A program made the translations under genes and the position numbers. The notes beneath the pieces are model-generated. The model saw nothing but the letters and a program-made list of their open reading frames with translations. It made no database searches and was not told the origin of the DNA. 48,359 nt of DNA from a bacterium (GTDB lineage: Archaea > Nanobdellota > Nanobdellia > SCGC-AAA011-G17 > GW2011-AR17): NCBI GenBank assembly GCA_030697685.1, contig JAUYPF010000038.1:1-48359 (forward strand), read 5' to 3'. Shown piece after piece: positions 1 to 48,359 of this stretch. Numbering within the stretch: the stretch's first letter is position 1; the number at the start of each line of letters is the position of its first letter.

Positions 1-2
1 AT

Positions 3-203
3 GAGAAAAAGCTTATTACTATTCTTAAAGAAAATGATAATAAGTTATGGCAAAAACAACTCGAAATAAAGTCAGGCCTATCGAAAGTCAAACTCAGTCG
101 TTTACTCTATAGTATGGAAAAGCGAGGCTTAGTAAAGAAAGAAGCCTATGGGGCAAGTAATATTATTCATTTGCTAGAAGAAAACAAGTCTCAGGAAGTG
201 TAA
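3..203 (+). CDS. C-terminal fragment of winged-helix DNA-binding protein (5' end outside the window)
   Basis: Frame 3 reads EKKLITILKENDNKLWQKQLEIKSGLSKVKLSRLLYSMEKRGLVKKEAYGASNIIHLLEENKSQEV* ; typical wHTH (recognition helix SKVKLSRLLYSMEKRGLV). Confidence 0.7.
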   Translation, partial: EKKLITILKENDNKLWQKQLEIKSGLSKVKLSRLLYSMEKRGLVKKEAYGASNIIHLLEENKSQEV

Positions 204-305
204 TGCCTATTCCTTTTAAAAATGAAAGAGAAAAATGTACATTTTTGTTGTTATCTAGATTTTTGCGATATTGCTTAAGCTTTTAAGAAACCAACCTAGT
301 ATAAT

Positions 306-357
306 CTTCGTCTTTTTGTTGAGCCTCTGCCGGTGACTAAGGCCTGGAGCGAAGCGA
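306..357. repeat. Dispersed GC-rich intergenic element, copy 1
   Basis: CTTCGTCTTTTTGTTGAGCCTCTGCCGGTGACTAAGGCCTGGAGCGAAGCGA; core shared with copies at 1541 and 46838; flanking CTTCG/CGAAG can pair. Confidence 0.8.
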
Positions 358-444
358 TAATAAAACTACAAATCTCTAGCTATTTTTAGAAGTACATAAA
401 GTACAAGGATTAGGCTTAAATAGTACTACTCATTAGAGGTTATT

Positions 445-1167
445 ATGATAGACACAGAAAAGACTTTAGAGGAACTTTTAGAACAGAGAGTTATTACAGG
501 ATATAATGTTTTTGATAGACCATTAGAAAGACAAAATTACGCCTTTATTCTTTCTAATTTACATAATACAGAAGGCTATTTAGAAGATGTAAAAAAAGAT
601 CTCAGCCTCTTAACAAGATCAAATAGGCAAATAAAATACTCTCTTAGGAATAGGGATACGACTTTTATTTGGAGACCTAGTTATAAAATTAGAGATGATC
701 ATGGTAGGCTTTATGAGAATTTACTCATTAGAAAAGGAAAAGAATATTTGGATTTAGAGAAGATTTTTGGTAATACCTTGATGGATTCTGATCTTACAGA
801 GCAAGACCTTAAAAACCTCATTGCTGAAGCAAAAGGATATGAAATTGTTGTAGATTGCAAAAATAGAGAGGAAATATGTGCTCTTGCAAATCTCTTTAGA
901 AGAAAAAGTATTGCTGGAGGAGAAGTAGTTTGGAAAGATGCTTATGATGTGCCTTTGATACTATTAGAAGGAATTAGGAAAAGTTTTCCTGGATTTGAAA
1001 AGATCCGCTTTTTTAAGGCCCATTTTGGAGAACAGGAAATAAGTTTTATTACACCCTTATCCTTTGAGAAATCTGCTTGGATAAAAGGAAAAATATTCAA
1101 AGAGAGGATAAGATATGCAAATAAAGTCTTTATACAGGATATGTTACAAGACATTGAAAATACGTAA
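445..1167 (+). CDS. Hypothetical protein (240 aa), orphan
   Basis: Complete ORF with ATG; no recognisable family. Confidence 0.65.
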   Translation: MIDTEKTLEELLEQRVITGYNVFDRPLERQNYAFILSNLHNTEGYLEDVKKDLSLLTRSNRQIKYSLRNRDTTFIWRPSYKIRDDHGRLYENLLIRKGKEYLDLEKIFGNTLMDSDLTEQDLKNLIAEAKGYEIVVDCKNREEICALANLFRRKSIAGGEVVWKDAYDVPLILLEGIRKSFPGFEKIRFFKAHFGEQEISFITPLSFEKSAWIKGKIFKERIRYANKVFIQDMLQDIENT

Positions 1168-1198
1168 GGAATATAAACTCAAAAAAGAATATAATACT

Positions 1199-1507
1199 AT
1201 GCAAAGCTATATTGAAATCAGAGAAAGTATAGGAGATTTAAAAGAATATTTTACTTTTCCTGATGCACCTGGAGCTCTTATTCAAAGAAGACCAGAACTT
1301 GCTCAGCGTGCAATAAATTTATTAGATAAAATTCAAGAGATAAGTAATCAGGAATATGTTTTTCTCCATGTTCAAAGTGGACCTTTTGGGGGAATTTGTG
1401 CTCCTCGCCCAAAAAATTATAATCCTAACAGTGTAACAAATACAATTTTAGGCTCTTATGATCGTCAATATTTTGTTAATTTCATAGAGAAACATGTTGT
1501 TCAATAA
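1199..1507 (+). CDS. Hypothetical protein (about 102 aa), paralogous to the remnant at 1586..1864
   Basis: ATG at 1199 (MQSYIEIRESIGDLKEYFTFPDAPGALIQRRPE...); alignable with the minus-strand reading of 1586..1864. Confidence 0.65.
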   Translation: MQSYIEIRESIGDLKEYFTFPDAPGALIQRRPELAQRAINLLDKIQEISNQEYVFLHVQSGPFGGICAPRPKNYNPNSVTNTILGSYDRQYFVNFIEKHVVQ

Positions 1508-1540
1508 GGAAAGAGAAATTCTATAGCTCTTTATTTGTAT

Positions 1541-1580
1541 AGCCTCTGCCGGTGACTAAGGCCTGGAGTGAAGAGACGAC
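1541..1580. repeat. Dispersed GC-rich intergenic element, copy 2
   Basis: AGCCTCTGCCGGTGACTAAGGCCTGGAGTGAAGAGACGAC; core identical to copy 1; a CTCTT just upstream can pair with AAGAG. Confidence 0.8.
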
Positions 1581-1585
1581 AAAAA

Positions 1586-1864
1586 TTAATTATATGCTTC
1601 TCCTTTCAATTCCCTTATACGTTTTTCAAAAGAATCTTTATCATATATTTTCACTATATGATTTACTGTAGGACTGGGACTAAAATCTTGAGGATAAAGT
1701 TCCATAAATGCTCCTATTCCTAGTTGTTGTATATACTTATAGACATATTCTTGACCAGTTACTTTTGAGGCAGCATCTATTAATTGCACTGCCCTTTCTA
1801 AAACACTGAGATCTGTAATTTTTTCAGGTCTTTTTTTAATTATCCATAAACTTGGAATGTAATG
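1586..1864 (-). pseudogene. 5'-truncated paralogue of the 1199..1507 protein
   Basis: Minus frame IPSLWIIKKRPEKITDLSVLERAVQLIDAASKVTGQEYVYKYIQQLGIGAFMELYPQDFSPSPTVNHIVKIYDKDSFEKRIRELKGEAYN aligns with FPDAPGALIQRRPE..LAQRAINLLDKIQEISNQEYVFLHVQSGPFGGICAPRPKNYNPNSVTNTILGSYDRQYFVNFIEK. Similarity extends upstream of any ATG/GTG/TTG, up to a stop at 1865-1867. Confidence 0.55.
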
Positions 1865-1973
1865 TTATTTCTCCACAAACAAACCTCAATAATGCAGAGT
1901 TTCACATTGTTTCAGGCAAGTTCTATATACTTTGCCTGCCTAATAACATGAAACCGAAGGAGGTTTTGAACAC

Positions 1974-3011
1974 ATGAAAAAAATAATGGGATTATTCGTA
2001 CTTATACTCCTTTCATTGAGTATGGTAACAGCAGCACATACAGAGTCCTCTTTAGAGGTAGAGACTGTTGTTGACGCAGGTGTCACACCAGACAGTATAT
2101 TATATGGCATTGACCTTGCTCTAGATAAGATTTCTTTAGCATTAAAGGTGAGTTCAGAGAAAAAAGTTGCTAAAGGTTTAGAAATTGCACAAGAGCGATT
2201 ATTAGAAGTGCGAGCAATGTTGCAAGCAGGAAATGCTGAAGCAGCTGCAGAAGCAGAAGCAGAGCATGGAAAAGCTTTAACCAAAATAGAAACAGAACTC
2301 GAAACCTTTGATGCAGAAAGTTCTCAAGAAGAATTAGAAACGGAACTAGAACTAGAAGTAGAAGTGGAAAAACATAAAGAGCGAGTGAAGGATTTGAAGA
2401 TAACAATAAAAGGTGATTTTAGTGACGAAGAGATTTCTGCACTTGTAGAGAGTATCCTTTCGAACTTAGAAGGACAAACTTCTTCCTTAGAAATTAATAT
2501 AAAGCAGAAAAAAGGACAGACAAAAATTACTATTGAACAGGAAGGGACAGATGCAGAAGAACTCGAAGATAGTCTTGAAGAGAGTCTAGGTATTGATCTG
2601 GAAGAAGAAGAAGAGGATGCACGAAAAGATCTTTCTCAAGCAGAACAACAAATCACGAAAGCACAGGAGAAAATAGATAGTGAGATTGCACAAGGAAGAG
2701 ATGCTTCTGTTTCTGTGGCTTTGCTTCTAGAAGCACAAGAGTCCTATGCACAAGCATTAGTTGCCTTTGAAGCTGGGGATTTTGATGCTGTAGAAGACTT
2801 TGCAGAAGATGCATGGGATCTTGCGAATGAAGCACGAAAAGGAAAGAACTTTGAAAAAGAAGACTCTGGAGATGATGAAACAGAATCTACAGAAGTAGAG
2901 CTAGAACTTGATGAAGATGATTCTAAAGATAAAGGAAAAAATAAAGATGACTCTGAAGAGGAAGAAGAATCTGAAGAAGATGTCTCTGTAGATGCAGAAG
3001 TGGAGCTTTAA
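1974..3011 (+). CDS. Secreted or surface acidic coiled-coil protein, DUF5667-like
   Basis: Signal peptide MKKIMGLFVLILLSLSMVTAA, then VTPDSILYGIDLALDKISLAL (DUF5667-like) and a D/E-rich low-complexity tail; SD GGAGG upstream. Confidence 0.7.
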   Translation: MKKIMGLFVLILLSLSMVTAAHTESSLEVETVVDAGVTPDSILYGIDLALDKISLALKVSSEKKVAKGLEIAQERLLEVRAMLQAGNAEAAAEAEAEHGKALTKIETELETFDAESSQEELETELELEVEVEKHKERVKDLKITIKGDFSDEEISALVESILSNLEGQTSSLEINIKQKKGQTKITIEQEGTDAEELEDSLEESLGIDLEEEEEDARKDLSQAEQQITKAQEKIDSEIAQGRDASVSVALLLEAQESYAQALVAFEAGDFDAVEDFAEDAWDLANEARKGKNFEKEDSGDDETESTEVELELDEDDSKDKGKNKDDSEEEEESEEDVSVDAEVEL

Positions 3012-3159
3012 ACTCTCTTTTTTTTATTTTATTATTTTTGCAGGAAATATTTCTGTTTTTTGTGTTGTGCTACTTTGCATAAATGTAATGCTATCTTTTA
3101 ATTGCCCAGAAATAGAACCTTTGCAAAAGATGGATGCAAAGCTCTTTAGAACATTTTAA

Positions 3160-4065
3160 TTACATTGCTCGTAATCTTCTTATCCTGTCATCTATATCTG
3201 GATGTGTAGAGAATAGCTTTGTTACTAGACCTTTTGTTTTTCTGAAAGGTGAAGAGATGAATAAATGTGCTGTTGCTTTGTTTGCTTTGTCTACTAATGG
3301 GTCTGGGTCTTCTTTAATTCTTTCTAGTGCACTTGCGAGAGCTTCTGGGTTTCTGCATAATACTGCGCCGTTTGCATCTGCTAAATATTCTCTTCTTCTG
3401 CTTACTGCTAGTTTTATGAGCTCTGCAATAATAGGTGCAAGAATTGCAAGAATAAATGCAGTTATGATAAGGATTATCGTGAGTTGGTTTGTGTCTCTGT
3501 TTTTATTTCCATGCCCGCCCCAGAGATAAGATCGAATGATTAAATCACTCAGCAAAATCGTGACCCCAATAAGTACTACAGTAATGAGCATGATTCTTAT
3601 ATCATAGTTTTTTATATGTGACATTTCATGAGCGATGACACCTTCTAGTTCTTGCCTGTTTAGTTTTTTTAATAGACCTGTTGTTACTGTGATTGATGCG
3701 TTTTCTGGTTTTGTTCCTGTTGCAAATGCGTTTAAAGCTGTATCTTCAATGACATAACATTTAGGTGTGGGAATACCAGCGGCAAGTGCGAGTCCTTCTA
3801 CTGTATGAAAAAGATGGGGATGTTCTTTTTTGGTTGCTTCCTTTGCACCTGTTGTTTTTAGAACAAGATTGCTTCCATTCATGTACATAATGACTGTGTA
3901 GAATAAAGCGCCTATGAGAGCAATTATAAGTCCTAGAATTGGTGTGGCAAGGATGAAACCAAGCACATAGCCTAATGCTGCAATGAAAAGAATGAAGGAG
4001 AATATCAATACATATGTTCTTCTTTTGTTTGCTCTGACTTCCTCATGAATATTTAGTTTTTCCAT
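3160..4065 (-). CDS. htpX: M48-family metalloprotease HtpX
   Basis: TM helices, HEMSH zinc motif, NAFATGTKPENASITVTTGLL. Confidence 0.92.
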   Translation of the reverse strand: MEKLNIHEEVRANKRRTYVLIFSFILFIAALGYVLGFILATPILGLIIALIGALFYTVIMYMNGSNLVLKTTGAKEATKKEHPHLFHTVEGLALAAGIPTPKCYVIEDTALNAFATGTKPENASITVTTGLLKKLNRQELEGVIAHEMSHIKNYDIRIMLITVVLIGVTILLSDLIIRSYLWGGHGNKNRDTNQLTIILIITAFILAILAPIIAELIKLAVSRRREYLADANGAVLCRNPEALASALERIKEDPDPLVDKANKATAHLFISSPFRKTKGLVTKLFSTHPDIDDRIRRLRAM

Positions 4066-4068
4066 TCT

Positions 4069-4623
4069 CTAGAATTGCACTTTTATATTCTTTTTTTCTT
4101 CTTCAGGAACAGGATACATTTCTTTTTCCTTGAAAGAAAACATTTTTGCAAGAGTATTTGTTGGGAAGGATTGTATTTTGTTGTTAAATTCCATCACCAT
4201 GTCGTTGTAGTGCTGTCGTGCGTAAGCTATTTTGCTTTCTGTGCCTGAAAGTTCTTCTTGGAGCTGCATGAAGTTTTCGTTTGCTTTTAATTGAGGATAG
4301 TTCTCTGATACTGCAAAAAGGGATTTTAGTGTTCCTTCAAGCATATTTTCTGCTTTTCCTTTTTGGTCTACAGTTGTTGCATCCATAAATGCTGTACGTG
4401 CTTTTGTAACACCTTCTAATACACCTTTTTCATGTTTTGTGTAACCCTTAACTGTTTCGATAAGGTTTGGAATGAGATCGAATCTTCTTTTTAATTGTAC
4501 ATCAATTTGTGCCCAAGCATTTTCTACCTGGTTCTTTAATCGTACAAAACTGTTGTACATTATTATTACAGCTAGGATTATTACTACAAGAATTATTCCT
4601 ATTACCCAGATTATTGTACTCAT
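4069..4623 (-). CDS. lemA: LemA family protein
   Basis: N-terminal TM then [39 protein letters not shown], diagnostic of LemA; adjacent to htpX. Confidence 0.93.
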
Positions 4624-4722
4624 AGTCCACAGAGATATAAGCTTGTTTTTTTAAATGTTTGCTTTTTGGTTTTTATAGGAATCATTAGCTTTTTAAAGGT
4701 AGAATTTTTCTTTTTATTCTAG

Positions 4723-4848
4723 GCCGCGATGGCACAACCTGGTACTGCGCAAATTATTTTTCCTAGGGAGAGTAAGTGTAGGCCTGGAATTTCGTATCAG
4801 GGAGCTTGTTTCCGCAAGGATATCCCGGTTCAAATCCGGGTCGCGGCG
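4723..4848 (+). tRNA. tRNA-Ser(GGA), intron-containing (13-nt intron 4790..4802; probable second intron about 4749..4777)
   Basis: Acceptor GCCGCGA/TCGCGGC with discriminator G; T arm CCCGG TTCAAAT CCGGG; spliced anticodon arm TAGGC CTGGAA|A GCTTG (anticodon GGA); type II variable arm TTTCC GCAA GGATAT; D stem GCA/TGC. Confidence 0.75.
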
Positions 4849-4860
4849 CTTTTTTATTAT

Positions 4861-5223
4861 TTATTTACTGTGCTCATCAAGTCTATTTACCATTTCTTCT
4901 AGTAGTGTAATATAATAATGACTCTTTATCTTGTCTTTATGTTCTGCAATTATTCTTCTTGATTCTGCAGAATCTCCTGCTTTGAAATATAATGCTGCGG
5001 TACTGATTATAAAGGATTCACATATTATTGGCATTGTTGGAAAAATAAGATTAATAGTTTCTTCTTCTTTTCTTGCAGCTTGTGCATATAATTCTTTAGA
5101 CTGTTTTGGATTTGTGTTGGTTAACTGTTTTGCTTCTATGGCAAATAGTTCAGACTCTTCATGCAATTCTCCCCATAGCCCATATCTTCTTAATCTTCCA
5201 TACATTTTATTTTTCTTTCTCAA
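4861..5223 (-). CDS. Hypothetical protein, 120 aa, alpha-helical
   Basis: ORF with ATG; no clear family. Confidence 0.5.
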   Translation of the reverse strand: MRKKNKMYGRLRRYGLWGELHEESELFAIEAKQLTNTNPKQSKELYAQAARKEEETINLIFPTMPIICESFIISTAALYFKAGDSAESRRIIAEHKDKIKSHYYITLLEEMVNRLDEHSK

Positions 5224-5267
5224 AATGATATTTAAAAGCTTTTCTATACTCTGGTATTTTGTTCATT

Positions 5268-6329
5268 TTAGGGGATTATTTCTACTCCATTATATTTTAA
5301 ATATGTAAAATCTTTTTCTTTTATGCTCTTGTCTTTTATATGATTTTCTATTTCTGGGAGTTTTTCTTCTATGCTTGTTATTAAAAAATGAATGGTTTGA
5401 CAAAGTGCAGCGTATGCTTCTTTTCCTCCATGCTGTGTGAGGTTTGTGTATAAACATCTTCCTCCACATTTCTCAAAAATATCACATTCTGTACAAGGAC
5501 TTTGTACTGATATTTCTTTGATGTTTGATCCTAGTTCTCCACAATAATATTTTTTCATAGACCCCATGATTGGACAAGGAGAAATTTTTCCATTTGTCGT
5601 GATTGTATAATTTGCAAAGCCTGCACCACAACGCAATCTTGTTTTTTCTTTTTTTCTGAGAGAATCCGTTAAGGCAAGGAATGGATATAATCGTAAAACT
5701 TTTCCTTTTTTCATTTCTTCTACCCAGAAGTCTAAAAGTTTTTTTAGCTCTAAATTATATTGGTTATACCAATCATAAGGGCTATCTTCGTAAAACATAG
5801 CATCCAATTGCCAGTGAATATTGCCAAAACCATTTTGTAAAAGCCACTGTACTTGGGAAAATAAAGATGAATTTCTTGTTATTGTTATCCTTGCAATGAG
5901 CTCACCCTTGAATCCATTTTCTTGGATGTATGATATATTTTTTACTATTTTTTCATGGACTCCTTTTCCTCTGTTTCTATTTGTTGCTTCTGCATCTCCA
6001 TCAATAGAAATTAGAATGGTGTGAAAACGTTCAAGGTAGTCTTTTTCTATTCTATTGAGAAGAATACCATTTGTTTGCAACATGTAGCCTTTGCATGGCA
6101 CTGTGTCCATAATTTCTTTTATTTTTTTGAGTGCTAAAAGGGGTTCACCGCCATAAAAGGTTATATAATCTTCTTTTTTGATTTGCTTTTTTAGATCTTC
6201 AATCTTATAGTTTGTTGTTTGAGGATTTGTGTACTCGTAGAGTTCTTCATCTGGATTGGCAAAATTCTCTCTGTCACAATAGGAGCAGGATAAATTACAG
6301 TCCGTACGCATAATAAGATGGTAAAACAT
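5268..6329 (-). CDS. Radical SAM/SPASM protein, archaeal putative peptide-modifying type (TIGR04084-like)
   Basis: MFYHLIMRTDCNLSCSYCDRENF (CxxxCxxC) and C-terminal Cys cluster CGAGF..CPIMG..CTECDIFEKCGGRC. Confidence 0.85.
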   Translation of the reverse strand: MFYHLIMRTDCNLSCSYCDRENFANPDEELYEYTNPQTTNYKIEDLKKQIKKEDYITFYGGEPLLALKKIKEIMDTVPCKGYMLQTNGILLNRIEKDYLERFHTILISIDGDAEATNRNRGKGVHEKIVKNISYIQENGFKGELIARITITRNSSLFSQVQWLLQNGFGNIHWQLDAMFYEDSPYDWYNQYNLELKKLLDFWVEEMKKGKVLRLYPFLALTDSLRKKEKTRLRCGAGFANYTITTNGKISPCPIMGSMKKYYCGELGSNIKEISVQSPCTECDIFEKCGGRCLYTNLTQHGGKEAYAALCQTIHFLITSIEEKLPEIENHIKDKSIKEKDFTYLKYNGVEIIP

Positions 6330-6381
6330 AACTCTAAGGAAAAAGTAAAGTTTCTTAAATGCTTTCTTTTTCTTTTCTGCT

Positions 6382-7407
6382 ATGAAAAAGACTCCTTATT
6401 ATTCCTTTGCAAATGGGACGCTTCCTCCTGGATGCCAGATGTGTGTACAAGGAAGAAAACTTGTCCTTTTTGTTACAGGTCTTTGTCCTCGGTCTTGTTA
6501 TTTCTGTCCTCTTTCTGAACATAAATTCCATAAAGATGTTATGTATGCAAATGAACGGCCAATAACAGAGTTGAAGGAAATTATTGAAGAAGCAAGGATT
6601 TCAGGAGCTCATGGATGTGGTATTACTGGCGGGGATCCTCTTGCACAGTTTGAAAGGACAATAAAAATTATTCGAATGTTGAAGTCTGAGTTTCAGAATT
6701 TTCATATTCATTTGTATACTCCTCTTGAGCTTGTGAGTGAGGAGAAGATTCATATTCTTGAAGAAGCTGGGCTTGATGAAATTCGTTTTCATCCTGATTT
6801 AGATGATACAAAACTTTGGGAGAAGATAAAAATTCCTACAAAAATGATGAAAGGGATTGAAGTTCCTTGTATTCCAGGGAAAGATATTCAAAAACTTCTT
6901 CGCTTTGTTCAGGGGCATGTTACCTTTGTTAATTTGAATGAATTAGAATATGCTGATGCATCACAAAATAAACTTGAAGAAATGGGTTATACAACTAAAA
7001 ATATTTATTCTTATGGGATTGCAGGTTCAGAAACTTTGGGTTTACAGATGTTAGGGGCTTTTCCAGAGATGCGAATGCATTTTTGCACTGCAAAACTTAA
7101 AGATTCTGTACAGATGGTAAACAGACTTTCTCTACGTGCGAAAAATGTTCAGAAACCTTATGATCTTGTTCGAGGGATGTGTTTGCTTCGTGGAGCAATT
7201 TATGGTGAAGAGGATCTCCAGATCATGAAAGAAAAATTGCAAAAATTATTTTTTGTTGATATTGATCATTTGAAAAAAAGACTCCTTTGCTCGCAAAAAG
7301 ATTTGAAACTTTTTAAGAAGAAAATACGTACTCTTGGATATAAGCCTGTGCTTGTAGAAGAGCTTGCAAGTTATGATCAGATGGAAATTGAGTCTATGGA
7401 GGTATAA
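6382..7407 (+). CDS. Radical SAM protein, archaeal conserved family
   Basis: GLCPRSCYFCPLSEHKFHKDVMYANERPI (CxxxCxxC) and GITGGDPLAQFERT. Confidence 0.85.
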   Translation: MKKTPYYSFANGTLPPGCQMCVQGRKLVLFVTGLCPRSCYFCPLSEHKFHKDVMYANERPITELKEIIEEARISGAHGCGITGGDPLAQFERTIKIIRMLKSEFQNFHIHLYTPLELVSEEKIHILEEAGLDEIRFHPDLDDTKLWEKIKIPTKMMKGIEVPCIPGKDIQKLLRFVQGHVTFVNLNELEYADASQNKLEEMGYTTKNIYSYGIAGSETLGLQMLGAFPEMRMHFCTAKLKDSVQMVNRLSLRAKNVQKPYDLVRGMCLLRGAIYGEEDLQIMKEKLQKLFFVDIDHLKKRLLCSQKDLKLFKKKIRTLGYKPVLVEELASYDQMEIESMEV

Positions 7408-7455
7408 CTTTTTTTCACCCGAAGGTTTATAAAAAGATTCTTTTGCTGTTTTAGT

Positions 7456-7911
7456 ATGAGTTTTGAAGAGCATCCATCTTTTTTGTATGATACAAGCATG
7501 TATAGGCCTATTCGCCTAGCACTACAACCATCTCGTCTCTATAGGTATACTTTACACCCTTTGGGATTTTCTGTTCCAAGTGATATTTCGAATAGAATTA
7601 TTCAAAATTTGGTTGATACGCTTCGTTCTGATAAAAGACTTCCTCCTTTTGTTTTTACAAAAGATATTGTGTTTGATCAAAAAGATGCTTTTGTCACAAA
7701 AAAAGTTTCTTTTTATAATACCTGCAGGGATTATGAGGATTTCTCTTGTTATGAAAAGTGTATTGAGGGGCAATTGCATGCATTTTCTTTTGCTGTTGGT
7801 TTAGAAATTCATTTTGCAGAAAAGAAACATTTAGATACTGAAAAAGAACGACGCTTGTATTTTGCTTTGCGTGAAATTGCACGAGAAAATAGATACCTTT
7901 GCAGTTTTTAG
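7456..7911 (+). CDS. Hypothetical protein, 151 aa
   Basis: ATG ORF downstream of the radical SAM gene. Confidence 0.55.
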   Translation: MSFEEHPSFLYDTSMYRPIRLALQPSRLYRYTLHPLGFSVPSDISNRIIQNLVDTLRSDKRLPPFVFTKDIVFDQKDAFVTKKVSFYNTCRDYEDFSCYEKCIEGQLHAFSFAVGLEIHFAEKKHLDTEKERRLYFALREIARENRYLCSF

Positions 7912-8498
7912 TTTTTCAGATGCTTTGGAATAGGATATTTTTCAAATTCTTTTAGGAGATTTTTTCCGTGAATTAAGCGAGAAAATGCTTCTGCTTCCAT
8001 TTTTGCTCCTGTTAATGCATTGTGTGGTTTTGGTTCTTCTGGGAGACCAATATAAACAAGAATTGTATCTAACTTTACTCCTGTTCTTTTATTTTTTAGT
8101 TGTAAAACTCCTCTTTTGAGCATGTGTATGTATGCAATTGTATGAAGATCGATGGTTCTATACGTTGCTGTCCATTGTTCTTTCTCTCTTCTTGCAGTTG
8201 CTGTAATGAAATCTCTGTCAAAAGAAGGATTCTCTCCTGCAAAAGTGTGCTCTTCACAACTTTCTAACCACTTAAGAAAAGCTTTTATTAGCTCTTTTTG
8301 TGTTTTTTCTTTGTTTGTTATTTCTTCTCGTGTAAAGCCATTAATATTTAATGCTGCTTGTTCAATTTCTGCATTAGCCCATATTCTACATTCTGCGTAG
8401 AATTGATTTTCAGGATTTGCAAAGTCTATTGCGCCAATGCTTAAGATGGATGTTTTTTCTGGATTAATACCAGATGTTTCTACATCTACTACAATCAT
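7908..8498 (-). CDS. DEDDh 3'-5' exonuclease (DnaQ/RNase T-like)
   Basis: MIVVDVETSGINPEKTSILSIGAIDF (ExoI), GENPSFDRDF (ExoII), HNALTGAKMEAEAF (ExoIII). Confidence 0.85.
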   Translation of the reverse strand: MIVVDVETSGINPEKTSILSIGAIDFANPENQFYAECRIWANAEIEQAALNINGFTREEITNKEKTQKELIKAFLKWLESCEEHTFAGENPSFDRDFITATARREKEQWTATYRTIDLHTIAYIHMLKRGVLQLKNKRTGVKLDTILVYIGLPEEPKPHNALTGAKMEAEAFSRLIHGKNLLKEFEKYPIPKHLKN

Positions 8499-9025
8499 TT
8501 TGTTAATGCCTCCCAGTTTTGTTCATAGTCTTTGAATTTTTGTTCAAATTCTTCTTTATTGGATAAAGGAATATTTAATTGTTCCAGTTTTTCTTTTAAA
8601 AATAAGATGTCTTTCTCTTTATTTTCCTCTGTAGACATTTTTTCTAGTTCTAAAATGTATCCATAACCTTTTGTATCATCAATCATTACTGATATTCCTT
8701 CCCATGCAAAGGTAGTTCGTGTTCTATACCATTTTATCTTTGGGGTTAAACCAATAATTGTAAATATCTTTTCTATTTTAGGAAAATCTTCTTTTTGAAA
8801 ATGTATTTCTATTTCTTCTCTTGCTTCATCGTGTAGTTTCCCTTTTTTTAACCAGACCTTTGCAAAGAAATCATTTTTTTGTATTCTTAGATCTTCATTT
8901 GTGTTTAGGTAATGTGTCTCTTGTTTTTCTGTTGCAATAAAACTAGCATTTTTTTGAAATAATTCTAAAAGCTCTTTATATTTTTCTGCTGTAAGAAATG
9001 TTCTGAGTTCTACTTCTATATTCAT
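8495..9025 (-). CDS. CYTH-domain protein (class IV adenylate cyclase/thiamine triphosphatase-like)
   Basis: MNIEVELRTFLTAEKYKELLELF...; VMIDDTKGYGYILELEKM. Start set at 9025 to reduce overlap with cutA. Confidence 0.75.
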   Translation of the reverse strand: MNIEVELRTFLTAEKYKELLELFQKNASFIATEKQETHYLNTNEDLRIQKNDFFAKVWLKKGKLHDEAREEIEIHFQKEDFPKIEKIFTIIGLTPKIKWYRTRTTFAWEGISVMIDDTKGYGYILELEKMSTEENKEKDILFLKEKLEQLNIPLSNKEEFEQKFKDYEQNWEALTK

Positions 9026-9057
9026 AGAGTTACATAAATATTTTTGTTTAATAAAGA

Positions 9058-9360
9058 TTATTGTGTTTCTTCTTGTATCCATTTATCAAAGGAATAATTT
9101 GCTTCTACATTCATCTTTAGAATACAAGGAGTTTCATAAGGGTGTATTTGTTCTATTTCTCTTTTAACTTCTCCCCAGAGTTTTTCTTGTGTTTTTAATA
9201 AAGAAACATATTCTTTTCCTGATTCTATCTCCCCTTTCCAAAGATAAGAGCTTTCTATTGGAAAGAAATTCGCACAAGCAATGAGTTTCTTTTCTAGAAG
9301 ATGTTTTACAATCTTTTCAGCTTCTTCTTTATTTTTATGCGTAGAATAAATAAGAATCAT
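9058..9360 (-). CDS. cutA: Divalent-ion tolerance protein CutA
   Basis: MILIYSTHKNKEEAEKIVKHLLEKKLIACANFFPIESSYLWKGEIE...; HPYETPCI. Confidence 0.93.
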   Translation of the reverse strand: MILIYSTHKNKEEAEKIVKHLLEKKLIACANFFPIESSYLWKGEIESGKEYVSLLKTQEKLWGEVKREIEQIHPYETPCILKMNVEANYSFDKWIQEETQ

Positions 9361-9361
9361 T

Positions 9362-9604
9362 TTATTTTAGTCTCTCATGTAAATCGTCTTTTGACTTTTC
9401 TTGTACTTTCTTTGCTTCAGCTTGCAAATCAACACCAAGTTCTTTCAATGCTTTTACATGTGCATCGATTTGCTGTTGAACTATTTGTAAAAGCTTTACA
9501 AATTCTTGTTGTTCCATTACGAGAACTGAAAGTGCGCCTTTGTGAACACCAATTTGTTCTTCCTTGTTGTTATTTGTAGTCATTTTATCTTTTTTTTTAA
9601 TCAA
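9362..9604 (-). CDS. Small coiled-coil hypothetical protein
   Basis: 80-aa ORF, close to cutA. Confidence 0.5.
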   Translation of the reverse strand: MIKKKDKMTTNNNKEEQIGVHKGALSVLVMEQQEFVKLLQIVQQQIDAHVKALKELGVDLQAEAKKVQEKSKDDLHERLK

Positions 9605-9638
9605 AAGCTATTTAAATACTTGTCTTTTTACTTATTTT

Positions 9639-10079
9639 ATGGGTCTTGAAGATATTGTTAATTTTTTACTGAAACCTGTGGAATCATTAGGGAGTATTAT
9701 TTATGATATATGTTTTACAACAAAAATAGATAAAGTAGTTACGAAAAAAGATGGAATAGAAGTAATAAGTTATAAGAGAACATATTCTGGAAGTGATCTT
9801 CAGAAAGCATTTGAGATTATGGGGAGAGATTACCTTGGCGTAAAAGAGTTTCTAATGAAATATACTCTTCGTCCTGTAGATACTGTTGCTGTAACTATTT
9901 ATGATGTGATAGAAGCTCCTGTAAAAGCTTTGTATGAAACTTTAGATAAAAAAGTCTTTACTCCTTCTATAGAATTGGTGAAAAATAATCCTTGGAAAGT
10001 AGCTGGTCTTGTTTCACTACCATTAGCTTTGTATGCTAGTTCTTTGTTTTATGCAGCTGGATATCCTTTATATGTCTAG
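9639..10079 (+). CDS. Hypothetical protein with C-terminal hydrophobic helix
   Basis: MGLEDIVNFLLKPVESLGSI...; AT-rich promoter TTTAAATAC about 25 bp upstream of ATG at 9639. Confidence 0.65.
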   Translation: MGLEDIVNFLLKPVESLGSIIYDICFTTKIDKVVTKKDGIEVISYKRTYSGSDLQKAFEIMGRDYLGVKEFLMKYTLRPVDTVAVTIYDVIEAPVKALYETLDKKVFTPSIELVKNNPWKVAGLVSLPLALYASSLFYAAGYPLYV

Positions 10080-10324
10080 AATGTTGGCGGCAATTCATTG
10101 TGGCCAAACTGAATAACCAAATCTACTTCTGCATCTGGGACATCACAGACACCATAACAAGTATCTAACCAAAGAAAGATTTGTGCGTTTGTTTTTGTGT
10201 TCAGAATATCAATAATTTCTGTGCCTTGCGGTTTGAGTCCATCACCTAATTGGATGAGCACAGTTTTTGCTTTGCTTTCATTAATTTCTTTTGCTACTCT
10301 TTCCAATTCAAGGTCGTATTCCAT
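10076..10324 (-). CDS. Truncated diphthamide synthase subunit Dph2 (first domain only)
   Basis: KTVLIQLGDGLKPQGTEIIDIL...NAQIFLWLDTCYGVCDVPDAEVDLVIQFGHNELPPTF* resembles Dph1/Dph2 domain 1 (first cluster Cys, GH..L.P); only 82 aa. Confidence 0.7.
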   Translation of the reverse strand: MEYDLELERVAKEINESKAKTVLIQLGDGLKPQGTEIIDILNTKTNAQIFLWLDTCYGVCDVPDAEVDLVIQFGHNELPPTF

Positions 10325-10621
10325 TTATTTTTCCTTTTCAATAAGCATTCCATCAAGAGAACACAGTGTTCCAATGAGATATCTTGAACCTTTGTAAATA
10401 CTTTGACAGCCTTCTACTCTTTCTCCATTGGGGATATATTCAATATCAACTGTAATTTTATAATCCCGTAATTGCCCATTATATTTTTTTTTAAAGTAAT
10501 CATAAATATAACCTGGAATAATAACTGTTGTTTTTTCTGAGCCTACAAATGGATATACTTCATCATGTGTGTGTTTATCAACTATATTACTTCCAGAAAA
10601 AGTGATTCTATGTTTTTCCAT
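10325..10621 (-). CDS. Hypothetical protein, 98 aa
   Basis: ORF directly abutting the truncated dph2. Confidence 0.55.
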   Translation of the reverse strand: MEKHRITFSGSNIVDKHTHDEVYPFVGSEKTTVIIPGYIYDYFKKKYNGQLRDYKITVDIEYIPNGERVEGCQSIYKGSRYLIGTLCSLDGMLIEKEK

Positions 10622-10662
10622 AGTTTTTTGTTGTATAGAAGGTCTATTTAAGCTTTTCTTCT

Positions 10663-12351
10663 TTATGAAGATTTCTCTTTTCCTTTCAATATCTTATACA
10701 ACTCATTCACATTTAACTCAAAAGCACACACAGGGAATTCCAAAGAAAAGTTCTTCAACACTTGAGGATGTATTTCTCCCACATATGCTAATTTAACGCC
10801 ATTCACAGAAACTCGTGCACATCTTCCAGAAATAAAAGAATCATGTTCTTCTTCTTTCATTTCATAATCTAAACCTAAACCTTTTAGAATATAATCCAGC
10901 ACTTGTTTTGCTTTAGTAAAGTTTGCTTCTTTTTCTGCATGTGCCCAAGCGAGACGTTTGATAGTTTGTGTTCCAGTCTCTGCTTTTTCATCTAAGATCA
11001 CACATTCTCCAAGTTCATAGATTTGTTGTGGATATTCCTGCGTTTTATTATTTTCTAAAAATTCCATTAATGATGGAAGCACCCAGGATCTAATACAGGA
11101 CCATTTGCTTGAAACAGGATTTGCAATTTCTACACAGTCTTGTTCTTTGATATTCATTTTCTCAAAAAGAATTTCTTTATTTGAAAGTGTGAAGTTGAGT
11201 AATTCTTGTGCTCCAAAGCCAGGAAGAACATTTCTAATGGATTCACAGAATTGTTCAAAGTCTGAGAGTTCTCCTCGTGTTGCAAGATTTGGAATAATTG
11301 TTTCTATATTATTAAATCCATAAGAGATGAGAATGTCTTCAATGACATCAACTGGGTGAAGAATATCTTGCCTAAATGAAGGATATTCTACGTCCAAACA
11401 ATCTTTTGCTTTCTTTACATCGTAACGAAATCTTTCCAGGAGTTCTTTGAGTTCTTTTAAGGATAGTTTTAGACCTGTTATTCTTTCAATGTCTTCAAAT
11501 TTTACTTTTATTTTTTTTGGGGTAAAGTCTGGAGTGATTATTTTTTGTTTTCCATAATCTATTGTTACAGAGTGAATTTTTCCTCCACGGTCTGCAAGTG
11601 CACATGCCATAACATTTAAAGCAACTTTACAGTCTTCGAGATTTGTTCCTGTTATCTCTAAAAAAATATTTTTTGTTTTTTCTGTTACTTTTCCTGTAGT
11701 TTCAGAGTTTGTAATAGGAGGCATGGAAGCAACAACATTATTTTTGTCGATAATAATAGGATAGCGATCATGCCCTTTCAATAAGTGTGCATATTCTATT
11801 CCTTTTGGATGCTTTTCTAGGACTTCTTTCAAAGTCATTTCTTTTGTAAAACCTAAAGGAACAAATTTTATCTCTGTAGGCTTGCATGCTTTGTATGTAA
11901 GTGGAGCAGTTATTTTATCATAATCATAAATACCTAAACCAACTGTTTTTCTTTTTCTACCAAAAGTCATGGATACTTTTTCTTGTAATTGAATTAATTG
12001 TTTGAGCAGTTCTTCTGTAATGGAAATATCTGTAATGACTGCTGCAGTAATGAAAGGACGAACTTCGTCTACTGTTCTATCTACATGAATATAAAGATCT
12101 GACGCTTCTGCAGTATATTTTCGTATGCCTCTTTCTTTAGTGTAGAATGGAGAAAGTGCTCGGGCCATACCTTCTGTAGACCAAAGGTCAGGGCGATTGC
12201 TTTCTTTACAATCAATTTTTAGAAGATCACCTTCTTGTCCATCAATTTCTCCTTTTACCCAAAGTAAAGCTTCTGCTTCTAGATTCTCACGAGTAATTTC
12301 TTTTCCAATAAGTTTACTGAGATCTTTTAATGAAATATCAATGGTTGGCAT
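10663..12351 (-). CDS. pheT: Phenylalanyl-tRNA synthetase beta subunit
   Basis: B3/B4 and B5 domains; DCKESNRPDLWSTEGMARAL; EYPSFRQDILHPVDVIEDI. Confidence 0.95.
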   Translation of the reverse strand: MPTIDISLKDLSKLIGKEITRENLEAEALLWVKGEIDGQEGDLLKIDCKESNRPDLWSTEGMARALSPFYTKERGIRKYTAEASDLYIHVDRTVDEVRPFITAAVITDISITEELLKQLIQLQEKVSMTFGRKRKTVGLGIYDYDKITAPLTYKACKPTEIKFVPLGFTKEMTLKEVLEKHPKGIEYAHLLKGHDRYPIIIDKNNVVASMPPITNSETTGKVTEKTKNIFLEITGTNLEDCKVALNVMACALADRGGKIHSVTIDYGKQKIITPDFTPKKIKVKFEDIERITGLKLSLKELKELLERFRYDVKKAKDCLDVEYPSFRQDILHPVDVIEDILISYGFNNIETIIPNLATRGELSDFEQFCESIRNVLPGFGAQELLNFTLSNKEILFEKMNIKEQDCVEIANPVSSKWSCIRSWVLPSLMEFLENNKTQEYPQQIYELGECVILDEKAETGTQTIKRLAWAHAEKEANFTKAKQVLDYILKGLGLDYEMKEEEHDSFISGRCARVSVNGVKLAYVGEIHPQVLKNFSLEFPVCAFELNVNELYKILKGKEKSS

Positions 12352-12352
12352 T

Positions 12353-13837
12353 TTATATTATCCTTGGCTCACGAAGCCATTTTAGATCTTGACTGAATAA
12401 ATATCTAATGTCTTTGATTCCTAATTTGAACATTGCTAATCTATCTATACCTAAACCCCATGCCATGACTGGTGTTTCAATGTTGAGAGGTTGTGTAATT
12501 TCAGGGCGGAAAATTCCTGCACCACCAAGTTCTACCCAGCCAAGTTGTGGATGTTTTGCAGAAATTTGTACAGATGGTTCTGTGAATGGATAATAGTCAG
12601 CAAAAAATTTTACTTCTTCTGCACCTGCAATTTCTATTGCAAAAAGTTTGAGCATTCCTAAGAGTGTTCTAAATGAAATAGATTTATCTGTGATAAAACC
12701 ATCAAGCTGATTAAATTCAATAAGATGTGTTGCATCAAGGACATCTGGGCGATAGACTCTTGAGATTGTAAAATATTTAGAAGGGTTTTCTATGCCTTTG
12801 ACCATTTGTCGCGCAGAGACTGCTGTTCCGTGTGCTCTAGGCATAAGCTGCATTGCGATTTTTGCATCCCATTTATAGCCCCAGCCTGTGGAACCAGTGC
12901 GTGCTCCATCCTGATGTGCATTTTTTATTCTGTTTACGACAAGATCATTTGGCAGTTTTCCATGTGTAGGATGTTTTAAGTGATATGTATCTGTCCATGT
13001 TCGTGCTGGATGGTCTTGTGGCTGAAAAAGAACATCAAAATTATAAAATTCTGTTTCAATTAATGGACCATTCATCTCTTTGAAACCTAGTTGTACTAAT
13101 TGCAATTTAATTTTATTGAGGAATTCCATATATGGCTGTCTTTTTCCTCCATAGATTTTTGGGACATTAATTTTTACATCATATTTTCTGAAATTTTTTC
13201 CTTGCCATTTCCCTGTTTTGAGTAGATCAGGAGTAAGTGTTTCGATAAGGTCGAAATCAATCTTTTCTTTGAGAAGCTTTTTTCCTAGTTCTGTGAGTGT
13301 GATTGTTTTTGTTTTTTCTATTGTTACTTGGATAATCTCTTTTCTTTTTTTGAGGTTTTCAAAAGCTAGTTTTTCTTCTTCTGTTAAGGTCTTTTGATCT
13401 TTGGGAAGCCCCTTAAGAAATTTTTCTTCTAAAAACTCTTTGTCTAGAAGTTTTTTTCCTTGTTCTGTAATTTCTATTTCTTTGCCCATTGAAATTGCAG
13501 CTTTTTTCTTTAATTCACCTATGGCAATATTTTTCTCGCTGTCTTCTAGTTTTATTTCTTCTAAGGTTAGCTTTTTCTTTTTGAGTTGTTCTAGTAGACG
13601 CCTTTCTGGAAGACCTGCTATTGCATACTTTTTTCCTAAGTTTCCAAAAGTAATTATTTCTGTAATTTCTGTTTTTATTTTGAGAAGTTCTTTGTTCTCC
13701 ATCCACTGCAAGGCTCGCATGACTTCTACTTCCTGCATTTTGGTTTGTTCAAGCAAATCTTGGAAGAGTATATTGTTCTTTAGAAAAGGAATGATCTTTC
13801 TTTCTAAAGGGTGGAGACTCTGTATAATGTTTTGCAT
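12353..13837 (-). CDS. pheS: Phenylalanyl-tRNA synthetase alpha subunit
   Basis: Class II aaRS motifs FQPQDHPARTWTDTYHL, ISRVYRPDVLDATHLIEFNQLDG, GGAGIFRPE, AWGLGIDRLAM. Confidence 0.96.
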   Translation of the reverse strand: MQNIIQSLHPLERKIIPFLKNNILFQDLLEQTKMQEVEVMRALQWMENKELLKIKTEITEIITFGNLGKKYAIAGLPERRLLEQLKKKKLTLEEIKLEDSEKNIAIGELKKKAAISMGKEIEITEQGKKLLDKEFLEEKFLKGLPKDQKTLTEEEKLAFENLKKRKEIIQVTIEKTKTITLTELGKKLLKEKIDFDLIETLTPDLLKTGKWQGKNFRKYDVKINVPKIYGGKRQPYMEFLNKIKLQLVQLGFKEMNGPLIETEFYNFDVLFQPQDHPARTWTDTYHLKHPTHGKLPNDLVVNRIKNAHQDGARTGSTGWGYKWDAKIAMQLMPRAHGTAVSARQMVKGIENPSKYFTISRVYRPDVLDATHLIEFNQLDGFITDKSISFRTLLGMLKLFAIEIAGAEEVKFFADYYPFTEPSVQISAKHPQLGWVELGGAGIFRPEITQPLNIETPVMAWGLGIDRLAMFKLGIKDIRYLFSQDLKWLREPRII

Positions 13838-13927
13838 GCTTAGAAAGATAAAATAGAACTTTTTAAGGCTTTTGGGGTTTACTTTAATCTATATTGGTTT
13901 AGTTTAGCATATAGTTATTGTAAATTT

Positions 13928-14518
13928 CTATAAAGAAATAGTTGGTATATGATATTCTTCTAGTTTGTGGAATAAATCTTTTATTCTTCCATTTCCAGTA
14001 TTTTTTCTTTCCATTGCATGAAATTCAAGTTCAATTATTTTTACTCTTCTTTTTTGTTCTTCTCGTGATAGGAGATATATGTTTGGAGCGACAATAGTTA
14101 TTGCTGGAACAAGACTCCATAGTAAAGTATAAGGGTTCATTTTTTCTGATGTTACTATTATTGGTGGAATGAAACTCAAAAAAACGCCTAAGGCCATGTA
14201 TGATGCATATTTTTCTATTCCATCTCCTTCTGCTGGTTTTACTCGTATTGTTCCATGTGATTTATGTGTTTTAAAAGGAATTTCTGCTGAAAAATTAAAA
14301 ATGTTTCCGGCATTTTGATCTTGTGCGATGCTTTCTAAGCTTCTCTCGTTTCCTTCGAGATATATTCTTTCTTGTGTTACTTCTAATGGTTCATATGCAT
14401 GTGTGATAATTTTTAGAATGTCTCTGGTTGTTATGCTAAAGTCTTGTAAGGAAATATCTATCGGCCAGTTCCATTTGCTGCTGGCTTCATAGAAAAATGT
14501 TTTAGTAATTTGGTTCAT
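13928..14518 (-). CDS. Hypothetical membrane protein
   Basis: 196 aa with two adjacent TM segments. Confidence 0.6.
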   Translation of the reverse strand: MNQITKTFFYEASSKWNWPIDISLQDFSITTRDILKIITHAYEPLEVTQERIYLEGNERSLESIAQDQNAGNIFNFSAEIPFKTHKSHGTIRVKPAEGDGIEKYASYMALGVFLSFIPPIIVTSEKMNPYTLLWSLVPAITIVAPNIYLLSREEQKRRVKIIELEFHAMERKNTGNGRIKDLFHKLEEYHIPTISL

Positions 14519-14568
14519 AGAAATATCTCCTCTTTCACCCCTTAATATTATTTACTATAAAAGAAAAA

Positions 14569-15372
14569 CTACATTCTTTTTAGGCCTTTCCAACCAAGTT
14601 CAAACATTTGGTTTAATGCTTGTGCAAAGTAAGGAGTTTTTACCCAAATTCCCATATCATAAGCTTCATGCACGTCTTGGTCATCTGCAAGCATAAAGAG
14701 CAATTCTTTTCCATCTACAACAATGAATCTTGCTTTGGTATTTTCATCAGAAGCTCTTAATTCAATTGCATCTCTTATTTCTTTAGGAATAAAAGAAAGT
14801 TCTTTTACAGGTGCAACAATTTTTACTTTCACACCATTACTTTTTGCTTTTTTAATTACAGATTTGAGAAGGTCTACTTTTCTTACAAGGCCTTTTTCTG
14901 TAGTCATAATACATACAGATTTTTCTGCATTTGCGATAAGAGTTTTTATGTGATCATAGATGTTTTTTCTTCCTTTTAAGACACCAGAAAGTTCGGAAGG
15001 TTCTACTTTATCAATTCCTTGCTTGTAAAGGAGTTCAATTTCTCTGTAAATATCAGTATCATTTACTTTTTCTAGGATAGATAATTGGTGATCTGCATCT
15101 TCTTGTACTTTTTTTCGGATTCTTTTGAGAATTTCTTCAGGTCTCACTGCGATATATTTGATTGGCTTTCCTAATTTCATTATAATGAAGCCTTTCTTTT
15201 CTAAATTTTCTAGAACATCATAGGATCTGCTTCTTGGAACACCAGAAATATCTGCTAATTCCCCTGCTGCAGCAACTCCTCGAGAGAGTAATGCTGCCCA
15301 AACTTTAACTTCATAAATATTTAAATCAAAATGAGATCTTAATTTTTTTAAAAATTCTTCGTTTACTATCAT
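14569..15372 (-). CDS. TrmB-family transcriptional regulator
   Basis: N-terminal HTH (LNIYEVKVWAALLSRGVAAAGELADISGVPRSRSYDVLENLEKKGFI) and PLD-like sensor domain. Confidence 0.88.
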   Translation of the reverse strand: MIVNEEFLKKLRSHFDLNIYEVKVWAALLSRGVAAAGELADISGVPRSRSYDVLENLEKKGFIIMKLGKPIKYIAVRPEEILKRIRKKVQEDADHQLSILEKVNDTDIYREIELLYKQGIDKVEPSELSGVLKGRKNIYDHIKTLIANAEKSVCIMTTEKGLVRKVDLLKSVIKKAKSNGVKVKIVAPVKELSFIPKEIRDAIELRASDENTKARFIVVDGKELLFMLADDQDVHEAYDMGIWVKTPYFAQALNQMFELGWKGLKRM

Positions 15373-15452
15373 TATAACTCCTTCACCTATATTCTAGAAA
15401 CTATAGGTTATTTATAAACCTTTCCTTTATTTACTAAGCCTTAGTAGTGAAT

Positions 15453-17120
15453 TTATGTCCTATTTAGGTATTTCTTTGATAAAATCCTTGCTATAATTGC
15501 AACTATAAGAAGTATTCCAAAGAAAACTAGGAGTGTATATAAAGGTTCTGCAATGCTGCCTATGCCTGAACCAAAAAGAAGGATTTTCTTGAGCATGGTT
15601 TCTCCAATGATAAAGGGGTTGTATTGGACAATATTTCTTGTGTATATAGAGAGTGTTTCTAATGGAAGAATGGTATTTGAGAAAAAAAGCATAATCATTG
15701 CTGCGGAGATTGTTGCAAGGGTTACTGTTTGCTTTGTATTGAAGAGATAGCCAAAAAGCATCCCTAATAAGATGAAAAAAGAGCCTGTGGCTAAGAGCGC
15801 AAAGCCTGCGATAAAGAATGTTTGCAGGCTTAGAGTTGTGCTGAGGAAATAATAAATAACTGCTAAAAGGATGGTAATTTGAAAAGCAATGATGATGAAA
15901 TTACTTATGAATTCGCCTGCCATAAACAAAAATGCATTTGTTGGAGTAATGAAGTTTCTAAAATATGCACGTGATTCTTTTTCTGTGATTATACTTGCGG
16001 AGCTCATAAGCAGTGCGACGAACATAATAAGAAGTACAAGGATTGTTGGAAGGATGTATAGGAGATAGGAGTTTATAGAGCTAATTGGTTCTATTGCTGT
16101 TTTAATAGGAGAGACAATGCTTGCAACATTGGTGATTTTAATAGATTTAATATTGTCAGAAATTTCTTGCAGGTTTGTTGTAGCTGTTTCTAAATTTGTT
16201 TTTTCTGTGTTGAGTTTTGCAGTGATACCTGAAGCACTTGTTGTTAGAGTTGTTACTGATGCTTTACTGGTATCTAATTTTGCTCCAAGGCTATTATAAC
16301 TTGTTTCTAGACTATCGATAAGACTGTTGAGATTAGTAATATCTGTGCTAGAAATGTTATATTTGCCTTTTATGGAATTTACTTCTGTATCTAAAGATGT
16401 TGTATCTAAATTTGTATAGCTAAAATCTATTGCTGCTAAATCTGATGCAATGCTAGTTGTAGTTGTTTGTGCTTCTTCATTATTTGCAATTATTGATTGA
16501 ATATTTGCTTGGGTTTGGATTGTTTCTGTGTTTGTCGTATCCAAGACTGTGAGTATATGTGTAATAATTTCGGAACTCAATTGGGAGGCTTCTATTGATA
16601 CTTTTGTTGTAATTTGGCTTGCAATCAGGTTTGCAACGTTTAGGCGGGAATTATCAACATAAATTTTTACGATGTTATTTGCACTATTGTCTAAGACCAT
16701 GTTTGGTGGAAATATGACACACACCTGAAAGTCACTTGATTTTACTGCATCAATACATTCTGCTTCTGAATTCATTTTGAGAATATTGTATTGACTATCA
16801 GAAAGATTTGTAATAATAGAATCAGAAAGTGTTGAATAAGATTCAGAGTATGCTGCGATATTCAGATCAAATAATGTTGAAGTGTTGAATGATAAGGCAA
16901 CTAAAGTAATAATAAGTAATGGACCAAAGATAAAAATAAGTGCAGATACTTTTGAACGAATGAGTAATTTAATGTTTTTTGTGACTGCATAGAAGAGTTT
17001 TATGAAAGGATTTATTGGAGGTCTTTCTACAAAGAGATTAGGGCTTGCTAGCTGTGTTGGTAATTTTAATGGTGTTATTTTCTCTTTTTTCTCTGCTAAT
17101 CTTTTAATAAAACCCATCAT
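15453..17120 (-). CDS. ABC-2 type transporter permease with large extracytoplasmic coiled-coil domain
   Basis: TM at N-term, Ser/Thr-rich coiled-coil, C-terminal multi-TM ABC-2 block. Confidence 0.85.
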   Translation of the reverse strand: MMGFIKRLAEKKEKITPLKLPTQLASPNLFVERPPINPFIKLFYAVTKNIKLLIRSKVSALIFIFGPLLIITLVALSFNTSTLFDLNIAAYSESYSTLSDSIITNLSDSQYNILKMNSEAECIDAVKSSDFQVCVIFPPNMVLDNSANNIVKIYVDNSRLNVANLIASQITTKVSIEASQLSSEIITHILTVLDTTNTETIQTQANIQSIIANNEEAQTTTTSIASDLAAIDFSYTNLDTTSLDTEVNSIKGKYNISSTDITNLNSLIDSLETSYNSLGAKLDTSKASVTTLTTSASGITAKLNTEKTNLETATTNLQEISDNIKSIKITNVASIVSPIKTAIEPISSINSYLLYILPTILVLLIMFVALLMSSASIITEKESRAYFRNFITPTNAFLFMAGEFISNFIIIAFQITILLAVIYYFLSTTLSLQTFFIAGFALLATGSFFILLGMLFGYLFNTKQTVTLATISAAMIMLFFSNTILPLETLSIYTRNIVQYNPFIIGETMLKKILLFGSGIGSIAEPLYTLLVFFGILLIVAIIARILSKKYLNRT

Positions 17121-18049
17121 TTTCTTGTTGCCGCCTCAAAAACTTCTTCAATAGAAGGTTTGCTTACTTCCACATTTAGTAATTCGTCTCCTTTTGTTTT
17201 GACATAGGATAAAATAGTAATAAGAATTTTTTCAGGATCCCTTGTATAAATGTAAATATATCTCTCTTTTTGAAAAATATTTTTAGCTCCAGCTTTTTTT
17301 AGATAAGGAATAAGATTTTCGTATGTTTTCTTCTTTGTTTCAATTTTTATTATTTGGTCTTTTGTGTATTTGTCTTTCAGTTCGTCTGGGCTTCCCATTT
17401 CTAAAATTTTTCCATGATGAATAATCGCCAGAGTGTCACAAATCTTTTCAATTTCTCCAAGTAAATGTGAGGTTATGATAACTTTTGTACCATTGTCATC
17501 GATTCTTTTAATTAGTGCCATAATTTTTTTTCTTAGTACAGGATCAAGGTTTCCTGTTGGCTCGTCAAGAATAAGGATTTTTGGATTGTGAATCATTGAG
17601 CATGCGATATCTAAGCGTCTATACATTCCTGTAGAAAGCTCTTCTGCAATGACATGGCGAGAATCTTCTAATTCTACTAATTTAAGTAGCTCTTCTATTC
17701 TTTGTTTTAGATCTTGTTTTTGCATATTGTAGAGTCTTCCAAAATATTCTAAATTTTCTTCTACAGTTAATTTTTGATAAACTGAGCCTGCTTGTGTTGC
17801 AAAACCAAATAACTGGTTCATGACTCGTTGATGTTCACGAGTATTAATTCCATTGTAATATACTGCGCCTGAGTCTGGACGCCAAAAACCAATAATTATA
17901 TTTAGAAGGGTTGTTTTACCGCAACCTGAAAGGCCCATGATACCAAAGATTCCTTTATATGGAATAGAAAGATTGAGATTGTTTAGAACTATTTGTTTTC
18001 CAAATCTTTTTGTAACATTATCAATTCTAATAAAATCCTCTTTTTCCAT
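17117..18049 (-). CDS. ABC transporter ATP-binding protein
   Basis: Walker A GLSGCGKTT, signature ELSTGMYRR, Walker B ILILDEPTGNLDP; overlaps the permease start. Confidence 0.95.
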   Translation of the reverse strand: MEKEDFIRIDNVTKRFGKQIVLNNLNLSIPYKGIFGIMGLSGCGKTTLLNIIIGFWRPDSGAVYYNGINTREHQRVMNQLFGFATQAGSVYQKLTVEENLEYFGRLYNMQKQDLKQRIEELLKLVELEDSRHVIAEELSTGMYRRLDIACSMIHNPKILILDEPTGNLDPVLRKKIMALIKRIDDNGTKVIITSHLLGEIEKICDTLAIIHHGKILEMGSPDELKDKYTKDQIIKIETKKKTYENLIPYLKKAGAKNIFQKERYIYIYTRDPEKILITILSYVKTKGDELLNVEVSKPSIEEVFEAATRK

Positions 18050-18122
18050 TAAAGTATAAAGGGTATTATTTCTTTAAATATCTTTGCAAAAGTTTATTAA
18101 AGTTATTTGCTTTAAAAAATGT

Positions 18123-18923
18123 ATGAAACACAAGTGGTGGGTTATTTCTCTTCTTTTACTTTTATTTATTCTTGCACAGGTTATTGGGCTCATTGTGAGT
18201 GTTCATTATACTACTGGTGCAGATCTTCCTTTAGGTATTGAAAGACCAGAAGTTAATCCAGAAACCTCTTATATTTCTTTATTTTTGATTTTACTTGTTG
18301 CAACTGGAATGGTTCTTATTTTACTTCACTTTCGACTTTTTCTTTTGTGGAGAATATGGTTTCTTGTGAGTGTGTTTCTTACTTTAGTTATTAGTTTTGG
18401 TGTTTTCTTTTCTGCATCTGTTGCATTAGTATTTGCGATTATTTTTTCTGTATGGAGAGTTTTTAAGCCAAATCCAATTGTGCATAATCTTACAGAACTT
18501 TTTATTTATGGTGCGCTAGCTGCAATTTTTGTTCCTTTGCTGACACTTTTTTCTGTTTCTGCTTTGCTTATTCTTATTTCAGTGTATGATTATATTGCAG
18601 TGCGAAAAACAGCACATATGATCAAGTTGGCGAAGTCTCAAGGTGAGGCTAAAGTGTTTGCTGGGTTGCTTATCCCTTATGAAAATAATGTTGCCTTGCT
18701 CGGTGGGGGAGATATTGGTTTTCCATTACTCTTTGCTGCTGTTTCTATGAATACTTTTGGTTTAGGGATGCTTGATTGGAGAGCGTATATTATTCCTGTT
18801 TGTGCAGGATTGTTGTTATTTGCTTTATTTGTGAAAGGTGAAAAGAAGAAGTATTACCCTGCTATGCCCTATGTGAGTTTGGGTTGTTTATTAGGATTGG
18901 TTATTTTGCTTTTAGTTCTTTAA
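18123..18923 (+). CDS. Presenilin-family (A22/PSH-like) intramembrane aspartyl protease
   Basis: Multi-TM protein with SVYDYIAV (YD) and LLGGGDIGFPLLF (GxGD). Confidence 0.82.
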   Translation: MKHKWWVISLLLLLFILAQVIGLIVSVHYTTGADLPLGIERPEVNPETSYISLFLILLVATGMVLILLHFRLFLLWRIWFLVSVFLTLVISFGVFFSASVALVFAIIFSVWRVFKPNPIVHNLTELFIYGALAAIFVPLLTLFSVSALLILISVYDYIAVRKTAHMIKLAKSQGEAKVFAGLLIPYENNVALLGGGDIGFPLLFAAVSMNTFGLGMLDWRAYIIPVCAGLLLFALFVKGEKKKYYPAMPYVSLGCLLGLVILLLVL

Positions 18924-18959
18924 GAAAGACTTTTAAGTACGATCTTTTCATGTTCTTTT

Positions 18960-19514
18960 ATGGTAAATGTTTGGAGTAGTGATTACACGTATCCAGGAAG
19001 ATTTAGGAGAATATTTTTCCTTCCTCCAGTTGTAGCTAGAGAAGGAAGGTTATTAGACTGGGGATGTTCTTATGGTTATACGAGTTCTGATATTTCTTTA
19101 GCATATCCTGAAAGAGAAGTTTTAGGTGTAGATATTTATCCTGAGCGTATTGCACGTGCGCAATGTATTACTTTACATGGTAGACTTGCTTTTTTAGCTG
19201 AAGATGGATTTGATTTTTTACGAAGAGGAGAGAAATTTGGTGCGATCTTTGCTTTGAATAATGTCCTTCCTGGGTTTATTGAAGGAGAACCAGAGCCTTC
19301 ACTTATTCGTGAATTAGGGTTGCTTATGCGTGAGAGTCTTCTCCCTAGAGGAGTTCTTCTTGTTAGTTCAGAAAGATCGCGAGATGATTATCAACATCAT
19401 ATTTTTGCATATCGTAAGGGTAAAGGAATAGAAATTGAACCGTTTTTAGAATATGGGCCTGTGAATCCTGATGCTTCTAAACTTAGAGAGTTTAAGGGAC
19501 TTTTCTTTTATTAA
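18960..19514 (+). CDS. SAM-dependent methyltransferase
   Basis: RLLDWGCSYGYTSSDISLAYPEREVLGVDIYPERIARAQ (class I SAM-MT motifs I/II). Confidence 0.82.
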   Translation: MVNVWSSDYTYPGRFRRIFFLPPVVAREGRLLDWGCSYGYTSSDISLAYPEREVLGVDIYPERIARAQCITLHGRLAFLAEDGFDFLRRGEKFGAIFALNNVLPGFIEGEPEPSLIRELGLLMRESLLPRGVLLVSSERSRDDYQHHIFAYRKGKGIEIEPFLEYGPVNPDASKLREFKGLFFY

Positions 19515-20221
19515 GAAAGAGTAATTACAATCCTTCGATTATTCTTCCCTTTATTTTCGGCTTTGACAAAATGAATTTCTCCTACTTCAGCAGTATTCTT
19601 TAAATGTGTGCCACCACAAGCTTCTTTTCCAAATCCTTCAATATCTACAATACGAACTTCTTGAATTTCTTCAGAAAAACCTTTTGCAAGAGAAGTCATT
19701 TTCTCTCCAAGAATAGTTTCTGCTTCTTTTCGTGGAAGCAAAGAGAAATGAATAGGATGTGCTTCTTTGATAATTTTATTTGCTTGTGTAATATATTCTA
19801 AAACTTTATCTTTCTCATAATTCTCTAAAGAAAAATCTATGCGTGCTTTGTCTATTTCTAGTTGGTTTCCTGTAATCAATGCACCAGTTGCATGGGAAAT
19901 AACTTCAGAAAGAATGTGCGCAGCGGTATGATAACGCATGAGGATGTATCTTCTGCCCCAATCAATGGTTCCATGAATATTATCTCCTTCTTTCAAACCA
20001 AGATCAGAAAGTTCATGAATAATTTCTCCATCTTCTTTTTTGACAAAAACTATTTTGTATGTATTTCCATTACATGTAATGACACCAGTATCATATGGTT
20101 GTCCACCACCAGCAGGATAGAAGTATGTTTGATCTAATACAATAAAAACTCCTTCTTTTACTTTTGTGACTCGTGCATCAAATTCTTTCTTGTAACAATC
20201 TAGAAGATAAGGTGCTTTCAT
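19511..20221 (-). CDS. alaX: Alanyl-tRNA editing protein AlaX
   Basis: FYPAGGGQPYDTGVI, MRYHTAAHILSEV (HxxxH), EACGGTHLKNTAEVGEI. Confidence 0.93.
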   Translation of the reverse strand: MKAPYLLDCYKKEFDARVTKVKEGVFIVLDQTYFYPAGGGQPYDTGVITCNGNTYKIVFVKKEDGEIIHELSDLGLKEGDNIHGTIDWGRRYILMRYHTAAHILSEVISHATGALITGNQLEIDKARIDFSLENYEKDKVLEYITQANKIIKEAHPIHFSLLPRKEAETILGEKMTSLAKGFSEEIQEVRIVDIEGFGKEACGGTHLKNTAEVGEIHFVKAENKGKNNRRIVITLS

Positions 20222-21261
20222 TTTTTATTTGCTTCTGCAACCAATTTTTTAAATTTTGCTATAAAAATGCCAAATTCTTCGTTGAGAACATTTGCACCAC
20301 AAGCAAGATCATGGCCACCGCCATAACCAGTTAAACCTTCTAAAGATTTTTTAATTATGTCAGGAAGTTTTATTTTTGTAGAACGAAGGCTCATTACTAC
20401 TTTGTCGTCTTTTATTCTTCCAATAATAACTATTTTTTCTGGTCTTCTGTAAATAATTTCATTTGAAATGAGACTCGTAAAACTATCTTGACTTGATGGA
20501 TAGGTATAGAGAAGGATTTTGTTCTTGGTTTTTACTTTTTTTGCTTCCTCCAATGTCTTTTGATATTTCTTTTCCATTTCAGAAAAATGCTTCCAAACGA
20601 ATTTTCCTCGTGCAGTTTCTTGTTTGAGGATTTCCCATGGACTTTCTATTCTCGTGAGAACTTTTATACATTGTTTTGAGTCTTGACTTTTTCCTTTCAA
20701 AGAAAAAATGAAACTTCTAATCAATATACCAAAATTTGTATCGAACATAATTTGCCCTGGATGTTTTGCTTCAAGAATCAAGCCTGGATATTGCTTTTGA
20801 AAGTCTTCAATAAGGTCTGGAGGGATATACCAATCTCCAATAATTCCAATCATTGCTATCCACATATCTTTTTTGGTTACTTGGTATGCCCAATAGGATG
20901 TTGGACGATTATCCTCATCATTTTCCTTTCTTGGATTGTAATAATGGTAATGTGGAGATTTTATTATTAATGGGAAGTGGTGGTCAATGTGAATGATTGG
21001 TGTTTTTATTGCCATAACAAAATCTTCTTCAATAACTGCTTTGTCTAAAATAATAATCAAGTCTGCATTCTCTCTTATTACTTTTTCTGCTATTGCTTCA
21101 TTGAGCTGCCCTTTAATTGGCATTCCTTTTCCTTTTTGTGTATATTTCCAGAGTACGAGAAAAGAGCATAAGCCATCTTGATCATCATCAAATAGAAAAA
21201 GAGGATTCTCTGCTTTATTTAGAAGATTTCTAATCTCTTGGAGTTCAGTTTCTGTAATCAT
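20218..21261 (-). CDS. DHH-family phosphoesterase (RecJ-like)
   Basis: FDDDQDGLCS, IIHIDHHFP, C-terminal GYGGGHDLACGAN. Confidence 0.88.
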   Translation of the reverse strand: MITETELQEIRNLLNKAENPLFLFDDDQDGLCSFLVLWKYTQKGKGMPIKGQLNEAIAEKVIRENADLIIILDKAVIEEDFVMAIKTPIIHIDHHFPLIIKSPHYHYYNPRKENDEDNRPTSYWAYQVTKKDMWIAMIGIIGDWYIPPDLIEDFQKQYPGLILEAKHPGQIMFDTNFGILIRSFIFSLKGKSQDSKQCIKVLTRIESPWEILKQETARGKFVWKHFSEMEKKYQKTLEEAKKVKTKNKILLYTYPSSQDSFTSLISNEIIYRRPEKIVIIGRIKDDKVVMSLRSTKIKLPDIIKKSLEGLTGYGGGHDLACGANVLNEEFGIFIAKFKKLVAEANKK

Positions 21262-22784
21262 TTTTTCCTTTTATAAAAATCAGTATAGTCTGTTGGTGGT
21301 GCTGCTGCTGCAGGACTATATTGAAATGGTGTTGTATCTTGCTTTCTCTCGCCCTTTTTAAGGGTTGTGAAATAATATATGAGGAAGGAAATGAGAACTA
21401 TTCCAATGCTCACTATTGCAAGTAGAATAATTGCTTTTGCTGCAGATTTTTTCTTTTCACAAACTCCTTGTTTACAGACTTCTTTAGAATTACAAGAAAC
21501 ATCTAAGGAACATGAAGAACAAGTTTCTCCAGATTCTATGATTTTATTTCCACATACTGCAGAGCTTGTACTTTCTGTGAGAATAGAATCTACATCTATT
21601 TCTGAGATTACTATATTCCCTACCGTTAGTGTCCATATTTGTGTTGTTTCTGTTGTGCCATCAGATACTGTTGCCTTGATTGTAAATACTCCTTCTTCTA
21701 TTGCTGTGTAGGAAAAGTTTTCATCTGTATCTGTTTGTATTATATCATTCACATACCAGGTATAAGTTAAAGTATTGCTTTCTGCATCTGAAACAGAAAG
21801 AGAAAAGTCTTGTGTGTCTCCAGGCTCTATTGCTGGATCTGTATCTGGAGAATGGGAATTTATTATTGGTGCTGTATTTGTTGTTGATGCTGAGCCTACT
21901 GTTATCGTAAAACTATTACTTGTTGCAGAAGCAGAGCCATCACTTGCGGTGATTGTTAGATTTTCTGTTCCTTCCCAATCTTTATCTGGACTAAGTATTA
22001 ATATTGAAGCATTTTGTACAATGTCAATATGTGCTGCAGAAGTAGAATAAGTGAGATTTGTATTTGGATCAATGTCTGAAAAATAACTATTCATGTTGAG
22101 TGTGGTATTTACATTTTTCTCTAGGATTATGCTGGAAATATTTGCAATTTTTTGTGGTGCATCATTGACATTTGTTATATTTATAAGAATTTCATTGCTT
22201 GTTTTTGTGCTTGTTTCATATTTTCCTGTAATGGTAATGTTTTGTGAGCCTGTAAAATTTGCTGAAGGCTGAATGCTTAGTTGGTTATTAGAATCAATAC
22301 TTAAGAGAATACTTGTGTTCCCAGAAAAAGTATAGTAGCTTGCCCCAGTAAAATAGTTGTCTAAATCAAAGAGTGCAGAACTATTTGCATCTTCTTTAAT
22401 TGATTGATTTGGAATTATACTCGAAAATGCTAAAGTGGAAATTGTTAAAGAATTATTGCTTGACGCTGAGATATTTTCGTTGTTTGAATTGAATGCAAAA
22501 CAATTCCAAGTATATGTGCCTTGGGAAAGGCTTGATATGAGAAAGTTTGCAGATGTGCTTGCATTTGTTTGCGTTGCAATTTGTATCCATGAAGAGCTGG
22601 GTGTATTCATGTATAAACTTATTGAACTTATTGTGTATGTTGCTTCTGTTGCTGTACATGAAAAGATAATAGAAGTCATGTTTGTTGTATTTCCAGAGCT
22701 TGGTGTATTTAAAGAAACAGAAAGTGCCAATACTGATTGGAGGAAGAGCACTAGGACTAGAAGAATGAGAGCCTCTTTTTTCAT
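21258..22784 (-). CDS. Secreted, membrane-anchored surface protein with cadherin/Ig-like repeats
   Basis: Signal peptide, Ser/Thr/Asn-rich repeats, DINPNTNL..WEGTENLTITASDGSAS, C-terminal TM. Confidence 0.8.
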   Translation of the reverse strand: MKKEALILLVLVLFLQSVLALSVSLNTPSSGNTTNMTSIIFSCTATEATYTISSISLYMNTPSSSWIQIATQTNASTSANFLISSLSQGTYTWNCFAFNSNNENISASSNNSLTISTLAFSSIIPNQSIKEDANSSALFDLDNYFTGASYYTFSGNTSILLSIDSNNQLSIQPSANFTGSQNITITGKYETSTKTSNEILINITNVNDAPQKIANISSIILEKNVNTTLNMNSYFSDIDPNTNLTYSTSAAHIDIVQNASILILSPDKDWEGTENLTITASDGSASATSNSFTITVGSASTTNTAPIINSHSPDTDPAIEPGDTQDFSLSVSDAESNTLTYTWYVNDIIQTDTDENFSYTAIEEGVFTIKATVSDGTTETTQIWTLTVGNIVISEIDVDSILTESTSSAVCGNKIIESGETCSSCSLDVSCNSKEVCKQGVCEKKKSAAKAIILLAIVSIGIVLISFLIYYFTTLKKGERKQDTTPFQYSPAAAAPPTDYTDFYKRKK

Positions 22785-22858
22785 ACACTTATTAGAGAAA
22801 GGCTATTTAAATATCTTTTGCCAATAGTTTTAAATAATGTTTATTCTTTATAGAAGCA

Positions 22859-23176
22859 ATGGATTGGAAAATATTTTTATATATCTTTTTGATCATTGCA
22901 TTTCTTGTATTCCTGAAATTAAGCAATCTCAAAGTAAATGGAAAAAAAGTTTTAAGTTTTCCTTTGCGTCTTTTGATTGCATTATTTTTCCCTATACTCT
23001 TTCTTTTGATTATTCTTTTTAGTTCAGTATTCTTTCTTCTTCTTTTTGCTTTACTTTTGTTTCTCTTTTTTGTATTTCTTATTTTCTTTATTTTGGGAAG
23101 AGTTCGTTTGTTCTCTAGAAAAAAGAAGCATTTAGATGGTGATATGATTACTGTACATAAAGTGAAGAGAAAGTAA
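22859..23176 (+). CDS. Small membrane protein, hypothetical
   Basis: MDWKIFLYIFLIIAFLVFL...; strongly hydrophobic. Confidence 0.6.
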   Translation: MDWKIFLYIFLIIAFLVFLKLSNLKVNGKKVLSFPLRLLIALFFPILFLLIILFSSVFFLLLFALLLFLFFVFLIFFILGRVRLFSRKKKHLDGDMITVHKVKRK

Positions 23177-23579
23177 GATATTCTGTAAATGCCTTTGAGT
23201 CTTTTATAGCGTCTCTTTTTATTTGTCTATATTTTGTAAGAAGCTCTCTTACGCTCGTTTGTTTTTCTCCTTCTCCAAGAAAAAGATCTTCAATCCCTGT
23301 TAGAACTTCATTTTTTAGATAGTCTGGGCACATTGCTCGTAGCTCATAATAACCACTGCTTTCTCTGGGTTCTATATATAGTCCATAAAGAAGGCCATGT
23401 TCTAAAGAGTGATATGCTTTTATGATTTCAAATTCCACATCTCCAAATTCTATTTTTTCTGTTTTAGAAGTTCCTTGCCATTCAGTTACATTTTCTTTTT
23501 TTTGGAGTTTTATTTCCTTGAAGAAATCTTCTAAAGCTTTGCAATTTCCTTCTAATATCTCAATCCAAGTATATTTCAT
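23148..23579 (-). CDS. Hypothetical protein, about 143 aa
   Basis: MKYTWIEILEGNCKALEDFFKEIKLQKKENVTEWQGTSK...; start moved to 23579 to avoid overlap with L15e. Confidence 0.6.
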   Translation of the reverse strand: MKYTWIEILEGNCKALEDFFKEIKLQKKENVTEWQGTSKTEKIEFGDVEFEIIKAYHSLEHGLLYGLYIEPRESSGYYELRAMCPDYLKNEVLTGIEDLFLGEGEKQTSVRELLTKYRQIKRDAIKDSKAFTEYLTFSSLYVQ

Positions 23580-23640
23580 AATTTTTGTTTTTTTCTTCTT
23601 CTTTAAAAATAGAAAGGTAAAAAAATAAGAAATAAAAGGT

Positions 23641-24219
23641 TTACTTTGAGAGCCTTTTATTTGCTCTTCTTCCAGGACGGATTTTTTCTCTTCCTTTTCC
23701 TGTATGAAGCATTCCACGGGATTTCTGACCAGCAGATGTTTTTCCTCGTAAGACTCTGTTTGTATGTTTTCTGTAACAGATCCAATTGAGATTTTTGTCT
23801 GCTTTTATTTCAGGCATATATGGATCAACCATGACTACTTCGTACCAATAATGTATACCATCTTTGCCAACCCAATATGAGTTTAGTACTTCAAGATTTT
23901 TGAAGGATCTTTGTACTTTTTGTTCAGCTATCCATTGATAAGACATACCGACGATTTTTTTTCGTCTCATAGTTCGAGATCTTCTACCATGCTTTCGTGC
24001 TTCTCTCTTTCTTCCACCACGCTTCACACGTACACGGACTACAGTAATTCCTTTCTTTGCTTTGTAGCCAAGTGATCTAGCACGATCTAATCTTGTTGGT
24101 CTTTTAATAGAAGTAATAACATTTTCTTTTCGCCATGCGATAAGTCTTTCTTTATAGAGTGGGCCTAGGTTTTCTTTTGGTTGCTTCCAGAGCTCACGTA
24201 TTGCTTGATACATTCCCAT
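23641..24219 (-). CDS. rpl15e: 50S ribosomal protein L15e
   Basis: MGMYQAIRELWKQPKENLGPLYKERLIAWRKENVITSIKRPTRLDRARSLGYKAKKGITVVRVRVKRGGRKR. Confidence 0.97.
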   Translation of the reverse strand: MGMYQAIRELWKQPKENLGPLYKERLIAWRKENVITSIKRPTRLDRARSLGYKAKKGITVVRVRVKRGGRKREARKHGRRSRTMRRKKIVGMSYQWIAEQKVQRSFKNLEVLNSYWVGKDGIHYWYEVVMVDPYMPEIKADKNLNWICYRKHTNRVLRGKTSAGQKSRGMLHTGKGREKIRPGRRANKRLSK

Positions 24220-24306
24220 TGTTTTTCTCCGTATTTCCTTAAGGATTCAGGTTGCAAAGCCTACATTTCCTGTGTAAAGGATAGAATCAAGGATTTTTCT
24301 TGCTTT

Positions 24307-25104
24307 TTAAAGGTTTCTCTTTAAAATTTGTTTATATTTCTTTGTAATATGTTTTAAAACTTCTTCATGTATCACTTTATTAGTTCCTAAAAAGCTTGGT
24401 CCTTCTTTTGAGGATTTTCCATAAAAATCAGTCCATTTTCCTTTTGCTTCTTCAAGAATTAAACTTGGCCCTGCAATATCCCATGGCCCTAATCCTGGAT
24501 ATGTAACAATATCAATAGATCCTTTTGCAAGTTCACAAATACCAACTGATGCTGGGGATTTTACATATCTGTGCTCAACGAGAGGAGTAAGAGTTTTATC
24601 AAAAATTTCACTCATTACTGTTCGCATTGGTTCTTTATTTCTGTAATCATAGATATAGATACATTCTTGTAATTTTTTTCTTTTACTTACTTGAAGTTTT
24701 ATCCTTTTGTTTTTTTCTATAAGATAAGATCCTTTCCCTTTCTCTGCGTAAAATAGTTGTTTAGTTGTTGGTTTATATACTGCTCCAAGAGTAGCTTCAT
24801 TATTTTTTATAAGGGAAATGACAATAGCATAATCTTCCATTCCTTGTTTATATGCCTTTGTTCCATCAATAGGATCAACAAGCCACATGAAGGAAGAATG
24901 TTCTTTTTTTGTTTCTTCTCCAACAAAGGTTGCTTTTGGTTCAATTTTCTTTAATTCTTGTTTTAGAAATAGTTCTATTTCTTCATCTGCATTTGTTACC
25001 CATGTATTATCTTCTTTTTTCTTACTTTCCACAGTACTTTGAAGCTTTATTGTTTTTTCACCAGCCTTTTTTAGGATTGGAAAAATCTTTTGTAAATATT
25101 CCAT
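24307..25104 (-). CDS. Inositol monophosphatase/3'(2'),5'-bisphosphate nucleotidase family
   Basis: TFVGEETKKEHSSFMWLVDPIDGTKAYKQG; GPWDIAGPSLILEEAKGKWTDFYG. Confidence 0.92.
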   Translation of the reverse strand: MEYLQKIFPILKKAGEKTIKLQSTVESKKKEDNTWVTNADEEIELFLKQELKKIEPKATFVGEETKKEHSSFMWLVDPIDGTKAYKQGMEDYAIVISLIKNNEATLGAVYKPTTKQLFYAEKGKGSYLIEKNKRIKLQVSKRKKLQECIYIYDYRNKEPMRTVMSEIFDKTLTPLVEHRYVKSPASVGICELAKGSIDIVTYPGLGPWDIAGPSLILEEAKGKWTDFYGKSSKEGPSFLGTNKVIHEEVLKHITKKYKQILKRNL

Positions 25105-25190
25105 TGTTTTTTTCTTTCCTTTACAAAGGATGAATGAATGGATTTTTCTTTATTAATGTTTTGGCATGTTTATTTGGTCTTTAGGGATAT

Positions 25191-25490
25191 TTATTCTTTT
25201 TGTGCTTTTACAATAGGCTTGTATGGATCATAGAAAACATAGACTTCTTGGCCGCCTTCACTTCTAAATTTAGATGGAAGTTTTGTTGCATCTATTCCTT
25301 GTTTTAGATATACATGAAGACATAGATCCTCTAGACTTTCATCTTCTTGAAAGACAAATCCTGAAGGAAAGAATCCTAGTTCATTTATTCTTGCCATTGT
25401 TTCTAATGCTGCACCAACAAAACCTTCTAGTCTTTTTTCAATAGAAAATTCTAATAAGAGTTCTTTTAATTCTGGTTTTTGGTATTTCAT
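25191..25490 (-). CDS. Hypothetical protein, 99 aa
   Basis: MKYQKPELKELLLEFSIEKRLEGFVGAALETMARINELGFFPSGF... . Confidence 0.5.
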   Translation of the reverse strand: MKYQKPELKELLLEFSIEKRLEGFVGAALETMARINELGFFPSGFVFQEDESLEDLCLHVYLKQGIDATKLPSKFRSEGGQEVYVFYDPYKPIVKAQKE

Positions 25491-25582
25491 TATTGATGTT
25501 TTCTAAAGTTATGTTTTTCTTTTCTCTTTTTAAATATTCTTTATGGGCATGGTATAAATGCGCAGTACTTATGTGGGATATC

Positions 25583-25948
25583 CTATTTCTTTACAAATTC
25601 TACATTTTCTAAGTTTCTAAAGCCCTCATCACCAGTGAGAAATTTTACTCCACATCTTTTTGCAACAACATACCCTATCACATCTGGTAAGGAAAGTTCT
25701 TTGTATTTTCTTTTTAAATTACTTGCTTCTTTTAGGTCTTCTATTTTTACTTCTACAAGAAAATGTTTGTATTTCTCTATAAAATTATCTGCTACTTTTG
25801 AGTCTATCTCTTTTTTTAAACCATAACTTAATTCTGCAAGATTAAAAATGGTTGTCATTGCTTCGGCTTCTTTATATTTACTATATTTTGGATTCCCATA
25901 AATAATTTCGAAGAATGCATAAGTATCAAAGAAATAGGTTTCAGTCAT
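25583..25948 (-). CDS. PIN-domain toxin-like ribonuclease
   Basis: TYFFDTYAFFEII, FNLAELSYGL, LSLPDVIGYVVAKRCGVKFLTGDEGF; acidic PIN residues present. Confidence 0.85.
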   Translation of the reverse strand: MTETYFFDTYAFFEIIYGNPKYSKYKEAEAMTTIFNLAELSYGLKKEIDSKVADNFIEKYKHFLVEVKIEDLKEASNLKRKYKELSLPDVIGYVVAKRCGVKFLTGDEGFRNLENVEFVKK

Positions 25949-26162
25949 TCCAAGCTTCCTTGTCTACTTCTCTGAGAATAGTCTCTATTGGTCTTTTAAA
26001 TTTTATTTTTCAAAAAGTTTCTTTGAGTGCATTTGTTCTTTTTAAAATGATGAGTTCGATCTTTTCTCCTTCTTTTAGAGAGTCTTTACTGACAATTTCT
26101 TTAGGGATTACTACACCTAAGGATTGCCCCCATTTTCTCATTTGTACTTGAACGGTTACCAT
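25941..26162 (-). pseudogene. AbrB/MazE-type antitoxin interrupted by in-frame TGA at 26010..26012
   Basis: Minus frame MVTVQVQMRKWGQSLGVVIPKEIVSKDSLKEGEKIELIILKRTNALKETF*KIKFKRPIETILREVDKEAWND*; overlaps the PIN start by 8 nt. Confidence 0.72.
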
Positions 26163-26246
26163 AAGTTATATTAGTATAATTATCTATATAAGGGTTTGCT
26201 TTTTCAAATAGTAGACCTTAAAAAGTTCAGTTCTGTCCTTTTTTCT

Positions 26247-27488
26247 ATGAAAAAAGATTGCCATAGTTGTCATGGAAAATGGTATGCTCAGCAATTGAAC
26301 TGTGGGCATAGTTTTTGTCCTATTTACACCAAACTTCCTCAATTGAAAACAGTACGTTTAGATAAAGAAAATTTTCAAGGAACTGCTCCGAGTGTTTTTG
26401 TTGGTAGATATGGATATCCTAATTTGAATGTTGGTATACTTGCTCCACCAGAAAAGATTGAAAAGGATGGTGAATTGTATGACTCTCCAAAAGAATGGAG
26501 TAAAAGAGGATTTCAAATACAGGATGTTTTGGATTTTCGTTCTGTGTTGATTAATTCGCGAACACAAGTATCTGTGAAGCAGCCACACAAATATGTAGAA
26601 ATTACTCAGGAAGTTGCGATGGCTTCGAAGCCTGTGGATGTTGAATTCTTTTTACAGAAAAAACCAGTGTATCAAATAAAAACTTCTAATGTAGAGACTG
26701 TGATTGGAGCGCATGCAGAGTTGAAGAAGGCTGTATTGGTTAGTAATCCAAAAATTAATCAACATGTTGAGAAAGCTTTTTCTGATACTGATTTGAAAGC
26801 TACGGAGGCTTTGAATATTTTGTATAAGAAAGGAATTGATGAAACTGCGTTGACACGCATTCTTTCTGTAGGAAGTTTAGGAGTGAAAATGCAGAGGAAG
26901 CTTGTGCCGACACGATGGGCTATAACAAGCGTTGATGATATTCTGGGAAAATATTTGGTAGAAGAAATAAAAGACTACAAAGAAACAGATTATCAGATGT
27001 TTTTTGGTGGGTATTTAGGAAATTATTATTTGATACTTTTCTTTCCATGGGTGTGGAGTTATGAACTATTTGAAATGTATATGCCTTCTACACTTTTGAA
27101 TCCTGAAAAAGAATTAAAATTTAGTACTGATCATGAGTTTTATGATGGAAGAAAGAATTATGCTGAACATTGTGTGGGGGGCTATTATGCTTGTCGTATG
27201 GGGATATTAGAAAAATTACAAAGTATGAAGAGACAGGGAACTGTGTTGGTATTACGATTTATTACAGATGAGTATACTACTCCGTTAGGTGTTTTTGTTT
27301 GTAGAGAAGCAACGAGAAAAGCTTTAGAAAATGGGAGAGAGTTTGCTTCTGAAGAAGAGATGATGAGATATGTGAAAGATTTTGTTCTTACTCGCTTCCA
27401 TTTTGATGTTGATAGTATTTTTAAGAAAAGTAAAGTTTTAGAACATATACATTCTCAAAAGACTTTGTTTGATTATGGTTCTAAGTAA
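26247..27488 (+). CDS. Nre-family archaeal DNA repair protein
   Basis: MKKDCHSCHGKWYAQQLNCGHSFCPIYTKL (Cys cluster), SVFVGRYGYPNLNVGILAP; C-terminal QKTLFDYGSK resembling a PIP-box. Confidence 0.85.
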   Translation: MKKDCHSCHGKWYAQQLNCGHSFCPIYTKLPQLKTVRLDKENFQGTAPSVFVGRYGYPNLNVGILAPPEKIEKDGELYDSPKEWSKRGFQIQDVLDFRSVLINSRTQVSVKQPHKYVEITQEVAMASKPVDVEFFLQKKPVYQIKTSNVETVIGAHAELKKAVLVSNPKINQHVEKAFSDTDLKATEALNILYKKGIDETALTRILSVGSLGVKMQRKLVPTRWAITSVDDILGKYLVEEIKDYKETDYQMFFGGYLGNYYLILFFPWVWSYELFEMYMPSTLLNPEKELKFSTDHEFYDGRKNYAEHCVGGYYACRMGILEKLQSMKRQGTVLVLRFITDEYTTPLGVFVCREATRKALENGREFASEEEMMRYVKDFVLTRFHFDVDSIFKKSKVLEHIHSQKTLFDYGSK

Positions 27489-27544
27489 TCCCTAAAAATG
27501 AAATTCTCTTTTTCAAAAATATCGTAGAAATATTAAAGGTTTAG

Positions 27545-27622
27545 AGGGGGCAGCTTGTGGCTGCCACCAATAAACACAGGGAGGGATTGCCTTAATGAAC
27601 TACTCTTAGGGAGTAATTAGTT
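27545..27622. other. GC-rich candidate structured noncoding segment (two hairpins)
   Basis: GGCAGC TTGTG GCTGCC and AACTA CTC TTAGG GAG TAAT TAGTT between nre and the HTH gene. Confidence 0.4.
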
Positions 27623-27689
27623 ATTTATAAAGGTTTTGTTTTGTAGTTACTTTGAAGTGGAAATATTTATAAATAAATCCTTTTATTGG

Positions 27690-28940
27690 ATGAATATGCC
27701 TGGGTTCAAGCGAAGTTTAGATTATAGAAAATATGTTTATGATCTGTATCTTCATTTAAAAGATGATCCTTCTCTTTTAGAGTCTTCTCCACCCCCTTTG
27801 CAAAGAGAACTTTACTTGCTTCAGGATATTACTAAAAATGATCTCTCTTTAAGTGACTTAGAAAAAAAATATTTATTGAAAAGAGAAGTTATTTCTAGCT
27901 GGGCTAGATATCTTCAATCGAAAGGTATTTCTTTTGAGATGCCTTTTGTAAGAAAACATTATCTTTCTGCTGATCTTGAACAAGAAGCACTTGCATATCT
28001 TCAAGATCCAACAATCAGTGTTAAAGAAATTGCAGACACTCTTTCTTGTTCTTATACAACTCTCCATAGGCTTTATCATGCCCATGCAGATATGCTGCCT
28101 GAAAGAAAATCAAGAAGCTTTTCTTCTTCTCCTCCTGAAATTAAGGGAAAAAAAAACAATTTACGTGATGAGGCTATCCTTGAGGATGCAGAAACTTCTC
28201 GTTTTACTCTTAATGAAATGGGACAGAAAGATGGAAGAAATCTTAGTAAGCAAAGAGTAAGCCAGATTCTTCAAAGATATTACTTTGAGGATTATAGAAA
28301 AAGAAGAAGTACGTATAAAAGAGCTTTGAATATGGAATATAAGAATCTTCTTGATGTTCTTCAACAACATTATTTTGATAGGCTCATTGAAGAGAATGGT
28401 TTGAATCATGCTCTTGCATGGAGGTGCAAAGAAGTGTATGGTTGGGGTAAAAAATATTCTTTGGAGACTTTGGAAAAGCTTATTGCTGCGCGACGAGCTG
28501 GAGAGGGATATTATCGCTGTGTCAAACTTGGTGGTATAGCAGAAACTCAGAAGGAGAGTATGAAAAATGTCTCTCCCGTAGCTAGGATTTTGGATAGAGC
28601 CCTTTGTGATATTGTTTTAGATATTCATCAAAGAAATTTTGCTGAGGGAAGAAGTCTTAGTTCTGAAGAGGAAGAAAGGCTTAAAAAAATGTGGAATACA
28701 GGGGTATCTCCTACTGAGATTCAAGAAACTCTAGGATTAGTAAGCCCTGCTTCATATTATGCTCGAAAGTTTGGCTTGGGAAAAAGGCATTCTTCTATTA
28801 ATTATTCTCTTTTAGATACATTAATCTCTGAGGGGAAAAAATCTAAGGAAATGGCTGAGTTTGGTTTTTCTGGGCGTACTATTCAACGAAGAAAAAGAAA
28901 ACTCCGTTTGACAAAGGAGAAAAATGGATCCTGCACATAA
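27690..28940 (+). CDS. Multi-HTH DNA-binding protein, tandem paralogue A
   Basis: Successive HTH-like segments (VKEIADTLSCSYTTLHRLYHAH; SKQRVSQILQRYY; SPTEIQETLGLVSPASYYARKFGLGKR; SKEMAEFGFSGRTIQRRKRKL); TATA-like TTTATAAATA upstream. Confidence 0.7.
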   Translation: MNMPGFKRSLDYRKYVYDLYLHLKDDPSLLESSPPPLQRELYLLQDITKNDLSLSDLEKKYLLKREVISSWARYLQSKGISFEMPFVRKHYLSADLEQEALAYLQDPTISVKEIADTLSCSYTTLHRLYHAHADMLPERKSRSFSSSPPEIKGKKNNLRDEAILEDAETSRFTLNEMGQKDGRNLSKQRVSQILQRYYFEDYRKRRSTYKRALNMEYKNLLDVLQQHYFDRLIEENGLNHALAWRCKEVYGWGKKYSLETLEKLIAARRAGEGYYRCVKLGGIAETQKESMKNVSPVARILDRALCDIVLDIHQRNFAEGRSLSSEEEERLKKMWNTGVSPTEIQETLGLVSPASYYARKFGLGKRHSSINYSLLDTLISEGKKSKEMAEFGFSGRTIQRRKRKLRLTKEKNGSCT

Positions 28941-29733
28941 ATATACTCATAGGAATAGAAAAATTCTTGAAGATGCTCTTCAGGGTGCCACTTTTTTACA
29001 TATTGCCAATACAAATAATCTTACCCCTGAAAGAATACGCCAAATTGTAGGAAAATATAGTGGTTTTACTGGAAGAGATTTACAAACTGCGAGAAAAGAG
29101 TATGATAAAGCTCTTCATCAGAATTATAAGAATCTTCTTGATGTTCTTCAACAACATTATTTTGATAAGCTCATTGAAGAGAATGGTTTAGATCATGCTC
29201 TTGCGTGGAGGTGCAAAGAAGTGTATGGTTGGGGTAAAAAATATTCTTTGGAGACTTTGGAAAAGCTTATTGCTGCGCGACGAGCTGGAGAAGGATATTA
29301 TCGTTGTGTTAAACTTGCTGGCATAGCAGAGACTCTGAAAGAGACAAGGATTAGAACTCCTCACGCAGCTGGGATTTTGAAAATGGCACTTTGCGATGTT
29401 GTTTTAGATATTCATCATAAAAATTTTGCTGAGGGAAAAAGCCTTAGTTATGAAGAAGAAGAAAGGCTTAAAAAAATGTGGAATGCAGGGGTATCTCCTA
29501 CTGAGATTCAAGAAACTCTAGGATTAGTAAGCCCTGCTTCATATTATGCTCGAAAGTTTGGCTTGGGAAAAAGAAAAGCTACAACTGCTTCGGAAATTCT
29601 TGTTGACCATTCTTATTTGGATAGACTTATTTCTGAAGGAAACACCTATTCAGAAATGAAGAGTTTAGGTTTTTCTGAGTATACTATTCGAAGAAGAAAA
29701 AAGGCACTTGGTGTTACAAGGTTGACTTCTTAA
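28924..29733 (+). CDS. Multi-HTH DNA-binding protein, tandem paralogue B
   Basis: Near-identical DNA and protein blocks with paralogue A (NLLDVLQQHYFD.LIEENGL.HALAWRCKEVYGWGKKYSLETLEKLIAARRAGEGYYRCVKL). Confidence 0.72.
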   Translation: MDPAHKYTHRNRKILEDALQGATFLHIANTNNLTPERIRQIVGKYSGFTGRDLQTARKEYDKALHQNYKNLLDVLQQHYFDKLIEENGLDHALAWRCKEVYGWGKKYSLETLEKLIAARRAGEGYYRCVKLAGIAETLKETRIRTPHAAGILKMALCDVVLDIHHKNFAEGKSLSYEEEERLKKMWNAGVSPTEIQETLGLVSPASYYARKFGLGKRKATTASEILVDHSYLDRLISEGNTYSEMKSLGFSEYTIRRRKKALGVTRLTS

Positions 29734-29741
29734 GGTACTAT

Positions 29742-29853
29742 TAATTATTCTCTTTTAGATAAACTTATCTTTGAAGGAAAAACAAGAAAAGAAATAATCT
29801 ATGTAAGTTTTTCTTCTAGGACTATCACACGAAGAAAAAGAAAACTACACTAA
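29742..29853 (+). pseudogene. C-terminal remnant of a third multi-HTH paralogue
   Basis: INYSLLDKLIFEGKTRKEIIYVSFSSRTITRRKRKLH* matches paralogue A INYSLLDTLISEGKKSKEMAEFGFSGRTIQRRKRKLRLT at DNA and protein level. Confidence 0.75.
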
Positions 29854-31746
29854 TCTTATTGTATCTAAATTTCTTGGGACAGAAGTTTCCACGTGCATGA
29901 CTTTATGCACTGTTGAAGCAAGGTCTAAACATTTGGATGCCTCTCCATGCTGTGTAATCACTCGTTTTGGCTTTGGATCTAAATTTCTTAAGAAAGCCAT
30001 GAGCTGCGGACGAGAAGAGTGACCTGAGAATCCTTTGATGACTGCAATTTCAGCACGTACTTTCACTACTTCACTTCTACTTTCTCCAGAGGCAAAAGAA
30101 ATTTCTTTTTCTCCATTTTGTACACGACGACCTAGAGATCCTTCTGCTTGGTAGGAAGTTAAGATAACAATATTTTTTGGATTTTCTGAGAGAACTTTGA
30201 AGTATTCTACAGAGGCTCCACCAGTGAGCATACCAGAAGTTGCAATAATAATGCTTGAGCCTTCAGAGTGCATAACTTCTTGCATTTCTTTTTGTGAGCC
30301 TACACGTTTGAAAATATCAGAGAGGAATGGATTTTTTTCTTCAAAGAAGATTTGTTTTCTCACTATTGGATTGAAAAATTCTGGATATGTTGTATGAATT
30401 GCAGTGACGTCCCATACAAGGCCTTGTACATGAATAGGAATCTTTGGGAGTGTTCCTTCACGAACAGCGCGCTCGACCATAAGCATAATTTCTTGAGAAC
30501 GACCAACACCTAATACTGGAAGTAAAATCTTTCCACCTCTTTCAATAGTTTTTTTAATTAGATCCATAAAGAGATCTTCAGATTCTTTTCTCGGAGGGAG
30601 AATATCATCTTTACTGCCATAGGTACTTTCAATGATGACTGTTTCTAGTCGTGGGAATTTTGTTATTGCCTTTGCTAATAAATTTGAAGTATCATATAAC
30701 ATGTCTCCTGTATAAAGTAAATTGTGTAAACCATTTCCAATATGCAAATGTGTCATTGCTGAACCCAGGATGTGGCCTGCATTGTAAAAAGTCATACGAA
30801 TATCTGGAGTAATATCAGTTACCTCCTCATAATTGATGCAGATGGTTTGCTTGACCATTTGTTTGACATCTGCAACATCAAAAGGAGGTTTTCGTGCATC
30901 TTTGAATCCAATAGAAATAAAATCTAAAGCTAAAAGAGACATAATATCTCGTGTTGGTTCTGTACAATAAATAGGACCGCTGTAGCCATATTTTACTAAT
31001 AAAGGAACCATGGCAGAATGATCAAGATGGGCATGCGATATGATAACAGCGTCGATTTCATTTATTCTAAATTCAGGACTATCAAAATGTGGATAGGCAA
31101 ATTCTTCTGGTGCTGCAGGATTTATTCCACAGTCAAGAACAATGCGAGATTCTGGCGTTTGAAGAAGGAAACAAGATCTACCAACTTGGCGTCCAGCACC
31201 TAAAACAGTAACACGAACCCATTCATTTTTTCTTCCACGAATCCAACCATTGTAGATTCTTTTTCCTACTTCATTCAAGAATTTTTTTCTTGAGTCGTTA
31301 TTTTCATAGAGTACTGCGCGAATATTTTCTGTGATCTTTGAACGAATAGAAGGCATTCTTCGAATAATTGGAACCCAGAGAGTTTTTTCTTTGATGATTT
31401 TAAGTAATTCTCCTGATATGCCTATAGCCACACCAGGTTTTTCTGTTTCAATAATAACTGTACTTCGTGGTGCATCAAAAATAATATTATCTACATTTGC
31501 TTCAGCTGGAATAGTTTCACGAATAATTTTTTCTGCCTGTTCTATATCTAAACTAATAGATGGATCTGGTCTAAGTTCTATTCTTTTTTTAAAATCTGAA
31601 ACAAGTTTTTTAATTTCTCCTCGATTATCTAAGAAGAATTCTTTGCTTTTTGTATACACAATAATATTTGCAGCTTCAAAGCTAGTATGACTAATTTCTG
31701 CATTTTTAGGTAATTTTGCTACTATTTCATTCAGTATATCTGCCAT
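29845..31746 (-). CDS. KH-domain beta-CASP ribonuclease aCPSF1 (archaeal CPSF/FttA)
   Basis: N-terminal KH region, MBL HAHLDHSAMVPLL, beta-CASP VPVLGVGRSQEIML, C-terminal GFSGHSSRPQL. Confidence 0.95.
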   Translation of the reverse strand: MADILNEIVAKLPKNAEISHTSFEAANIIVYTKSKEFFLDNRGEIKKLVSDFKKRIELRPDPSISLDIEQAEKIIRETIPAEANVDNIIFDAPRSTVIIETEKPGVAIGISGELLKIIKEKTLWVPIIRRMPSIRSKITENIRAVLYENNDSRKKFLNEVGKRIYNGWIRGRKNEWVRVTVLGAGRQVGRSCFLLQTPESRIVLDCGINPAAPEEFAYPHFDSPEFRINEIDAVIISHAHLDHSAMVPLLVKYGYSGPIYCTEPTRDIMSLLALDFISIGFKDARKPPFDVADVKQMVKQTICINYEEVTDITPDIRMTFYNAGHILGSAMTHLHIGNGLHNLLYTGDMLYDTSNLLAKAITKFPRLETVIIESTYGSKDDILPPRKESEDLFMDLIKKTIERGGKILLPVLGVGRSQEIMLMVERAVREGTLPKIPIHVQGLVWDVTAIHTTYPEFFNPIVRKQIFFEEKNPFLSDIFKRVGSQKEMQEVMHSEGSSIIIATSGMLTGGASVEYFKVLSENPKNIVILTSYQAEGSLGRRVQNGEKEISFASGESRSEVVKVRAEIAVIKGFSGHSSRPQLMAFLRNLDPKPKRVITQHGEASKCLDLASTVHKVMHVETSVPRNLDTIRLV

Positions 31747-31771
31747 TTTTACTTTAATATTAAGAAAAAAT

Positions 31772-32407
31772 CTATTTGATAATAGACTTTACTTCTTTTT
31801 GTACTATGTACTCTACTCCGTTTGAATTAATGACAAGGACATCAATTCCATTTCCTGTTGCTGAGTCTCTGCTCATTGCAGCACTTAATGCTCGAACTGC
31901 AATATCTTTTCCTTCTTCTACGGAAAGGTCTTTTTTGTATAGTGTTTCTAAGACTCCAATTGCTACAGAAGATCCAGATCCATCAGATGCGTAGTCATCT
32001 ACTTCCATGATGCTTCCATCAAATGAAATTTCATAGAGCTGGTAGCCTGTTTTATCATAGCCACCAAAAAGGAAACCTACGATTCCTGGGATCATACTTG
32101 GTCTTCGAATGTTGGAATATGCGAGATTTGCGAGAAGGTTTGCTGCTTCTTTAACTGAAGGTTCTTTGCCTTTTCGTATTTTTAAGAGCATTATTTGACT
32201 TCGGATAATTTTAGTAAAGAGTTGAATGTCTGAAACAAGGCCTGCTGTAGTAATCGCCATGTGATCGCTTATAGGAAGAACTTTTGTTGTTTTTTTGTGC
32301 GCGATTAAATAACCTGCAGTTGCTCGTCTATCTGCTGCCATAACAACGCCATCTTTGCAGATCATTCCTAAGGTTGTTGTTCCATGTTTTGGGTTTGCTT
32401 CCATCAT
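31772..32407 (-). CDS. psmB: Proteasome beta subunit
   Basis: KHGTTTLGMICKDGVVMAADRRATAGYLIAHKKTTKVLPI (catalytic T after propeptide). Confidence 0.97.
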   Translation of the reverse strand: MMEANPKHGTTTLGMICKDGVVMAADRRATAGYLIAHKKTTKVLPISDHMAITTAGLVSDIQLFTKIIRSQIMLLKIRKGKEPSVKEAANLLANLAYSNIRRPSMIPGIVGFLFGGYDKTGYQLYEISFDGSIMEVDDYASDGSGSSVAIGVLETLYKKDLSVEEGKDIAVRALSAAMSRDSATGNGIDVLVINSNGVEYIVQKEVKSIIK

Positions 32408-32476
32408 TTTTGATTAACACCTCGTAAGAAGAATTTCTTTTTCTAATGATAGGGAGTTTTGTTGGATTTATAAGCT

Positions 32477-33682
32477 TTATGGTTGTGATTTTATACTTTT
32501 TATCTTAGACTTTATAAAATCTGACTCTATAAGGTTAGAAATAAGTTCTTCTGGGGACTTATATTTCCTTGGAAGGAGCACATATACCTTACCTTTTTCT
32601 TTTTTTAGTGTATATCTTTTCCATTTTTCTTGAAAATGCTTCAGTCTTTCTTTTTCTTTTAAAGGTGGGCCATCATGTCTGACAAGATTAGAGAGCTTTT
32701 TTTCTTTGAAGATAAAATACACTATTGCATTTTCGCCTTCTTTCCAATGCCAATTTGCTTCTTTTATGTCAAAGTCGTTTTGTTTTAATTGTTCTTGTAT
32801 ATATTCAAAGCATTTCAAAAGTTTTGCACCAACAACATCTCTTTTTCCATCTAGTGGTATGAGTTCAAGGATAATTTTTTCTCCTTTTTTCTTTTTTATT
32901 TCTTCTAGAGAAAATTCTTTTTTGACAAACATTTCTTTTTTGGGATGTTTGAGATATTCTTTTGCTTTCTTTTTGAAAAGATCATATTTTTCTTGAGAGA
33001 CTACTGCTGTGACGTTTCGTGTTGCTTGTACTGGGTCCACTAATATTAAAGGAGAGAGCATTTTTGCTTCATTGAGTTGTACTTTCTTCTTATGATGCTT
33101 TTCTGTATCAATAACTGTGCTTCGTTTCCATTGTGCAACATTTTTTAACAACTTTTTAAACCCTTTATAGTGAATTGTAAGCACTTCTATAGAATAGCCA
33201 GAGAATCCTTTAATGAAAGATTCGGCGCCATAGAATCCATTTGCTTTTGCAAAGGCTTTTGCGAGCATAATATCATCTTTGTATTTTTTGTGTTTATTCA
33301 CCCATTTGGCATGAAATGGAGAGACATCTGTAATGTTTTTTGCTTGTTCTACTTTTTTAATTTTGAGAATGGGGATGAGTTCAATGGTATATGTTCCTTT
33401 CTTCAATTGTAAATAATCTCTGCTCCCATGAAGCACTGTTGCATTTTTGACATTGTCTTTCAATACTTCTGCAATGTCCATGCCTTCATACTTTTTCTTA
33501 TCAAATTGTATATAAATATCAATATCATGATTGTCTTTTAACCATGTGCCTTTTGCTGAAGAACCACCTAGTATTACTTTTGTATAAGGAATTTTAATTG
33601 ATTTTGCAATCTCATGAAATGTTTTTTTTACTTCTTGTTGTTCTTTCTTTGAAGGTTTTAGTTCTTTGAGTATTTCTTTCAT
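32477..33682 (-). CDS. cca: Archaeal CCA tRNA nucleotidyltransferase
   Basis: ILGGSSAKGTWLKDNHDIDIYIQFD; VDPVQATRNVTAVVS. Confidence 0.94.
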   Translation of the reverse strand: MKEILKELKPSKKEQQEVKKTFHEIAKSIKIPYTKVILGGSSAKGTWLKDNHDIDIYIQFDKKKYEGMDIAEVLKDNVKNATVLHGSRDYLQLKKGTYTIELIPILKIKKVEQAKNITDVSPFHAKWVNKHKKYKDDIMLAKAFAKANGFYGAESFIKGFSGYSIEVLTIHYKGFKKLLKNVAQWKRSTVIDTEKHHKKKVQLNEAKMLSPLILVDPVQATRNVTAVVSQEKYDLFKKKAKEYLKHPKKEMFVKKEFSLEEIKKKKGEKIILELIPLDGKRDVVGAKLLKCFEYIQEQLKQNDFDIKEANWHWKEGENAIVYFIFKEKKLSNLVRHDGPPLKEKERLKHFQEKWKRYTLKKEKGKVYVLLPRKYKSPEELISNLIESDFIKSKIKSIKSQP

Positions 33683-34194
33683 TACCAGTTTCCTCCCATT
33701 TTATACCCATTTAAAATATTATTTAATAGTTCTTTATTCTTTATTTCTTCTCTTTTCTGAAAATAGAAGATTTGGATCTTTCTTCCTAAATTTTTCTCAA
33801 AAGAATTTAGATCTAGTCTCTTTTTTGTATGAGAAAAAATTGCAATGTCAATATCTGAATTCTCTGTGATTTCTGCTTTTGCAAAAGAACCAAAGAGAAT
33901 AATCACTGGGTTTATGAGCTCTTGTTCTATATATGTAAGTAACCCTGTTTTTTTAAATTGTTGGTGCCAGTAGATTTGAGAAAGTGAAATGAATACTACA
34001 TTTTTTTTATTTGCCACGTAAAAAATATAGTTGAGTTCTTCTTCTTTTTCAAGCATATTTTCTTTATGAAAATTTTTAAGGTATTTTGATGCTGATGGTG
34101 GGCTTATTTTTTCCATTCGTGCATATTCTCTCACATTAATTCTTCTGTAACTTTCTTTAAAGAAAGGCTCTAAACTGTTAAATATCTCTAACAT
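33682..34194 (-). CDS. wHTH-nucleotidyltransferase (MNT-like) fusion
   Basis: N-terminal wHTH (REYARMEKISPPSASKYLKNFHKENML) and NTase motif ILFGSFAKAEITENSDIDIAIF. Confidence 0.82.
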   Translation of the reverse strand: MLEIFNSLEPFFKESYRRINVREYARMEKISPPSASKYLKNFHKENMLEKEEELNYIFYVANKKNVVFISLSQIYWHQQFKKTGLLTYIEQELINPVIILFGSFAKAEITENSDIDIAIFSHTKKRLDLNSFEKNLGRKIQIFYFQKREEIKNKELLNNILNGYKMGGNW

Positions 34195-34215
34195 GTGTTA
34201 AATTATGCTAACACT
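34190..34215. promoter_or_regulatory. Overlapping inverted repeats at the wHTH-NTase start codon
   Basis: Minus strand GTGTTAGCATAATTTAACACATGTTA: GTGTTA-8-TAACAC and TAACA-2-TGTTA. Confidence 0.4.
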
Positions 34216-34297
34216 TCTATTTAAGCTTTTCTGTTCTTTCTTTGAGAATATTTTCTATTGTTTTTCTTATCCTCTTAGAAATTATAAATCTGTTTCT

Positions 34298-34648
34298 TTA
34301 TGGGCTGATTGCATAGCCTTCTGTTTCTGGAAGTAAATAGTATAATTTGGGCATTTTTGTTTTGCAGTTTTGTTTTAAAAGATTGTAGCTTGCTTCAGAA
34401 ATGTTGAGCTCTAATTCTCCATAGTATTTTGCATCAGGAGCATTTTCTGCAAGTTTTGAACGAAAATCCATTTTTTCTTGTCCATTTTTATAGTGGAAAA
34501 ACCATCCTGCATACCATATATTGTGTACTCGTTCAAGACATGGAGGAGAACCAAAATCTTCTTTTTCTGAAGTACCTAGAACTTTATCTAGGATTTTTTC
34601 AAGAGTATCTATCTCTGGTTTTGTGATTGTTTCTAACTGGATTATCAT
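34298..34648 (-). CDS. Hypothetical protein, 116 aa
   Basis: ATG ORF MIIQLETITKPEIDTLEKILDKVLGTSEKEDFGSPP.... Confidence 0.6.
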   Translation of the reverse strand: MIIQLETITKPEIDTLEKILDKVLGTSEKEDFGSPPCLERVHNIWYAGWFFHYKNGQEKMDFRSKLAENAPDAKYYGELELNISEASYNLLKQNCKTKMPKLYYLLPETEGYAISP

Positions 34649-34671
34649 AGAGATTATAAGTCATTCTTTCC

Positions 34672-35073
34672 TTATAAATCTTCGTCTTCTAAAAATGGGA
34701 TTGGATCATCTAAAAAAAGAGGATCAAGAAGAAGTTCTTTTTTGGCTTCTAGGTTTACAATCTTATTTTCCATTTCTGAAATGTAAAAAAGGCTGATCTT
34801 TGTATAAGGAAAAAGTTTTCCCTCCCAATATTGGTCTCTTTTTGTATTCTCTAATGCTTGTTTGTGAAAATGTAGTTGTTTTTCTGCTTTGTCTCTTTTC
34901 CCTTTTTTTTTACATTCAAAGAGAAAAAGATGATTGCTTTTTTGTGCAAGTATATCAATGTAAAATGTTTCTCCTCTGTATCGATATTGAAATTCTATAA
35001 ACACTTTTTCTAGTTTAGCTCTTTCTTTCAAGGCTTTCACTATTTTTACAAGTAATTCTTTATGTTCCTCCAT
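34672..35073 (-). CDS. PD-(D/E)XK nuclease-like protein
   Basis: YRGETFYIDILAQKSNHLFLFECKKKGKRDKAEKQLHFHKQAL (D-x(n)-ExK). Confidence 0.7.
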   Translation of the reverse strand: MEEHKELLVKIVKALKERAKLEKVFIEFQYRYRGETFYIDILAQKSNHLFLFECKKKGKRDKAEKQLHFHKQALENTKRDQYWEGKLFPYTKISLFYISEMENKIVNLEAKKELLLDPLFLDDPIPFLEDEDL

Positions 35074-35127
35074 CTCTTACGATGAAGAACTATAAGTATA
35101 TAAATTCTTTTGCCCCATATATACCAT

Positions 35128-36258
35128 ATGCTTAATGGCTATGCACATCAATACAAACATCTCTTTACTAGAAATTTATTTGAGATTTATTTCCTTCTTA
35201 CTTTTCGTGCCTTAGGTTTTTCAATGATAGGGGTGTTTCTTCCTCTCTATTTATATATTGAATTAAGTTTTCCTTTCTCTTCTGTGATTTATTATTTTAT
35301 AGCCATGACTTTATCTTTTGCTTTAGGTTCGTATTTTTCACTTAATTTGATTACTAAGTTTGGCGCGAAACATACAATTATTTGGAGTTATCCTCTTTTA
35401 CTGAGTGGTGTTGCTTTGACATTGTATTTAGATAACTATCCCTCTTTGTATCTTCTTGCTTCTGGACTAATGGGCTTAAGCATGGGGATCTTTTGGATTG
35501 GATTTCATATTGATGTTGCTGTGCATTCCCATAAAAAGTCTGTTGGGAAGGAATCAGGAACTATTCATTTTTCAAGTATTCTTGGAGCAATTGCTGGGCC
35601 ATTATTAGGGGGATTTATTCTTTATTATTATAGTTTTACGCCGCTCTTTTTTACTGCATTGCTTATGTTTATTATTTCCGTCATCCCTATGCTTTTTTCC
35701 AAAGAACTTTTTGTGAAAACAGGCTTTGATTTTCGTTCGTTATTTATCAAAGAGCATATTAAATATTTTTTTGGATATTTTGCACAAGGGGTACGTTCGA
35801 CTGTTGCAACAGTTGCTTGGCCAATCTTTATTTTTAGTATTTTTGGGAGTTATGTTGTTTTAGGAGAATATGCTGCCTTTGCAACTTTTTCTATTGGCAT
35901 CTTAGGCTATTTTGCTGGAAGTGCGATGGATCATGTGAAGGAAAAAGGAATTCTTATACGCATAGCTGCACCTTTTGAGTCTATGCTTTGGGTGTTTCGT
36001 GCGCTGATATCTACAACTACTGGTGTTTTTCTTGTAGGGTTGTTTGGAGGCATAACGAGCTTAGCGATTGATGTGCCACTCTTAGCAAAAACTTACACGC
36101 GCGCGAAGAAAGAGCAGATTGCTGCTTTTGTTTTCTTTCGAGAAAGTTCTATTCGTGTTGGAGAGTTAACTGCTTTGTTATTTCTTCTTTTTGTAGTTAA
36201 TTTGAAGGCTTCTTTCTTTTTAGCAGCTGCAAGTTCTCTTTTGTATTTATTGTTTTAG
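35128..36258 (+). CDS. MFS transporter
   Basis: About 12 TM segments; GSYFSLNLITKFGAKHTI between TM2-3. Confidence 0.8.
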   Translation: MLNGYAHQYKHLFTRNLFEIYFLLTFRALGFSMIGVFLPLYLYIELSFPFSSVIYYFIAMTLSFALGSYFSLNLITKFGAKHTIIWSYPLLLSGVALTLYLDNYPSLYLLASGLMGLSMGIFWIGFHIDVAVHSHKKSVGKESGTIHFSSILGAIAGPLLGGFILYYYSFTPLFFTALLMFIISVIPMLFSKELFVKTGFDFRSLFIKEHIKYFFGYFAQGVRSTVATVAWPIFIFSIFGSYVVLGEYAAFATFSIGILGYFAGSAMDHVKEKGILIRIAAPFESMLWVFRALISTTTGVFLVGLFGGITSLAIDVPLLAKTYTRAKKEQIAAFVFFRESSIRVGELTALLFLLFVVNLKASFFLAAASSLLYLLF

Positions 36259-36983
36259 TTAGTACTTCTTACTCCTAAAATCTTTCTGTGAATAAAGAAG
36301 TAATGGGTAGAAATGCCACTATCACTAAGATATAAAGTACGTCCTAGTACCTGTTCACTTTCAATAAGTTCTGAACAAGATTCAAATCCTATAAATACAT
36401 TTTCTGTTTCCCCTTCACGATTATAATAAGGAAGACAGGAAGGAGGAATATTTGCATTATATGTTTTAAAATATCTCTCTGCTAGTTTTTCAGAACCAAA
36501 AGAGGCAATAACTCTAGGATCTTCTAAAGCTTTATTAGGACTAACTATCCCATTTCTTGTTTTAGAGACTATTTCTTTATGGTCCAAAACTGTAACTAAT
36601 CTTCTACCCTGAATACTTTCCCCTTCTCTATTTATGAGTGCATCAAGACATTTTTGAGATAAAACTAATGAACCACCTAATGTACCACTTGAAGACTTAT
36701 CCTTTCTTTCTACTGCTATATATTGGGGATCTGTCCACTCTCCTGGAATATGTGCATAAACTTGTACGGCAGTTCCTCTAGAAGTTCTTCCTGTTATACG
36801 AATACTCAATGGTCTTATATCCCAACTCATAATTTCAGGATTTGTGATTAGTACCTCTGCAAGCTCAGGTAGAAATACTGGGCTGTGGCCTGTATTTTCA
36901 CATTTCTCTAAAACTGTTGATAAAGATAGAAATTCTGCCTTTCCATTAAAAAAGGTATATTCTTTTTTGTTTATTCTATGCAT
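36255..36983 (-). CDS. Hypothetical protein, 242 aa
   Basis: Complete ORF, convergent with the MFS gene; no recognised family. Confidence 0.6.
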   Translation of the reverse strand: MHRINKKEYTFFNGKAEFLSLSTVLEKCENTGHSPVFLPELAEVLITNPEIMSWDIRPLSIRITGRTSRGTAVQVYAHIPGEWTDPQYIAVERKDKSSSGTLGGSLVLSQKCLDALINREGESIQGRRLVTVLDHKEIVSKTRNGIVSPNKALEDPRVIASFGSEKLAERYFKTYNANIPPSCLPYYNREGETENVFIGFESCSELIESEQVLGRTLYLSDSGISTHYFFIHRKILGVRSTN

Positions 36984-37072
36984 AGTTTCTCCAATTCTGT
37001 TTCTATTTTAAGAAGTGATTGATTATATCTCATTTTACCCTTATATGTGAGGTCTGTTAAACTTGATGTAAT

Positions 37073-37744
37073 TTAGTTTGAGAGATGATATTTCTTTATT
37101 AGTTCTGGGAGAAACTTTTGTTCTGCTCGTTTGAGATGTTCTCTGTATGTTGGTAAAGAAACTTTCATGAGCTTTGCAAGCTTTCCAAGACTAGTTTTCT
37201 TTGGCCACTCATAGAACCCGTACTTATATGCAAGTAATAATGCTTGCTTTTGTTTTTCGGTAAGTTCTGGTAATAGTGTACTATAATAGATATTATCTAG
37301 AGATGTGTTTTCTATACTTTCTAGGCTTATTCTTTTTGCAATCTTTTTAACTTTATGAATAAACTCCATTATGAGCTCTTTTTTCCAGCTTGCAATTTCC
37401 CATACCTCTTCTCCTTTTGTATTAATATAAATTGGTTTTGTGAAAATTATTTGGTGACCAATTGCTGCCCTTATTGACACTGGGATTTTATTCTTTGTTA
37501 CTTCCATGAGAAAAATTTTGTTTCCATTAACTTCAATATTCTTAATATTCTTATCTTTGTGTAATGCTTCAATAAACTGTTTAATATTATTTTCTTCTCC
37601 CCAAACAGTATGAAACTCTGGTGAGTAGGTTATTCCTTTTTTTATGTAAATACTAAAAGGAACAGAAATAGTTGAAATATTATATTTTTCGCACTTATTC
37701 CCTATAAGACAATCATGTTTTATTCGTAATTGGCAAATCCACAT
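37073..37744 (-). CDS. Bacterio-opsin activator-type (HTH_10) transcriptional regulator
   Basis: C-terminal LTEKQKQALLLAYKYGFYEWPKKTSLGKLAKLMKVSLPTYREHLKRAEQKFLPELI. Confidence 0.82.
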   Translation of the reverse strand: MWICQLRIKHDCLIGNKCEKYNISTISVPFSIYIKKGITYSPEFHTVWGEENNIKQFIEALHKDKNIKNIEVNGNKIFLMEVTKNKIPVSIRAAIGHQIIFTKPIYINTKGEEVWEIASWKKELIMEFIHKVKKIAKRISLESIENTSLDNIYYSTLLPELTEKQKQALLLAYKYGFYEWPKKTSLGKLAKLMKVSLPTYREHLKRAEQKFLPELIKKYHLSN

Positions 37745-37789
37745 ATAATTTATTAAGTAAAAAGAACTATATAAAACTTCTTTATTGTT

Positions 37790-38680
37790 TTAATCTTTCT
37801 TAATCTTTGTCACGAAGAATCCTTCCGTATCATTATCCTGGGGCCAAATGCGTAAGCACTTCTTTACTTCAGAAGAAAAGACTTGATTTTCAAATTCTTC
37901 CACTGGTTTTCCGCGTTTGATATCTAAAAAAATTTTTTCTATTTTTGCTTGAGGATTTTTTTCTAATAAGAAATTAATTACTGCTTCGTTTTCATCAGGT
38001 TCAAGTGTACAGGTTGAGTAAACTAATGTTCCACCTTCTTTGAGAGCTTCGAAAGCTGTGCTAAGGAGTTGTTTTTGTATACCTGCCATTTTTTTTACTG
38101 TATGAGGATTCCACATGCCAATTGTTTTATAGGATTTTCTAATGGTGCCAATGCCAGAACATGGAGCATCACAAAGAATTTTATCAAATTTATGCTTGAA
38201 CCAGCGGCCTTCCATTCTTGTGAGAATTGTATTATATACTCCACAGCGCTGGAGATTAATTGTGAGAGGCTTTAATCGGTCAATTTTGTTGTCATTTGCG
38301 ATGATAATGCCTTGATTGTTCATCATTGCTGCCATTTGCGAAGTTTTTGATCCAGGAGAAGCACACATGTCTAAAACAATATCTCCAGGTTTTGGTTCTA
38401 GAACTACAGGTGGAATCATGGACGCTGCGCCTTGAATGTAGATGTAGCCTAAGAAATGTTCTTTTGTATTTCCCACTGCTTTTTTCTTAATAAAAAAACC
38501 TTCTTTACACCAAGGAATTTGTTCAAGGTCTTCAAAGCGTTCTTTTATTTCTTTAACTGTTGTTTTTATGGTGTTGACTCTTATTGATTTTCGCATTGGT
38601 TGGAGAGATGCTTCTGTGAATTTTTCGATATCTGTTAATTGAGAGTATCTTTCTAAGAACTTTTCTTTCCAGTCTGGCAT
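37790..38680 (-). CDS. NOL1/NOP2/Sun RNA m5C methyltransferase
   Basis: DMCASPGSKTSQMAAMM, DAPCSGIGTIRK, VYSTCTLEPDENEAVI. Confidence 0.95.
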   Translation of the reverse strand: MPDWKEKFLERYSQLTDIEKFTEASLQPMRKSIRVNTIKTTVKEIKERFEDLEQIPWCKEGFFIKKKAVGNTKEHFLGYIYIQGAASMIPPVVLEPKPGDIVLDMCASPGSKTSQMAAMMNNQGIIIANDNKIDRLKPLTINLQRCGVYNTILTRMEGRWFKHKFDKILCDAPCSGIGTIRKSYKTIGMWNPHTVKKMAGIQKQLLSTAFEALKEGGTLVYSTCTLEPDENEAVINFLLEKNPQAKIEKIFLDIKRGKPVEEFENQVFSSEVKKCLRIWPQDNDTEGFFVTKIKKD

Positions 38681-38756
38681 TGTCTTGTGAAAAGAATGAT
38701 TGTTAATAAATATACTGGAAAGCTATTTTAATGAGGACTCTGTTTTTAGTTTGTAT

Positions 38757-38828
38757 GCGCTAGTCGTATAGGGGCTAGTATCGGACCTTCCCAAGGTTCG
38801 GACCTGGGTTCAAATCCCAGCTAGCGCA
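38757..38828 (+). tRNA. tRNA-Gly(CCC), no intron
   Basis: GCGCTAG TC GTAT AGGGGCTA GTAT C GGACC TTCCCAA GGTTC GGAC CTGGG TTCAAAT CCCAG CTAGCGC A. Confidence 0.95.
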
Positions 38829-38936
38829 TTTATAAATTTTAAATAAAATAGGATATGAAAAAAGTTTTTCTTCAATTATTTCATATGTTGCCTTGAGAAA
38901 GGTATATAAAGGATTGTTCTGTTTTTGGACTTAGAT

Positions 38937-39057
38937 GCGCGGGTAGTTCAGTGGTTAACTGTAAAGTCCACAGAGAATCCGGCCTTGCCAAGGCTGGGAC
39001 CCGAGAAATAATTTTTTAGGAAGTTATTTGGGATTTCGAATCTCGGCCCGCGCACCA
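38937..39057 (+). tRNA. tRNA-Gly(GCC) with two non-canonical introns (38957..38973 and 39006..39034), encoded CCA
   Basis: After removing the introns: GCGCGGG TA GTTC AGTGGTTA GAAT C CGGCC TTGCCAA GGCTG GGAC CCGAG TTCGAAT CTCGG CCCGCGC A CCA. Confidence 0.92.
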
Positions 39058-39208
39058 TTCTTTTTTCTCTCTTTCTAAACGATCCTGAATGAGAATTCTT
39101 CTAATTGGCTATTCTTGGGATAATTTATGCCTTTAAAGATGGGGGGGTAAGTTATCCTAATAGAGTTATTTAACCCCTTTCTCTTTTTTTTTGAAAAGGG
39201 AGGTATTT

Positions 39209-39256
39209 ATGTTATTACTATCTAATAGTAAACTATATAAACTTGTTCAGTATTAA
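39209..39256 (+). CDS. Possible 15-aa leader peptide MLLLSNSKLYKLVQY
   Basis: Preceded by GGGAGG at SD distance; ends 6 nt before the ATG at 39263. Confidence 0.35.
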   Translation: MLLLSNSKLYKLVQY

Positions 39257-39262
39257 AAAGGT

Positions 39263-39538
39263 ATGAAAAACGATACAAATACACCTATTTTTGTTAAGGA
39301 TGGCCATCAGACTCGTCTCTCTGAAGTTCATATAGATGATCATGTTGTTATCTATGCAAAACCAGGGTTACGATTAGAAGGTTTAGTAGATTTTGCTTAT
39401 CTTGTTACATTACCTGTAACTGTTGTGCGTAGTTCTTCTCCAGAGGTACATGAAGTATTAAAAGATAAGGGTTATAGGATTCTCTCTCTGCCTGTTCATT
39501 ATGGGGAAGGAATAGCTGATCAGAAAGATTATTTTTAA
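39263..39538 (+). CDS. Hypothetical protein, 91 aa
   Basis: MKNDTNTPIFVKDGHQTRLSEVHIDDHVVIYAKPGLRLEGLVDFAYLVTLPVTVV... . Confidence 0.6.
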   Translation: MKNDTNTPIFVKDGHQTRLSEVHIDDHVVIYAKPGLRLEGLVDFAYLVTLPVTVVRSSSPEVHEVLKDKGYRILSLPVHYGEGIADQKDYF

Positions 39539-39542
39539 TTTT

Positions 39543-40460
39543 TTATAATTCTTTAGAATAGTAAGGTATAACTTTTCCTTTTTCCATTGTGGTCTTTTTT
39601 TTATATCCACACCCTTCGAGCATTTTTATTTCTTGATTATCTTTCGTTGGAATTATTAGTCGTTTTTCACCTTGGTCTTTTATTATTTGCTCAATACTAT
39701 GCAACATGATTCCTTCTATTTCTAAAGGGTTTAGTTGTTCATACTTTTTATAGGCCTTTTTATTTGTAAATGTTGCTCTGAGCATTACTCCTTCTAGTAA
39801 TAGAGGTCTTGAAAATACTGTTAAAAAAAGAAAGCCTGCTTTGTCTTCTCCAAGGTAAAAGCCTTTGCTGAATTTTTCTACATTTTTATAAAATTCGCTC
39901 CATGCTTCTCTTTCTTTTCCTAATGGAATTTCTTGCTCTATTGTGTTATATTCATGTTTTTTTATTGTTCTCCAGTGAAGCTGTGCTAAAAGAGAAAGAC
40001 CTTGTGCGTTTTTCTCTCTTTCTTTGAGTATTTTTAGAAATGCTTTTTCTTTATTTTTATATTCTTCTCTTTCACTTTCCTCTCTAAAGTATAAAGTTGG
40101 TTGCACTCTTTGTATTGTTTCTCGCATTTTTTGTGCATAGGCTATTTCTGGTGTATTTTCTCTTCTTGCATTCCATATTTCTATTGCTTTTGTGTAGACC
40201 TCTATTGCTTCTTTATAGGATACATCATTTTCTGTTTGTGATCTTGCGAGAATATATCCATCTTGATAGCTTGTAATTACTACTTCTTCTGTACTGTTTT
40301 CTCCTTCAATTATCAGTGTAAGATTTTTTTCTAAACGGAAACCTCTTGTTTTTTCTATTAGGTTATCTTCTACAATTTCAAATTCTTCTCCTTTCTTTCC
40401 AGAGAGATTAAGGATTTTTCCAAGAGGGTATTTTTTGGATATATTTTTGTTAACCGACAT
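39543..40460 (-). CDS. Hypothetical protein, possible C-terminal GNAT-like fold
   Basis: ORF; tail EKRLIIPTKDNQEIKMLEGCGYKKKTTMEKGKVIPYYSKEL resembles the GNAT C-terminus. Confidence 0.55.
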   Translation of the reverse strand: MSVNKNISKKYPLGKILNLSGKKGEEFEIVEDNLIEKTRGFRLEKNLTLIIEGENSTEEVVITSYQDGYILARSQTENDVSYKEAIEVYTKAIEIWNARRENTPEIAYAQKMRETIQRVQPTLYFREESEREEYKNKEKAFLKILKEREKNAQGLSLLAQLHWRTIKKHEYNTIEQEIPLGKEREAWSEFYKNVEKFSKGFYLGEDKAGFLFLTVFSRPLLLEGVMLRATFTNKKAYKKYEQLNPLEIEGIMLHSIEQIIKDQGEKRLIIPTKDNQEIKMLEGCGYKKKTTMEKGKVIPYYSKEL

Positions 40461-40578
40461 TCTAAAAAAATTTTTTCCACCTTTTATAATCTTATCGCTC
40501 TCTCGTTCATTAGAAATCTCCTATAAAGAATTTTAAAAGTCTTTTTTGTTGTTTACAAAGAAGGATGGATAAATGGTA

Positions 40579-40674
40579 TTACTCTTTCTCATGCTTATGC
40601 TTTCCAGCTCTATGGTCTTTACAACCCATAAGCCAATGCTGAGAACAGCCACAAACAATACATTTCTTTTTCAT
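40579..40674 (-). CDS. Cys/His-rich microprotein, 31 aa
   Basis: MKKKCIVCGCSQHWLMGCKDHRAGKHKHEKE*; its ATG overlaps the TGA of the upstream gene. Confidence 0.65.
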   Translation of the reverse strand: MKKKCIVCGCSQHWLMGCKDHRAGKHKHEKE

Positions 40675-40820
40675 TTTTTTCTCCAGATATTATAAACCCC
40701 AAGAAGTATCCCTGCTGCACCAATAAAATAATTTATGATGAAAAATCCTCCAAGAAAATATCCTAAGATGATTAATCCGATACCTGCAGTAATAATACTC
40801 CATGTAGGACTTTCTTTCAT
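40671..40820 (-). CDS. 49-aa membrane protein
   Basis: MKESPTWSIITAGIGLIILGYFLGGFFIINYFIGAAGILLGVYNIWRKK*; overlaps both neighbours. Confidence 0.7.
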   Translation of the reverse strand: MKESPTWSIITAGIGLIILGYFLGGFFIINYFIGAAGILLGVYNIWRKK

Positions 40821-41173
40821 TTGAATGCCTGCTCAACTTTTTCTTTTGGCCAGCCTTCTTTTATTAATGCTTCTTTAATTCGCTCTGCTTTAAAACCTTG
40901 TTTGAGATTTTTTTGAATGAAGTCTTTGAGTCTTTCTAGGTCTTTATCTTGTACTTTTTCTTTTTGGCTCATTGCAGTTTGCATAGGAGTTTTTTCTATT
41001 ATTGTTAGTTCTATTTTCTTTGTGTAGGAATAGACGAGCTTCACTGCGACATAACAGATATAAAATGTCAAGGATATAAGGAGTACCCACAGATATATGT
41101 CATACATAAATTGGTAGACTAAACCAATAATGATGAATAAAAGAATAAATATAACTATGAATTCAAAAATCAT
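40817..41173 (-). CDS. Membrane protein with cytoplasmic helical tail
   Basis: Two N-terminal TM segments and LKDFIQKNLKQGFKAERIKEALIKEGWPKEKVEQAFK. Confidence 0.75.
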   Translation of the reverse strand: MIFEFIVIFILLFIIIGLVYQFMYDIYLWVLLISLTFYICYVAVKLVYSYTKKIELTIIEKTPMQTAMSQKEKVQDKDLERLKDFIQKNLKQGFKAERIKEALIKEGWPKEKVEQAFK

Positions 41174-42120
41174 TCTAATCTCCTTATTGTTACCCTAGAG
41201 TTCCCACCGCCAATACCCATAATTCCTTCAAAGCGTAAGCCTTGGAAGTCTATTTCAAGTATAGGATTTTGTTCGTTGATTGTTTTTCCTGCAGCAATAG
41301 CAAGGCGTTTAAGGAAGCGATTAAGGCCTTCATTGCTGATAGTTACATTTGTGTTCATAGAACCAAAATCTGTATAGTCTACTTTTATCGCTCTATCAGG
41401 ACCTTCACATATAATTGTTTTTATTTTCTCATCATATAGTAGAGGATCGAATGGCCCTGCCCCAAGAATATCTCTTTCTAAATAATATTGTATTTGTTGT
41501 GGAAGAAGCTCTGTGTATTGCATCGCTAATTTATTTGTTACTTTTTCTGCAACTTTTTTGAGAAAGGCTTGGTTGTCAAAAAGGCTATTATCCCGTTCAA
41601 AATCTCTTCCATAGATTTCTTTTGCTTTTTCAATAAGTTTTTTTTCTATGTATGGCTCTATAATATGGTATTGATAGCTTCCATCTTGTTCTTTCTCTAC
41701 AAGTACTCCTATTGGATTTTGATAGAGTTGTAAAACATATTCTCTTTTTGCAAGCCCTGGGGCTGGAACTTTGTCGAAATTAAAATCCTCTAATAGAGGA
41801 AGCTCTGGAACTTCTAAAAGTGGAAGTTCATTTGTTTCTGGAGTAGGTGCAAGTGCTTCTAATTCTTTTTTTCTTTGTTCATCAAGAAGTTTTCTTTGTT
41901 TTTCTGCTTGGAGAATTTCCTTTTTATTTTTTTCTTCTTCTTTTTTTTGGAATTCCTTCTTTTTTACATCTTCGATTACATAGAAACAGGCATCTACGAA
42001 ACGTGCTAAGTGTATAGTCTCTTTTGTAGGATAAGGTCTTTTTTTTGTTAAATCTAGAATCTCTTGTATAGTTTGCTCTGCTTCTTGTTGTTTTCTATCT
42101 AAAATAAAGTGTGTAGGCAT
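41170..42120 (-). CDS. Type II/IV secretion ATPase-like N-terminal domain without the ATPase domain
   Basis: YLERDILGAGPFDPLLYDEKIKTIICEGPDRAIKVDY... KTINEQNPILEIDFQGLRFEGIMGIGGGNSRVTIRRLE*; no Walker A. Confidence 0.7.
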   Translation of the reverse strand: MPTHFILDRKQQEAEQTIQEILDLTKKRPYPTKETIHLARFVDACFYVIEDVKKKEFQKKEEEKNKKEILQAEKQRKLLDEQRKKELEALAPTPETNELPLLEVPELPLLEDFNFDKVPAPGLAKREYVLQLYQNPIGVLVEKEQDGSYQYHIIEPYIEKKLIEKAKEIYGRDFERDNSLFDNQAFLKKVAEKVTNKLAMQYTELLPQQIQYYLERDILGAGPFDPLLYDEKIKTIICEGPDRAIKVDYTDFGSMNTNVTISNEGLNRFLKRLAIAAGKTINEQNPILEIDFQGLRFEGIMGIGGGNSRVTIRRLE

Positions 42121-42123
42121 TTT

Positions 42124-42450
42124 TTAGTATGAGTTTGTTGATAATGAAAGTGGAGGTTGTTGCTTTTCTTTTACGAATTTTTCTAAAAGCATCAATGCTT
42201 TTGCAAGATTTTTATTTTGTTCAAGAAGTTCGTTTAATCTATTTATCATAGGGTCTTCATATTTATCTGCTTTAATATGCTCTCCAGCACTTTTGAATAT
42301 ATGTACAAGATTGGAAACATTTTCATTAAGTTCTTTTACTCCAAGAAGCACATCAACCATTTTATGTTGTAATTCAATATTTGATGTGATTAAACGATCA
42401 GTAGAAGAAGCATTTTGAGCTAAAGCTTTCTTCACCACTTTTTTTCCCAT
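42124..42450 (-). CDS. Coiled-coil hypothetical protein, 108 aa
   Basis: Close to the 41170..42120 gene in the same operon. Confidence 0.6.
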   Translation of the reverse strand: MGKKVVKKALAQNASSTDRLITSNIELQHKMVDVLLGVKELNENVSNLVHIFKSAGEHIKADKYEDPMINRLNELLEQNKNLAKALMLLEKFVKEKQQPPLSLSTNSY

Positions 42451-42495
42451 AGCTTATTTACAGAGAATGCCTATTTATATAGTTTTCTTTCACTT

Positions 42496-43158
42496 CTATG
42501 CAACTGCTTTTTCAACAAGTGCATTTGGATCATTTTTTGCATATACTATCTCTTCTCTTAAACATGCTACACGTACTCCAACAGAAGGATCATTATAATC
42601 AGGATGTTTTCTACATGCAATACCCTTTTTTTGATCTTCTGCAAGCCAACGCATTACTCCATCGAGTCTTGGAGATAAAAAGTAATCTTTTCCTTTTTGA
42701 ATATCTTTTGCTGGAAGTCCTGTTCCTGTAGGATGAAGAATTAATTCCATGAGATTTATTCCATTCGGAGGAATTCTGTTTGTTGCTAAATCCACATATC
42801 TATTGCTGATTTGTGGAGTGAGAACATTACCTTTCAGAAGGTGTGATCTTTCTAGGTATAAAACTCCTTCTAATTCTGTGAAATGCGCATCCAGCCATTC
42901 ATCTGTATATTGATGTAGTATTTGCAATTTTTCTTCATCAGAAACTCTATTTCCTTTTCCATTATAAACTTTTTCTTCATTTATATAGCGAAGAAAATGA
43001 AAGAAAACTCTTGGGGGAAGCATAAATGCATTTTTTTCTTGCAAAGTTATATGTGCTTGTTTCCAAGAAAAATTTTTGTGTGTTCTTTGTTTTGCAACAA
43101 GAAGATCTTTGCCATTATACACTTCTCCAGGTAGAATGATATAGTCTTGAAGATTCAT
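42496..43158 (-). CDS. Hypothetical protein, about 220 aa
   Basis: MNLQDYIILPGEVYNGKDLLVAKQRTHKNFSWKQAHITLQEKNAFMLPPRVFFHFLRYINEEKVYNG...; start set just after the thermosome stop. Confidence 0.65.
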   Translation of the reverse strand: MNLQDYIILPGEVYNGKDLLVAKQRTHKNFSWKQAHITLQEKNAFMLPPRVFFHFLRYINEEKVYNGKGNRVSDEEKLQILHQYTDEWLDAHFTELEGVLYLERSHLLKGNVLTPQISNRYVDLATNRIPPNGINLMELILHPTGTGLPAKDIQKGKDYFLSPRLDGVMRWLAEDQKKGIACRKHPDYNDPSVGVRVACLREEIVYAKNDPNALVEKAVA

Positions 43159-43159
43159 C

Positions 43160-44773
43160 TTACATATCCATTCCAGGCATTCCATGCATGCCTTGGGGCA
43201 TTTGCTGTTGTCGAGAACCAGAACCAGCAATGACATCGTCAATGCGTAGGATAAGTTCTGCAACTTCCGAAGCAGATTTCACTGCTTGAGTTTTGATCTT
43301 TAATGGTTCAATGACACCAGAGCTCCAAGAGTCCATAACTTTTCCTGTTATGACATCAATGCCTGCCCATTTCATACCTGCATCATGCTTTGCTTTTAAT
43401 TCTGTGAGAACGTCTATTGGATCAAGACCAGCATTTTCTGCTAAAGTTCGTGGAACCACTTCTACTGCATCAGCAAATGCTAATACTGCAAGCTGTTCTC
43501 TTCCTGAAAGGGATGTTGCAAAGCTTCTCAGGCCTTTTGCTAGTTCAATCTCTGCTGCACCTGCGCCTGCAACAACTTTTCCAAGCTGTACTGCAGCAAC
43601 AAGGCAACTTAAAGCATCTATCATTGCTCGTTCAATCTCTGCAACAACATGTTCTGTACCACCTCGTATAAGAATGGTTACTGCTTTTGGATTCTTACAA
43701 TTTTTTACATAAGTGAGTTGTTCATTATTGACTTTTAACTCTTCTACTTCTCCTGCTTCTCCTAGTTCTGCAAAGGAAAGTTCAGAGACTTTTGTGACAG
43801 TCTTTGCACCAGTTGCTTTTGCAAGCTTTTCCATGTCAGATTTCTTGACTCTGCGTGCTGCATAGATTCCATACTTTGCAAGGAAGTATTGTGCAATGTC
43901 ATCAATGCCTTTTTGGCAAAAGACCACATTTGCTCCTGAGGATCTAATTTTTTCTACCATCCCTTTTAAGATTGCTTCTTCTTGGTCTAAGAAAGCTTGT
44001 AGTTGTGTAGGATCAGAAATTTGAATTTTTGTATCTGTTTCTGGGGATTTTACTTCCAAGGCACCATCAATCAATGCAATTTTTGCATTTGTTATTTTTG
44101 TTGGCATTGCTGAATTGACACGTTCTTTGTCTAATACAATTCCTTTGATGAGTTCAGAGTCTTCGATACCACCACCAACTTTCTTTTCTAATTTTATTGC
44201 ATCCATATCAAATTTATTATTTTCTACAACTTCCTGCATTGCATCTAAAAGCAAGTTTGCTAGTTTTTCTTTTGCAGCGCCACTTTTTCCAATCATAGAA
44301 GTAATTGCAATTTTTTTTAATGTTTCTTTGTCATTTATGGATACTTGTTCTGCCATGCTTTGTAAGAGTATTTGTGCACGTTCACTTGCCATATTATATC
44401 CTTTTGTGATAATAGTAGGATGAATATTTTGATCGAGAAGTTTTTCTGCGTTCTTTAATAGTTCTCCAGCAAGAATTACTGCTGTTGTTGTTCCATCACC
44501 AACTTGTTCATCTTGTGTTTTTGCAACTTCGACAATCATTTTTGCAGCTGGATGTTCAATTTGCATTTCTTTGAGAATTGTTACTCCATCATTTGTGACA
44601 GTAATATCACCTAGAGAATCAACAATCATTTTATCCATACCTTTTGGACCTAATGTGGTACGCACTGTTTCTGCAACTAGTTTTGCAGCCATAATATTAT
44701 TTCTTTGTGCGTCTTTTCCCATGTATCTTTGTGTGTTTTCTGGTAAAATGTAAATAGGTTGTTGTTGGCTCAT
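43160..44773 (-). CDS. Thermosome subunit (group II chaperonin)
   Basis: [48 protein letters not shown]-terminal GM-rich tail. Confidence 0.98.
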
Positions 44774-44947
44774 TTTATTTCTCCTTTTGCTTGTTTTTCA
44801 GTAAAAAGCTGATATATAAGGCTTTTGGAGATATTTTCTTTTTTTACTGGGATAAAATCTTGATTGATTTTTACTAAAAAAGTATAGAAATCTTTTTATA
44901 GTACTTCCTATTCAAAAATTTCATTTAGATTATTAGGAGGGATTATA

Positions 44948-45067
44948 TTGGAAGAAGACCACGATAAAGAAGATGAGGATCTTAGTAACGAAGATTTTCT
45001 AGATGATTATGAAGAAGATGATTTTACAGGTGATGATGAAGACGGTGATGAAAAAGAGGAAATTTAA
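44948..45067 (+). CDS. Hyperacidic microprotein, 39 aa (TTG start)
   Basis: AGGAGG-7-TTG, then MEEDHDKEDEDLSNEDFLDDYEEDDFTGDDEDGDEKEEI*; 24 of 39 residues are D/E. Confidence 0.5.
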   Translation: MEEDHDKEDEDLSNEDFLDDYEEDDFTGDDEDGDEKEEI

Positions 45068-45247
45068 TTTTTTATTTTTATTTTTTCTGAGATATGGATG
45101 AAGGATATTTTTGTTTTTAATTTTTTTTTGAATGTATTCTGCAATTTTATATGCTGTCCAATTACAAACAGAATAAGTTGTCTTTTTTGCTTCAATTAGG
45201 CACATTCTGCCAGAAGTTTTATATAGGTTCTTTTCCTTCTCTTTTTG

Positions 45248-45811
45248 ATGGAACGGGCAATAAAAGATAGATCTATTTTAGATCAGTTCTGTATAGATTT
45301 CTGTAAAATAGTTGAACGACATACTCCTTATATCATTGTATCTGGATTTCTTGTAATTGCATCAGGAAGAGTGCGTGGAACAGAAGATATTGATATGATC
45401 ATTCCGCGAATTTCTCAAATAGTATTTTCAAAGATTCATGATGACCTTTACCAGCAGGGTTTTGTTTGTGTGCAATCTGAACTAACTAATGAAGTCTATG
45501 AGTATCTCAAAGATAATATCTCTGTACGATACACATGGAAAGACAAGCCTGTTCCTGAGATGGAAATAAAATTTGCAAAAGACAAGCTGGACAACATCCA
45601 GCTTCAAACTCGAGAAAAGCTTCCTTTGACTGGGCTTGATATCTGGTTTTCAAGTGTTGCGATGAATATTGCATTTAAGGAAGAATACTTAAAATCAGAC
45701 AAGGATATGGAAGATGCAAAACATCTACGATTGGTGTATAGCGAAAAAATAACTGAAAAAGAGATAACTAAAATCAAAAAATTAATAAGGAAGATAAAGC
45801 TAAGAGAATAA
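45248..45811 (+). CDS. Nucleotidyltransferase-fold protein (AbiEii-like)
   Basis: YIIVSGFLVIASGRVRGTEDIDMIIPRI (GxxRxTxDID). Confidence 0.72.
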   Translation: MERAIKDRSILDQFCIDFCKIVERHTPYIIVSGFLVIASGRVRGTEDIDMIIPRISQIVFSKIHDDLYQQGFVCVQSELTNEVYEYLKDNISVRYTWKDKPVPEMEIKFAKDKLDNIQLQTREKLPLTGLDIWFSSVAMNIAFKEEYLKSDKDMEDAKHLRLVYSEKITEKEITKIKKLIRKIKLRE

Positions 45812-45818
45812 TCAGAAA

Positions 45819-46034
45819 ATGCGAGAAACACATTTACATTTTATTGAGCGTTGGGTAGCTTTCATGAAAGAGCATCCTACAGAATGGAAAAAGATTCACA
45901 CTGACTTTATTAATTCACAATTTCATTCTCATGAACAATTTCTGGAGAGATTATTACAACAACCAAATGGAAAAAAGAAAGTAAGGGAGCTTTACAAAAT
46001 AAAAAATCTTGAAGGATATCCGAGATTTGTCTGA
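45819..46034 (+). CDS. Small helical protein, downstream partner of the NTase
   Basis: 71-aa ORF MRETHLHFIERWVAFMKEHPTEWKKIHTDFINSQ... 7 nt after the NTase stop. Confidence 0.6.
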   Translation: MRETHLHFIERWVAFMKEHPTEWKKIHTDFINSQFHSHEQFLERLLQQPNGKKKVRELYKIKNLEGYPRFV

Positions 46035-46091
46035 GTATTATTTTTACTAAAATGGTAGAAAATCCTGATTCTAAATATAAGATTTATGGCT

Positions 46092-46631
46092 CTAACTCCC
46101 TTTCTTCTTTGCTTTGAGTTTTTCAATAATTGTTCTTTCAGAAATAATTGCAGAGTTTCCAGAGGGATCTTCAATAACAATCTTTAATGGCATTTCTCCC
46201 CATTTGACTTTTCGAATCTTTTTGAGAAGGTTTTTTGCTGTTGTTTTTGCACTATCCTCTTCACTATTTTCTTTTTCATCCTCAATAACTTTTTCAAAGC
46301 GATTGAGAAGGCCTTCAATATTAGAAATATAGCCCTCAGATGCTGAGCCAGGTGTGACACTCATATGGAGTTGTGGTACTTTAATGCTCCCTTCAGAAGA
46401 TTTTACTACTCGTATTTTCATATCCTCTTCTTTTTCAATGGTAAACGTTAATCTACAGGGATCTTTCATTTCTGCAGCTTCAATATCTGCTTTATGAAAA
46501 GCACAGCCTTCACAATGCATAGAAAAAACAAATGTTTTTCCAAAATAAGGAATGTCCATTTCGTCTTCTGTTAAGCTTAGCTTTTTTTCTAAGCAAATTG
46601 GGCATGTTTCGCCTTTTAATGTATCTGCCAT
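46092..46631 (-). CDS. ZPR1-type zinc finger protein
   Basis: MADTLKGETCPICLEKKLSLTEDEMDIPYFGKTFVFSMHCEGCAFHKADIE (CxxC...CxxC). Confidence 0.88.
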   Translation of the reverse strand: MADTLKGETCPICLEKKLSLTEDEMDIPYFGKTFVFSMHCEGCAFHKADIEAAEMKDPCRLTFTIEKEEDMKIRVVKSSEGSIKVPQLHMSVTPGSASEGYISNIEGLLNRFEKVIEDEKENSEEDSAKTTAKNLLKKIRKVKWGEMPLKIVIEDPSGNSAIISERTIIEKLKAKKKGS

Positions 46632-46837
46632 ACTTTGAAAAGATGTTAAATAGTTTAAAAGCTTTACTCTTGAGTGGCTCACACTTTTGTATTCTGAGAT
46701 TATAGGAACTATAAACAAGGACTATGAACATTGGTTTTTTGTAGTAACAAACAGTAGGTTTACTTAACTTTTGATTGCAATGATGAAATATTCTTCATCA
46801 ATGTTTAGACTGGTTTGTAGTTTGTCTTGTTTTTGTA

Positions 46838-46895
46838 GCGTTCGTCTTTTTGTTGAGCCTCTGCCGGCGACTGAGGCCTGGAGCGAAGCGACTAC
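46838..46895. repeat. Dispersed GC-rich intergenic element, copy 3
   Basis: CGTTCGTCTTTTTGTTGAGCCTCTGCCGGCGACTGAGGCCTGGAGCGAAGCGACTAC; same core as copies 1 and 2, long outer stem. Confidence 0.85.
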
Positions 46896-46939
46896 AGAAG
46901 ATATTAAGAAAAAGTAAGATATAAAAAAATAAAAATAAT

Positions 46940-47350
46940 TTATTCCATAGCATTTGTTGCTGGAGCAGCTCTTTGTTGATTTCTATCTACAGAAGCAAAG
47001 TTTGGCGTTGCCACTAACCAATCTTCTCCAAATCCAGCGATATCCCCATCAATTGCATCACAGGTCTTTTTTAGTTTGTTTACTACTCTTTTTAATTCAA
47101 TAAGATCCTTATCTTTTAAAGGTTTAATGTTAACAAGCGCAATAGTATAACCATCTCTTAATGCATCAAGAACGAGTTTTACATCTTGGAATTCTCTGAT
47201 TATGAAAGGTTTCACTAATACCTTAGATTTTTTTGCTGGTTGTTGTTCACTATCTATTTCTAAATAGTCTTCGCCAAATTCATCTGGAATATCTTCTTCT
47301 TGTGTTGTTCCTAAAATTTTATCTTTGATTCGTAAAAAGGTTTCTTTCAT
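46940..47350 (-). CDS. sepF: SepF-like cell division protein
   Basis: KVLVKPFIIREFQDVKLVLDALRDGYTIALVNIKPLKDKDLIELKRVVNKLKKTCDAIDGDIAGFGEDWLVATP. Confidence 0.88.
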   Translation of the reverse strand: MKETFLRIKDKILGTTQEEDIPDEFGEDYLEIDSEQQPAKKSKVLVKPFIIREFQDVKLVLDALRDGYTIALVNIKPLKDKDLIELKRVVNKLKKTCDAIDGDIAGFGEDWLVATPNFASVDRNQQRAAPATNAME

Positions 47351-47442
47351 TTTATGGAATCCTCCCGTTAAGAAGCATTCATATTTGAAGAGATTTAAAT
47401 ATATTTCTATAGTGGCGAAGCTGTTGTTGTAGAATATAGAAT

Positions 47443-47676
47443 TTAATGGCTTTCTAATTGGCTCACAATGTTCCATAGTTGCGGGCGAATATACGAAGGG
47501 ATATTAGGATCATTTGAGAGCTCATCGAGCTCTTGCAATGCTTTATTTGCACGAAGACTTTCTTCTACATTTTCTTCCTGCAAAGCAGCTATAGCGCTTT
47601 CAATTTTTTGCTTTACATTCTTTGGGATTGTATCATCCTCAATGATTGCATATAATTCTTCAATTAGTTCTTCCAT
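47443..47676 (-). CDS. UPF0147 family protein
   Basis: LYAIIEDDTIPKNVKQKIESAIAALQEE...LDELSNDPNIPSYIRPQLWNIVSQLES. Confidence 0.92.
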   Translation of the reverse strand: MEELIEELYAIIEDDTIPKNVKQKIESAIAALQEENVEESLRANKALQELDELSNDPNIPSYIRPQLWNIVSQLESH

Positions 47677-48019
47677 CTTTGTCCATGTGCTTTTCTAATT
47701 CAGCCATAACCTCTGTTTGTAGGTTTTTTGCTTTTTCTTCGATTGCTTTTTCTTGTTTTTCAAAGCTTTTTATGCGAATATCTAAAACTTCTTTTCTTTC
47801 TTTTAAATCTTTGCTTAGTTTTTCTTTTTCAGAGTGGAACATGACTGTTCCTACAATTTTATATATTGCTCCTTGAGAGCTTTCTAACTCTTTTAAAGCA
47901 TTTTCAATCTCTAACATTTGTGATTGGATAGTTCTTTTTTGTGTGGAAAAAGAATGAAGATTTTGCTCGAATAGCTGCAATTGAGCAATCTTTTCCTGCG
48001 TATCCTTTGCAATATCCAT
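47660..48019 (-). CDS. pfdB: Prefoldin beta subunit
   Basis: KIAQLQLFEQNLHSFSTQKRTIQSQMLEIENALKELESSQGAIYKIVGTVMF. Confidence 0.93.
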   Translation of the reverse strand: MDIAKDTQEKIAQLQLFEQNLHSFSTQKRTIQSQMLEIENALKELESSQGAIYKIVGTVMFHSEKEKLSKDLKERKEVLDIRIKSFEKQEKAIEEKAKNLQTEVMAELEKHMDKDGRTN

Positions 48020-48020
48020 C

Positions 48021-48158
48021 TTAAATTGCCTTCAATGTTGTAGGAACAGAACGTTGTTTATAGAGAATCTTACTTCCACAATATGGGCAACGAATTTTCT
48101 TTTTGACATATTCACTTTTGACTGCTTTTTCACAGTTAAAACATTTGTATTCAACCAT
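48021..48158 (-). CDS. rpoP: DNA-directed RNA polymerase subunit P
   Basis: MVEYKCFNCEKAVKSEYVKKKIRCPYCGSKILYKQRSVPTTLKAI*. Confidence 0.95.
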   Translation of the reverse strand: MVEYKCFNCEKAVKSEYVKKKIRCPYCGSKILYKQRSVPTTLKAI

Positions 48159-48160
48159 TT

Positions 48161-48359
48161 TTATTCTCCTACTTTGTATGCTTTTCCTGTAAATTTGGAA
48201 TCACATTTTTTACATTGAAAGATACCTACTGAAAGTCTTTTAACAGCAGTAGTTCTTGAACAGTATGGGCATTTTTGTGGTGATTTTTGCGCTTTCTCAA
48301 CAGTTAAGAATTTTGTTTTTGTTCTTTTTCCGTATCTTGCACCAAAACGTGCAGCAGAG
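48161..48359 (-). CDS. rpl37ae: 50S ribosomal protein L37Ae (5' end outside the window)
   Basis: SAARFGARYGKRTKTKFLTVEKAQKSPQKCPYCSRTTAVKRLSVGIFQCKKCDSKFTGKAYKVGE*; in L37Ae-RpoP-prefoldin order. Confidence 0.96.
   Translation of the reverse strand, partial: SAARFGARYGKRTKTKFLTVEKAQKSPQKCPYCSRTTAVKRLSVGIFQCKKCDSKFTGKAYKVGE

Follow-up and report, generated by a model that had tools for sequence, protein, structure and literature searches.

What kind of element is the short GC-rich block that recurs in the window, the 48,359-nt stretch of DNA analysed here? The window is contig C3 in its entirety, from the draft genome of an archaeon (G000; 1.066 Mb, 65 contigs), and, as a preliminary description had reported, it contains three such blocks, at approximately 301-362, 1520-1581 and 46835-46896 (copies c1, c2 and c3), all on the + strand and all assigned to one subfamily, A, by a sequence model (66.7, 58.1 and 71.4 bits, respectively). 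The core that this description had called almost invariant, GCCTCTGCCGGYGACTRAGGC, is present without mismatches in all three copies, at 323-343, 1542-1562 and 46857-46877 of the + strand, whereas it was absent from 100 dinucleotide shuffles of the window (0 expected versus 3 observed). The contrast with the AT-rich surroundings is equally real: the copies have a GC content of 51-63% over 43 nt and the window one of 33.2%, although in rank among windows c3 lies in the top 0.03% and c2 only in the top 1.4%. The variant GGTGACTAA is common to c1 and c2 alone. According to mechanical ORF calls the three copies are intergenic, as had been claimed, with c3 placed between the SepF and ZPR1-like genes. 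A thermosome-like gene is also encoded on the contig, as are two segments at 28338-28896 and 29125-29701 that are 85% identical and represent a local gene duplication.

The search of the whole genome identified 11 close copies with at most 3 mismatches, six on the forward and five on the reverse strand, so that the single orientation previously described holds inside the window and not genome-wide. A sequence-only model raised the collection to 13 copies, down to E = 4e-4, by adding two divergent ones that constitute subfamily B, with the core CCCTGCGGCGNTTGAGCACTGGAGCGAAGCGA. The copies are intergenic throughout and do not preserve a reading frame, which rules out a coding remnant, in agreement with the preliminary description. 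They occur in every kind of gene context. On mechanical ORF calls, copies c1, C59a and C5 lie behind genes in sense, c3, C34a, C34b and C39 behind genes in antisense, c2, C59b and C57 between convergent genes and C33 and C29 between divergent genes, the context of the C18 copy not being assignable on these calls. No preference of orientation relative to genes was found among them, which is expected of mobile DNA rather than of an RNA signal on the sense strand. Beyond 60-70 bp the flanks are mostly unrelated between copies, the exceptions being c1-c2 and the C59 pair, which suggests that the unit moves by itself. A tandem coding repeat of ~69-70 bp was also seen in an HTH-like protein (L020, 1-479).

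The distribution among relatives is narrow. None of 59 relatives carries a copy at 3 mismatches or fewer, but the sequence model detects variants in the genus: G002 has subfamily B, G003 a third variant, and G004 and G001 weaker ones, with none in G005 or G006. Each carrier species thus has its own variant of the repeat, and the further copies whose search had been proposed at the outset exist both in G000 and in its relatives. Beyond the genus, the single match among 53 genomes lies in coding sequence and is a chance one, and nothing resembling the repeat was found in phage and plasmid collections. A 1.5-kb contig with the label Nitrosopumilaceae (L012) carries one further copy of subfamily A; because the gene beside this copy is a paralogue of genes adjoining copies in G000, the contig was probably misbinned from a close relative.

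The comparison of orthologous sites points to mobility. The spacer between the ZPR1 and SepF genes measures 2 bp in G005, 16 bp in G006 and ~240 bp in G000, where it holds c3; the stretch 46670-46908 of the window has no counterpart in the two former genomes. The same site aligns with a 25-bp gap in G003, and in the sister species G002 it holds that species' own copy of type B, truncated by a contig end. At the C39 site, G005 and G006 align without gaps and G000 is ~165 bp longer. Absence from orthologous sites in relatives, a criterion used for MITEs, was therefore observed at c3 and C39. The extra DNA at the two empty sites amounts to 165-240 bp, more than a precise 60-bp insert would give, and neither site shows a target-site duplication or a clean junction. 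At c3, the additional DNA contains a second small repeat of 45 bp (46759-46803), 89% identical to G000:C35:2624-2668. Judging from the two insertion sites that are empty in sister species and from the species-specific variants, the repeat is mobile. Taken as a whole, the family probably represents undescribed archaeal, genus-restricted, non-coding and non-autonomous mobile repeats of ~60 bp, similar to REPs or MITEs, even though 13 copies is a low number for a REP and counts against this reading.

What is conserved in the repeat is a different structure from the one initially drawn, which consisted of a GCCTC/GAGGC core stem flanked by compensating arms. The arms do pair in copies 1-3 as drawn, but the compensation did not hold: a left arm pairs with its own right arm no more strongly than with a swapped one (P = 0.05-0.32; copy 1 was the last of 12), and the fold does not stand out from column shuffles (covariation score 150/500). 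In the congeners the AGCC box is constant while its supposed 3′ partner becomes GCA, ACT or GCG, so that the proposed core stem is broken. RNAalifold applied to subfamily A alone gave an unsupported fold unrelated to the one described below, and a resemblance to hammerhead ribozymes (CTGA...CGAA) was rejected by eye because the core position A9 is missing. The alignment of all variants revealed instead an AGCC box, 4-8 nt before GGC, followed by a covarying stem of 3-5 bp and the loop GGCRAYTGA, in an arrangement, stem[GGCRAYTGA]stem′, that uses the second GCC for pairing. The stem pairs covary (GCC/GGC, TGC/GCA, CAGT/ACTG, CGCT/AGCG, CACC/GGTG). Stems GCC/GGC, GGCC/GGCC, CGCC/GGCG and TCGC/GCGA enclose the loop GGCGACTGA, stems TGC/GCA, CAGT/ACTG, CACC/GGTG and CCGT/GCGG the loop GGCGATTGA, and CGCT/AGCG the loop GGCAACTGA. 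In the window, on the + strand, the hairpin spans 329-343 in c1 (stem 329-331/341-343, loop GGTGACTAA at 332-340), 1548-1562 in c2 (stem 1548-1550/1560-1562, loop GGTGACTAA at 1551-1559) and 46863-46877 in c3 (stem 46863-46865/46875-46877, loop GGCGACTGA at 46866-46874). The C39 copy breaks this stem. Across an alignment some of whose rows came from a search that demanded pairing, 84% of the cells are paired, against 55 ± 3.8% after shuffling (reached by 0/500 shuffles), and the covariation is 0.716, against 0.221 ± 0.044 after shuffling (0/500) and at most 0.121 for slid controls. A pattern search free of any pairing requirement returned 16 matches in the genus, all pairing at 2-4 of the 4 positions; outside the genus its one match lies in coding sequence and pairs at none. 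This covariation supports a real hairpin. The original picture of a dispersed, structured and non-coding element therefore stands, and the covariation on which it was to be judged is strong, but it belongs to another hairpin than the one proposed.

Most copies continue downstream of the hairpin with GAGCGAAGCGA or a variant of it, forming a second mini-hairpin (GC-GAA-GC, GCC-GAA-GGC, GC-GATA-GC or GC-GAGA-GC); in the window it occupies 347-357 in c1, as d(GC-GAA-GC), and 46881-46891 in c3, both on the + strand, and a proper one is missing in c2, C59a, C46 and some others. DNA mini-hairpins are extraordinarily stable when their loop is GNA or GNNA and sits on two or more G-C pairs (PMC4686876), a rule that the second hairpins fit; the GATA loop, for its part, is not an RNA GNRA loop. 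Further, G-T/G-U pairs account for only 2 of the 74 paired cells in the main hairpin alignment. The fit to the DNA rule and the scarcity of G-U pairs lean towards recognition as single-stranded DNA. By itself, GAGCGAAGCGA was rejected as a marker of the family, being present in numerous unrelated hairpins throughout the order, and the reversed-pattern control for it is weak, the word being nearly mirror-symmetric. It was seen in the loop of many such hairpins (L097, L098, L106, L109; G015-G017), two of which directly adjoin the 3′ ends of tRNAs, as well as in a hairpin within one sequence shared by the ends of four contigs of G004 (C17, C24, C25 and C44; L084-L087), which probably marks the border of an IS-like repeat.

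The genuine covariation of the hairpin could also be explained by a structured RNA, that is, by a protein-bound element of the 3′ UTR or terminator type whose spread is incidental. An H-type pseudoknot could arise if the GCC paired with the GGC of the loop alongside the stem; these two segments, the first stem of such a pseudoknot, are nearly invariant across copies. Many copies are located immediately downstream of genes, in some cases overlapping the stop codon (G004, G002), and the four copies with the CAGT stem have a second hairpin, accompanied at least in the C61:1571 copy by a T-run. Against this, the copies show no preference for sense or antisense, two of those in G000 lie between divergent genes, and the folding energies of single copies are no better than those of dinucleotide shuffles on either strand. 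Rfam provided no relative either, without a covariance-model match at the gathering score, in line with the initial statement that no known family could be recognised. A function of the repeat as RNA is thus unlikely. In the favoured reading of a mobile DNA repeat, the pair of hairpins would be recognised in single-stranded DNA, for instance during replication, and an enzyme supplied in trans would copy or move the element into intergenic sites; this protein would contact the loop and the AGCC box, only the shape of the stem would matter for its conservation, and any effects on neighbouring transcripts would be secondary.

A less probable explanation comes from the genes that the repeat brackets. 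Between c1 and c2, an orphan gene (445-1167, + strand) without Pfam or PADLOC match is followed by a second gene (1115-1507, + strand), and their paralogues on C59, 52% and 49% identical, are bracketed by elements too. The c1-c2 and C59 pairs are direct repeats around the same two-gene module and have in common a promoter-like stretch, AGTACATAAAGTACAAGGATTAGGCTTAAATAGTACT, located behind c1 at 383-447 (+ strand) and shared with C59, C29 and C34. This stretch is found at 383-447 of the window, L016 649-735, L018 3060-3113 and L015 1749-1813, and lies upstream of several weakly related or unrelated orphan genes of G000. Toxin-antitoxin and ORF6N/Bro-N genes directly adjoin copies in G001 and G004, where the motif ends ORF6N and MNT-HEPN genes at their stop codons; GNAT genes likewise end in the motif at the stop codon. 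On C61 of G001 an MNT-HEPN pair is bracketed by motifs as direct repeats. Moreover, G004 and G001 share part of an MNT-HEPN toxin-antitoxin module with 99.6% identity over 232 bp (L173, G004:C5, 2730-3763, versus L174, G001:C6, 4813-5044), while identity at the ZPR1/SepF locus of these genomes is ~86%. The high identity ends at the hairpin motif, and it reflects either a recent transfer or a binning artefact. Such arrangements would fit a cassette site of the integron or dif-module type, on which a tyrosine recombinase would act to insert, excise or shuffle small gene cassettes such as toxin-antitoxin, ORF6N and Bro-N genes or orphan pairs. XerCD dif modules are small toxin-antitoxin gene modules flanked by short sites, the dif site being 28 bp long. 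They resemble the present case in the flanking of toxin-antitoxin genes and in the presence of an archaeal XerA, but the motif is unlike dif and is not beside XerA. Integron attC sites, including those of archaeal integrons (PMC9668308), are likewise folded sites with fixed bases and a free stem next to toxin-antitoxin or orphan cassettes. In contrast to them, no R″ (RYYYAAC) or R′ (GTTRRRY) boxes were found in 15 copies ± 150 bp, IntI did not exceed the cut-off in any of 20 genomes (incomplete MAGs), and the repeats are dispersed singly in mixed orientations, many of them alone between housekeeping genes, as c3 is. An attC reading of GTTGAGC was rejected for want of a partner box. It is rather improbable that AGCC, free stem, GGCRAYTGA loop and DNA mini-hairpin together serve a so far undescribed gene-cassette system of archaea as its site of recombination, one that would work in the manner of attC or dif modules under different site rules, probably with a different recombinase, and would shuffle toxin-antitoxin and orphan genes between related archaea.

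The weakest candidate is a REP proper driven by a RAYT/IS200 enzyme, in which the Y1 (HUH) transposase of the genome would move the repeat: Y1 genes exist in G000 (one, of the IS605 type), G002 (two) and G004 (one), but the motif is at none of these four loci, G003 (rated 100% complete) and G001 carry the element without any Y1 gene, and no GTAG or CGTC tag stands at the foot of the hairpin, making this explanation very improbable. G005 and G006 lack Y1 as well. No transposase with the motif at its ends was found, and the ends of the single IS605 of G000 were rejected, its flanks showing no similarity to the element. The tyrosine recombinase of G000, an archaeal XerA, was also rejected as a partner, being a housekeeping gene without an adjoining motif. 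Its presence in G000, G002, G003 and G004 and absence from G005 and G006 is suggestive; this is countered by G001, which carries the element without XerA, and by the family members G007-G010, which have XerA and no motif. In G000, G002 and G003 the XerA gene is at a contig edge (L198, L199, L201), and a sequence that breaks assemblies may lie just upstream of it.

Among known systems, the mobile repeat resembles GTAG/CGTC REPs and REPINs (PMC3733652, PMC3116915) in being a short, dispersed intergenic hairpin with species-specific families, mostly downstream of genes, and CGTC REPs also lack a known transposase. CGTC REPs are defined by a CGTC tag, a stem of 8-9 bp and a loop of 4-5 nt (PMC3733652); the present repeat differs by its stem of 3-5 bp, conserved 9-nt loop, second mini-hairpin, low copy number and archaeal host, and AGCC rather than GTAG precedes the covarying stem, GTAG appearing far upstream in only a few copies. 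Archaeal MITEs such as Sulfolobus SM1-SM4, with 25-44 copies per genome, are likewise short non-coding mobile DNA (PMC10969869). Unlike them, the repeat has no clear terminal inverted repeats, its outer arms pairing poorly, and neither a target duplication nor a parent IS was found. Only on C61 of G001 (L171, 1501-1588) do two inverted motifs stand ~88 bp apart, with more hairpins between them, an arrangement resembling a complete MITE-like unit.

REP-type hairpin repeats are known mainly from bacteria and are tied to Y1 transposases. The family described here is archaeal and follows sequence rules of its own, with a free stem, a fixed 9-nt loop and a GNA mini-hairpin, and it spreads with no recognisable partner, also in a genome that lacks Y1. 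The precise motif can now be used for finding the enzyme, and, as toxin-antitoxin cassettes of two species have it at their ends, how genes move between such small archaea becomes directly testable.
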